From NCBI GenBank assembly GCA_023266095.1, contig JAHFRV010000025.1, positions 1 through 43,503 of the forward strand: a DNA stretch of 43,503 nt, in the 5' to 3' direction. Shown piece by piece: positions 1-43,503 of this stretch. The position numbers were made by a program, and so were the translations under genes. Source of the DNA: Gammaproteobacteria bacterium (GTDB lineage Bacteria > Pseudomonadota > Gammaproteobacteria > DRLM01). Every line of letters starts with the position of its first letter. Position 1 is the first letter of the stretch. The notes beneath the pieces were generated by a model that saw nothing but the letters and a program-made list of their open reading frames with translations, did no database searches and was not told the origin of the DNA.

Positions 1-653
1 AAGGGCCGTTCTTCGCGTTGGCCCCGGCCTTCGACGAGCAGGCCACGCTGTTTATTCATCCCGCCGGCCCGCGCGCCTTCATGGGTGCTGACCTTGGCGT
101 CGAGCGCAATCTTAAGAATGGCGTCATCGAACACCAGACGTCCGCGTTCGACCACCAGTTCGTCGACGATCGGCAACGGTGTGGGCTGTTTGGCCTCCTC
201 CGGCGCAGGTATCGTGAATACCCAATTCGCGCGGCCGTCGGCCGTGCGTTTGAGCGCCGCGTCAAGCTCGTTAAAACGCAACGACGTGATCCGTGGCGCC
301 CGTTGACGATCCTGTTTTCGAATGATCTGCCAGACCGTAGAATACGGAATCTCCAGGTGGGCGTTACGCGCGTTGACCAGATCACCGCCCAACGGCGAAT
401 CCGCGGCAAGATCGGCCGGCGGGCCGATGCGCAAGGCGCTGGCGTCGAGCCGTATCGAACCGAATAGCTTGAGTCTGAATTCATCACCGAACTCGACCGG
501 CCGTTGCAGCCGCTGCGCGAGGCTGTTCTGCAAAGGGTTCTTCAGAAAAGGCCAGCCGATTAATTCGCACAGCACGATGCCGACGGCCAGCGCGGCGAGG
601 ATGCCCAACGGCCAAGCCGCGATGCGCAGTCGCTTACGGGTTTGTGGATTCAT
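1..653 (-). CDS. AsmA-like protein, N-terminal part (cut by window edge)
   Basis: The reading frame is open from an ATG at 653 to the left window edge, so about 217 N-terminal residues are visible and the C-terminus is missing. After a short basic start (MNPQTRKR) there is one hydrophobic segment at about residues 9-30, then a stretch typical of AsmA-family proteins: 'PLQNSLAQRLQRPVEF' followed by a beta-rich segment with 'LDASALRIGPP'. AsmA-family proteins are large, inner-membrane-anchored periplasmic proteins linked to outer-membrane lipid assembly or transport. AGAAGGA lies 7 bases before the ATG, which supports this start. The family call rests on the N-terminal pattern only; the exact paralogue (AsmA, YhjG, YicH type) cannot be told. 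Confidence 0.72.
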   Translation of the reverse strand, partial: MNPQTRKRLRIAAWPLGILAALAVGIVLCELIGWPFLKNPLQNSLAQRLQRPVEFGDEFRLKLFGSIRLDASALRIGPPADLAADSPLGGDLVNARNAHLEIPYSTVWQIIRKQDRQRAPRITSLRFNELDAALKRTADGRANWVFTIPAPEEAKQPTPLPIVDELVVERGRLVFDDAILKIALDAKVSTHEGARAGGMNKQRGLLVEGRGQREERP

Positions 654-1069
654 GTCGCGGTCCTTCTATTAATGCAAATATCTGCAAGCGGGGTGCCGAT
701 GACCGGTGAGTGTCAACCGAGGATGAATACGGGTTAGCATGGGGGCCGACTGGTTCAACAGGCCGGGGACGGTCAACCGGATCAGGTATCCACGAGTTGC
801 GCGGCAGGCAACTCACCAGCATGCGCTACGTCAGAACTTTGAATGCCGTGAGAGGCCGGCGCTGCATGCCGCCCGGCTAAAGAACCTACACCTAGAATCA
901 CCGAGACGGCACTGCGGGCCAAGCACTGCATGGCAACGGATAATCGACGACCTGCTATAGAAAAGCATAACCTTTCATTTTGGAAAAGCCAGCCGTATCA
1001 CTTAAACCGTGTACCGAAATTGGGCATCGCGCCCGACGGATACAGCATAGCGGCTTTCAACAGCCGCCG
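654..1069. other. intergenic region, about 415 bp, no gene seen
   Basis: No frame here has a convincing ribosome binding site or protein-like composition. The AsmA-like gene promoter should lie at its left end, reading leftward. A perfect 6-bp hairpin (GCGGCT, 6-base loop, AGCCGC) sits at 1,050-1,067 directly after the permease stop. It could help end transcription of the ABC operon, but it lacks a T-run. Confidence 0.5.
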
Positions 1070-2104
1070 TTACATCAGCCAGCGTTTTTTCATCAGGCGG
1101 TGCGATACGAATAATGTGAAGACACCGATTCCGAACAGGGCCAGCCATTGCACAGGAAATTCAAAGAGGCCGGCGCCTTCCAACAAAATCGATTTAACCG
1201 GTTCGTAAAAGGGATATGAGGGAATTAACGGCGCGACTTTGGTTAATTCCTGGGAGAAATCCGAAAGTGCCGAAGGAAGCAGGTGCGGCAGGTAAAACAG
1301 CACTCCCAGGGTTCGCGCACTCGCTTGAGTCTGGCATAAAAAACCCACTAGAATTCCGAAAGCGCTGAAACAGAAACCGCCGATCATCAGGAAGGCGAAA
1401 TAGCTCCAGCCGCTTACGAGGTCAAAATCAACGCCCGCCATCAATTGCAGGAGCGCCGCCGCAACGGCGATTAAAATCATTCCCAAGGCGACCTTGGCGA
1501 GCAGCCATTCCACCTCGCTTATCGGAGTCTGCAACAAGCCGAGCAGGAGTTTCTTTTCTTTTTCTTCGGCCACTTGCGCCGGCAGGACGATGAATCCGAC
1601 CAGCAGCACCAGCATTAAAATCCAGGTCGGCAGCATTTGCTGCTGTATTCCGTCCTCCTGCAGGGAACGTATCTCCGAAATCCAGCTTTTACTTTTTCCC
1701 TCCAGCATCCGCTGCAGCTCGGAAACACCTTCGACGATGGCCAGGGTTTGAAAGGAAGCCTTCGCCAGCACGATTAAAGTGAAGCTGTCGGCTTGCCCGG
1801 CGGACGGTATTAAAACACCATCGCCGTTTTTTTCCTTGAGCCAGCGTTGCGCGTCCGCTTGATCGGTAAACCAGGAAATCGTAAAGACGCGGTCGGCCGA
1901 CCGCAGGCTTTGCAGCAACGCCGGCGTATATTGCGCGTGTTCGATCAGCCCGATTTTTATTTTTTGCGCGTCCAGCCGGTTGCCGTCCACCAGCTGCAAT
2001 ACCACGAAGACAAAAAGCGGAATAAATAAGACTAAATAAAGCGTTTTGTTTTTGAAGGCGATGGCCAGGTCATTGGCGATTAATATCGCGATATTTCTGA
2101 TCAT
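1070..2104 (-). CDS. ABC-2 type transporter permease
   Basis: 344 residues. There is one N-terminal membrane helix at about 21-40, then a soluble periplasmic part of about 120 residues, then five hydrophobic helices from about residue 160 onward. This is the ABC-2 export permease layout. The segment 'AEEKEKKLLLGLLQTPIS' after the second helix is the usual coupling region that contacts the ATPase. The ATG overlaps the stop of the upstream ATPase gene (ATGA), so the two are translationally coupled and should form one exporter in the inner membrane. Substrate is unknown. The layout resembles permeases with a large extracytoplasmic domain such as the NatB/YhfM types. Confidence 0.88.
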   Translation of the reverse strand: MIRNIAILIANDLAIAFKNKTLYLVLFIPLFVFVVLQLVDGNRLDAQKIKIGLIEHAQYTPALLQSLRSADRVFTISWFTDQADAQRWLKEKNGDGVLIPSAGQADSFTLIVLAKASFQTLAIVEGVSELQRMLEGKSKSWISEIRSLQEDGIQQQMLPTWILMLVLLVGFIVLPAQVAEEKEKKLLLGLLQTPISEVEWLLAKVALGMILIAVAAALLQLMAGVDFDLVSGWSYFAFLMIGGFCFSAFGILVGFLCQTQASARTLGVLFYLPHLLPSALSDFSQELTKVAPLIPSYPFYEPVKSILLEGAGLFEFPVQWLALFGIGVFTLFVSHRLMKKRWLM

Positions 2105-2781
2105 GAATAAAGAGTCTGATGAATGTTCGACGTGAAATATTCCGAAGGTTGACCGTCGAAAACCAGCGAGCCTTGATGCAGCACCATGATCCGGGTGGCG
2201 AGGCTTTTAATTTCTTCGGGTCGATGAGAAGTAAAAAGAATGGTCTTGCCCGACGCGTGGATTTTACCGAGCGACAGGTAAATTTCCCTGGTCATTTCAA
2301 AATCGAGTCCCGAAGTCGGTTCGTCCAGGAGCAGGAGAGGCGCATCCGCCAACAAGGAACGGGCGATGCTGACTCGCTGTTTCAAACCTTTCGACAAGGT
2401 TTGCACTTTGCTATGCCGAAATGGCAGTAGATTGAATTCCTGCAGCGTCTCTTCGATACGCGAAGAGGCGACTTGAAACAGGCGGCCAAAAAGCACGAGA
2501 TTGTATTCCACGGAAAAGAAATCGAAGAGGTTCGGCGTTTCCGGGACGAAGCCGATTTTTCTAACCAGGGCCCGCCTGTCGCCGAGATCGATCCCGTCGA
2601 CCCGCACCCGTCCGTTATCCGGCACCAACCAGCCTGCGATCATCTTCAACAGCGTCGACTTGCCCGCGCCGTTATGCCCCACCACTGCGATCAACTCGCC
2701 TTTTTCGACGGTAAAATCCGTGGCCCGCAGACCTCTCGTCCCTTTATAAATTTTGCAAAGACGATCGACCTCAAGCTGCAT
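2101..2781 (-). CDS. ABC transporter ATP-binding protein
   Basis: 226 residues from the ATG at 2,781, where the protein starts MQLEVDRLCKIYKG as these ATPases do. The frame is open further upstream to a TTG at 2,865, but that extension is not ABC-like. Motifs in order: Walker A GHNGAGKST (about 38-46), Q-loop region 'IGFVPETPNL', signature 'LSKGLKQR', Walker B 'LLLLDEPTSGLD', and the switch His in 'FTSHR'. It powers the ABC-2 permease encoded immediately downstream with a 4-base overlap. The start has only a weak GAGTGGA-like ribosome binding site, so translation may partly depend on the short ORF upstream in the same frame. Confidence 0.9.
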   Translation of the reverse strand: MQLEVDRLCKIYKGTRGLRATDFTVEKGELIAVVGHNGAGKSTLLKMIAGWLVPDNGRVRVDGIDLGDRRALVRKIGFVPETPNLFDFFSVEYNLVLFGRLFQVASSRIEETLQEFNLLPFRHSKVQTLSKGLKQRVSIARSLLADAPLLLLDEPTSGLDFEMTREIYLSLGKIHASGKTILFTSHRPEEIKSLATRIMVLHQGSLVFDGQPSEYFTSNIHQTLYS

Positions 2782-2874
2782 GAAGATTCCACTCGGAAAA
2801 CGCGCCGCGCCGTATTTTATCGTTGGTTCTGGCCCCGCCCCCGACAGCGTCGGCAACGGGACCAAAAATTCTTT

Positions 2875-2940
2875 TTACACGCGTTTTGCCAAAAAGATGA
2901 CCAGCAGGACTAAAACCACGATTACCAGTACGCCTTCCAT
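2875..2940 (-). CDS. 21-residue single-helix membrane microprotein (candidate)
   Basis: An ATG at 2,940 is preceded by AAAGGAG with an 8-base spacer, one of the best ribosome binding sites in this part of the window. It opens MEGVLVIVVLVLLVIFLAKR, then V and a TAA at 2,875. Nearly all residues form one membrane helix, with E2 at one end and K/R at the other. It lies in the same frame as the ABC ATPase, 93 bases before the ATPase ATG. It may be a small membrane protein of the exporter, a translated leader that tunes the operon, or a remnant of a longer membrane protein N-terminus. I do not recognise a family. The start signal is strong; the function is unknown. Confidence 0.5.
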   Translation of the reverse strand: MEGVLVIVVLVLLVIFLAKRV

Positions 2941-3296
2941 ATCATTTACTCCTTTACAGTATTACGACTTTGATTTCATTAGGCGATCGCCACAAGTATA
3001 TCAATCGCCCTCGTTGCGCTTTTTTCTCTTGGTTTGAAATTATTAATGCTGGTGCAGCTATTCGGAAATTCCAAAGAGGTAAAACCGGAATTGCACTGCG
3101 GGGTAGTCGCTGCCTTTAGCGACTCATGCACTATGAAGCATTCATGGAGATGAATATATGAGGTCAACGCTTCGCGTTGAATAAAGCTCACTTAGATTAT
3201 ATAGCTCGCTCCTCCATCAGCGTCAATCTAATTCTGTGATCCCAGGAAGAATTTAAGACAATTATCGGGACAATGCCCGCACGACGGGATCCATCT
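2941..3296. other. intergenic region with a hairpin
   Basis: About 355 bases of lower GC content without a convincing gene. A perfect 7-bp hairpin (TCAACGC, TTC loop, GCGTTGA) lies at 3,164-3,180. The promoter of the leftward ABC operon should lie here. The end of the cstA-ybdD transcript also falls in this stretch, but I see no T-tailed terminator for it. Confidence 0.4.
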
Positions 3297-3488
3297 TCAA
3301 CAGCAGCGCCGCACGCCGTTCCACTTGCGCGCCTGCTCGGCCTTGAAGAAGCGCTTGCGATCGAGTGGCTGTCGGTCTTCGTGGGCATGCCGCTCCTGCC
3401 AGTGCGCGAGATAACGCTCATAGGCGTCATCACCGCTGACTTGGCGCAGGCCCGACCATAGTTTGTGCCACCAATACACGTTGTTCAT
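3297..3488 (-). CDS. ybdD: YbdD/YjiX family small protein
   Basis: 63 residues starting MNNVYWWHKLWSGLRQ and ending RKWNGVRRCC. Family hallmarks are the short length, the 'YxxYxxHxxxxH' middle (YERYLAHWQERHAH), an acidic/aromatic 'RKRFFKAEQARKW' segment, and the terminal RCC. YbdD/YjiX proteins are nearly always encoded directly after CstA-type carriers and are thought to work with them. Here the ATG is 4 bases after the cstA stop, so they form one operon. The protein has no membrane helix and should be cytoplasmic. The identification is solid from sequence plus context; the biochemical role of the family is poorly defined. Confidence 0.9.
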   Translation of the reverse strand: MNNVYWWHKLWSGLRQVSGDDAYERYLAHWQERHAHEDRQPLDRKRFFKAEQARKWNGVRRCC

Positions 3489-3492
3489 CGCA

Positions 3493-5589
3493 TCAATCCC
3501 TCACCCAGTCTTCAACGAGCCGGCTCGGCACATGCGGCGCTTCGCTGAGCGGCGGGTGTTTGTGGCCGCGCACGGCGCAGTAACAGACACGCAGCATGTC
3601 GAGCACCAGCACCCAGGTGGCGATCAAAAAGAAGGCGGTCAGCGCGGCGTCGAGCCGGTCGTTGAAGATCAAGTGCGGCGCGGAGGCAAGTTTGTCGGGC
3701 GGCAGCGCGCCGGCGGCGAGTTTGTCGGCGAGGTCGCGGGCATGCGAGAGAAAGCCGATGCGGACTTCGGGACTGAAGAGTTTTTCCCAGGCCGCGCTGG
3801 TGGTGATGATCACCAACCAAGTGAGCGGCAGTCCCGTGACCCACGCGTAGCGCAGCTTGCCGGATTTGACGAGGATGGTGGTGCCCACGCACAACGCGAT
3901 GGCCGCGAGCATCTGGTTGGAGATGCCGAACAGCGGCCACAGGCTGTTGATGCCGCCGAGCGGATCGATGGTGCCCATGTAGAGGAAATAGCCCCAGGCC
4001 GAGACCACACAGGCGCTGGTGAACAACACGCTGGGATACCAGCTGGTGCGGCCCAGCGCGGGCACCACATTGCCGAGCAGGTCTTGCAGCATGAAGCGGC
4101 CGACCCGGGTGCCGGCGTCGAGCGTGGTGAGAATGAACAAGGCCTCGAACATGATCGCGAAGTGATACCACATGGCGAGCATACCCTCGCCGAAGGCCCG
4201 CGAAAAGATGCTGGCCATGCCCACCGCCAGCGAGGGCGCGCCGCCGGTGCGCGCGAACAGACTCTCCTCACCCATCTCTTTGGCGAGCAGCTCCATCTGT
4301 TCGACGGTGACCGGAAAGCCCCAGCTGCTGATTTTGGCGACGGCCTCGGCGGCCGTCGCGCCGACCACGCCGGTCGGGCTGTTGATCGCGAAATACACGC
4401 CGGGGTCGAGCACGGTGGCGGCGATCATGGCCATGATGGCGACGAAGGATTCCATCATCATCGCGCCGTAGCCGATGAAGCGGATGTCGCGCTCATTGGC
4501 CAGCAGCTTGGGCGTGGTGCCCGAGGCGATCAATGAATGGAAACCCGAGATCGCGCCGCAGGCGATGGTGATGAACACGAACGGGAACAGCGTGCCGCCG
4601 AAGATCGGGCCGGTGCCGTCGATGAATTGGGTGAGCGCCGGCATTTGCACGTCGGGGCGCAGGATCACGATGGCGACCGCCAGCGCGATCACCGTGCCGA
4701 TTTTCATGAAGGTCGAGAGATAATCGCGCGGTGCGAGCAGCAGCCACACCGGCGCCACCGCCGCGACGAAGCCGTAGGCGATGATCATCAGCGCCAGCGT
4801 GGGGCCGTCGTAGTCGAACCAGACGCGCAGCGTCGGATGGTGGTCGATCCAGCCGCCGCCCGCGACCGCCAGCAGCAGCAATGTGACGCCGATCAACGTG
4901 CCTTCCAACACGCGGCCCGGGCGGACATTGCGCATATAGAGGCCGATCAGTATGGCGATGGGGATGGTGGCGGCGACGGTCGAGGTGGCCCACGGGCTGT
5001 GCTTCATCGCGTTGACCACCACCAGGCCGAGCACGGCGATGAGGATGACCATGATCATCATCACCCCGATCAACGCGGCGATGCCACCGATGGGGCCGAG
5101 CTCGTCGCGCGCCATCTGGCCGAGCGAGCGGCCGTTGCGACGCGTCGAGAAAAACAGCGTGACGAAGTCTTGCACGCAGCCACCGAGCACCGCGCCGATC
5201 AGGATCCACAACGTGCCGGGCAGATAGCCGAACTGCGCGGCGAGGGTCGGTCCGATCAGCGGGCCGGGCCCGGCGATGGCCGCGAAGTGGTGGCCGAACA
5301 CCACCCATTTATTGGTGGGGACGAAGTCGCGGCCGTCGTTGAAGCGCTCGGCCGGCGTCGCGCGCGTCGGATCGAGCACCAGCACCTTGGCGGCGATGAA
5401 GGCGCTGTAAAAGCGGTAACCGATGGCATAGACGCACACCGCCGCGACGATGAACCACAGGCTGTTGATGGTCTCACCGCGCGACAGCGCGATGCCGCCC
5501 ACCGCCGACGCACCGAGGATGGAAATCGCCGTCCATAACAAGATCGCCCATGGCTGTCGTATTGTCCGCACCGCTGTCGGCTGCCCCAT
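3493..5589 (-). CDS. cstA: CstA-type carbon starvation protein / peptide or pyruvate transporter
   Basis: About 698 residues from the ATG at 5,589, which has GGAGGGG just upstream. An upstream extension of the frame exists but is proline-rich and not CstA-like. The protein has 16 or more membrane helices. CstA signatures are 'ALSRGETINSLWFIVAAV' near the start, 'ERFNDGRDFVPTNKWVVFG' followed by 'HHFAAIAGPGPLIGPTLAAQ' at about 90-125, and 'GCVQDFVTLFFSTRRNGRSL'. CstA/BtsT proteins are inner-membrane carriers for pyruvate or peptides, induced on nutrient limitation. It is in an operon with ybdD. Many long opposite-strand frames overlap this gene and are shadows of its GC-rich codon use. Confidence 0.95.
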   Translation of the reverse strand: MGQPTAVRTIRQPWAILLWTAISILGASAVGGIALSRGETINSLWFIVAAVCVYAIGYRFYSAFIAAKVLVLDPTRATPAERFNDGRDFVPTNKWVVFGHHFAAIAGPGPLIGPTLAAQFGYLPGTLWILIGAVLGGCVQDFVTLFFSTRRNGRSLGQMARDELGPIGGIAALIGVMMIMVILIAVLGLVVVNAMKHSPWATSTVAATIPIAILIGLYMRNVRPGRVLEGTLIGVTLLLLAVAGGGWIDHHPTLRVWFDYDGPTLALMIIAYGFVAAVAPVWLLLAPRDYLSTFMKIGTVIALAVAIVILRPDVQMPALTQFIDGTGPIFGGTLFPFVFITIACGAISGFHSLIASGTTPKLLANERDIRFIGYGAMMMESFVAIMAMIAATVLDPGVYFAINSPTGVVGATAAEAVAKISSWGFPVTVEQMELLAKEMGEESLFARTGGAPSLAVGMASIFSRAFGEGMLAMWYHFAIMFEALFILTTLDAGTRVGRFMLQDLLGNVVPALGRTSWYPSVLFTSACVVSAWGYFLYMGTIDPLGGINSLWPLFGISNQMLAAIALCVGTTILVKSGKLRYAWVTGLPLTWLVIITTSAAWEKLFSPEVRIGFLSHARDLADKLAAGALPPDKLASAPHLIFNDRLDAALTAFFLIATWVLVLDMLRVCYCAVRGHKHPPLSEAPHVPSRLVEDWVRD

Positions 5590-5790
5590 AACCCCTCCAC
5601 TCGTTAGTTTTAATGCGGCGTATTTTAACCCAGCTGGTAGTGGAGGAGGGGGTTTATGCACCGTCGATAAGGGCCGGTGCCGTTTTGAGGACGATTGCTC
5701 TGGATTGGGGCGCGCCGCCGGGCGGATGAAGGCGGCGGTCAGGAGCTCAATATTCGCGTTAAATACACATTAGGTCAGGTGCGACCCCTC

Positions 5791-5818
5791 ATAAAAACGG
5801 GGCCGAACCGGCCCCGTT
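5791..5818 (-). terminator. rho-independent terminator after the secreted-protein operon
   Basis: On the minus strand there is a perfect 10-bp stem (AACGGGGCCG with CGGCCCCGTT, 3-base loop) followed by TTTTTAT, 20 bases after the stop of the M23-like gene at 5,839. Confidence 0.9.
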
Positions 5819-5838
5819 GCAGGCGAACATGCGCTCCC

Positions 5839-6870
5839 TCAATTGACGATGCGTACCTGTTTTATGATCGCCGCGCTATTACTCGAGGCATCCCAAGCCT
5901 TCACTTCCACCCAATAGGTGCCGTTGGGCAGGGCGGTGGTATCCCAAGCAAAGTTCTCATCGAAATTATTGGCATTGTTGTCGTCCACGTTGCTCACCGC
6001 GTAGTAATAGCTCTCGGTGCCGCAATAGGCGCTGCTGGAATCGAAGGGCGCCGCGTTGCGATACAACACCGTGGTCTTATTCGACGGTGGAATCTTGGTG
6101 AAGTTGATGGTCTTGCCGGTCTTCACCACCGTGCCGGCGGGCAGGGTTTTAACCTGATATCGAATGTACATCACGCCGGTGCGGTGATTCTGCGTCGCGG
6201 TGACGAATTGGCGATCCGAGGCGCGGGCGATGATGTCCACCTGGCCGCTGACATTGGTGTAAGGGAAGCCCGGCGGAATCACCGAGCTGGAGCCGTTGTT
6301 GGTGAATTGCAAATCTGTCACCGCGGGGCCGTTGACGTCGTTACGCGGTTCGAGATCCCACACCGGGTCTTCGCAGCCGCCGTCGTCGCAGGCCTCGAAG
6401 TGCAAGTGGTGGTAATCGCAGGCCGTCCAGAACACCAGGCGCGCGACGGCTGAGTTAGCGGGCATCACCGTGCCGTTGGTTTCGTGATCGCGCACCGACT
6501 GCGGAATGGAATTGAAATCCAAGTGCCAGTATTTGTATTCGCTGTGCTCGCTGTCGCCGTGCGCGACGACGGCGCCGTTGTACAAAGACCCCGCGCCCGG
6601 CAGACTCAAACTCACCGTGCCCGCCCGCGTGCTGCGCACGAACGGTCCGGCGGGGGCGGGATCATCGTCGACGATATCGATGCCGGTGTGAAAATACGGC
6701 CCGCCGCTGTATTGCTGAAATTCACCGCCGCTGTTACCGATGGGGTGAGTTTGATTAGTGGGCTCGATGGGCCACGCCGTATTGGGAAAATGGCAGCCCG
6801 GTAACAACAGGCTTGCCCCCGCCACCGCGAACAGACCCGCCGTGATCGTATAGGTAGGTAGTTTCAACAT
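5839..6870 (-). CDS. M23-type (lysostaphin-like) metallopeptidase domain lipoprotein
   Basis: 343 residues. The N-terminal helix ends LLLPGC (C26), a likely lipoprotein signal although Pro at -2 is unusual. Then comes an M23-like zinc site: HTGID (H61 and D65), 'YWHL' (H116) and HLHFE (H155 and H157). These are the ligands and catalytic His expected in endopeptidases that cut peptidoglycan cross-bridges. The Cys pairs around the last motif (C151, C161, C166) suggest a disulphide in the periplasm. Residues from about 190 to the end look like one or two beta-sandwich domains. The start has AGAGGAGG with 7-base spacing. It is the second gene of an operon with the propeller protein. Whether it has enzymatic activity is inferred, not shown. 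Confidence 0.75.
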   Translation of the reverse strand: MLKLPTYTITAGLFAVAGASLLLPGCHFPNTAWPIEPTNQTHPIGNSGGEFQQYSGGPYFHTGIDIVDDDPAPAGPFVRSTRAGTVSLSLPGAGSLYNGAVVAHGDSEHSEYKYWHLDFNSIPQSVRDHETNGTVMPANSAVARLVFWTACDYHHLHFEACDDGGCEDPVWDLEPRNDVNGPAVTDLQFTNNGSSSVIPPGFPYTNVSGQVDIIARASDRQFVTATQNHRTGVMYIRYQVKTLPAGTVVKTGKTINFTKIPPSNKTTVLYRNAAPFDSSSAYCGTESYYYAVSNVDDNNANNFDENFAWDTTALPNGTYWVEVKAWDASSNSAAIIKQVRIVN

Positions 6871-6902
6871 GGTTTATCCTCCTCTGAGTTCGCGCTGGCG
6901 AA

Positions 6903-8108
6903 TTACTTGGCCTGGCGCGTGACCTGGATGCTGTAGAGACTGATTTGCTCCAAGGTGCGTACCAAGGCGTAATGGCCGCTGGCGTCGAATTGCACCATCG
7001 GTATCCAGGCATTGGAGCGGGCATGCTCGGTGCGCTGCATGGGCGCGAGCGGTTGCGCCGTGACGGCGTCGAGGAACCACAACTCGCCGCTTTTGAGCTC
7101 CGCGGCCTGCGCACCCACGGCGATGACGCCGAGATCGTTCACCGCTACGCTGTTGATCGCGGCGCCCGAGGCCACCTTGAATGTACCCGCGGGTTTGCCG
7201 CTTTGCGGTGAAAATGTAAACACCATGTTATGCCCCGTCACCGCCCCATATTGGCCGTTGGGCGAGAGCGCGATATTGCGTACATTGCCTTCGTCGCCGA
7301 CGGCGGCGAGACCGGTCTCCCACACCAGTTTGCCCTGCTGATACAAAGCCACGTTATTGCGCGCCTTGGCGTCGGCGATCAACACCATGCCGCTGGCCTG
7401 ATTGGCCGCGGCGAACATTTTCACCGGCCGGTCTATCGCCCAGCGCGCCGCGGCGGTGGCCGGATCGTAGGCGGTCAAACCGCTGTCCTGGCTGTTGATG
7501 AAGAACAGGCCGCCGTCGGGACTGAAGGCGGAATCGTGGCTCAGTTGCGGCCGCACCGAAATGACCTCGCGTTGCTTATCGCTGTTGCCGGCGCGATCGA
7601 AGAAACGATAGATCACCTGCCTAGCGGTCAGCGCGGTGTGGGTATTGCCCGGATCGACGCCGACCACGCTCTTGCCGTCGGGCGAGAGGCGGAAAAAAAC
7701 ATGGCGGGCATCGTCCAGCTTCGCCAGCGTCCGGCCGCCGATGTCCCGCAACTCGAAACTCTCCACGGCGTGATGATTGTGACTGAGCACACCCACCAAG
7801 CCGCGCGCCGCGTCCCCGGTCAAGGAATCGGGCAGCAGCGCGCTCTTGCCCAGCGCGCCGCCGTGTTCGAGACGGAACAAGGTGCTGGCCTTGCCCTGTT
7901 CGAACACCACCACTTCTTCCGGCGTGGTGGCGATCACCCGCGGCGGCGTGCCGGAGTCGATCACGGTTTGGTAAATGCGCGCCTGCAGAGGCTCGGCGAG
8001 CGGCGCACGCCACAGGACGTCCACTGTCGCCGCGGCCTGTGCCTGGCCCGCGGTCAGCAGTGCCGTTACCAGCAACGCGCCCATCCAATGCTGTGTGCGA
8101 TCTTTCAT
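6903..8108 (-). CDS. secreted beta-propeller protein, function unknown
   Basis: 401 residues from the ATG at 8,108, which has an excellent AAGGAGG five bases upstream; the frame is open further back but without a start signal. The signal peptide is 'MGALLVTALLTAGQAQA' with cleavage likely near residue 26. The rest is a repeated beta-strand pattern of about 45-residue blades, for example 'HVFFRLSPDGKSVVGVD', 'SHDSAFSPDGGLFFINSQ', 'NIALSPNGQYGAVTG' and 'VQFDASGHYALVRT', typical of WD40/YVTN-like propellers. It is first in a two-gene operon with the M23-like lipoprotein (32 bases apart) and should be periplasmic. No catalytic motif is visible; a role in binding or scaffolding is a guess. Confidence 0.75.
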   Translation of the reverse strand: MKDRTQHWMGALLVTALLTAGQAQAAATVDVLWRAPLAEPLQARIYQTVIDSGTPPRVIATTPEEVVVFEQGKASTLFRLEHGGALGKSALLPDSLTGDAARGLVGVLSHNHHAVESFELRDIGGRTLAKLDDARHVFFRLSPDGKSVVGVDPGNTHTALTARQVIYRFFDRAGNSDKQREVISVRPQLSHDSAFSPDGGLFFINSQDSGLTAYDPATAAARWAIDRPVKMFAAANQASGMVLIADAKARNNVALYQQGKLVWETGLAAVGDEGNVRNIALSPNGQYGAVTGHNMVFTFSPQSGKPAGTFKVASGAAINSVAVNDLGVIAVGAQAAELKSGELWFLDAVTAQPLAPMQRTEHARSNAWIPMVQFDASGHYALVRTLEQISLYSIQVTRQAK

Positions 8109-8639
8109 GGTTTCCTCCTTCCGCCCATGCACCGCGGCGGTGACGGTTAGCAAAGAATGCGCATGATCTTTCGCGCGGTATAGGCGGCACTGTGCTGCAC
8201 TGAATTCGAAGGCAACGAACCATGTCGATCCACCGCGCTTGATGTCCAGTGAAACACGGTGCGCGGCAAGAAACCCGGCATTTACAAGCAGGGAAAATGT
8301 CAACTATTCACGACGGCGCCCAACCAGCGGGCTGAATTACTAAACCATTCATTGAGCCACATCCCTTCACCACCCCGCCCCGTCGGGGCACCCCTCCTCA
8401 TAGAGGAGGGGAGAAACATCCATCTCCCCGTTCCCCGCCGCATTATCGATTGCGACCTAGTAACAATCCTTATCAGGAGGGGAGAAAACATCCATCTCCC
8501 CTCCTTATGCAAGGAGGGGTGGACGCGAAGCGGACGGGGTGGTTCCGTCTTTCCAAGGAGAGTTGCGGCCTGAGCCGACGGGTGCTTGGTCTGCCGCGCC
8601 AGGCTTTATCAACGCAGTTCTTAGTGTTCAGCGGGGAAA
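8109..8639. other. intergenic region with promoter of the secreted-protein operon and a dispersed repeat
   Basis: About 530 bases without a supported gene. The right half is taken up by the repeat described separately. The leftward promoter of the propeller/M23 operon should lie within the first 200 bases, but I cannot point to a convincing -35/-10 pair. Confidence 0.4.
8369..8543. repeat. dispersed palindromic repeat, copy A
   Basis: An intergenic block begins ACCACCCCGCCCCGTCGGGG and ends GCGGACGGGGTGGT, so its ends are imperfect inverted repeats. Inside are paired 'CCCCTCCT...AGGAGGGG' arms repeated about twice, separated by 'GAGAAA(A)CATCCATCTCCCC'. The same design recurs at 16,200-16,348, so this is a repeat family of the genome rather than a local hairpin. 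Confidence 0.75.
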
Positions 8640-8663
8640 CGCCGCGGTACGTTCCCCGCGGCG
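8640..8663 (-). terminator. hairpin terminator after the CRP/FNR-type gene
   Basis: On the minus strand there is a perfect 8-bp stem CGCCGCGG/CCGCGGCG with an 8-base loop, starting 9 bases after the stop at 8,673. It is followed by only three T, so termination may be weak or factor-assisted. Confidence 0.6.
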
Positions 8664-8672
8664 AGAACGCTT

Positions 8673-9353
8673 TTAATAACGCGTCGGCAAACGGTCGTTG
8701 ATGACGATGTGGCGTTGTTCCATGTGGATGTAACCGCCGGTGGCGAGGTCTTTAAGAATACGCGAGACCATTTCCCGCGAGGCCCCCACTCGGTCGGCGA
8801 TGTCTTGCTGGGTGAGTTTGTCTTCGATCACCAGCTTATCGCCCAGCGGCGTGGCCATGCTCAACAGGATCTTGGCCACCCGGCCGTACACATCGAGCAA
8901 AGCCAGGCTTTTGACGTTGTCGGTCAAGCTCCGCACTCGGTTGGCGAGGTCTTTGATGAGGCTGATGGCGATTTGGGGATTGTCGATCAGCAGTTTGTGG
9001 AAAACCTCTTTGGTGAGAATGCAAAAGGTACAGCGTTCGAGAGTCATCACCGAGGCGGAACGCGCCGCCTCGTGGAGTAAGGCCAGTTCGCCGAAGTATT
9101 CGCCGGGTCCCTCGCTGTTGAGCACGACTTCTTTGCCCTGCTCGTCGCTCAAATAGATCTTTACCCGACCTTGTTTGATCACGTACAGGGAATCGCTGTG
9201 GTCCCCTTCATTGATGATCACGGTGTGCTTCGGATAACTGCGCACCACCGCGTGCTTGGCGATCTCCGCCAGCTCGGTCTCGTTCAAACCCGAAAACAGA
9301 GGGATGTTTTTTAACATGGGGTCCACCGCACTGAGATGAGTCGCTACGCGCAT
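8673..9353 (-). CDS. CRP/FNR-family transcription regulator, probably cyclic-nucleotide responsive
   Basis: 226 residues from ATG 9,353. An ATG at 9,317 (MLKNIPLF) with GGTGGA upstream is an equally possible start. The cyclic nucleotide-binding domain spans about 13-130, with the phosphate-binding cassette 'YFGELALLHEAARSASV', which keeps the Gly-Glu and Arg-Ser residues that hold cAMP in CRP. A dimer helix follows, then a winged helix-turn-helix with 'TQQDIADRVGASREMVSRIL', including the Arg-Glu that reads DNA in CRP/FNR proteins. There is no N-terminal Cys cluster, so it is not an iron-sulphur FNR. It is divergent from a class III cyclase with 88 bases between, so it is probably the receiver of that cyclase's product. 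Confidence 0.88.
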   Translation of the reverse strand: MRVATHLSAVDPMLKNIPLFSGLNETELAEIAKHAVVRSYPKHTVIINEGDHSDSLYVIKQGRVKIYLSDEQGKEVVLNSEGPGEYFGELALLHEAARSASVMTLERCTFCILTKEVFHKLLIDNPQIAISLIKDLANRVRSLTDNVKSLALLDVYGRVAKILLSMATPLGDKLVIEDKLTQQDIADRVGASREMVSRILKDLATGGYIHMEQRHIVINDRLPTRY

Positions 9354-9441
9354 AACTTGCGCACCTACGCCTCCCTGCGCACAATGCGGCAAGTGTAACC
9401 CCGCGGTTCGATCCGCGTCCACTTGGTACTGCCCCCGCACC

Positions 9442-11646
9442 ATGTCGGCAACGCGTCGCCTATGGAATATCGACACTCTGCTCCGGCCGCTCAGTTTGAG
9501 CCTGCTGGTGGCGGCGCTGGGCGCGCTCGCACTGATTTTACCGCAAGGCCAATATTTGGAAGAAGAGGCGGGACTCGCCCTGTTATTTAAACAACGCGGG
9601 GCCCGTCCCGCGCCCGCCGAAGTGGTGGTGGTGCCGATCGAACATAAGGCCGCCACCGCCTTGGGCATGGCCAACGATCCCGCCCGCTGGCCACGCCGTC
9701 TGCATGCACGGCTGATCGATCAGCTCCATGCCGCCGGCGCCGCCACGGTGAGCTTCGACATCCACTTCAAGGAGGCGCGCGATCCCGCCGATGACGCGGC
9801 CTTGAGCGCGGCCATGCGCCGCGCCGGCAATGTGGTGCTGTTCGCTTACCTCGAACGCGAGGCGGTGCGGCTCCGCGACGACGATCCTCCCATCGCCGGA
9901 CTCGAACGGGTGATTCCGCCCGCGCCCTTGTTCGCCGAGGCCGCCGCGCGCGTGGCGCCTTTCGCCCTGCCCAAGGTACCGGCGCGGGTCAACCGCTTCT
10001 GGACCTTGCAACATTCCGCCGGCGGCATGCCGACCCTGCCGCTGGCGACGCTGGAACAATACAGCTTGCCCGCGCTGCGCGCCGCTCTCGCCCGCGCGGG
10101 GAACGCCGAGGGCGCGGCTTTCATCACGCTGCTCGACGCTGCCAGCACCACGGCGCTGGACCGTTTGCGCACCACGCCGGACCTGCTCGACCGGCTCGGT
10201 GAAACCCTGACCGCCGCCGATGCGCCGCGGCCGCTCGCCGCGCTGCGCGACGCCTATCGCAACGACCCGCAGCCCTTCATCAATTTTTACGGACCGCCGC
10301 GCAGCATCGACACGCTGCGCTACGATGAGATCATCAACGGCGACCCCGCCGCGCTGGCCGCGCGCGTCGCCGGCAAGGCGGTGTTCGTCGGCTTCGCCGA
10401 ACAGCGCCAGCCGCTGCAACGCGACGGGTTTTATACGGTGTTCTCGCAAGAGGACGGCCTGGATTTGAGCGGCGTGGAGATCGCCGCCACCGCCTTCGCC
10501 AATCTGCTCCACCGCGAGGCCTTGCATCCGCCGGCCACCCTCGCCATGTTGTTATTGGTGATAGTCTACGGCGGCTTGGTCACCTTCGTCTGCCGCCGTC
10601 TGCCGGCGCCGGCCGCCATCGCCGCCGGGCTAGCCCTGGCCGGCGCTTATTACACGGTTGCGGCGCAACTGTTCGGCGTCTACAACGTGTGGCTGCCGCT
10701 GGTGATCCCGCTGTTCATCCAAACGCCGCTGGCTTTGTTCCTCGGTCTGTTCGGCCATTACTGGCTGAGCCATCATCAGCGGCGGCAATTGCGCGAGACC
10801 TTCGGTCAGTTCGTGCCCAAACACGTGGTCGATCGGCTACTCGCGCATCGCGACGGGGTGCACGCCCCGAGTGAACATACCTTCGGCATTTGTCTCGCCA
10901 CCGACGCGGCGTGTTACACCGGTTTGGCCGAGACCCTGCAACCCGCGGCCTTGAGCGTGTTGATGAACGACTATTATCAAATCCTCTTCAAGCCGGTGCG
11001 CGAACGACAGGGCATCATCTCCGATGTGGTGGGCGACGCCATGCTGGCGATCTGGCCGTCGCCGCGGCCCGACGCGTCCTTGTGCGCCCAGGCCCTCGCC
11101 GCCGCGCTCGACATCCAGGCGGCGGTCAGTGAATTTTGCCGGCAGGCGGACCGACCGCCGCTACCCACCCGCATCGGCCTGCACTGCGGCGATATGGTGC
11201 TGGGTCAGGTCGGCGCGCTGGATCACTTCGAATACCGCGCGGTGGGCGACATCGTCAACACCGCCAACCGTATTCAATCCCTCAACAAAACCCTCGGCAC
11301 CTCGCTGCTGGTCTCGGCCGAGACGCTGGCCGGCGTGGAGGGTTTCATTACCCGGCCGCTGGGTGCGTTCTTGCTCGCGGGCAAACAACAGAGCGTGGTG
11401 ATCCACGAATTGATCGGCCGCGCCGGCGAAGTCAGTCCCGCTCAACACGCCTTCATCGCACAGTTCGCCGCGGCGCTGCACCATTTCGAACAGGGACAGT
11501 GGGCCGAGGCCCAGGCTGTCTTCATCGCCCTGCACCGCGACTTTCCCGACGACGGCCCCAGCCGCTACTTCGCCGCGCGTTGCGAACAATATCTCGCCTC
11601 GCCGCCCGCCGATTGGCACGGCGTGTTGACCGTGGATCACAAATGA
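9442..11646 (+). CDS. CHASE2-domain class III nucleotide cyclase
   Basis: 734 residues. One membrane helix (about 14-34), then a large periplasmic CHASE2 sensor (about 40-360, with 'FDIHFKEARDPADDAAL' and 'KAVFVGFAE'), three close membrane helices (about 365-440), then a cytoplasmic cyclase domain (about 475-640). Both metal Asp are present (D488 in ATDAACYTGL and D532 in VVGDAMLAIW), as are the transition-state Asn and Arg (N606 and R610 in VNTANRI). The position that is Lys in adenylate cyclases is D528, and the partner Asp/Thr position is R599, judged by eye. The product is therefore not certain. A TPR-like tail follows 660. It is divergent from a CRP-type gene and upstream of a FecR-containing outer-membrane protein. 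Confidence 0.88.
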   Translation: MSATRRLWNIDTLLRPLSLSLLVAALGALALILPQGQYLEEEAGLALLFKQRGARPAPAEVVVVPIEHKAATALGMANDPARWPRRLHARLIDQLHAAGAATVSFDIHFKEARDPADDAALSAAMRRAGNVVLFAYLEREAVRLRDDDPPIAGLERVIPPAPLFAEAAARVAPFALPKVPARVNRFWTLQHSAGGMPTLPLATLEQYSLPALRAALARAGNAEGAAFITLLDAASTTALDRLRTTPDLLDRLGETLTAADAPRPLAALRDAYRNDPQPFINFYGPPRSIDTLRYDEIINGDPAALAARVAGKAVFVGFAEQRQPLQRDGFYTVFSQEDGLDLSGVEIAATAFANLLHREALHPPATLAMLLLVIVYGGLVTFVCRRLPAPAAIAAGLALAGAYYTVAAQLFGVYNVWLPLVIPLFIQTPLALFLGLFGHYWLSHHQRRQLRETFGQFVPKHVVDRLLAHRDGVHAPSEHTFGICLATDAACYTGLAETLQPAALSVLMNDYYQILFKPVRERQGIISDVVGDAMLAIWPSPRPDASLCAQALAAALDIQAAVSEFCRQADRPPLPTRIGLHCGDMVLGQVGALDHFEYRAVGDIVNTANRIQSLNKTLGTSLLVSAETLAGVEGFITRPLGAFLLAGKQQSVVIHELIGRAGEVSPAQHAFIAQFAAALHHFEQGQWAEAQAVFIALHRDFPDDGPSRYFAARCEQYLASPPADWHGVLTVDHK

Positions 11647-11753
11647 GTTGGGCGCCCCTGGGAATATTCACTATACTTGCCAGCAATAGCTCACAGACCA
11701 CCGGCCCGGACGGGCGTATAAAATCAATAAATAATTAGGGAGGATCGATTCCC

Positions 11754-14700
11754 ATGGGACATCGCAGGCTGACTCTTGGCGTTGCCGTCGCGTTGTTGAG
11801 CGGCGCGCCGCTGTCCATCACCCACGCCGACACACCGCGCTGCGCCGCGCCGGTGGCGAACCTCGCCTCCGCCGAAGGCCAAGTCGACATCAGTGAAGGC
11901 GGCGGTGAATCTTGGCGCAGCAGTACGAGCCATCAAATCTTCTGTCCCGATGACCGTATCCGCGTCGGCGCCAACAGCCGCGCCGCGCTGGTATTGAGCA
12001 ATCACACCGTGTTGCGCCTCGGCGCGCACAGCACCATGAATTTCACCGCGCCCAAGGAAGAAGGCAGCCTGTGGGTGGAGCTGGTGCGCGGCGTCGGTTA
12101 TTTCATCAGCCGCGTGCCGCGCCGCCTCAATGTCTCCACCCCTTACGTCAACGCCGGGGTGGAGGGCACCGAGTTTCTGGTCAAGAGCACCGACCAAGAC
12201 GGCACGGTGACTGTGTATGAAGGCCACGTTACCGCATCCAACAGCCAAGGAAACTTACTGCTCACCGGCGGTCAGTCCGCGGTGGCCGGCACGGCCGCCG
12301 CGCCCGATCTGCGCGTGCTGGTGAAACCCCGCGAAGGTTTACAGTGGGCGCTGCATTATCCGGCGGTGGTGCAATTCAACGCCGCCGATTTTGAGGCACA
12401 GGAACCGCTGGCCCGTTCCTTCGCTCAGGTCAAAGAAGGCGATCTCAGCGGCGCCTTGGCCGCGTTGGAAGGGGTCGGCGCCGACAGTAATGACAGCCGT
12501 TTCTTCGCCTATCGCGCCTCCCTGCATCTCGGCGTCGGCCGCGTGCAAGAGGCCGACGCCGACCTCACGCGCGCGCTGACTCTCGCCCCCGGCAACGGCG
12601 ATGCCCTCGCCCTGCAGGCCATCGTCGCCCTCACTCAAAATGAAAAAGACCGCGGCTTGGACTTGGCGACGCGCGCGGTCGACGCCGTGCCCACCGCCTC
12701 CGGTCCGCGTCTCGCCTTGTCCTACGCCTGGCAGGCGCGCTTCGAACTGGAACGCGCCCGTGCCGAAGCGGGCAAGGCGGTGGAACTCGACCCGCGCAAC
12801 GCACTGGCCTGGGCGCGACTCGCCGAATTGCAACTGATGTTCGGCGAACGCGACGCGGCCCTCGCCGCCGCCGAAGAGGCGGCGCGCCTCAGCCCGCGTC
12901 TGGCGCGCAGTCAAAGCGTGTTGGGTTACGCGCAGCTCAACGATATGCAGCTCGGCACGGCACGGCGCTCATTTGAAAACGCCGCCGGCCTCGACCCCAG
13001 CGACCCCTTGCCGCAGCTCGGTCTCGGTTTGATCGAGGTGCGCGAAGGCAATGTCGCTATCGGCCGCCGCCACCTGGAATTGGCCGCCGGCCTCGACCCC
13101 GACAATGCCCTGGTGCGCAGTTATCTCGGCAAGGCCTATTACACGGAAAACCGTGACGGGCGCGCCGCCGCGCAATTCGACACCGCCAAACAGCTCGACC
13201 CCGCCGACCCCACGCCGTGGTTTTACGACGCCATACTCAAACAAAGCGAGAACCGCCCCGCTGAAGCCCTGCAGGATCTGCAAACCTCCATCGCGCTCAA
13301 CGACAACCGCGCGGTCTACCGCTCGCGCCTGCTGCTCGACAGCGACGCCGCCGCGCGCAACGCCAGCCTGGCGCGCATCTACGGCGACCTCGGCTTTCAA
13401 CAACTGGCGCTGGTCGAGGCCTGGAAATCCCTGGCCGTCGATCCCGGCAATTATTCCGCGCACCGCTTTTTAGCGGACTCCTACACCGCGCTGCCGCGTC
13501 ATGAAGCAGCGCGCGTCAGCGAAGTCTTGCAGGCGCAACTCTGGCAACCCGGCACCGCCCGCCCCGTCAACCCCAGCGCGGCCGAAACCAGCCTGTTCGT
13601 CTTGGAAAGCTCAGGCCCGACCCGCTCCGCCTACAACGAATTCACCCCGCTCTTCGCCCAAGACCGCGCGGGCGTGCAGGCCACGCTCAGCGGCGGCAAC
13701 AACGCCACCTGGAGCGACGAGGCCGTGCTCTTCGGCAACTACCGCAATCTATCCGCCAGCCTCGGCCAACTGCACTACACCACCGACGGCTACCGCGACA
13801 ACAACGACTTCGACCAAAACATCTACAACGCCTTCCTGCAATATGACCTCAGCGCAGCCACCAGCGCGCAAATCGAATGGCGCCGCCGCGACATCGAAGG
13901 CGGCGACGTCGCCCAACGTTTCGGCGAGACCAATTTCGATCCCTTCCTAAGGCAGAATTTCGATCAGGAATCCGCACGGGTGGGATTCCGGCATGGCTTC
14001 ACGCCGCGGCGTACGCTGTTGGGTTCGGTGATTTATAACCGGAAAGAGCGACATGACATTTCTTTTCCTACCGATTTCACAGCGTTGACGGAAGGCTATA
14101 ACGCCGAGCTGCAAGGCATGATGCAATTAGCCTCTAGCGACTTGACCGTGGGCGCTGGTCATGCCGAACAACGTGAGCGCACCCTGTTAACTCTTGACTT
14201 TTTCGGACTACCCTTCCCCCTTGAGGACAGCAACGGCGATCGGAGTGATAACAATCTTTACTTCTACGATACCTTTACACCTCAGAAGGAAATACACCTG
14301 ACCTTGGGCCTAAGTTATGACAAAGTGGAGATTGACACACTCGATCAGACCACCGGCCTTCCATCACCTTCACGAGAACGCCAGCAATTCAATCCAAAAT
14401 TCGGTTTGTTATGGACCCCGACCCAGCAAACCACCGTGCGCCTCGCCGCCTTCCGCACTCTGCGCCGCTTGACCCACGCCAATCAAAGTATCGAACCTAG
14501 CCAGATAGCCGGCTTCAATCAGTTCTTCGATGACATCATCGGCACCAAGGCCAAGCGTTATGGCCTCGGTCTCGATCATCAGTTTTCGTCCACAGTATTC
14601 GCCGGCATCGAACTCTCAACCCGTGACAGCAGCGAACAAAGACTATTCTCTACCTTTGGCCCGAGCGGCAGCCTTACAGCCATCACGGATATAAATCACA

Positions 14701-15161
14701 ATGAAGACATGCATCGCGCCTATCTTTATCAGGTCTTGAACCCGAGCTGGAACATCGCCACCGAATATTTTTATGGGCACTTAACTAACGAGATCATTCC
14801 TGGCACAAACGATTCAAGCAACCCCGCCAAACTCACTTCGCACTACCTGCCCGTGAGCCTGAACTATCATCAAGTCAGCGGTTTCTTCGGCAAGACGACT
14901 CTCAATCTCGTCTCTCAACGCGCGGGCTTCGCAACAGGGGCGGGACTGACCACCGACAAAGGCCAGTTCACCACCCTGGATCTCACCCTGGGGTATCGTC
15001 TCGCCAGCCATAAAACGATAGCGTCCCTGACGGTGCAGAATATTTTCGATACACAATTCAATTTCCACGACACCAGCGTGAGCACCGAAACGCCTACTCC
15101 GCTCTTGGGTCGCTTTCGTCCTGAGATGAGCCTCTTCGCTTCGCTGGCATTCTGGTTTTGA
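11754..15161 (+). CDS. FecR domain, TPR array and outer-membrane beta-barrel fusion protein
   Basis: 1,135 residues with signal peptide ('VAVALLSGAPLSITHADT'). Residues about 35-165 form a FecR domain: 'DDRIRVGANSRAALVLSN', then 'RGVGYFISRVPRRLNVSTP' and 'GVEGTEFLVK', its usual order. About 220-600 is a run of TPR repeats (for example 'AVELDPRNALAWARLAELQL' and 'AGLDPDNALVRSYLGKAYY'). About 640-1,135 is rich in alternating strands and ends FASLAFWF, the aromatic C-terminal signature recognised by the BAM complex, with a TonB-receptor-like final segment 'LDLTLGYRLASHKTIASLTV'. So it spans periplasm and outer membrane. GGGAGG lies 10 bases before the ATG. It is encoded 107 bases after the CHASE2 cyclase and may be part of its signalling chain. 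Ligand unknown. Confidence 0.82.
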   Translation: MGHRRLTLGVAVALLSGAPLSITHADTPRCAAPVANLASAEGQVDISEGGGESWRSSTSHQIFCPDDRIRVGANSRAALVLSNHTVLRLGAHSTMNFTAPKEEGSLWVELVRGVGYFISRVPRRLNVSTPYVNAGVEGTEFLVKSTDQDGTVTVYEGHVTASNSQGNLLLTGGQSAVAGTAAAPDLRVLVKPREGLQWALHYPAVVQFNAADFEAQEPLARSFAQVKEGDLSGALAALEGVGADSNDSRFFAYRASLHLGVGRVQEADADLTRALTLAPGNGDALALQAIVALTQNEKDRGLDLATRAVDAVPTASGPRLALSYAWQARFELERARAEAGKAVELDPRNALAWARLAELQLMFGERDAALAAAEEAARLSPRLARSQSVLGYAQLNDMQLGTARRSFENAAGLDPSDPLPQLGLGLIEVREGNVAIGRRHLELAAGLDPDNALVRSYLGKAYYTENRDGRAAAQFDTAKQLDPADPTPWFYDAILKQSENRPAEALQDLQTSIALNDNRAVYRSRLLLDSDAAARNASLARIYGDLGFQQLALVEAWKSLAVDPGNYSAHRFLADSYTALPRHEAARVSEVLQAQLWQPGTARPVNPSAAETSLFVLESSGPTRSAYNEFTPLFAQDRAGVQATLSGGNNATWSDEAVLFGNYRNLSASLGQLHYTTDGYRDNNDFDQNIYNAFLQYDLSAATSAQIEWRRRDIEGGDVAQRFGETNFDPFLRQNFDQESARVGFRHGFTPRRTLLGSVIYNRKERHDISFPTDFTALTEGYNAELQGMMQLASSDLTVGAGHAEQRERTLLTLDFFGLPFPLEDSNGDRSDNNLYFYDTFTPQKEIHLTLGLSYDKVEIDTLDQTTGLPSPSRERQQFNPKFGLLWTPTQQTTVRLAAFRTLRRLTHANQSIEPSQIAGFNQFFDDIIGTKAKRYGLGLDHQFSSTVFAGIELSTRDSSEQRLFSTFGPSGSLTAITDINHNEDMHRAYLYQVLNPSWNIATEYFYGHLTNEIIPGTNDSSNPAKLTSHYLPVSLNYHQVSGFFGKTTLNLVSQRAGFATGAGLTTDKGQFTTLDLTLGYRLASHKTIASLTVQNIFDTQFNFHDTSVSTETPTPLLGRFRPEMSLFASLAFWF

Positions 15162-15248
15162 CACCCATGGCGCAAGGGGCGATTCCCGCGCGAACAAATG
15201 GATAATTGCAACAGCTACCAACAACCCCCAACCACAGGAGAACCCTCG

Positions 15249-15638
15249 ATGAAACGCCTTTTGATTATCGCGGCCAGCTTATTGACGCTCAGCGCCTGCA
15301 GCCATATCGGCGGCATGGAAAAACATCACGATAACAACTACGCGAAACTCGCCAAGATCGCCAAACAAGAAAATACGCAGTTCGCTTTGCTCTTGAACCA
15401 TAAAGGCGAACTCTCGATAGTCGATGTCGACACTGGCAAGCTGGTGCCGCCCGGCGTCACGCGGAAACCGACCGCCGAAGAGGGTATGACCGGTAGCGAA
15501 AACAAGATAAGCGACCAAGAATTCGAAAAGCTCAAGCGCCAATTCGATAGCAATATTAAAGTTGAAGTGACGCGTGGCAGCGTTTGTATTACATTCGCAA
15601 AAGAGCCTCCTGGAAAATCATGGACCATCTGCTGGTAG
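15249..15638 (+). CDS. small lipoprotein, function unknown
   Basis: 129 residues from the ATG at 15,249, with AGGAG eight bases upstream. The signal 'LLIIAASLLTLSAC' has a good lipobox (C17). The mature part is charged, and its last segment carries two Cys in 'SVCITFAKEPPGKSWTICW', possibly a disulphide. I do not recognise the family. A homologue lacking the N-terminus follows 302 bases downstream. It stands on the same strand just after the FecR-TPR-barrel gene and may belong with it, though nothing in the sequence proves that. Confidence 0.75.
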   Translation: MKRLLIIAASLLTLSACSHIGGMEKHHDNNYAKLAKIAKQENTQFALLLNHKGELSIVDVDTGKLVPPGVTRKPTAEEGMTGSENKISDQEFEKLKRQFDSNIKVEVTRGSVCITFAKEPPGKSWTICW

Positions 15639-15642
15639 GCTA

Positions 15643-15742
15643 GCAAGCGTAGCCCGGGTTGAGCGCTGTTTGCGAAACCCGGGGCCTTTGGGATCGGATA
15701 CCGCGAACCCCGGGTTTTGCTTCCGCTCACCCAGGCTACCTG
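15643..15742. repeat. palindromic TAGCCCGGGT-type intergenic repeat
   Basis: The stretch contains 'GTAGCCCGGGTTGAGCG', 'GCGAAACCCGGGG' and then 'CCCCGGGTTTTGCTTCCGCT' with 'CACCCAGGCTACCTG'. These are paired arms of a REP-like element that folds on itself. A shorter related copy ('CCCGGGTTTCGCTTCCGCGC', 'CATCAGGCTATCTG') follows the second lipoprotein copy at 15,956-15,993. A third, degenerate one is at 19,138-19,165. Confidence 0.65.
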
Positions 15743-15743
15743 C

Positions 15744-15940
15744 TGGCGCCATCCGGCATCACGCGAAAACCAAGCGCCGGAGAGGGTATGACCGGTAGCG
15801 AAAACAAGATAAGCGATGAAGAATTTGAGGAACTCAAGCGCCACTTCGATAGCACCATTAAAGTTGAAGTGACGCGTGGCAGCGTTTGTATTACATTCGC
15901 AAAAGAGCCTCCTGGAAAATCATGGACAATCTGCTGGTAG
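15744..15940 (+). pseudogene. 5'-truncated tandem copy of the lipoprotein gene
   Basis: The last 65 or so codons of the 15,249 gene are repeated exactly 302 bases further on, ending in the same WTICW and TAG. About the first 95 bases differ at scattered sites (for example DQEFEKLKRQ against DEEFEELKRH), while the last 90 bases are almost identical. There is no signal peptide or convincing start; upstream in frame is only the palindromic repeat. The sequence downstream of the stop is duplicated too ('GGCTAGCAAGCG'), so the repeat unit was gene tail plus flank. Confidence 0.8.
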
Positions 15941-16199
15941 GCTAGCAAGCGAATCCCGGGTTTCGCTTCCGCGCAACCCATCAGGCTATCTGCTGAAAAA
16001 ATATCTTTCCCCAACCCCGCTGCTTATCAAAACACGCCGGCAAGGGAGCGCGCGAACGAGCGATGACGGACGTCATCGATTTCGCCTCTCCCCGCCTCTT
16101 TTCCCCTATGAAGCGAACACCCACGCCTTGTGCCGCGCGCGCGGCGTTGCCGCTTGGTCTAAACTTAATCATGAAATTCATCGACTATGCCACGTCTAC
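15941..16199. other. intergenic region
   Basis: Contains a short REP-like arm pair near its left end and otherwise no supported gene. It leads into the second copy of the dispersed repeat. Confidence 0.4.
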
Positions 16200-16348
16200 A
16201 CCACCCCGCCCCTATGGGGCACCCCTCCTTGGGAAGGAGGGGAGAAAGAAATAATATCTCCCCTCCTTCCCAAGGGGGGGTGGCGGCGATAGCCGACGGG
16301 GTGGTTACGCCTTCCCAAGCAGGGGTGGACGCGTCGCGGACGGGGTGG
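16200..16348. repeat. dispersed palindromic repeat, copy B
   Basis: Starts ACCACCCCGCCCCTATGGGG and reaches GACGGGGTGGTT at 16,305, then adds a third arm 'AGGGGTGGACGCGTCGCGGA' with another 'CGGGGTGG'. It has the same ends and the same 'CCCCTCCTT..AAGGAGGGGAGAAA' core as the block at 8,369-8,543. Confidence 0.75.
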
Positions 16349-16415
16349 CCGGGGCGTTGCGTGAGGCTTGATCAGGGCAACACTTAGTGAAACAAACATC
16401 CAAGGTCGTAACGCC

Positions 16416-19115
16416 ATGGCTTCACCCGACACCGCCGAACACCGCCGCTTACGCGACAACACCGGCGAACCACCGCGCTGGTGGCGCTGGGGTCCGTATG
16501 TGAGCGAACGCGCCTGGGGCACGGTGCGCGAGGACTACAGCGCCGACGGCGACGCCTGGCGGCACCTCACCCACGATCAGGCGCGCAGCAAGGCCTATCG
16601 CTGGGGCGAGGACGGGCTGGCGGGTTTCTGCGACCGTTATCAATTGTTGGTATTTTCGCTCGCGCTGTGGAACGGCCGCGATGCGATCTTGAAAGAACGT
16701 GCCTTCGGCGTCACGCCGTGGGAGGGCAATCACGGCGAGGACGTGAAGGACTATTATTTCTACCTCGACAACACCCCGACCCACAGCTATTGCCGTTATC
16801 TCTATAAATACCCGCAGGCCGCTTTCCCCTATCACGAACTGGTGCGCGAGAATCAAGCCCGCGCCGGCCGCGGGCCGGAATACGAATTGCTCGACAGCGG
16901 ACTCTTCGACGGCAACCGTTACTTCGATGTGGAAGTGGAATACGCCAAGGCTGCACCGGACGACATCTGCATCCGCATCACCGCGCTGAATCGCGGGCCC
17001 GACAGCGCGCCGCTGCATCTGCTGCCGCAACTCTGGTATCGCAATACCTGGGCCTGGCGCGAGCCGCGCGGCGGCGTACCTGAGATTTCACTCGAAGCAT
17101 CGCCCACGCCTCAAGCTGGCGCGCCGCTGTGTTTGATCGCGGACAGCCGCGCCATTGATCCCCTGCCCGGTCTGCTCACGCCCTATAACCTGGGCATCTA
17201 CCATCTCTATGCACAAGCCGGGGCCGCACCTCTGTTCACCGACAATGAATGCAATAAGGCACGGCTCTACGGCACACCCAATGCCAGCCCCTATGTGAAA
17301 GACGCCTTTCACCGCCACCTCCTCCACGGCGAGGCCAGTTGCAATCCGGCGCGGCGCGGCAGCAAGGCGGGTTTGCATTACGTGTATCAACTCGCCCCCG
17401 GTGCAACCGTGACGCTGCTGCTGCGTTTGACCGCACAACCGTTACGCACACCCTTGGCGGAAGTGGCCGCCGTGATCGCGCAACGCCGCGCCGAGGCCGA
17501 CGCCTTTTACGAATCGTTGCATCCGCCTCACGCCGAGGCCGAAGAGAAAAAAATTCAGCGCCAGGCCCTGGCCGGTTTGTTGTGGAGCAAACAAGTTTAT
17601 TTATTCGACGTGCGTAAATGGCTGAGCGGTGATCTGCCGAGCACACCGCCGCCCGCCGCCCGTGAACACATCCGCAACCGCCATTGGCGTCACCTCAATT
17701 CCATGCGCGTGCTCGCCATGCCGGATAAATGGGAGTATCCGTGGTTCGCGGCCTGGGACACCGCCTTCATCAGCCTGCCCATGGCCTTGGTCGATCCCGC
17801 CTTCGCCAAGGAACAATTGTGGCTGATGTTGTTCGAACAGTTTCAACACCCCAACGGCCAGATTCCGGCTTACGAATGGGATTTTTCCGAAGTGAATCCA
17901 CCGGTGCATGCCTGGGCGGTGTGGCGGGTCTATAACATGGAGAAGCGGCAACACGGCCGCGCCGACCGCGGCTTTCTCGAACGCTGCTTTCACAAACTGC
18001 TCATCAATTTCGCGTGGTGGGTGAACAAGGTGGACCGTCACGGCAACAATGTTTTCGAAGGCGGCTTTCTCGGCCTGGACAATATCACCGTGGTCGATCG
18101 CAGCGAACCGCTGGCCGACGGTTCGGTGCTGGAACAATGCGACGCCACCGGCTGGATGGGGATGTTTTGTCTCAACATGATGCGCATCGCCCTCGAGCTG
18201 GCGCTGGAGAATCAAAGTTACGAAGGACTCGCCACCAAATTCTTCGAGCACTTTATCTACATCGGCGCCGCCATGCAGCACATGGACGGCCGCGACTATC
18301 AACTGTGGGACGACGAGGACGGTTTTTTCTACGATGTGCTGCGCCACCCCGACGGCCGTCACACCACGTTCCGCGTGCGCTCGGTGGTAGGGCTGATCCC
18401 GCTGTTCGCGGTGGAACGGCTGGAGGACGACTGGCTGAAACCCTTTCCCTCCTTCCGCGCCAACTTGACCTGGTTCATGGAAAACCGGCCGCAGTTCGCG
18501 CGTTATTGCTGTCATCCCGTGCAGCGCGACGGCCGTACTACTTACCTGCTTTCCATCATGGACCGTACACAACTGCGGCGCGTGCTCACGCGCCTGTTCG
18601 ACCCCGAAGAATTTCTCTCGCCTTACGGCGCGCGCAGCCTCTCCAAGTGGCATCAGGCGCATCCTTTCCAATTCAACCATCACGGCGTGAGTTACGAACC
18701 GGGCGAGGCGATCTCGAAAATCAAAGGCGGCAATTCCAATTGGCGCGGACCCGTATGGCTGCCGATCAATTTTCTGCTCATCGAATCGCTGCGCAAATTG
18801 GACAAGGCGCTGGGGCCGGATTTCCACATCACGCTATCACTCGACCTGCATGCGCCGCCCAGCGACTATACGCTGCGCGACCTCGCCGCGAATTTGGCCG
18901 GCCGGGTGATCACGTTGTTTACTCCCGACGCAATGGGGCGGCGTCCCTCGCAGGGGGACAATGCCGTCTTGCAAAATGATCCTCACTGGCGGGATCATTT
19001 TTTATTCCATGAATACTTTCACGGCGACAGCGGCCAGGGCCTGGGCGCCAGTCATCAGACCGGCTGGACCGCCCTGGTGGCTTGTCTCATCGATGAGTGG
19101 CGTCAGAAAAACTAG
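16416..19115 (+). CDS. GH63-like glycoside hydrolase (glucosidase family)
   Basis: 899 residues from the ATG at 16,416. An N-terminal beta-rich domain (about 1-380) opens '[20 protein letters not shown]'. An (alpha/alpha)6-barrel catalytic region (about 440-890) follows with '[20 protein letters not shown]', '[20 protein letters not shown]', '[15 protein letters not shown]' and '[20 protein letters not shown]', which match bacterial glucosidases of the GH63/mannosyl-oligosaccharide glucosidase group. There is no signal peptide, so it is cytoplasmic and may act on a compatible solute or glycogen-type glucoside. No sugar transporter or other carbohydrate gene is adjacent. Family call is good; substrate is unknown. 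Confidence 0.85.
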
Positions 19116-19137
19116 AGAGAGAGTTTTAGCGCTGGCG

Positions 19138-19165
19138 TAGCCCGTATAAAAATTAAGCGGGTTAC
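19138..19165. repeat. GTAGCCCG/CGGGTTAC hairpin repeat
   Basis: Perfect 8-bp inverted repeat GTAGCCCG...CGGGTTAC with a 12-base AT-rich loop, 22 bases after the GH63-like stop. It resembles the TAGCCCGGGT repeats near 15,650 and may also act as transcript end. Confidence 0.55.
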
Positions 19166-19203
19166 GGAGGCTTACTTGGTCAACTCCCGCGGCACAACGG
19201 CCT

Positions 19204-19566
19204 TTAGCGGGTCATTTTTTGAATCGGCGTCAACTTCAGCAACCTGCCGCCGCTGCCATTTTTTTCATCCTCAATTATCCAGATCGCGCCGTCCGGTCCG
19301 TGCTCAACTTCACGGATGCGCGCGCCCATGTCGAATCGCTCCGCTTCGCGGGCATCAGTACCATTGATCTCAACCCGAACCAGCGCTCTTGATGACAGGC
19401 CGCCCAGGAACGCGTTGCCTTTCCAGGCAGGGAACCTATCGCCTGAATAAAACATCAGACCACTCGGTGAGATCGCCGGCACCCAATACGCCTTCGGCGC
19501 CTCGAACTCCGGGTGAGTGTAATGATCGGGAATGATTGTACCGTTGTAGTGATCGCCGGTGGAGAC
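19204..19566 (-). pseudogene. C-terminal fragment of a PQQ-dependent sugar dehydrogenase
   Basis: The frame reads '[20 protein letters not shown]', '[20 protein letters not shown]', '[20 protein letters not shown]' and '[20 protein letters not shown]', ending at a natural stop at 19,204. This is the C-terminal third of a glucose/sorbosone dehydrogenase-type beta-propeller (YliI/Asd family). The preceding two-thirds, the signal peptide and a start codon are absent. The homology stops abruptly near 19,566, where a thioredoxin-like fragment in another frame begins. Confidence 0.8.
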
Positions 19567-19567
19567 G

Positions 19568-19803
19568 ATAGGTCACCCGAGGCGTAAGCGAGCCCGAGCA
19601 CGATGACCTCGTCGGAGGAGTACTTTTCCTGGATGTGCTTGAAGTGACGCACTTCTTCCTTGCACGACCCGCACCATTCCGCCCAGAAATGGGGATCACG
19701 ATCTTGACGCGGAAGTCCGCGAGGCGGACTTTGTCACCCCAGGTGTCGACCAGCACGAAGCCCGGCGCCTCCTGGTATAGCTCAGGCCCGCTGGCTAGAG
19801 GCG
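19568..19803 (-). pseudogene. fragment of a TlpA/thioredoxin-like protein, frameshifted
   Basis: One frame reads 'FVLVDTWGDKVRLADFRVKI'; after a one-base shift near 19,690 it continues 'FWAEWCGSCKEEVRHFKHIQ' and '[18 protein letters not shown]'. The WCGSC motif with Lys-Glu-Glu after it is the active site of TlpA/ResA-like thiol-disulphide proteins. Both ends are missing and the frame is broken, so no functional product is expected as the sequence stands. It is bounded on the right by the G-run at 19,805 and on the left by the sugar dehydrogenase fragment. Confidence 0.75.
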
Positions 19804-19804
19804 C

Positions 19805-19823
19805 GGGGGGGGGGGGGGGGGGG
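19805..19823. other. homopolymer of 19 G
   Basis: An uninterrupted run of 19 G on the plus strand stands exactly between two unrelated gene fragments. Runs of this length are rare in bacterial chromosomes and are a known artefact type at read ends in two-colour short-read sequencing. A natural slippage tract is the alternative. Confidence 0.9.
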
Positions 19824-19825
19824 AG

Positions 19826-20300
19826 GGCCAGCGGCCGTCCGGCGTGAAGTTCGTCCAACTGACGAAGTTGTGGTTGCGCGTGAGAATTTTGATTTCTCCC
19901 GTGTTCCAATTCCCGATGTGAGCCTCACGGCGTTCCAGCTCTCCGCCGGTGAAGCTGACCATGCGCCCGCCCTTGGAGAACGACGGGTAGTCCACGTAAC
20001 CTTCCGTGCTGGACATGACCGTCGTTTCTTCGCCGGTCTCGAGATTTCGGATAAAAATCCCGTTTTGCCCTTTGCGGATACCCGTGAAGACGATGTGTTT
20101 CCCGTCGGGATCCCAGCGGGCTTCCCAGTCGTCCTCGGAGCTGTTGGTGAGGTTCTTGATCTCGCCCGTGTCGGCGTGCAGCGCATAAAACTGGCGGTTG
20201 CCGTTCCTGGAGTGACTGAAGGAGAGCCACTTTATCGGGGGAAGGGTCGGAGTCGGCGCCGCCATCGACCTCCTCGTAGACCTTACGGTACTCGACGAGG
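19826..20300 (-). pseudogene. fragment of a TolB-like (PD40) beta-propeller protein, frameshifted
   Basis: Reading leftward, 'VEYRKVYEEVDGGADSDPSP' shifts frame near 20,240 into 'WLSFSHSRNGNRQFYALHAD', then 'WEARWDPDGKHIVFTGIRKG', 'YVDYPSFSKGGRMVSFTGGE' and 'WTNFTPDGRW', each a PD40/TolB blade. Neither a start nor a proper C-terminus is present; the fragment ends at the G-run. It is a piece of a propeller protein of unknown role. Confidence 0.75.
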
Positions 20301-20305
20301 ACGGG

Positions 20306-23179
20306 CTATTCCGGTTTGATGGACGCCTCGCCACTCAAACGGCGTTGTGCCTCTTGATACAACGGCGAGTCAGGCGAGATGCGTAGAGCGGCGGCACTCG
20401 CTTCCTCAGGCCGCTTGAGGCGTATGAAGATTACCGCGCGTAAATAATGCACGCTGTCACTGGCCATGCCCGCTGCGCTAATCTTTTCAAGGGCCGCCAG
20501 GGCCGCGGCGGGTTGATCCTGCGCCAACAGAACGCGGGCTATTCCTTCCGACGCCAGGTCATTTTCGGGATTTAATTCACGCTCGCGCCGGTAGGCGATC
20601 AGCGCTTGATTTAAATCGCGCAGCGCCTCATAACATGCCCCTAGATAAAAATGACTACGCGGATTCACAGGGTCACGGCGCAAGGCTTCTTGAAACACCG
20701 CCAGCGCCGGTTCATAGCGGTGATTCATGAACAATTCTTCGCCAAGAATTTGATAGGCCGCGGCGGTATTCGCGGTTTGGGCATAATAACGTGCGTAGTC
20801 AAACCGCAAAGTTTGATAGTCCGTCGCAAAGTCCGGCGATCTTTTCGAGAGTATCTTCAGCCAGTGCTGCGTATATACGCTCTGCTGACTGAGAATAATT
20901 TCGGCATGCAGGGCCAAGGGTAAGGGCCCCCACTGCGCGACCGGCGATAAGACACTCCGCATTTCGTTGAAATTCATGCGCGACAGCAGGCGTTTTTGAA
21001 AAGCTGGAAAGCCCTTATGACTAAGACTGGCAATCTCGAACTCCAACGCCGGGTAATCCAAGGTATTCAGCGGTACTGTCTTATCGTCCAGCAAGGACAG
21101 GGCATCGGTGGTCAATACTCCATAGGGCAACCACTCGGCCAGGACGCCATAACGTTTTAGCAGGTACTCACGGAGGACAGGCTGCTCCATGGCCGCGCGC
21201 GGGTGATGAATATTCAGCGGAACCGGCGAGCACACCAGGAGATAATAAGTCTCTTGGATATAACCCATCCAGCAGTGCTCAAAAACTTCACCCACGGTGC
21301 GTAAAATGATGTCCGCGCCGCGATCACCCACCCGCGAATCAAACCAGGTGGCATATACCCCATCAGGCGTCAGCCGCTGGCGCGCCAATTGAAAGAAATC
21401 CCGAGTATACAGCTTGGCGGAACTGAAATAGTGCGGGCTGGTGACGGTGCTGAGTATTAATGAATAGGTTTTGTCGCTGTTCTTGATGTAGTGAATGCCA
21501 TCATCCTGAATGAGATTCATACGGGGAGATTCATGCACTTTGAAATTGTACTCGGCCATGCGCGAGAGGTTGGCAATCACCAAGGGATTGATCTCCACCG
21601 CGTCGGTGTGTTCAAACAGGAGATCCACGGTGCCGGCGCTCGCGCCGCTGCCGGCACCCAGCACCAGGGCGCGATCGGTGCGCGGCGCCAACATGGCGGA
21701 GAAGGCGCCGACCAGTTGTTCGGCGGGACTATTAAGATTAAAACTCACATAACCATTAAGAAAGAAAAACTGGTTACCGTCGGCCGTCTTGTTGAGGGCG
21801 AATACATTGCGCTGTCCTTTAAATATCTCAAGCTCACGTAATTTATCGCGCTTCTTCTGCAAATCGGCGGAAGAGGTGAACGCCGTGCTACCCACGTACA
21901 ACAAACGTTCATCCCAGCGGGTAACATGCAATCCTAGCGCGCTAGCCGCCATCACGCTCACGCCCAGCACAGCAACGGCGCGCCCGCGCAAATAGATCAA
22001 CATGGCCAGGGCGCTGAAGCCGAAGGCCACCAAGACTATCACGCCGAAATCGAGATAAGGGTGCAGCACCAGCACCATCAATAAAAAGCCGAAAGCATTG
22101 CCCAATGAGGACACAAACAAAAGCCGCCCAGATTCACGGGCGACATGGCCTGCATCCGACATCAAGGCGGGCACAGTGGCGCCGAAGCTCACCGCCAGGG
22201 GACCCGCCACCAAGAATAAGAACGCCAGCTTGCCTAGCGTCACCGCCAAGTGGCTGTGCTGTAGTTGCGGATAAGCACTCGCGTACAAGACGCTAAGTTG
22301 GTCGAACAGTCCGATCGCCCAGATCAAGCCGAGCAGATTGATACCCAACACGACGGCGAAGCTTAACCGCCAGCGCCTGACCACGCCGGTACCCAAGGCG
22401 ATCCCGAACAAGACGATGGCCAGTACCAGCGCGAAGGTCTCGCGGAACGGACCAATCACGAATTCGACCACCGAGAGCAACCACAACTGGCATACCGCCG
22501 ACGCCACGCTTACCAAGGCCAGCGCCAGCAGGCTGCGCTTGGGGCAGGGATGAAAACGCTCAGGGGCGGGCGTCTGGCTGCGCAAAGCGGGGAATCCCAG
22601 CAGCAGTATTACAGCGACGAGGCTGTTGAGCAGGGCGGTAAACAACACGGTCTGCTCCAATCCCAGCCAACGCAGCAGACCGAACTCTATCAGCAACACT
22701 GTCAGCGCGGCGCCCAAACTATATAATCCATAGGCGCGGCTAAAAGCGCCGTCCGGCCGCAGGCGGTCAAGATAGCCGGCATAGAGCGGTAAAGCGGCGC
22801 CCACCAGAAAAGCGGGGACGCTTAATAACAACACGCATTGGATGAGTTGGCCGGCCAAGGACTGGCCGATCATCGTACCGCTGGCATAGAGCCAGCTTTC
22901 GACATGATTTATTCCAAGGACAAAGGCGGCGGCATAAACACCGATAGCCAGTTCGATCAACCACAAATGGCGCCACAAGCGATGCGCATACCAGGTGCCC
23001 ACCCCGATACCCAGCAGAAAGGTCATTAGTACCGAGGCGCTGACCAGCCACTGATCGCCTATAAGATTACCCAGCAGGCGCGCATAGAGCACTTCATAAG
23101 CGATACCGGCGAAACCTGACAACAACAGCAGTACGGCGAACATCACGCGGGTAATACCGCGATTCATAACGAGGCCCAT
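20306..23179 (-). CDS. membrane / spermidine-synthase-like / TPR fusion protein
   Basis: 957 residues from ATG 23,179, chosen for GGAGG five bases upstream; ATGs at 23,191 and 23,167 are alternatives. Residues 1 to about 430 hold roughly 12 membrane helices. About 440-710 is a SpeE-like methyltransferase fold, with the nucleotide motif 'ALVLGAGSGASAGTVDLLFE' followed by 'AVEINPLVI'. Where true spermidine synthases have the catalytic 'D(S)TDP' this protein has 'STVTSPHYFSSAKLY', so aminopropyl transfer is doubtful. About 780-957 is TPR ('SHFYLGACYEALRDLNQALI'). The type is common as 'fused MFS/spermidine synthase'; function is unknown. Its stop lies next to the fragment patchwork on the left. 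Confidence 0.82.
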   Translation of the reverse strand: MGLVMNRGITRVMFAVLLLLSGFAGIAYEVLYARLLGNLIGDQWLVSASVLMTFLLGIGVGTWYAHRLWRHLWLIELAIGVYAAAFVLGINHVESWLYASGTMIGQSLAGQLIQCVLLLSVPAFLVGAALPLYAGYLDRLRPDGAFSRAYGLYSLGAALTVLLIEFGLLRWLGLEQTVLFTALLNSLVAVILLLGFPALRSQTPAPERFHPCPKRSLLALALVSVASAVCQLWLLSVVEFVIGPFRETFALVLAIVLFGIALGTGVVRRWRLSFAVVLGINLLGLIWAIGLFDQLSVLYASAYPQLQHSHLAVTLGKLAFLFLVAGPLAVSFGATVPALMSDAGHVARESGRLLFVSSLGNAFGFLLMVLVLHPYLDFGVIVLVAFGFSALAMLIYLRGRAVAVLGVSVMAASALGLHVTRWDERLLYVGSTAFTSSADLQKKRDKLRELEIFKGQRNVFALNKTADGNQFFFLNGYVSFNLNSPAEQLVGAFSAMLAPRTDRALVLGAGSGASAGTVDLLFEHTDAVEINPLVIANLSRMAEYNFKVHESPRMNLIQDDGIHYIKNSDKTYSLILSTVTSPHYFSSAKLYTRDFFQLARQRLTPDGVYATWFDSRVGDRGADIILRTVGEVFEHCWMGYIQETYYLLVCSPVPLNIHHPRAAMEQPVLREYLLKRYGVLAEWLPYGVLTTDALSLLDDKTVPLNTLDYPALEFEIASLSHKGFPAFQKRLLSRMNFNEMRSVLSPVAQWGPLPLALHAEIILSQQSVYTQHWLKILSKRSPDFATDYQTLRFDYARYYAQTANTAAAYQILGEELFMNHRYEPALAVFQEALRRDPVNPRSHFYLGACYEALRDLNQALIAYRRERELNPENDLASEGIARVLLAQDQPAAALAALEKISAAGMASDSVHYLRAVIFIRLKRPEEASAAALRISPDSPLYQEAQRRLSGEASIKPE

Positions 23180-23366
23180 CGGCTCCTCCATATCGCGAAA
23201 ACCGCGCCTCCTCAGTGTCTGGCCTGACAAAACAGCAGCGGATATCCACTATCCCAGACGCTGCTATCCTTTAAGTCGAACAATAGTGATCCGCCCATTT
23301 GGAATTTGATTTCATTTTTCGAACGATAGGCGATGCTGAGTGCAAAGTGCTTCGTTTCTATATTTA

Positions 23367-24773
23367 TTATTCGCTGCTCATATTGATGAGATCGATATGC
23401 GCGCCGGCCGCAGGGGTAAAAACCCGCTGGGCGCCCGCGCGGGTCAAATGCCTCGCGAACACGTCCATGGCTTTTACTTCACCGTGCACCAGGGCCACCG
23501 CTGGCCGCCCCGCAAAATTATCATACCATTCCGCCAAACCATTGCAGTCGGCATGCGCCGAGAATCCGCCGATGGTATGCACCCGCGCGGCGACCCGCAT
23601 GCTTTCACCCCACAGCTTGATGTTCTGCGCGCCGTCCACCAAGGCGCGGCCCAAGGTGCCTTGGGCCTGGAAGCCCACGATCAGCACCTGGCATTGTTCA
23701 CGCCAGATATTGTGTTTGAGGTGATGGCGGATACGCCCGCCTTCGCACATGCCGCTGCCGGCGATGATGATCGCGCCGGACTCGATGCGGTTGATGCGCA
23801 TCGATTGCTGGTTGGTGTGGCTGAGATGCAAATTTGGCAAGGCGAACAATTCGCCGGTGAGGCACCGCTCCGCCGTCGCTTCCTGGTCGTAGAGCGCGAC
23901 ATGGCGGCTATAGGTTGCGGTGGCGTCGATGGCCATGGGGCTGTCGAGAAATATCGCCCATCTATCCAGATTCCAGCGCTGGTAATTGCGCTTGAAGGCA
24001 TACAGCAGCTCTTGCGTGCGCCCCACCGCGAAGGCGGGAATCAAAATATTACCGCGCGCCCGGGCGGCCTGGCTGAAGACTTGGTACAGCTCCGCCCAGG
24101 TGTCTTCCCAGCTACGATGAGTGCGATCGCCGTAAGTACTTTCCATGATGACGAGGTCGGCTTCCGATAGTGTAGCCGGATCGCGCAGTATCGGTGCGCC
24201 TTTGTGACCGAGGTCACCGCTGAACACCAGTTTGCGTTGTATGCCATTTTCTACCAGCCACATCTCCACGATGGCGGAACCGAGGATGTGTCCGGCGTCC
24301 AGCAAACGAATCCGCACGCCCTGGGCGACCTCGACGAGCTCGCCGTAATCCACCGCTCGGAAAAAATGCAGTGCTGCCTGCGCCTCCTTCACCGTGTACA
24401 AGGGTTCGAGCAGGGGCAGGTGTTTGCGTTGGCGCTTGCGGTTTTCCCACTCGACATCCTTCTCGTTGAGGAAGCCCGCGTCCTTGAGCATGATGTGCGC
24501 CAGATCCCGGCTGGCGCGCTGGGTGTAGATCGGCCCGCGATAACCGGCCTTAATCAGCAAGGGCAAACGGCCGGAATGGTCGAGATGAGCGTGGGTTAAC
24601 ACCACGGCGTCTATGCTTTCAGGATTGAAGGGGAACGGGGCCCGGTTACGCTCCTCATCGGCGGGCGCACCTTGAACCAGGCCACATTCCACCAAGACAC
24701 GGCGTCCTGCCACTTCGACCAGAAAACACGATCCCGTCACCTCATGCGCGGCGCCAAAAAAATATATCTTCAA
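23367..24773 (-). CDS. beta-CASP metallo-beta-lactamase-fold RNase-like protein
   Basis: 468 residues. The start is TTG at 24,773 with AAAGGA upstream; it overlaps the stop of the preceding TPR gene (TTGA), so the genes are coupled. Motifs: HAHLDH (61-66), 'DAGHILGSA', 'FSGDLGHKG', ESTYGDR, then the beta-CASP part with 'DSPMAIDAT', 'GSGMCEGGRIRHHLKHNI' and final 'GGFSAHADCNGLAEW' and 'ALVHGE'. All metal-binding residues are visible. The family, related to CPSF-73/Ysh1, cuts RNA in the cytoplasm. It ends an operon with psd and a TPR membrane protein, an unexpected pairing. Confidence 0.92.
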   Translation of the reverse strand: MKIYFFGAAHEVTGSCFLVEVAGRRVLVECGLVQGAPADEERNRAPFPFNPESIDAVVLTHAHLDHSGRLPLLIKAGYRGPIYTQRASRDLAHIMLKDAGFLNEKDVEWENRKRQRKHLPLLEPLYTVKEAQAALHFFRAVDYGELVEVAQGVRIRLLDAGHILGSAIVEMWLVENGIQRKLVFSGDLGHKGAPILRDPATLSEADLVIMESTYGDRTHRSWEDTWAELYQVFSQAARARGNILIPAFAVGRTQELLYAFKRNYQRWNLDRWAIFLDSPMAIDATATYSRHVALYDQEATAERCLTGELFALPNLHLSHTNQQSMRINRIESGAIIIAGSGMCEGGRIRHHLKHNIWREQCQVLIVGFQAQGTLGRALVDGAQNIKLWGESMRVAARVHTIGGFSAHADCNGLAEWYDNFAGRPAVALVHGEVKAMDVFARHLTRAGAQRVFTPAAGAHIDLINMSSE

Positions 24774-25405
24774 GGTGATTCCTTTCCCTCATCACGGGGT
24801 TGACCGGGCAAGGTGCGCAGCACCGTATCCAGTTGTGCTATTGCATGCTCGTATTGGCGAGAAACATTAACCGCCTTTTCGTTAAAACGCGCCTCTACCT
24901 GCTCATCGGTCCTGGCCTGATAACGCTTCATAAAATCCTCCAAACGCGTGCGCTGCCCTTCGAGCAACATGCGCGCCGAGGCCGACTGTCCCTCAGCTAA
25001 ATACATTTGGGCTAGGGTGATAGTCGCGGGATACCACAATGCATCCATATCGATCAAACCCATCAGCACGCCCTCGGATTCAGCCCGTGCGCCGAGGACA
25101 TAGCAGCTGTTCGCATAGAGATAACGTGCCTCCTGCGAATAGGGGTCAATCGCCAAAGATTGCTTCAGGTAGTTGCGCGCGGCCTCGGGGTCTTTGTCTA
25201 TCAAGGCTTGCTTCGCCCGTTCCAGCAATACCTTCTCCTGCCCATGACCGCTGATTTGCGCCTTAAAATAGAGAGGAAGCTGCGTCCAGGCCCAGCGTAA
25301 TTCCTGATAATTCATCACGATGATGATTCCCGCCGCGAGATACAGTAGCGTTACTATCAGTCCCAGTCTAATAAGTCGCAAGCACACTCTCCCCCGCATA
25401 GACAT
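24770..25405 (-). CDS. membrane-anchored TPR protein
   Basis: 211 residues. One N-terminal helix at about 12-31 ('LGLIVTLLYLAAGIIIVMNY') anchors a mostly helical part with two to three TPR-like units ('ARNYLKQSLAIDPYSQEARY', 'LAEGQSASARMLLEGQRTRL') and a charged C-terminal coiled segment. The start lies 38 bases inside the end of psd, and its stop overlaps the start of the beta-CASP gene, so all three are tightly coupled. Probable scaffold at the inner membrane; no enzymatic motif. It may tether one of its operon partners, which is inference only. Confidence 0.8.
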   Translation of the reverse strand: MSMRGRVCLRLIRLGLIVTLLYLAAGIIIVMNYQELRWAWTQLPLYFKAQISGHGQEKVLLERAKQALIDKDPEAARNYLKQSLAIDPYSQEARYLYANSCYVLGARAESEGVLMGLIDMDALWYPATITLAQMYLAEGQSASARMLLEGQRTRLEDFMKRYQARTDEQVEARFNEKAVNVSRQYEHAIAQLDTVLRTLPGQPRDEGKESP

Positions 25406-26162
25406 GATCGCCGACGTCCACGGTGATTTGCAGTGTTGGACTGGCTTCGATGAGCACGTCGGTCTGAGAACCCCAGGTGATCATGCCTAGCTTATCGCCC
25501 GTGGAGAGCGACTGCCCCTCCCGCACCCAGGTTAGAATGCGCCCGACGTAATAGTCGGCGATACGAGTGACATAGACATATTGACCGCGCACATCGCGGA
25601 TAGCCAAGGTCTCGCGCGCGCTCTTCAAGATGAAATCAGCATCGTCTTCGATATTATACGGGGCAAACCCCAGAAACTTTTTCAGCGACACCCAACCCGG
25701 GATCAATTGCGCGAGAATGATCCGCGATTCTGCTCGGGTCATGTCCATGTGCGGGCCGTTATAAACGGTTTGCTGCACCAGCTCCCCCGCCAGCGGCGCA
25801 CGATTGATATGCACGCCATGGGTGTTCATGTAAATGCCGATCAAATAGCCATCTCGTACCTGGCGTTGCGGCTGGACGCGCAAATGGTAGTCCACCGGCA
25901 CCGCGACCCCGCGCTTCACAATCTCGGGTATCACCCCGTCACGCACGCGCCTGACATAGAGCACTGTGCCATCCGCCGGCGCGACCAGGACCTGGCCGGG
26001 GGGGGCATGCCGTTCGGGATCCTTGACGAGGGCGGAGTATAGATGGTCCGTCACCACGCTCAAGCGCAGTAATACGAAAACGACCGTCAAACTCAGTACG
26101 CCTAGCGCAGCTAGAGTATAGATTAGGTAACGGAAACAACGATATTTTTTAGTCTCTGACAT
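25368..26162 (-). CDS. psd: phosphatidylserine decarboxylase family protein
   Basis: 264 residues with one N-terminal helix (about 12-33). PSD signatures: 'VAPADGTV' (D64), 'HGVHINRAPLAGEL' (H115, H118), and near the C-terminus 'ITWGSQTDVLIEA', whose Gly-Ser (G231-S232) is the self-cleavage site that generates the pyruvoyl group. The enzyme makes phosphatidylethanolamine from phosphatidylserine at the inner membrane. The length and motif set fit the shorter PSD type. It is first gene of a three-gene operon. No phosphatidylserine synthase is nearby, and the classic LGST form of the cleavage motif is replaced by WGSQ. Confidence 0.85.
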   Translation of the reverse strand: MSETKKYRCFRYLIYTLAALGVLSLTVVFVLLRLSVVTDHLYSALVKDPERHAPPGQVLVAPADGTVLYVRRVRDGVIPEIVKRGVAVPVDYHLRVQPQRQVRDGYLIGIYMNTHGVHINRAPLAGELVQQTVYNGPHMDMTRAESRIILAQLIPGWVSLKKFLGFAPYNIEDDADFILKSARETLAIRDVRGQYVYVTRIADYYVGRILTWVREGQSLSTGDKLGMITWGSQTDVLIEASPTLQITVDVGDHVYAGESVLATY

Positions 26163-26423
26163 GCTTGCGCCTGGCCTTCATTATTGCCGTCCTGGCGCGT
26201 TTTTTATTCTAAAACCGATTAACTTCTGAAAAAAGATATCAAGGCCGGCTGTAAAAAGCAAAAAACAGCCAACTACGTACTCTCCGACAACGACGAAACG
26301 TGTGCCGCGGGCTGCGGCAATTTTGAGCACGATGCGGGCGAGGCGCGAGCCACCCGACGCCACGGCAAATTGACGCGAATGGGAATGGGCAAATTTAGAG
26401 TCTCGTGTTTTATTCCGATTTCA
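26163..26423. other. upstream region of the psd operon
   Basis: A frame of 60 codons at 26,181-26,363 (minus) has one hydrophobic stretch ('GEYVVGCFLLFTAGLDIFFQ') but no ribosome binding site, and I do not support it as a gene. The psd promoter should lie here. Confidence 0.35.
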
Positions 26424-26575
26424 TTACCGCATGGGTTGCTCGCTGACTCCATTGGTCGCCGTGATGCGATGTAGGGAGCCATCGACTAGGATATTGAGAA
26501 TTAAGACATCCGTTGCTTGCGTGTCTGTGTGGCCGCCTCGTATGCGGTGATTATGCCATTGCCGAAGATATAGAC
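26424..26575 (-). pseudogene. relic of a second copy of the propeller lipoprotein gene
   Basis: Two pieces of a paralogue of the neighbouring 26,656 gene are recognisable. 'VYIFGNGIITAYEAAT' matches its 'FFANGTISAYDAAT'. After a deletion and frame change, 'VDGSLHRITATNGVSEQP' followed by M, R and stop matches its C-terminus 'VDGSLQRITATGGVNEQP' and L. About 30 residues between the two pieces are lost. Confidence 0.8.
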
Positions 26576-26610
26576 TGAGATTGTTATAGTTCCCAGAAAA
26601 ATAATTTAAG

Positions 26611-26650
26611 GAAGCTCTGAGAATTCCAGGATGGAATTATTCAGAGCTTC
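26611..26650 (-). terminator. hairpin after the propeller lipoprotein gene
   Basis: Inverted repeat AAGCTCTGA...TCAGAGCTT with inner pairing AATTCCA/TGGAATT, directly downstream of the stop at 26,656. On the minus strand it is followed by CCTTAAATTATTTTT and on the plus strand by CTTTTATT, so it may work in both directions. Confidence 0.65.
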
Positions 26651-26655
26651 TTTTA

Positions 26656-28278
26656 TTACAAGGGCTGCTCATTGACGCCGCCGGTGGCCGTTATCCGCTG
26701 CAAAGAACCATCGACATTGGCGTTGGCGATGAAGATATCGCTGCCTTGCGGATTACCGGTGGTAGTGGCCAAACCCATCACCGCATCGCCGATGCCGCTG
26801 AAGAGGATATCGGTGATATTGGCGGGAATGGTGCCCAACACCGCGCTGCGGACATGGGTGGCCGCGTCGTAGGCCGAGATCGTGCCGTTGGCGAAGAACG
26901 AACTGGCATCCGTGTAACCTTCCATCAAAAAGATCTTATTGGGGCTGGTCATTTCGGCGGCGTCGACAGTGGAGGGTAGTGACTGGCCCCACCACAAGGC
27001 CCCGTCATATTGCGCGAGAGCGACGCCGTTCTCACGCATGACATACGACATCACGCTGGTGGTTGAACCGACGGTGTAATAGATCAGATCCGCCGCGGTC
27101 ATCACCCGTACCCCTTCAATGCCGGAGAATATCTGCTGCGCAGCGCCGCCGGTCTTTGCCAGCCGATTGAGTGTGCTCAGCGCGGTCGTGGCGTCGCGCC
27201 AGAAATAGACCAAATACCCATCGGTCAAGGCCAAACTGATGCCTGCGTTGCTGACATTGGTTTCAGCCACTACCAGGCTGGCCGCGCTGCCGCCGCTGAG
27301 CGGTAATTTATAAATGCTGCCGCCGTCAGCGAAATAAAGCGAGGTGCCGTCACTCTGAAAGGCGCCCGCCGATGCACTGGAAAAATGATGCAGCGAAGAC
27401 GACAAGGCACCCAGGCTATCGTCATATATGTACAAATCATCATCCACGCGGATAATCACCCGCTGGTTGGTGATCGCGACCAAGAACAGCACTTGGCTGT
27501 TGTAGGGCGTCAACAACACCGGCGCGGCGAAGTCGGCGTCATATCTGTAAAGCGCGCCGCCGCTGAGACCCAACCACCCGGTCACCGCACCGGTCACGTC
27601 GCTGCCGAGATCGATCACCGGTTTCACCGCGTTGAGCGGTGCGGCGGTTTCGCTCATACTGAGGCGGATCATCTTCCAGAGATTGTCGCCGGCCGTCGCG
27701 CATTGATTATCCGCGCCGCCCAACTCATACACGTAAGCCGTGTGGGCGTGATCGGCGAGGTCATCGCTGACATAGGCGCTGCAAATGAGATTGGCCGCCG
27801 TCTCGTTCGAGATCTGCCGTGGACTGGGCGTCGCCGTCGTCAGCGCATCGACCTGCCAGAGCTTACCACCCCGCCCATAAATCACGCTGCGAACATATAA
27901 GCCCGATATCCGAGTCGGCGTGTCCTGTCGACCGGCCAGCGCGGTACGCGTCCCCGTCACCGACCCGGTTTCCAAACTGATGGGCGAGGCGGGATTGCTG
28001 GGATCGACGGCTGTCAAACCGCCGCCAAAAAACAGGTAGGTCGGCTCGGGGATGGCATCGCCGCCCGCCGATCCGCCGCCACCGCCATTATCATTGCCCC
28101 CGCCGTTACCACCGCCGGACGCTGGCGCTGCCGCTCCCTTGCCCCCGCTGCACCCGGCCAAGAGCATGATAACCGCCACTATCAGCAACACCCATGACAA
28201 CCACCCGCCGCGCGCACGGCTTGCCGGGAATCCCATGACCCACGGCTGCGGATCGACCAAGCTTAGATTAGCAAACAT
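26656..28278 (-). CDS. secreted lipoprotein with beta-propeller-like repeats
   Basis: 540 residues from ATG 28,278; an ATG at 28,236 is an alternative start. The signal helix ends 'VIMLLAGC', a good lipobox, followed by a Gly-rich flexible linker of about 35 residues. The rest has repeated strand patterns such as 'VIYGRGGKLWQVDALTT', 'SLYFADGGSIYKLPLSGGSA' and 'DLIYYTVGSTTSVMSYV', as in DUF5050/YVTN-like propellers. It should sit in a membrane facing the periplasm or at the surface. No enzyme motif is seen. It stands alone between hairpins, with a decayed paralogue fragment just downstream, so the gene was once duplicated. Confidence 0.72.
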   Translation of the reverse strand: MFANLSLVDPQPWVMGFPASRARGGWLSWVLLIVAVIMLLAGCSGGKGAAAPASGGGNGGGNDNGGGGGSAGGDAIPEPTYLFFGGGLTAVDPSNPASPISLETGSVTGTRTALAGRQDTPTRISGLYVRSVIYGRGGKLWQVDALTTATPSPRQISNETAANLICSAYVSDDLADHAHTAYVYELGGADNQCATAGDNLWKMIRLSMSETAAPLNAVKPVIDLGSDVTGAVTGWLGLSGGALYRYDADFAAPVLLTPYNSQVLFLVAITNQRVIIRVDDDLYIYDDSLGALSSSLHHFSSASAGAFQSDGTSLYFADGGSIYKLPLSGGSAASLVVAETNVSNAGISLALTDGYLVYFWRDATTALSTLNRLAKTGGAAQQIFSGIEGVRVMTAADLIYYTVGSTTSVMSYVMRENGVALAQYDGALWWGQSLPSTVDAAEMTSPNKIFLMEGYTDASSFFANGTISAYDAATHVRSAVLGTIPANITDILFSGIGDAVMGLATTTGNPQGSDIFIANANVDGSLQRITATGGVNEQPL

Positions 28279-28405
28279 AGTCGGCGCCTTTTATGCCCAT
28301 AGACTTAGATCACATCGCCCAGCCCGGCCGGAGGTCGACCCGGCACGGGCCCCAGCCCCCGTCTCCGCAAACCTCTCTGGATGAACATCATGGGGGGATA
28401 CCGGA

Positions 28406-28442
28406 GACAAAAGGCGACACACGCCTACCGCCAGGCATCGCC
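28406..28442 (-). terminator. rho-independent terminator after the CopD-like gene
   Basis: On the minus strand, GGCGA-T-GCCT, loop GGCGGT, AGGC-GTGTG-TCGCC, followed by TTTTGTC. It lies about 100 bases past the stop at 28,545 and upstream of the lipoprotein gene. Confidence 0.7.
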
Positions 28443-28544
28443 TTACTCAATTAGATCGGCACTTATCCGGTGTTCTGAAAGACCATCTCCATCCGGCAAG
28501 GCGCCGAATATGCAGCTATGCGGTCCTAGCGTCCGCCTGACGAG

Positions 28545-29000
28545 CTATATCACAAACCGCCCGGCGGCCACCGTCACCACCAGTAAACCCAGCATCAGAT
28601 TGATGCCGACCAGTCGGCGGATCTGTGCCAAGCGCCCTCCGCCTTCCGCCCAATCCTGCGCGGCCACCGCCCGCCGCAAACGCCGGTAAGGGGCGAAATA
28701 GACATGCGCGAAGATCAGCATCATCAGCAAGCCCACGGCCTGCATGAGGTGGACATAAATCGGCGCGGCGGCCATCCCACCGAAAAACGCGAACAACATT
28801 CCATACCCGGTCAGCAGCAGCGTGATTATCGCGAACCACACCCAAGTGAAAAACTGCGTGAAGACCTGCGCCCACAAAGCCAGCCGCTGCGGCGCGTCCA
28901 ACAGACCGGCCGCCACCGGTCGCAGCACCATATACGCGAAAAACATCCCGCCCACCCACACCACGGCGGACAGGACGTGCAATATTAAAGCGGCTTGCAT
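28545..29000 (-). CDS. CopD-like four-helix membrane protein
   Basis: 151 residues with four membrane helices (about 5-27, 46-70, 80-100, 125-148). The start 'LHVLSAVVWVGGMFFAYMVL' and the late 'HVYFAPYRRLRRA' segment are typical of CopD-domain proteins. The family is linked to copper handling in some bacteria, but many stand-alone members have no known role. Transcribed alone between hrpA and the lipoprotein gene. No other copper gene is near, so the copper link is weak. Confidence 0.75.
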   Translation of the reverse strand: MQAALILHVLSAVVWVGGMFFAYMVLRPVAAGLLDAPQRLALWAQVFTQFFTWVWFAIITLLLTGYGMLFAFFGGMAAAPIYVHLMQAVGLLMMLIFAHVYFAPYRRLRRAVAAQDWAEGGGRLAQIRRLVGINLMLGLLVVTVAAGRFVI

Positions 29001-29139
29001 AATTTCATAGCCCTTGCAAAAATCGTCAACCCATAGTCTGCAGCCAACGCCCGCCGCTCCGGCACGACAAGGACGCCTCAGCTACCCTCACTTTTCCATT
29101 GAATAAAGTTACCACGCACCAGCAAGCCGCTGTCGACGT

Positions 29140-32100
29140 TCAACCTTTTATTTCCGCCCAGCGTTTCGCCAGACGCTGCGCCGACACCGGTGCCGCCGTC
29201 TTGAGTTCTTGCGCGAATAATGAAACTCGCAGCTCTTCCAACAGCCAGCGGAATTCATTCAGTCTGGGATCGGCCGTGCCGAGCGCACGCTGTTTTTCGG
29301 CCCGCGTAAGATAGGCCTCCCACAGCGGCGCCACCTGCGCCGCTAAAGGCCCATCGCGGCCGGGTTGTTGTTCCAGTTTGCTGAGGCGCGTTTCTATCGC
29401 CTGCAGATATCGGGCGAGATGACGCAGCTGGCCGTACGGCGTCGCCGCGACAAAACCGGGATACACCAGCTGACGCAGCTGGCTTTGAACATCATTCGCT
29501 GCTTTCAGCCAGGCGGGTTTCACCGCAACCTTGAGCCGTTTGGCCAGGGCGTGATAAACGGTCAAGGCTTCGCCCACCCAGGCGCACACGTCATTGGCGA
29601 CATCAATCAGCTGCGCCGCGCCGGCATCCTTGCGCCGCTGAAACTCGGCGGCGCTGCGCGGCGGCGACTCATCACCCAGCGCGGCACGACGGGTGATTGC
29701 TGCGAGGATGTCTTCCTTCACTGCCGCGCAGGTGCCTACCCCCGCATAATGTAGACACATGGCCTGCAAACCGGGTAGATTTTTTTCGAGATATTTATAA
29801 CGATCGCTCAATTGCGATTTGAACAGGCGGCACACCCCGGCGCGCATTTCTTTATCCGCTTTCTCCGCTGAATCGAGCAGGCGCAGTGCCAGTCCGTTTT
29901 TTTCATCCACCAGGGCGGGATAACCGATCAGCTGCATAGCGTGATGCTCGAACTCCACCCGCTGCGGTAGATCGCCGAAATCCCAAGCGGTAATCCCCTC
30001 GCGTTCGAAATCCGCCGTGGGCAGACTGGCGAAACTCGCCGCGGCACGTTCGCCTTGGCTTTGTTGCAAGAAGGTCAAATCCCGGCCGCCGGCGACGACG
30101 CGGCCATCCACCGCCACCACTTTAAAATTCATCAGCAGATGTGGCGGCAGGTTCTCGGTTTGCCAGGCGTCGGCCGGGATTGCGACACCGGTCATCCGTT
30201 GCGGTTGACGGGCCAGCGCTTCGCACAATGAATCTTGTCCGGGCGCGATGGCCTGCAAACAAGCATCGGCGAAATTCGGCGCGGGCACGAAATTGCGGCG
30301 CAAGGATTTGGGCAGCGCTTTGATCAAGGCGATCACTTTATCGCGCAGTAATCCGGGCACCAGACATTCGAAACGCGCCGCGGGCAATTGATTGAGCAAG
30401 GCCAACGGCACGCTGACCGTCACGCCGTCGGCGTCATGGCCGGGTTCGAAGTGATAATCCAAATTCAAACGCACACCGTTGAAGAGCAGATGATCGGGGA
30501 ACTGCGCCTCGGTGACTTCCGCGGCCTGGCGGCGCATTAAATACTCTTTGCTGAGAAACAACAAACGCGGCTCGCGTTGCTCCGCTTCTTTACGCCAGTG
30601 TTCAAAGCGGCGGCCGTCACTCAAGCCGGCGGGCAGGCGTTCCTCGTAAAAGGCGTACAACAGCTCCGGGTCCACCAGAATATCGTGACGACGCACCTTG
30701 TGTTCGAGTTCTTCCACGTCATGAATCAGCGCTTGATTATGCGCGAAGAACGGCGCGCGGGTTTCGTATTCGCCTTCCACCAGCGCGTGGCGGATGAATA
30801 GCTCGCGTGCCTCCACGGCATTGATGGGGCCGTATTGCACTTTGCGGCCGGTGACGATGGGTAGTCCGTACAAGGTCACCCGCTCCACCGCCATCACCGC
30901 CGCCGGTTTTTTCTCCCAGCGCGGTTCGGAATAATGGCGTTTGACCAAATGCGCCGCGAGGCTTTCCAGCCAGTCGGGTTCTATGCGCGCCACGCTGCGG
31001 GCATAGAGGCGCGCGGTCTCCGCCAGCTCCCCCGCCACCACCCACTTGGGCGGTTTCTTGAACAGGGCCGAACCGGGAAAGATATGAAACTTGATGCCGC
31101 GCGCGCCCAGATATTCCTGAGTCTCACCCTTCATGCCGACCTGACCCAGCAGCCCGCACAATAAGGCACGATGAATGGCCTGGTAGTCGGCGGCCTCTTG
31201 ATTGAGCCGCACGCCCAGTTGTTTGACGGCGCCGGTCAATTGGCCGTGGGTGTCATGCCAATCGCGTAGCCGCACATAGGAAAGAAAATTCTCCTGGCAA
31301 TATTTGCGTAGCTGATTTTTACTCAAGTGCCGCGCCTGCTGGTGATAATGCGTCCACAATTTGAGATAGGCCATGAAATCCGAATGGGGATCGGCGTAAC
31401 GCGCGTGCCGCTCATCGGCCGCCTGCTGTTTGTCGATGGGCCGTTCGCGCGGATCGGCCACCGCCAGCGCGGCGACGATCACCAGCATTTCGCTGAGACA
31501 ATGAAAATCGCGCGCGGCGAGCAGCATGCGGCCGAGCCGCGGGTCCACCGGCAGGCCGGCCAGTTCGCGGCCGATCTTGGTGAGCACGCGCCGTTCATCC
31601 ACCGCGCCCAGTTCCAGTAAAGTTTGATAAGCGGCGTTGACCTGGCGGCCGTCCGGCGCTTCGATGAACGGGAAACCCGCCACGTCGCCGAAGCCCAAGG
31701 CGGTCATTCGCAGGATCACCGCGGCGAGATGAGTGCGGAGAATTTCCGGATCGGTGAACAGCGGGCGCCGATTAAAATCGGCCTCGGAATAAAGCCGGAT
31801 GCACACGCCCGCACTGACCCGCCCGCAGCGTCCCGTGCGCTGGTTGGCCGAAGCCTGCGATACCGGCTCGATGGGCAGCCGCTGCACCTTGGCGCGATGG
31901 CTGTAACGGCTGATGCGCACCAGGCCGGGATCGATGACGTATTTGATGCCGGGCACGGTGAGCGAGGTCTCCGCCACATTGGTGGCGAGCACGATACGCC
32001 GGCCGCCGTGCGCTTGAAAGACTTTGTTCTGGTCGGCGGCGGACAGCCGCGCGTACAAGGGAATGATCTCGGTATGCGGCGGATGGTGTTTACGCAGCGC

Positions 32101-33075
32101 CTCCGCCGTCTCGCGGATCTCGCGCTCGCCGCTGAGAAAGATCAATACATCGCCGGGACCGTGCCGCGCCAACTCGTCCACCGCTTCCAGTATCGCCTGC
32201 TGCATATCGCGGTCGCGGCCGTCTTCGTCTTCGCTCAGCAAGGGCCGGTAACGCAGTTCCACCGGATAGGTGCGGCCCGAGACTTCGATGATGGGCGCAT
32301 TGTTGAAATGTTTTGAGAAACGTTGCGGATCAATGGTCGCCGAAGTGATGATCAGCTTGAGATCGGGCCGCTTGGGCAGGAGTTGCTTGAGATAACCCAG
32401 CAGAAAATCGATGTTGAGACTGCGCTCGTGGGCCTCGTCGATGATCAGCGTGTCGTAGTGATCGAGGAAACGGTCGCCCTGAATCTCGGCCAGCAGAATC
32501 CCATCGGTCATCACCTTGATGTAGGCATCCGCGCCGACCTGATCGCTGAAGCGCACCTGATAACCCGCCACCTGTCCCAACGGCGTGTGCAATTCCTCGG
32601 CGATGCGCGCCGCCAGACTGCGCGCCGCGATGCGCCGCGGCTGGGTGTGGCCGATCAAACCCGCGACGCCCCGGCCCAGCGACAGGCAAATCTTCGGCAA
32701 CTGGGTGGTCTTGCCCGAACCGGTCTCGCCGCAGACGATCACGACTTGATGGTCGGCGATCGCCCGCGCGATGTCATCACGCATTTGCGAGACCGGCAGT
32801 TCCTCGGGAAAGGTCGGCACCGGCAAGGCGGCCGCGCGCCGTGCACGCCGCTCCCGTGACGCGGCGATCTCCGCCGCAAGGGTTTGCCAAGCGGTTTCCT
32901 GCTCAACATTACCCTGCTGCCGGCGCAGCGTATCCAACTGCCGCATCAATCGGTGCTGATCGCGGCGCAGGCAGCAAGCAATTTCGGCATGGAGGGCTTT
33001 AAAACGCTGTCGTGGATCCAAGGATGTCGTTACTCGTTGAACGGCCGGCTTGAGCCCGGCCATGCGGCAACCCAT
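29140..33075 (-). CDS. hrpA: ATP-dependent RNA helicase HrpA (DEAH box)
   Basis: 1,311 residues, the usual HrpA length of about 1,300. Motifs in order: Walker A GETGSGKTT (about 116-124), 'TQPRRIAARSLAARIAEEL', 'DGILLAEIQGDRFLDHYD', DEAH in 'LIIDEAHERSLN', motif III 'ITSATI', then 'VIDPGLVRISRY' and motif VI 'QRTGRCGRV'. The HA2, OB-fold and long HrpA-specific C-terminal region (DUF3418-like) follow from about 470 to the end. HrpA is a cytoplasmic 3'-5' RNA helicase that rescues stalled translation complexes and affects mRNA processing. It is divergent from the yqjG-type gene, with about 190 bases between. No truncation. Confidence 0.96.
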   Translation of the reverse strand: MGCRMAGLKPAVQRVTTSLDPRQRFKALHAEIACCLRRDQHRLMRQLDTLRRQQGNVEQETAWQTLAAEIAASRERRARRAAALPVPTFPEELPVSQMRDDIARAIADHQVVIVCGETGSGKTTQLPKICLSLGRGVAGLIGHTQPRRIAARSLAARIAEELHTPLGQVAGYQVRFSDQVGADAYIKVMTDGILLAEIQGDRFLDHYDTLIIDEAHERSLNIDFLLGYLKQLLPKRPDLKLIITSATIDPQRFSKHFNNAPIIEVSGRTYPVELRYRPLLSEDEDGRDRDMQQAILEAVDELARHGPGDVLIFLSGEREIRETAEALRKHHPPHTEIIPLYARLSAADQNKVFQAHGGRRIVLATNVAETSLTVPGIKYVIDPGLVRISRYSHRAKVQRLPIEPVSQASANQRTGRCGRVSAGVCIRLYSEADFNRRPLFTDPEILRTHLAAVILRMTALGFGDVAGFPFIEAPDGRQVNAAYQTLLELGAVDERRVLTKIGRELAGLPVDPRLGRMLLAARDFHCLSEMLVIVAALAVADPRERPIDKQQAADERHARYADPHSDFMAYLKLWTHYHQQARHLSKNQLRKYCQENFLSYVRLRDWHDTHGQLTGAVKQLGVRLNQEAADYQAIHRALLCGLLGQVGMKGETQEYLGARGIKFHIFPGSALFKKPPKWVVAGELAETARLYARSVARIEPDWLESLAAHLVKRHYSEPRWEKKPAAVMAVERVTLYGLPIVTGRKVQYGPINAVEARELFIRHALVEGEYETRAPFFAHNQALIHDVEELEHKVRRHDILVDPELLYAFYEERLPAGLSDGRRFEHWRKEAEQREPRLLFLSKEYLMRRQAAEVTEAQFPDHLLFNGVRLNLDYHFEPGHDADGVTVSVPLALLNQLPAARFECLVPGLLRDKVIALIKALPKSLRRNFVPAPNFADACLQAIAPGQDSLCEALARQPQRMTGVAIPADAWQTENLPPHLLMNFKVVAVDGRVVAGGRDLTFLQQSQGERAAASFASLPTADFEREGITAWDFGDLPQRVEFEHHAMQLIGYPALVDEKNGLALRLLDSAEKADKEMRAGVCRLFKSQLSDRYKYLEKNLPGLQAMCLHYAGVGTCAAVKEDILAAITRRAALGDESPPRSAAEFQRRKDAGAAQLIDVANDVCAWVGEALTVYHALAKRLKVAVKPAWLKAANDVQSQLRQLVYPGFVAATPYGQLRHLARYLQAIETRLSKLEQQPGRDGPLAAQVAPLWEAYLTRAEKQRALGTADPRLNEFRWLLEELRVSLFAQELKTAAPVSAQRLAKRWAEIKG

Positions 33076-33271
33076 GACGGGCAGCCGGTATTTTACAGGC
33101 GATTGTAGCGAAAAAAGACATTTGGCCAGTCTGCCGCCGAAAATACTTACCTAACGCCGAGTAGCCGCGTACGCACGGCTTCCGTAAGATAGTTATGGCC
33201 ACGTCGAAAAGCCGTACTTCAACTCAGCGCCGTTCCGACACGACGGCGCCCGCAAACAATAGGTGAACAAC

Positions 33272-34258
33272 ATGGGTCTACTCGTCAACGGGCTATGGCG
33301 GAACCAATGGTATGCCACCGATGAGACCGACGGACGTTTCATCCGCGCCGACAGCGCGTTCCGCGACTGGGTGACGGCGGATGGCAGCTCGGACTATCCT
33401 GCCGCCGCGGGGCGTTATCACTTGTATGTGTCGTTGGCCTGCCCGTGGGCGCACCGTACTCTGATTTTCCGCAAATTGAAAAAACTCGAAGACGTCATCT
33501 CGCTGTCCATCGTCGATCCACATATGGGTGAACAGGGCTGGCGCTTCAGCGCCGCGCCCGGCTGCATTCCCGACACCGTCAACGGTTTTGATTATCTGCA
33601 TCAGCTCTATACCTCGGTACGATCCGCTTACAGCGGACGGGTCACCGTGCCGGTGTTGTTCGACAAAGAAACCCGCAGCATCGTCAACAACGAATCCGCT
33701 GAGATCATCGAGATGCTCAATAGCGCCTTCGACGCCTACGGCGACGCGACCGTGGATTTCTTCCCGGCCGAGCTGCGCGCGGAGATGGATGTACTCAATG
33801 CCGAGGTCTACGAGCACGTCAACAACGGCGTCTACAAGGCGGGTTTCGCAACGCGGCAAGCGGCCTATGAAGAAGCCTTCGATGCCTTGTTCCTTACTCT
33901 CGATAAATTAGAGGCGCGCCTGGCACGGCAACGTTATTTATTGGGCGCGTGCCCCACCGCCGCCGACTGGCGTTTGTTCACCACCCTGCTGCGTTTCGAC
34001 ACGGTGTATTACTCCCACTTCAAATGCAATCTGCGGCGGCTCACCGATTACCCTAATTTATGGGCTTATCTGCGCGATTTGTATCAACTACCTGGCGTGG
34101 CCGACACCGTGAACATGTCGCACATCAAGACCCACTATTACCGCAGCCACCCCACCATCAATCCCAGCGGCGTCGTACCCAAGGGCCCCTTATTGGATTT
34201 CAGTGCGTCCCATGGGCGGGAAAACAACGAGCCGGCGAACAGAAACCGGAGGGCCTGA
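33272..34258 (+). CDS. yqjG: glutathionyl-hydroquinone reductase (YqjG/ECM4 type)
   Basis: 328 residues from ATG 33,272, preferred over a GTG nine bases upstream because AGGTGA lies five bases before it. The active-site motif is LACPWAHRT (C57), followed by the family's 'PVLFDKETRSIVNNESAEII' and the helical C-terminal GST domain with 'RYLLGACPTAADWRLFTTLL' and 'NMSHIKTHYYRSHPTINP'. These Xi-class glutathione transferases remove glutathione from glutathionyl-hydroquinones in the cytoplasm using the single catalytic Cys. The last 10 or so residues (HGRENNEPANRNRRA) look ragged, and the mobile region begins soon after the stop. Confidence 0.93.
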   Translation: MGLLVNGLWRNQWYATDETDGRFIRADSAFRDWVTADGSSDYPAAAGRYHLYVSLACPWAHRTLIFRKLKKLEDVISLSIVDPHMGEQGWRFSAAPGCIPDTVNGFDYLHQLYTSVRSAYSGRVTVPVLFDKETRSIVNNESAEIIEMLNSAFDAYGDATVDFFPAELRAEMDVLNAEVYEHVNNGVYKAGFATRQAAYEEAFDALFLTLDKLEARLARQRYLLGACPTAADWRLFTTLLRFDTVYYSHFKCNLRRLTDYPNLWAYLRDLYQLPGVADTVNMSHIKTHYYRSHPTINPSGVVPKGPLLDFSASHGRENNEPANRNRRA

Positions 34259-34422
34259 CCCGCGAAGCACTTTGGGCATACAAGGCTGAGCCGCAGGGCT
34301 GAGTTGGCACAGGACCACAAAGGCCACGAATTCGCGCGGTACAGTAAATCCGGCGGTTGTGCCGTGGCCGATATTTGTTCCTGCAATATCAGCATTCCCG
34401 CCTTCCATGGCGGTTGCAATTC

Positions 34423-34735
34423 ATGCTCTTACCTAAGGGAACTCTTCAACGAGCGGCGTATCCGCGTTGGCCTCCCGCCGGTCGCGCTCATGGTGGGCCT
34501 TGAGCATGCGGCGCACCGCGCCTTGCAGCTGGTTTTTCTTGCGTTCGAAGTCGGCCCGCGTGCCGCTCCATTCCTGGGAGACATTGAAAGGCAATTTACA
34601 GCCGTCGATGGCGAACATCTCCTTGCCGATCAGTCCCAGCGCGTCGCTGTAGAACAGCACATCGCGGAACAGCGCGGTGATGGGTGGTCGATCCCCATAA
34701 GTTCGCTAGCGTACAGACCCACGAAGCGCCTTAAA
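34423..34735 (-). pseudogene. fragment of an IS1182-type transposase
   Basis: The frame reads 'LFRDVLFYSDALGLIGKEMF', 'AIDGCKLPFNVSQEWSGTRA' and 'DFERKKNQLQGAVRRMLKAH', ending at a stop near 34,433. The neighbouring IS element at 37,910-39,679 has the equivalent 'GLIGREMFAIDGVKLPANAS' and 'SGTRKDFQRQ'. Only this middle part is present; the N-terminal end and the catalytic C-terminal half are gone. It lies directly before a KaiC-like gene that has lost its 5' end, so the junction near 34,740 is a deletion or insertion scar. Confidence 0.8.
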
Positions 34736-34740
34736 ATAGG

Positions 34741-35406
34741 CTTGCGTATTCGTTGCTGGTGGCGGGACGGTCCGGATCGGGCAAGACCATCCTCGCCACG
34801 GCCCTCCTGGTCGAAGGCGTGCAGCGGGGCGAACCGGGGGTGATCGTCGCGTTTGAGCAGACGCCCAGTCAATCGTGGACCCACACCATCGACGATCTGG
34901 TCCGCGCCAGGAAAATCGGCTTGATCAATACCCGTTCATTGGTTCTGTCGGTCGACGAGATCGTTCAGCATCTGATCAACCTCATTCAGCGCATGAAAGC
35001 CACCCGGGTGGTAATCGACTCGTTGTCCGGGTTCGAGCTGGCGGTAGCGCCGACCTTCCGCGAGGATTTTCGCGAATCGCTGTTTCGCATGGTCGCCGTG
35101 TTATCCGGCCTCGGCGCCACGACGCTGATGACCTCCGAACTCGAAGACCGTTATACCGATCTGCGGTTCAGTCCCTACGGATCAGCGTTTCTCACCGACG
35201 CGATCATCGTCCAGCGCTATGTCGAGATCGAGAGCCGCCTAAGGCGTATCATGGCGGTCGTCAAAGTGCGCGGCAGCCTCCACAGCAACGAGATTCGGCA
35301 GTTCGAGATCACCAATGAGGGTATGGTCATCGGCGACCCGGTGCTCGGTTATGACGGACTACTCGGCGGACAACCGATGCGGCGGCCCACCGATACGGCC
35401 ACTTGA
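34741..35406 (+). pseudogene. KaiC-like RecA-fold ATPase, 5'-truncated
   Basis: About 217 residues remain. They begin almost at Walker A 'LLVAGRSGSGKT' and continue with 'VIVAFEQTPSQSWTH', Walker B 'ATRVVIDSLSGFEL' and 'TTLMTSELEDRYTDLRFSPY', ending 'EGMVIGDPVLGYDGLL'. This is the last KaiC domain of a two-domain KaiC-like protein of about 450-500 residues; the first domain and the start are missing. A TTG at 34,753 is the first possible start codon, without a ribosome binding site. KaiC-like ATPases often sit with sensory kinases or GGDEF genes, as here. Probably non-functional. Confidence 0.8.
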
Positions 35407-35417
35407 AGGAAACCGCG

Positions 35418-36041
35418 ATGCAAAAGCAGGATCACCCTCACCCTCACCGTAAGCACCCCATCCGGTGGTGGCCCAGGAGCAAGGAAAACGGGCGAGCTCC
35501 GGCCCCAGCGACCGCAAAGACGCTCGCGGAGCGCGAGACCGCGGTCCTTGCCGCCGAGCAGGCCTCCGACCTGCGAGATACCGCCCTGCGCGTCCAGGAA
35601 GAGGTCGCCAACGCCCAGACCGAGCATAGCGCGCGTATCGAGACGCAGTTGCGGGAAGCGAACGAACGTCTCATTGTCGCGACGGTTCACGCCCAGGCGA
35701 TGGCCGAGGCCGCCGAGCAAACCGCCGCGCAGCTGTCCCATATGGCCAAACACGACTTTCTCACCGGCTTGCCCAACCGTGCTCTGCTGACTGACCGCTT
35801 GGCGCCGTCGATCGCGCTCGCGCAATGTCATGGCAAGCGAGTCGCCCCGATGTATCTGGACCTTGACCGCTTCAAGCATGTCAACGATTCGCTCGGGCAT
35901 GCGATCGGCGACCAGCTGCTGCAGTCGGTCGCGAAGCGCCTGCAAGGCTGCGTGCGCCGCTCGGATAACCAACCGCAACTGGGGCGTGTCGATGAAATAT
36001 CAGCTCTTCAGACTCAGCCAATACTTACGTGGCTGGATTAA
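35418..36041 (+). pseudogene. GGDEF-domain (diguanylate cyclase) gene, 3'-truncated
   Basis: The start ATG at 35,418 has AAGGA seven bases upstream and lies 11 bases after the KaiC-like stop. A long coiled coil at about 35-105 ('AERETAVLAAEQASDLRDTA') is followed by the first part of a GGDEF domain: 'HDFLTGLPNRALLTDRL', 'YLDLDRFKHVNDSLGHAIGD' and 'LQGCVRRSD'. The homology ends just before the GGDEF signature. From about 35,965 the DNA belongs to a group II intron, so the frame runs on to a chance stop at 36,041. The active site is lost. Confidence 0.85.
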
Positions 36042-36336
36042 TTACTTTGGTATTGCCAGCGGCTATCAACGCTGTGTCGATCTGGACCACTGGATTTGGC
36101 GCAGAGTGAGAATGGCCTATTGGCGACAGTGGCGACGGCCACGCACCAAGGTAAGAAACATGATGAGACTCGGTGTTCATGTTCACGCCGCTATCGCCTG
36201 TGGCATTACCAGCAAAGGCCCATGGCGTAGTGCAAAGACACCCGGGATACAGCAGGCGTTATCAAACGCCTATTTAAAATCCCAGGGGCTTTATGCGTTA
36301 CGTGATGGATGGATTGCGCTTCACCATGCTAACTGA
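35965..36336 (+). pseudogene. C-terminal fragment of group II intron reverse transcriptase/maturase (LtrA-like)
   Basis: About 123 residues: 'TNRNWGVSMKYQLFRLSQYL', 'RGWINYFGIASGYQRCVDLD', 'WRRPRTKVRNMMRLGVH' and 'KTPGIQQALSNAYLKSQG', the maturase (X) and DNA-binding end of intron-encoded proteins. The catalytic reverse transcriptase domain is absent, so it cannot move on its own. Confidence 0.88.
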
Positions 36337-36405
36337 AACGCCCTGTGCGGAGCCGCATGCAGGGTGTTGTGGGGACTGGGGGTTAGAGACCCCCGGTTAC
36401 CCGAT
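35965..36405 (+). mobile_element. 3' end of a group II intron
   Basis: After the maturase C-terminus (stop 36,336), the RNA-like end 'CGCCCTGTGCGGAGCCGCAT' with 'GCAGGGTG' matches domain V, and 'GGGGACTGGGGGTTAGAGAC' with 'CCCCGGTTACCCGAT' matches domain VI and the 3' boundary of bacterial class C-like introns. The first about 80% of the intron, including the 5' splice site and most of the ORF, is missing. The 3' flank starts TTAGCC, the right-core sequence of an attC site. Confidence 0.82.
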
Positions 36406-37294
36406 TAGCCGCAGTTCCAGGCGCAGGCATGGATCTTCGACCAATAATCACGCAAATGAGCACGACGATTGCGACGATCACCTGAGACGGATAGATAACC
36501 TCATTCAGAATAATCACCGCTCCTATAAGCGTGAGAAACGGTTGAAGCAATTGAAGTTGGCCAACGTGCGCGATTCCTCCCATAGCGAGTCCTTTGTACC
36601 AAGCGAAAAATGCCAGGTACATGCTCACGATACTGACATAGGCAAACCCGAAAAGGCTCATCCAGCCCACGGCAGAAATGCTCTTGGGCGCTGTCATAAG
36701 AACAGGGAGAAGTAACACCGGCACGGAAAGCAGCAGTGCCCAACTGATTGTTTGCCAGGCGCCGAGTTCTCTTGATAAGCGAGCGCCTTCAGCGTAGCCG
36801 AATCCCGCTGCGACAACAGCGCCCAAGAGCAGAAAATCTGCGGTTTGAAACAAACCCCCACCGGAAGAGAATGAAAATGCGGCAATCGCAGCACTACCTA
36901 TAAACGTTGACATCCAAAAAAGGGGGCTCGGACGTTCACTGGCGAGCCAAACTCCAAACAAGGCGGTCGAGAGAGGAAGAAGCCCCACGATGACTGCTCC
37001 ATGCGCAGCCGGAACATTTTTCATTGCCCAGGTAGATAACAGCGGGAATCCAACAACAACACCCAGAGCCGTAGCGCCCAACCTGAGCCATTGCCGCCCA
37101 ACTGGTTTTGGCGCCTTCGCGACCCAAAGGGTGATGGCGGCCAGCCCCGCAGCGACAATTGCTCGTCCCAGCCCCACAAAGGTCGGATCGAGGTCAACAA
37201 CAGCCAGTCGGGTCGCAGGCAGGGTGAGGCTAAAACCCAATACGCCAAGCATTCCAAAGGCCAGACTCTGCAATTTAGTGGAGCGAATATTCAT
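36383..37294 (-). CDS. EamA/DMT-family transporter (integron cassette gene)
   Basis: 303 residues with ten membrane helices in two five-helix halves, for example 'LAFGMLGVLGFSLTLPATRL' at the start, 'VPAAHGAVIVGLLPLSTALF' in the first half and 'GGIAHVGQLQLLQPFLTLIG' in the second, typical EamA features. DMT carriers export metabolites or drugs at the inner membrane. The substrate is unknown. No clear ribosome binding site precedes the ATG, as is common in cassettes. The last six codons (RVTGGL and stop) come from the group II intron: the frame runs out of the cassette at GGCTAA and into intron DNA, so the natural C-terminus is altered only slightly. Confidence 0.85.
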   Translation of the reverse strand: MNIRSTKLQSLAFGMLGVLGFSLTLPATRLAVVDLDPTFVGLGRAIVAAGLAAITLWVAKAPKPVGRQWLRLGATALGVVVGFPLLSTWAMKNVPAAHGAVIVGLLPLSTALFGVWLASERPSPLFWMSTFIGSAAIAAFSFSSGGGLFQTADFLLLGAVVAAGFGYAEGARLSRELGAWQTISWALLLSVPVLLLPVLMTAPKSISAVGWMSLFGFAYVSIVSMYLAFFAWYKGLAMGGIAHVGQLQLLQPFLTLIGAVIILNEVIYPSQVIVAIVVLICVIIGRRSMPAPGTAANRVTGGL

Positions 37295-37303
37295 AATGTA
37301 AGT

Positions 37304-37364
37304 GGCTAACGGCCAAGCTCAGCGGCGCGACGACAGGAGCGTACGCTGGAGCGCCGGGTTAGCC
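37304..37364 (-). other. integron attC site 1
   Basis: The plus strand begins GGCTAAC and ends GTTAGCC, perfect RYYYAAC/GTTRRRY cores 61 bases apart, with inner arms CAGCG/CGCTG and the common 'GGAGCGCCGG' near the right core. It lies between the GNAT cassette and the DMT cassette, in minus orientation like the genes. Confidence 0.88.
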
Positions 37365-37873
37365 ATTTTCACCAAGGTTTTAACTTGAAGACCAGCGACC
37401 AATGGCTGTCCCACCCCTGCGGACACCGGATAACTCTCAACATGCCCAGTGCGCACGTAACCTCGACGCTCGTAAAACGAGATCAGTTCTGGCCTGGAAG
37501 ACAAGACGGATATCTTGAAAGTGGTGGCCTTGAAATGTTTGATTGCGTATTGCTCGGCGCACGCGAGCATGTTCTTGCCTAAGCCGCGAGACTGACACCG
37601 AGGCTCAGTGGCAAGCATTCCAATGTAAGCGCTAGATTCACTGCGCTGAATATGGACGCACGCAACGATAATGGCATCCTGACACAGCACCAAAATAAAC
37701 GATTGTGGACCAAAGAGCGATAGGACTTGCTCTGGTGATGTTCTTTCGCCCGAAACCAAATCGGCTTCGTGTGTCCAACCTCGCTGATGCAATGACGGCC
37801 GGTAAGCTTTATTGACTAGAGCCGCAATTTCGCTTGCATCCAGCTCTGATGCAATACACAGGATGGGTTGCAT
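37319..37873 (-). CDS. GNAT-family N-acetyltransferase (integron cassette gene)
   Basis: 184 residues. Acetyl-CoA binding motif A is 'GMLATEPRCQSRGLGKNML' with Q-x-x-G-x-G, followed by 'FKISVLSSRPELISFYERRG' as in GNAT motif B. The ATG has GGAGAG nine bases upstream. The substrate cannot be predicted; cassette GNATs act on antibiotics, amino acids or proteins. The last 14 codons (ANPALQRTLLSSRR) are encoded by the attC site, a usual sign of an integron cassette whose gene ends inside attC. Confidence 0.88.
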   Translation of the reverse strand: MQPILCIASELDASEIAALVNKAYRPSLHQRGWTHEADLVSGERTSPEQVLSLFGPQSFILVLCQDAIIVACVHIQRSESSAYIGMLATEPRCQSRGLGKNMLACAEQYAIKHFKATTFKISVLSSRPELISFYERRGYVRTGHVESYPVSAGVGQPLVAGLQVKTLVKMANPALQRTLLSSRR

Positions 37874-37909
37874 TCCTCTGATCTCTCCGATGAAGACGGC
37901 TAACGACGG

Positions 37910-39679
37910 TGTAGAAAAACCCGATTCTTACTTTCCTTAGTCACCAAGGAGAGTGATTTTTCGAATTTCCACGTTGCACAGATCCATTTTTTGTCCATAG
38001 GGTCGTTCACTCCAAATATATTTACTGTTCCGTTAAAGACCTTTGTGATCACGAATAGGTGGATTACGCCCCTCTTTCACTGCACTGCATAACTATGATG
38101 CGCCCGTTTCTCGATGTTGTGGACCATGCAGTAGCGTTTCCACTGGACATCGACCTTGGTTTGGCCTCGTAGCGTAAACCGGGTCAGCCGTTTGTTACCG
38201 CGCAGGTTACCGAACACGGGTTCAACCGTAGCGAATCGGCGGGTGATCATCTCTCGCCCTGTATCGCTGTCGATCTTGAGCTTCATTCTATCGGTGTGGC
38301 TCGGTCCTTCACGCCTTCCTTGAAAGAAGGCGACTTGCCGGGTCCTGGTTTTGTCGGGCTTGCGCAGACACGTGGAACGCTGCTCACAGGGCAGGCAGTC
38401 CTGTTGGGCGCCGCTGAATTTAATGGCGATGTAACCACCTAATAGTGCCGTTGCCGCCATTGCGATAGAGCGGCTTGCCCGCCGGACAGATGCCATGGCT
38501 GTTGTCGTCAGCGATCTTGAAATCGTCCGTGGTATAGCACTTGGTTTTGCTGGAATGTGTTTCGCGCTTGTCCCAGAGCGGATCGGGCTTGGCCTTGTGG
38601 ATCGCTTGATCGGCGTAGCGTTCATCGCGTTTGCGATAACCGTTGTCGGGGATGTAGGCATCGATTTCTTTTTCAGCCCGTGCCTTGAGGTTGGCTTCTG
38701 AGTGGTAACCCGCATCAGCCGCAAGGGGGGTGCTCTCGGTGCGAAAGGAGGGAGTGGCGGTGACAAGGGGAATCAGCCGCGCCTGCTCCGATCCAGTGCC
38801 ATGGGCCTGCGCATCAACGATGATCGGGTGCTTCTCATCCACAGCGGCCACCCCCGTGTATCCCTGGATCACTCCTTTACCCGTGGCCATTTTGGCCGAT
38901 TCGTTGTCGGTGCGGTGGGTGAGTCTGATCGCCCCGCGTGATCCTTTACGATCCGCCTTGTTCCGCGCCAGCCAGCTGCGTACCTGTTGCGCCTCCTGTT
39001 TGAGGCGTTCCCGCTTTTTGGCTTCACGTTGAGCCGTGGCGTCGTCTGTCGGCGCAGTGTCAGCCTGGCGATGCGTGTCGATACTCTTCTGAGCCGCCGC
39101 GTCCATCTTATCTGCCTGACGCTGAAAATCCTTACGCGTCCCCGACCTGGCCTTACTGGCATTGGCGGGAAGTTTGACACCATCAATTGCAAACATCTCG
39201 CGCCCAATCAATCCTTGGCGATCACAGATCAACTAGACCTGAGCAAACAGCTTCGCCACGCCATCACCGAGCTCCGAGACAAAGGCTGCAAGCGTCGTGA
39301 AATGAGGTTGACTGTCGCCCGAGACGGCGATGAAGAGAATGTTCTCGCGACAGGCCGCCTCGATCTTGCGACTGCCGATGATGCCCCGGCTATAGGCCAG
39401 CAGGATGATTTTGATCAGCGCACCAGGATGATAAGCAGAGGCACCGTTGTCGTCGTTCTTGTAGCGGATATGAAAGGAAGAGAGATCAAGCTCGTGATCT
39501 ACGAGATGACAGAGCGCATGTTCAAAACGACCGGGAATCACCTGCCGGTCAAAATCCACCGCCAGAAGTTTCAGTCCCTCGTGGATTGGTTTATACCGCG
39601 CCATGCCGCCCCCTCAGCGTTCCGTTTCAGTAAGCCGATTATGCCAAAAACGTTGGCGGGTTTTTTGGGTTTTTCTACA
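37910..39679 (-). mobile_element. IS1182-type insertion sequence, decayed
   Basis: 1,770 bp bounded by perfect 13-bp inverted repeats TGTAGAAAAACCC (37,910-37,922) and GGGTTTTTCTACA (39,667-39,679). It carries one transposase reading frame broken at two sites. No target duplication is evident (left flank CGACGG, right flank GCCTCA). It is inserted in the integron cassette array, immediately beside the left core of attC site 2 and just upstream of the GNAT cassette start GTTAGCC. Confidence 0.88.
38077..39604 (-). pseudogene. IS1182-type transposase, interrupted by a stop and a frameshift
   Basis: The N-terminal part starts at 39,604 (MARYKPIHEGLKLLAVDFDR) and includes 'GIIGSRKIEAACRENILFIA'. 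An in-frame TAG at 39,233-39,235 interrupts 'KLFAQV-stop-LICDRQGLIGREMFAIDG'. The frame then runs through 'GYTGVAAVDEKHPIIVDAQA' and 'PLAADAGYHSEANL' (DDE core). Near 38,445 a one-base shift takes it into 'GGYIAIKFSGAQQDCLPCEQ', and it ends with 'RFATVEPVFGNLRGNKRL' at stop 38,077. Two lesions mean no full product. An older fragment of a related transposase lies at 34,423-34,735. Confidence 0.88.
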
Positions 39680-39680
39680 G

Positions 39681-39768
39681 CCTCAACGTCAAAACTAAGG
39701 GGCGCGCGCCCCGATGTAACTATGAAGAACTACCATCAACGCGCGTCCCCTTGAGTGCCGGGTTGGGG
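39681..39768 (-). other. integron attC site 2 (degenerate cores)
   Basis: The plus strand begins CCTCAAC and ends GTTGGGG, with the outermost bases still complementary. The arms AAGGGGCGCGCG and CGCGCGTCCCCTT form a stem, and 'GTGCCGGGTTGGGG' resembles the right ends of the other sites. 88 bases. It follows the two-gene cassette at 39,814-40,811; the IS element ends one base before it. Confidence 0.7.
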
Positions 39769-39813
39769 TACGGATTTTCTAGACCTGCCCCCGGCTCTCT
39801 TTGTTCAGGCTTT

Positions 39814-40332
39814 TTACTTGGTTCCTTGTTTATTCTGTTTTTCAACGGATTTTTCTGGAGCATTTTTTTCATCTTTACCAGGAGAATATTTCCAAAAATC
39901 AGATGGGATAAATGCATTGCAATATTGCAGTATAGGCTCGCCATTTTTATCCAGCTTCATATAGGGACTAGGATCAATTGGAACTGTTAAACTTTCTTTT
40001 TCTCCCTTGGCAACAGTACGAAACTCTTGTAAAAGTTGCCAATGGTATTCCAATAACTTTTGCCTGTTTTTTGCCTTGGAGAGAATTCCGTACATTCGAA
40101 GTTTAATATTCTGTCGGCAATTAGGCGCTCGAAACACAAAGCGTTCCTTAGGGATCAGGATTTCAAATTGTCCATAGCTGGACATAAACTCTTCATATGT
40201 ACTGCCGTTAAATTCGTCAATAGAAGCAATGTCATCCTTAGATATGACCATATTTCTTTGGATTGAAGATTTATCACTGGCATAAGATGATAATGAAATA
40301 AGAAATAAGAATAATAGAGATAGAGTTTTCAT
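39814..40332 (-). CDS. secreted protein of unknown function (second gene of a two-gene cassette)
   Basis: 172 residues from ATG 40,332. The signal peptide 'TLSLLFLFLISLSSYA' is followed by a charged mature part with two Cys (in 'APNCRQNIKL' and 'LQYCNAF') and a Lys/Glu-rich tail. No known family is recognised. Its ATG overlaps the stop of the upstream gene (ATGA) and uses the GGAGGAGA inside that gene as ribosome binding site, so the two are coupled. A periplasmic partner or inhibitor of the upstream product is possible but unproven. Confidence 0.7.
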   Translation of the reverse strand: MKTLSLLFLFLISLSSYASDKSSIQRNMVISKDDIASIDEFNGSTYEEFMSSYGQFEILIPKERFVFRAPNCRQNIKLRMYGILSKAKNRQKLLEYHWQLLQEFRTVAKGEKESLTVPIDPSPYMKLDKNGEPILQYCNAFIPSDFWKYSPGKDEKNAPEKSVEKQNKQGTK

Positions 40333-40811
40333 TTCTCCTCCATTACGTGGTTCCACTTTTCTACGTATTTTTTATCATCACCCTTACCCCCGATTGTGTT
40401 ATAAAAATCTTTCCAATATTTAGACATTCCGACAACATCTCCCGCATCTGGAAGCGGATCGCTCACTCGCCGATAATATAACCTCGCCATAGCGCATCCA
40501 TACTTATCGTTTTTCTCAAGCTCAGTTATTTTGTCTGCCTTCGCTGGCAACAGTAATTCAACCGAATGCCGATAGATTGCGTGATGCTTCAGAAAGTTTT
40601 CCCAGATATCGTTATGGGTGGCAACTTCCATTTGCCACAGACTCCTGGCTGGGCCATGAGGACGTTGCCGCCGCCACGTAAGGTCGCTCTCCATAATCGC
40701 TGTACCAAGTAACAATTCTTCTGCTGCGGGCGACCATAGATGAATTGCCTTCAGCGTTGGCCGGATAACATTTTCCAGAAGTGCCATTGCATCTTTTTTT
40801 GTTGCTGCCAT
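40329..40811 (-). CDS. phage-like conserved protein, possibly lysozyme-related (cassette gene)
   Basis: 160 residues. The N-terminal half, 'VIRPTLKAIHLWSPAAEELL' then 'LGTAIMESDLTW' and 'SLWQMEVATHNDIWENFLKH', resembles a small protein family seen in phages and prophages whose 'ES..L' and 'WQME' pattern recalls soluble lytic transglycosylases and goose-type lysozymes, with E39 a candidate catalytic Glu in 'IMESDL'. No signal peptide. It is translationally coupled to a secreted protein gene. I judge the lysozyme link tentative. Ribosome binding site AGGAAGGA lies about 12 bases upstream. Confidence 0.65.
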   Translation of the reverse strand: MAATKKDAMALLENVIRPTLKAIHLWSPAAEELLLGTAIMESDLTWRRQRPHGPARSLWQMEVATHNDIWENFLKHHAIYRHSVELLLPAKADKITELEKNDKYGCAMARLYYRRVSDPLPDAGDVVGMSKYWKDFYNTIGGKGDDKKYVEKWNHVMEEK

Positions 40812-40973
40812 ATTTTCGTATATCCTTCCTTGAAAAAAACTAGATGAGTGTTCTTGGTTATATCAAACGTAAGCCCCGATGTTTAACATTGCGGCCGCAT
40901 ACATTTGCACAGCGTGAAAGCGAAAGCCCCAAACATAAAGCAGAGATTGCCAAGCGAAGCCTTCTCATTTACA

Positions 40974-41040
40974 CCCTAACGTGAAAGCTCAGCCGACCGC
41001 GCGGTTTTTTGCGCGGGTCGGCTGGAGCGCCGGGTTGGGT
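40974..41040 (-). other. integron attC site 3
   Basis: The plus strand begins CCCTAAC and ends GTTGGGT, 67 bases, with long arms AGCCGACC(GCGC)/(GCGC)GGGTCGGCT and 'GGAGCGCCGG' before the right core as in site 1. It follows the periplasmic protein cassette at 41,051. Confidence 0.88.
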
Positions 41041-41050
41041 CATTGCTTGT

Positions 41051-41533
41051 TCATTCCGGCTTTGCGTCCGCACCATGTTCTGACAGCTGAGCCCCAAACC
41101 ATCTATGTATGGCAGTGAGCAGGTGGATGTCAGAGGTCTTGAAGGCGATCTCCGCACCGGCGGGAAGAGCAGCATACGAAACTCCGATACGTGAAGCCCC
41201 TTCCCGAAGCTCATTAAGACCAGGCATATCTTCTCCATGAAGCTTCGCTGGATCCGCGTAATTTCCTTTCTGAAAGCTCTCCGCCTCATGTTGCAGATGT
41301 TGTTGAATGAGCGCTATCTGGTCGAACGCACCCCCATCCTTTGCAATAACTCGCTCGACTCCTCCTTGTTCTGTCATTCTGAAGATATGCACCGTCTTTG
41401 CCGTATCGAATGGCATCACGCCGTGCGACATTTGATGCACGTGTTCTTGCCGTGTCGTCTGCGCCCATAAAGGTGCGCTGGCAAGAACGACAAACGTAGC
41501 TGCAAATCGAATTGTGCGTAGTCGTTTAGTCAT
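41051..41533 (-). CDS. conserved periplasmic protein (cassette gene)
   Basis: 160 residues with signal peptide ('FAATFVVLASAPLWAQ'). The mature part has 'MSHGVMPFDTAKTVHIFRMT', 'HLQHEAESFQKGNYADPAKL' and 'DIHLLTAIHRWFGAQLSEHG', a small conserved family that some databases name as carbamoyltransferase-related without basis visible here. The many His (HVHQMSH near the mature start) could bind metal. GGAGG five bases before the ATG supports the start. It is followed by attC site 3. Confidence 0.75.
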   Translation of the reverse strand: MTKRLRTIRFAATFVVLASAPLWAQTTRQEHVHQMSHGVMPFDTAKTVHIFRMTEQGGVERVIAKDGGAFDQIALIQQHLQHEAESFQKGNYADPAKLHGEDMPGLNELREGASRIGVSYAALPAGAEIAFKTSDIHLLTAIHRWFGAQLSEHGADAKPE

Positions 41534-41569
41534 ATTTCCCTCCAGGTGGCCACCTTAACCCTGACGGAG

Positions 41570-41639
41570 GCCCAACGCCAGAGTTCAGCCGACGCTTGGA
41601 GCGCAGCGGAAAGCGGTCGGCTGGAACGAAAAGTTAGAC
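41570..41639 (-). other. integron attC site 4
   Basis: The plus strand begins GCCCAAC and ends GTTAGAC, both perfect core consensus, 70 bases, with arms CAGCCGAC-GCTT/AAGC-GGTCGGCTG. Confidence 0.9.
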
Positions 41640-41909
41640 AGAGACGTTTGTGCATGCTACCGCCCTCAGGGTTCCCTGCGTTTGATGTTGGGTTTTCACA
41701 TTAACGCTCCTTTAAACCTTCTCTATTTCTTGGTAGCTTCAGTATCCCGACCCCGGCTTGCCCCACGCATTGCCAGCCTACAGCGAAGTGCGCGTGACGC
41801 GCCACGACGCATGAACAACGCCCGCGTGGGGCAAACGGATAAACCGTTGGCTATTGCGCTGAGGTTGAGGATTGCATTTGTGCTTAACTGCATTGTTCTT
41901 TTCACTTGG
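41640..41909. other. integron cassette without a clear gene
   Basis: 270 bases between attC sites 4 and 5. Short frames exist on both strands (plus 41,682-41,915, 77 codons; minus 41,723-41,905, 60 codons). Neither has a good ribosome binding site, and both are Arg/Ala-rich. The plus frame has a hydrophobic start ('INAPLNLLYFLVASVS') and ends inside attC site 5. It may encode a small membrane peptide or an RNA, or be a non-coding cassette. Confidence 0.6.
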
Positions 41910-41979
41910 GGCTAACGATTGAGGTCACCGGCGTTGCGCGGCTTTATCGCGCAGCGTCCGGTGGACCGATTGGTTGGGC
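41910..41979 (-). other. integron attC site 5
   Basis: The plus strand begins GGCTAAC and ends GTTGGGC, both perfect core consensus, 70 bases, with arms CACCGG/CCGGTG and TGCGCG/CGCGCA around a short loop. It starts 15 bases after the stop of the reverse transcriptase gene, so that gene is a cassette. Confidence 0.9.
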
Positions 41980-41994
41980 GTAATGGCTGCCATC

Positions 41995-43392
41995 TCAGAA
42001 TTTCTTGGCGCAGCCAGCAATCAGGTAGTTGAGCGGCGAGCCTTTCGAAAAGTAGTCGAGCACGTAGTTTCGCTCAGCTGCCTTAAGAGATCTGGTACCC
42101 ATCGCAGATGACCATGACAGCCAGTCTGACTGTCCTGTCTTGAGAAACTCGTCTCGAATTTCTTTGAAGCCAAAGCTTTGCTCTGGAATTTCTAGTACCT
42201 TGGCGCGGGCAATCTTGAAGTCCTGTGTAAGCTCAAAGATTCGCATCAGGACATCGCCATAGCATCCGTGGCCGATAAGATGATCCTCCACAATGCACGC
42301 CAGCCAAAAGAGTTGGTATTCCAGGAAGAACGTTTCTTTCGTTAGGTGTTCCAACAATACCGCGGCTAGTTCGGTTTTTTCCGACACCGTGGAACAAACT
42401 GAATGAATATGCTTCGTAAGGTTGGGAAACCTACGCAGAAGCATGTGTAGGTGTTCGAGAATGCTATCGCTGTGGGAACGAAGGAAGCCCAAGATTAAAT
42501 CAGCATCGGCTTCCTCAAGTGAGTCGTCCTTTAAAAGTGCAAGTAAGGCACTAACTTGATCGTCGGTGAGATTTGTAGCTACTTCATTCTCAACAAGCAC
42601 AAAGTCCACACCTGAGGCGCCATGGACTTCATGAATCTCATCCACGATTTCAACAAGAGATTCGTGTAAGGCAGAAAGTGTTTCTTCGACATTGCCAATG
42701 CTCTTGTTATAGAAGGTCTTGCTAGGATTAACGTTTAGACCAAATTGCCCCAGCAGTTGTTGTATCCGCAAGAAGTCTTGTCTTAGAACATCAGGATCGT
42801 CATCAAATAGGGTGAAGTCGTCCATGAATCTGACCAGAAGTGATGACTTCAATTGTGCCGACAGATCAACGACCTTGAGAAACTCGTTTCCTATCATCTT
42901 GCTCGGGTAGATGCCATGAGGGAGAAAATCAACACTCCTACCCGCGTTGATCTCCCTGAAAAACTTACCCAGAGCGTTGCTATCGATTTCGGACACACCC
43001 TGCCTAGCGGCAAACCAGTGTGTTATGTCGTGGTGATACAGGCAGTTGAAATACGCGGCTATATCGAACTGCAAGTTATGTTTGAATTTCGCGTTGCTAT
43101 CGGTCAAACAAAGCTTGTACGCTTTGTAAGCGTTATGCACTGATATATGGCCGCCTGCCATAAACCGATAGCCAAAGCTTCGTCGCGTGTTGCTTACCTC
43201 AGGCCGAAAGATCGCTCTATTTCGATAGGTCACGTCGTAGAGAAAGTACTCCGCAACAGGGTCCAGCTTTACGGTGCGTCTTAAATGGCCACGTGGTTTA
43301 GTTGCATGAACACGCTGTTGCGCCAGGAAGTTGTCCGCTGTCTGCTTGTCATCGAGTATCTTTTGATAAATGTACTCGGAGACGAATGGCAC
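41995..43392 (-). CDS. stand-alone reverse transcriptase, Abi/defence-like (cassette gene)
   Basis: 465 residues. The start is GTG at 43,392, forced by an in-frame TAA immediately before it; no strong ribosome binding site. Polymerase motifs: 'FDIAAYFNCLYHHDI' (D110, motif A), 'LPHGIYPSKMIGNEFL' (157-172, motif B), FMDD in 'LLVRFMDDFTLF' (189-192, motif C) and 'LNVNPSKTFY' (K225, motif D). Residues about 235-465 are helical with no match I recognise; long helical C-terminal regions occur in AbiA, AbiK and related antiphage reverse transcriptases. There is no maturase or intron RNA, so it is not a group II intron protein. Base composition is lower in GC than the chromosome. It is followed by attC site 5. 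Confidence 0.85.
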   Translation of the reverse strand: MPFVSEYIYQKILDDKQTADNFLAQQRVHATKPRGHLRRTVKLDPVAEYFLYDVTYRNRAIFRPEVSNTRRSFGYRFMAGGHISVHNAYKAYKLCLTDSNAKFKHNLQFDIAAYFNCLYHHDITHWFAARQGVSEIDSNALGKFFREINAGRSVDFLPHGIYPSKMIGNEFLKVVDLSAQLKSSLLVRFMDDFTLFDDDPDVLRQDFLRIQQLLGQFGLNVNPSKTFYNKSIGNVEETLSALHESLVEIVDEIHEVHGASGVDFVLVENEVATNLTDDQVSALLALLKDDSLEEADADLILGFLRSHSDSILEHLHMLLRRFPNLTKHIHSVCSTVSEKTELAAVLLEHLTKETFFLEYQLFWLACIVEDHLIGHGCYGDVLMRIFELTQDFKIARAKVLEIPEQSFGFKEIRDEFLKTGQSDWLSWSSAMGTRSLKAAERNYVLDYFSKGSPLNYLIAGCAKKF

Positions 43393-43430
43393 TTACTTAA
43401 GCGCAAGGGGTTGAATTACAAGTTAGAAGA

Positions 43431-43490
43431 GACCGGAACCATGGTAGGCTGCAAATCGCCAAACCCACACCCTACCAACAGGAACCGGTC
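43431..43490. repeat. inverted repeat upstream of the reverse transcriptase gene
   Basis: Outer arms GACCGG (43,431-43,436) and CCGGTC (43,485-43,490), inner arms GGTAGG (43,443-43,448) and CCTACC (43,471-43,476), with a 22-base loop. An ATG at 43,494 on the plus strand (MQI...) with AGGA nearby could be the start of a rightward gene cut by the window edge. This may be the end of an insertion sequence or a structured leader; the window is too short to decide. Confidence 0.5.
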
Positions 43491-43503
43491 TTCATGCAGA
43501 TTA

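Follow-up and report, generated by a model that had tools for sequence, protein, structure and literature searches.

A reverse transcriptase (RT) gene of the Drt5 (UG16) family was very probably captured as the first cassette of an integron and then interrupted by an insertion sequence (IS), its intact form fairly probably being a single-gene defence system that would work without an RNA of its own. The window (the whole stretch of DNA analysed, 43,503 nucleotides; contig C38 of genome G000) contains the 3′ part of this gene close to its end at position 43503, while the 5′ part lies on a second contig, C50. Drt5 is already known, and integrons are already known as carriers of defence systems: to go by their citation in PMC12444791, the integron-borne phage defence cassettes of Kieffer 2025, Darracq 2025 and Getz 2025 resemble the present case in having defence genes as cassettes. 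A link between Drt5 and integrons was not found in the literature searched, the main integron defence papers lying outside that search; a single paper mentions the two, without connecting them.

An antiviral reverse transcriptase of the Drt5 family

The RT is encoded by an open reading frame (ORF) of 465 aa (41995-43392, minus strand) containing an RT_1 domain and an RFMDD motif. The Pfam search found no maturase domain in it, in agreement with a preliminary description of this DNA. That description had called the RT uncharacterised, a label that has to be dropped: the NCBIfam equivalog for Drt5 (NF041750) matched the protein with 621.6 bits (cut-off 550) over profile positions 27-484 of 484, and the PADLOC profile for Drt5 gave 678 bits. 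These matches identify the window RT as Drt5 (UG16), a known antiviral reverse transcriptase; phage protection has been reported for the family (PMC7699616). The FMDD active site, initially singled out as remarkable, is the rule among Drt5 homologues: in an alignment of 35 sequences M219, D220 and D221 were invariant and F218 nearly so. The window gene thus resembles NF041750 members over the full length of the part present, RFMDD active site included, and in being a single gene, its cassette containing no second protein. It differs from them in lacking its first 36 codons, owing to the IS, and in being an integron cassette, a setting seen in 4 of about 47 loci.

An insertion sequence separates the gene into two parts

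The matches of the window ORF began about 27-33 positions into both Drt5 profiles, so the N-terminus was suspected to be missing. The features at the end of the window are as follows.

41995..43383, minus strand: 3′ part of drt5 (codons 37-494 and stop), matching NF041750 and PADLOC Drt5; its frame joins the N-terminal part on C50
43373..43383, no strand: target site duplication TACTCGGAGAC, copy on the window contig; the same 11 bp lie beside the other IS end on C50
43384..43503, no strand: IS end with terminal repeat GAATGGCACTTACTTAAG; 7 matches in the genome, each beginning at a contig end
43442..43477, no strand: inverted repeat of the preliminary description, within the IS; arms 43442-43451 and 43468-43477, 10 nt

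Window bases 43393-43503 matched seven places in the genome with 100% identity, all of them beginning at contig ends, and alignment of the IS copies set the start of the repeat at GAATGGCACTTACTTAAG, window position 43384. The apparent GTG start codon of the ORF (43390-43392) therefore falls inside the IS. The opposite IS end, GAATGGCGCTTACTTAAG, gave 13 matches in the genome. The genome has at least seven copies of the element, which is seen from its two ends, its interior being absent from the assembly; a search for it in plasmids gave no match. The N-terminus of Drt5, MSATFKFFKADFAGTLFPLKTNLLVAEKHEKEVSE, was located on the minus strand of contig C50 (locus L004, from 226 down to 120), where it is cut by the other IS end and its reading frame then runs into a stop created by the IS junction. 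A comparison of flanks showed that the 11 bp of TACTCGGAGAC are common to the window junction and to the C50 junction; the chance of an 11-bp match across the 84 flank pairs was estimated at about 2e-5, and 11-bp duplications also pair two other IS copies in this genome. Without the IS, and with the duplicated 11 bp counted once, the parts on C38 and C50 give a single frame of 494 aa, the length of the intact homologues. The duplication and the reading frame, on which the join C38-IS-C50 rests, place the insertion after codon 36 of drt5. No second copy of drt5 was found in the genome. The ORF first described is thus a genuine RT ORF, although it is not the whole gene, its first 36 codons being on C50. 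The inverted repeat reported 5′ of it does exist, and the alternative explanation offered for it, that it is just an IS end, proved right.

The insertion leaves the family assignment untouched and matters for whether this copy is functional. Unbroken genes carry an N-terminal FxxxDFxxTLFPLxTN block, which the IS has removed from the window copy and which was found on C50. Judged by a structural model of an intact homologue (L029, see below), two predicted N-terminal helices (residues 4-12 and 20-28) are lost through the insertion and a third is interrupted; the drt5 copy of this genome is therefore probably inactive. It is rather unlikely that translation from the GTG within the IS still yields a truncated protein with some function: the IS end is in frame with drt5 and contains no stop, and the polymerase motifs and the C-terminal domain are intact, but the 36 lost residues carry the family-conserved block and the two predicted helices, and the lost region falls within the stretch that aligns structurally with full-length class 1 polymerases.

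drt5 as the probable first cassette in a chromosomal integron

The remainder of the array on the window contig comprises the following features.

41910..41980, minus strand: attC of the drt5 cassette (cmsearch 55.4 bits, site in the model's training set; hairpin z -3.25)
41570..41640, minus strand: attC (cmsearch 50.6 bits, training set)
41051..41533, minus strand: cassette ORF, 160 aa, no Pfam or NCBIfam match
40976..41043, minus strand: attC (cmsearch 52.5 bits, training set)
40329..40811, minus strand: cassette ORF, 160 aa, no family match
39814..40356, minus strand: cassette ORF, 180 aa, no family match
39680..39769, minus strand: attC outside the training set (cmsearch 25.4 bits, E 2e-5)
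37304..37366, minus strand: attC between the ORFs 37319-37873 and 36383-37294 (cmsearch 56.4 bits, training set), with perfect GGCTAAC/GTTAGCC arms

A hand-written attC scan found no site in the window under strict settings, and with looser ones it matched 177 of 1152 random stretches; because of this number of chance matches a covariance model was adopted. It was built from six sites, and its covariation score and share of paired cells were above those of all 500 shuffles. With this model five attC sites were detected in the window, that of drt5 among them, all on the minus strand with high scores. The drt5 attC begins 13 bases past the drt5 stop. At the three window sites tested, the attC DNA hairpins folded better than shuffled sequences (z -2.2 to -3.5). 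The attC 3′ of the stop, together with four more on the same strand, substantiates the earlier claim that the RT gene is an integron cassette.

On C50, the N-terminal part of drt5 adjoins an integron integrase gene, intI (L004 375-1394, 339 aa, 484.6 bits), and the ORF that follows intI was read as lysA. About 33 bases separate the core site GTTGGAC from the ATG of drt5, the attI core having been read by eye. Since the N-terminus lies beside intI, these sequences put drt5, in its broken state, at the head of the cassettes in a chromosomal integron.

Other mobile elements were seen in the same genome. A transposase-like ORF pair (38077-39604, minus strand), with a DDE_Tnp_1 match just below the cut-off and split by a stop, has inserted among the cassettes. 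Just past the cassette with ORF 36383-37294 there is a domain V of a group II intron (36336-36405, plus strand; 47.2 bits, above the gathering score), and an apparent maturase remnant occupies 35830-36336 (plus strand). A second integron integrase gene (456.9 bits; contig C15 of G000, L005) adjoins a dihydrolipoamide dehydrogenase-like ORF, and a similar one was found in a relative (L081).

Absence of a common RNA element upstream of drt5

The inverted repeat had also been proposed to form a structured RNA working with the enzyme. An Rfam search found no RNA near drt5. When the 300 bp upstream and downstream of the Drt5 loci were compared all against all, similarity was found among close orthologues only (the Roseobacter group, and L064 with L065), with the exception of a 41-base match downstream of the gene in L040 and L043; the upstream alignment of homologues, suggested as a check, thus revealed nothing common beyond close orthologues. 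In a control with Drt2, which does carry an RNA, two loci with 51% protein identity shared a 34-bp match at 85% (E 1.5e-5), in a small set of four plasmid or genome loci with this one matching pair; the viral scan for Drt2 gave none. The drt5 genes located in cassettes have leaders of about 30 bp and 13-16 bases between stop and attC, and leaders this short argue against an RNA carried by the cassette. Elsewhere, a long ORF ends 40 bp or less upstream of the gene in several Drt5 loci, in annotated records drt5 either overlaps the gene before it or follows it at a distance of 21 bp, and in some homologues the upstream gap exceeds 200 bp. A poorly conserved RNA may be present in these longer gaps, or an RNA may lie inside the drt5 coding sequence or be encoded elsewhere.

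It is accordingly very unlikely that the enzyme acts together with a structured RNA from the DNA immediately 5′ of its gene, in the style of retrons, DRT2 or DRT9, with the inverted repeat forming part of this RNA. In favour of such an RNA are the inverted repeat upstream of the apparent start and the RNAs carried by certain related defence RTs (PMC13213688); but the IS end in which the repeat lies recurs at seven places, on C50, where the gene truly begins, core site and ATG are about 33 bases apart, and diverged Drt5 homologues share nothing upstream, whereas one Drt2 pair of 51% identity does. Retrons, DRT2 and DRT9 have the RT domain in common with Drt5 and carry an RNA, while Drt5 loci have no common upstream element and match the fold of those enzymes in the polymerase part only. 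The case serves as a warning that, where a defence gene sits at a contig end, what looks like an RNA element next to it may be the end of an IS.

In genomes and plasmids of the Roseobacter group (L042, L045, L046, L062, L019 and L020), the ORF before drt5 ends within 21 bp of it or overlaps it. In L019 and L020 this ORF is annotated as an ATP-binding protein, a possible partner of drt5.

Predicted fold and mode of action

The fold was modelled on the intact homologue L029, 64% identical to the window protein; the fold was used because the nearest structure by sequence was weak. The L029 model (pLDDT 87.9, pTM 0.88) was compared with known structures using VIA-align. Its nearest matches over the whole chain were DRT6 (Z 20.8, 441 residues), DRT4 (19.2, 439) and UG15 (17.6, 433), followed by AbiA (17.0, 385), Abi-P2 (16.5, 380) and AbiK (15.9, 443). 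DRT9, DRT2, group II, DGR and retron RTs aligned over about 190-250 residues, mainly in the polymerase part. The model has the polymerase and a helical C-terminal domain in one chain, as in class 1 UG/Abi enzymes. It bears out, for this homologue, the helical C-terminal part that had been predicted, the comparison of that part with the helical domains of AbiA and AbiK, and the assignment of the RT to the Abi-type defence enzymes. Drt5 therefore resembles the class 1 single-gene polymerases DRT4, DRT6, AbiK, AbiA and Abi-P2 in its whole-chain fold (Z 15 to 21, 380-443 residues), although these are only 10-17% identical to the Drt5 homologue. That the window RT should be a group II intron RT, or a remnant of one, is vanishingly improbable: group II introns do occur within integrons of this kind and the protein matches a group II maturase profile weakly (NCBIfam; 27.7 bits, cut-off 300), but its Drt5 score is more than 20 times higher and the Drt5 assignment refutes that origin, it has no maturase domain, its C-terminal fold is that of Abi-type enzymes, and the sole group II signal above the gathering score in 36000-43503 is the domain V, some 5.6 kb away.

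DRT4 makes random single-stranded DNA without a template and DRT1 makes protein-primed DNA (PMC13213688, PMC13275509). The literature searched contained no demonstration of template-free, protein-primed synthesis by Drt5 (UG16), and the review PMC13213688 lists the mechanism of DRT5 as not established. The proteins named DRT5S and DRT5L in PMC13275509 were set aside as evidence on mechanism, as that paper places them among the class 3 RTs and they probably do not belong to UG16. Judging from the modelled fold, Drt5 fairly probably acts in the manner of DRT4 and AbiK. The sequence of events that we propose begins with the capture of a drt5 (UG16) gene by a chromosomal integron, in which it would have become the first cassette, beside attI; an IS would then have interrupted it after codon 36. 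An intact Drt5 would, to go by its fold, work alone, like DRT4, DRT6 and AbiK, and make protein-primed DNA without an RNA template; infection might turn this DNA synthesis into an abortive defence.

Distribution of drt5 and its presence in other integrons

A scan for Drt5 gave 43 loci in 84,980 species genomes and two in a viral collection; none was found in phage records. In the class to which this genome belongs, Drt5 was present in two of 369 sampled genomes, namely this one and that with the same locus as L029, and it was absent from all five family relatives; it is therefore rare. One locus, L021, is a 4.1-kb contig labelled Streptomyces, with a Drt5 73% identical to that of the window; the label may reflect contamination. 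In E. coli SCU-124 (L085), a chromosomal drt5 adjoins a mobQ relaxase gene and decayed conjugation genes, and 7 of 5426 complete E. coli genomes gave a match.

Besides the window copy, three drt5 genes appear to lie in cassettes, bringing the total to at least four among about 47 loci. In L029, attC sites flank drt5 on both sides. In L027, an attC ends 22 bases before the drt5 start. In L026, a core site precedes drt5 and an apparent attC, interrupted just after the stop, is followed by a group II intron RT ORF. The attC model misses sites with long loops (upstream in L029) and those broken by introns (L026), and these two were read by eye. In L026 (Thiorhodococcus, 10393-12342) the site after drt5 resembles an attC into which a group II intron has inserted, the RT ORF of the intron being at 11008-12342.

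To account for the cassette label on a maximum-likelihood tree, four changes (gains or losses) are required, and the well-supported branches force all four; the pattern of the four cassette rows is the same as that of randomly scattered labels, and shows only that they do not form one clade. We put at about an even chance that drt5 became an integron cassette several times independently (in the window, L026, L027 and L029); a single gene that needs no RNA would suit a leader of about 30 bases.

The cassette form would represent a natural minimal unit. It argues that the Drt5 protein needs no dedicated RNA for its action, and it offers an easier way to test the mechanism. If the repeated capture of drt5 is real, integrons would be a regular route by which template-free defence RTs spread.
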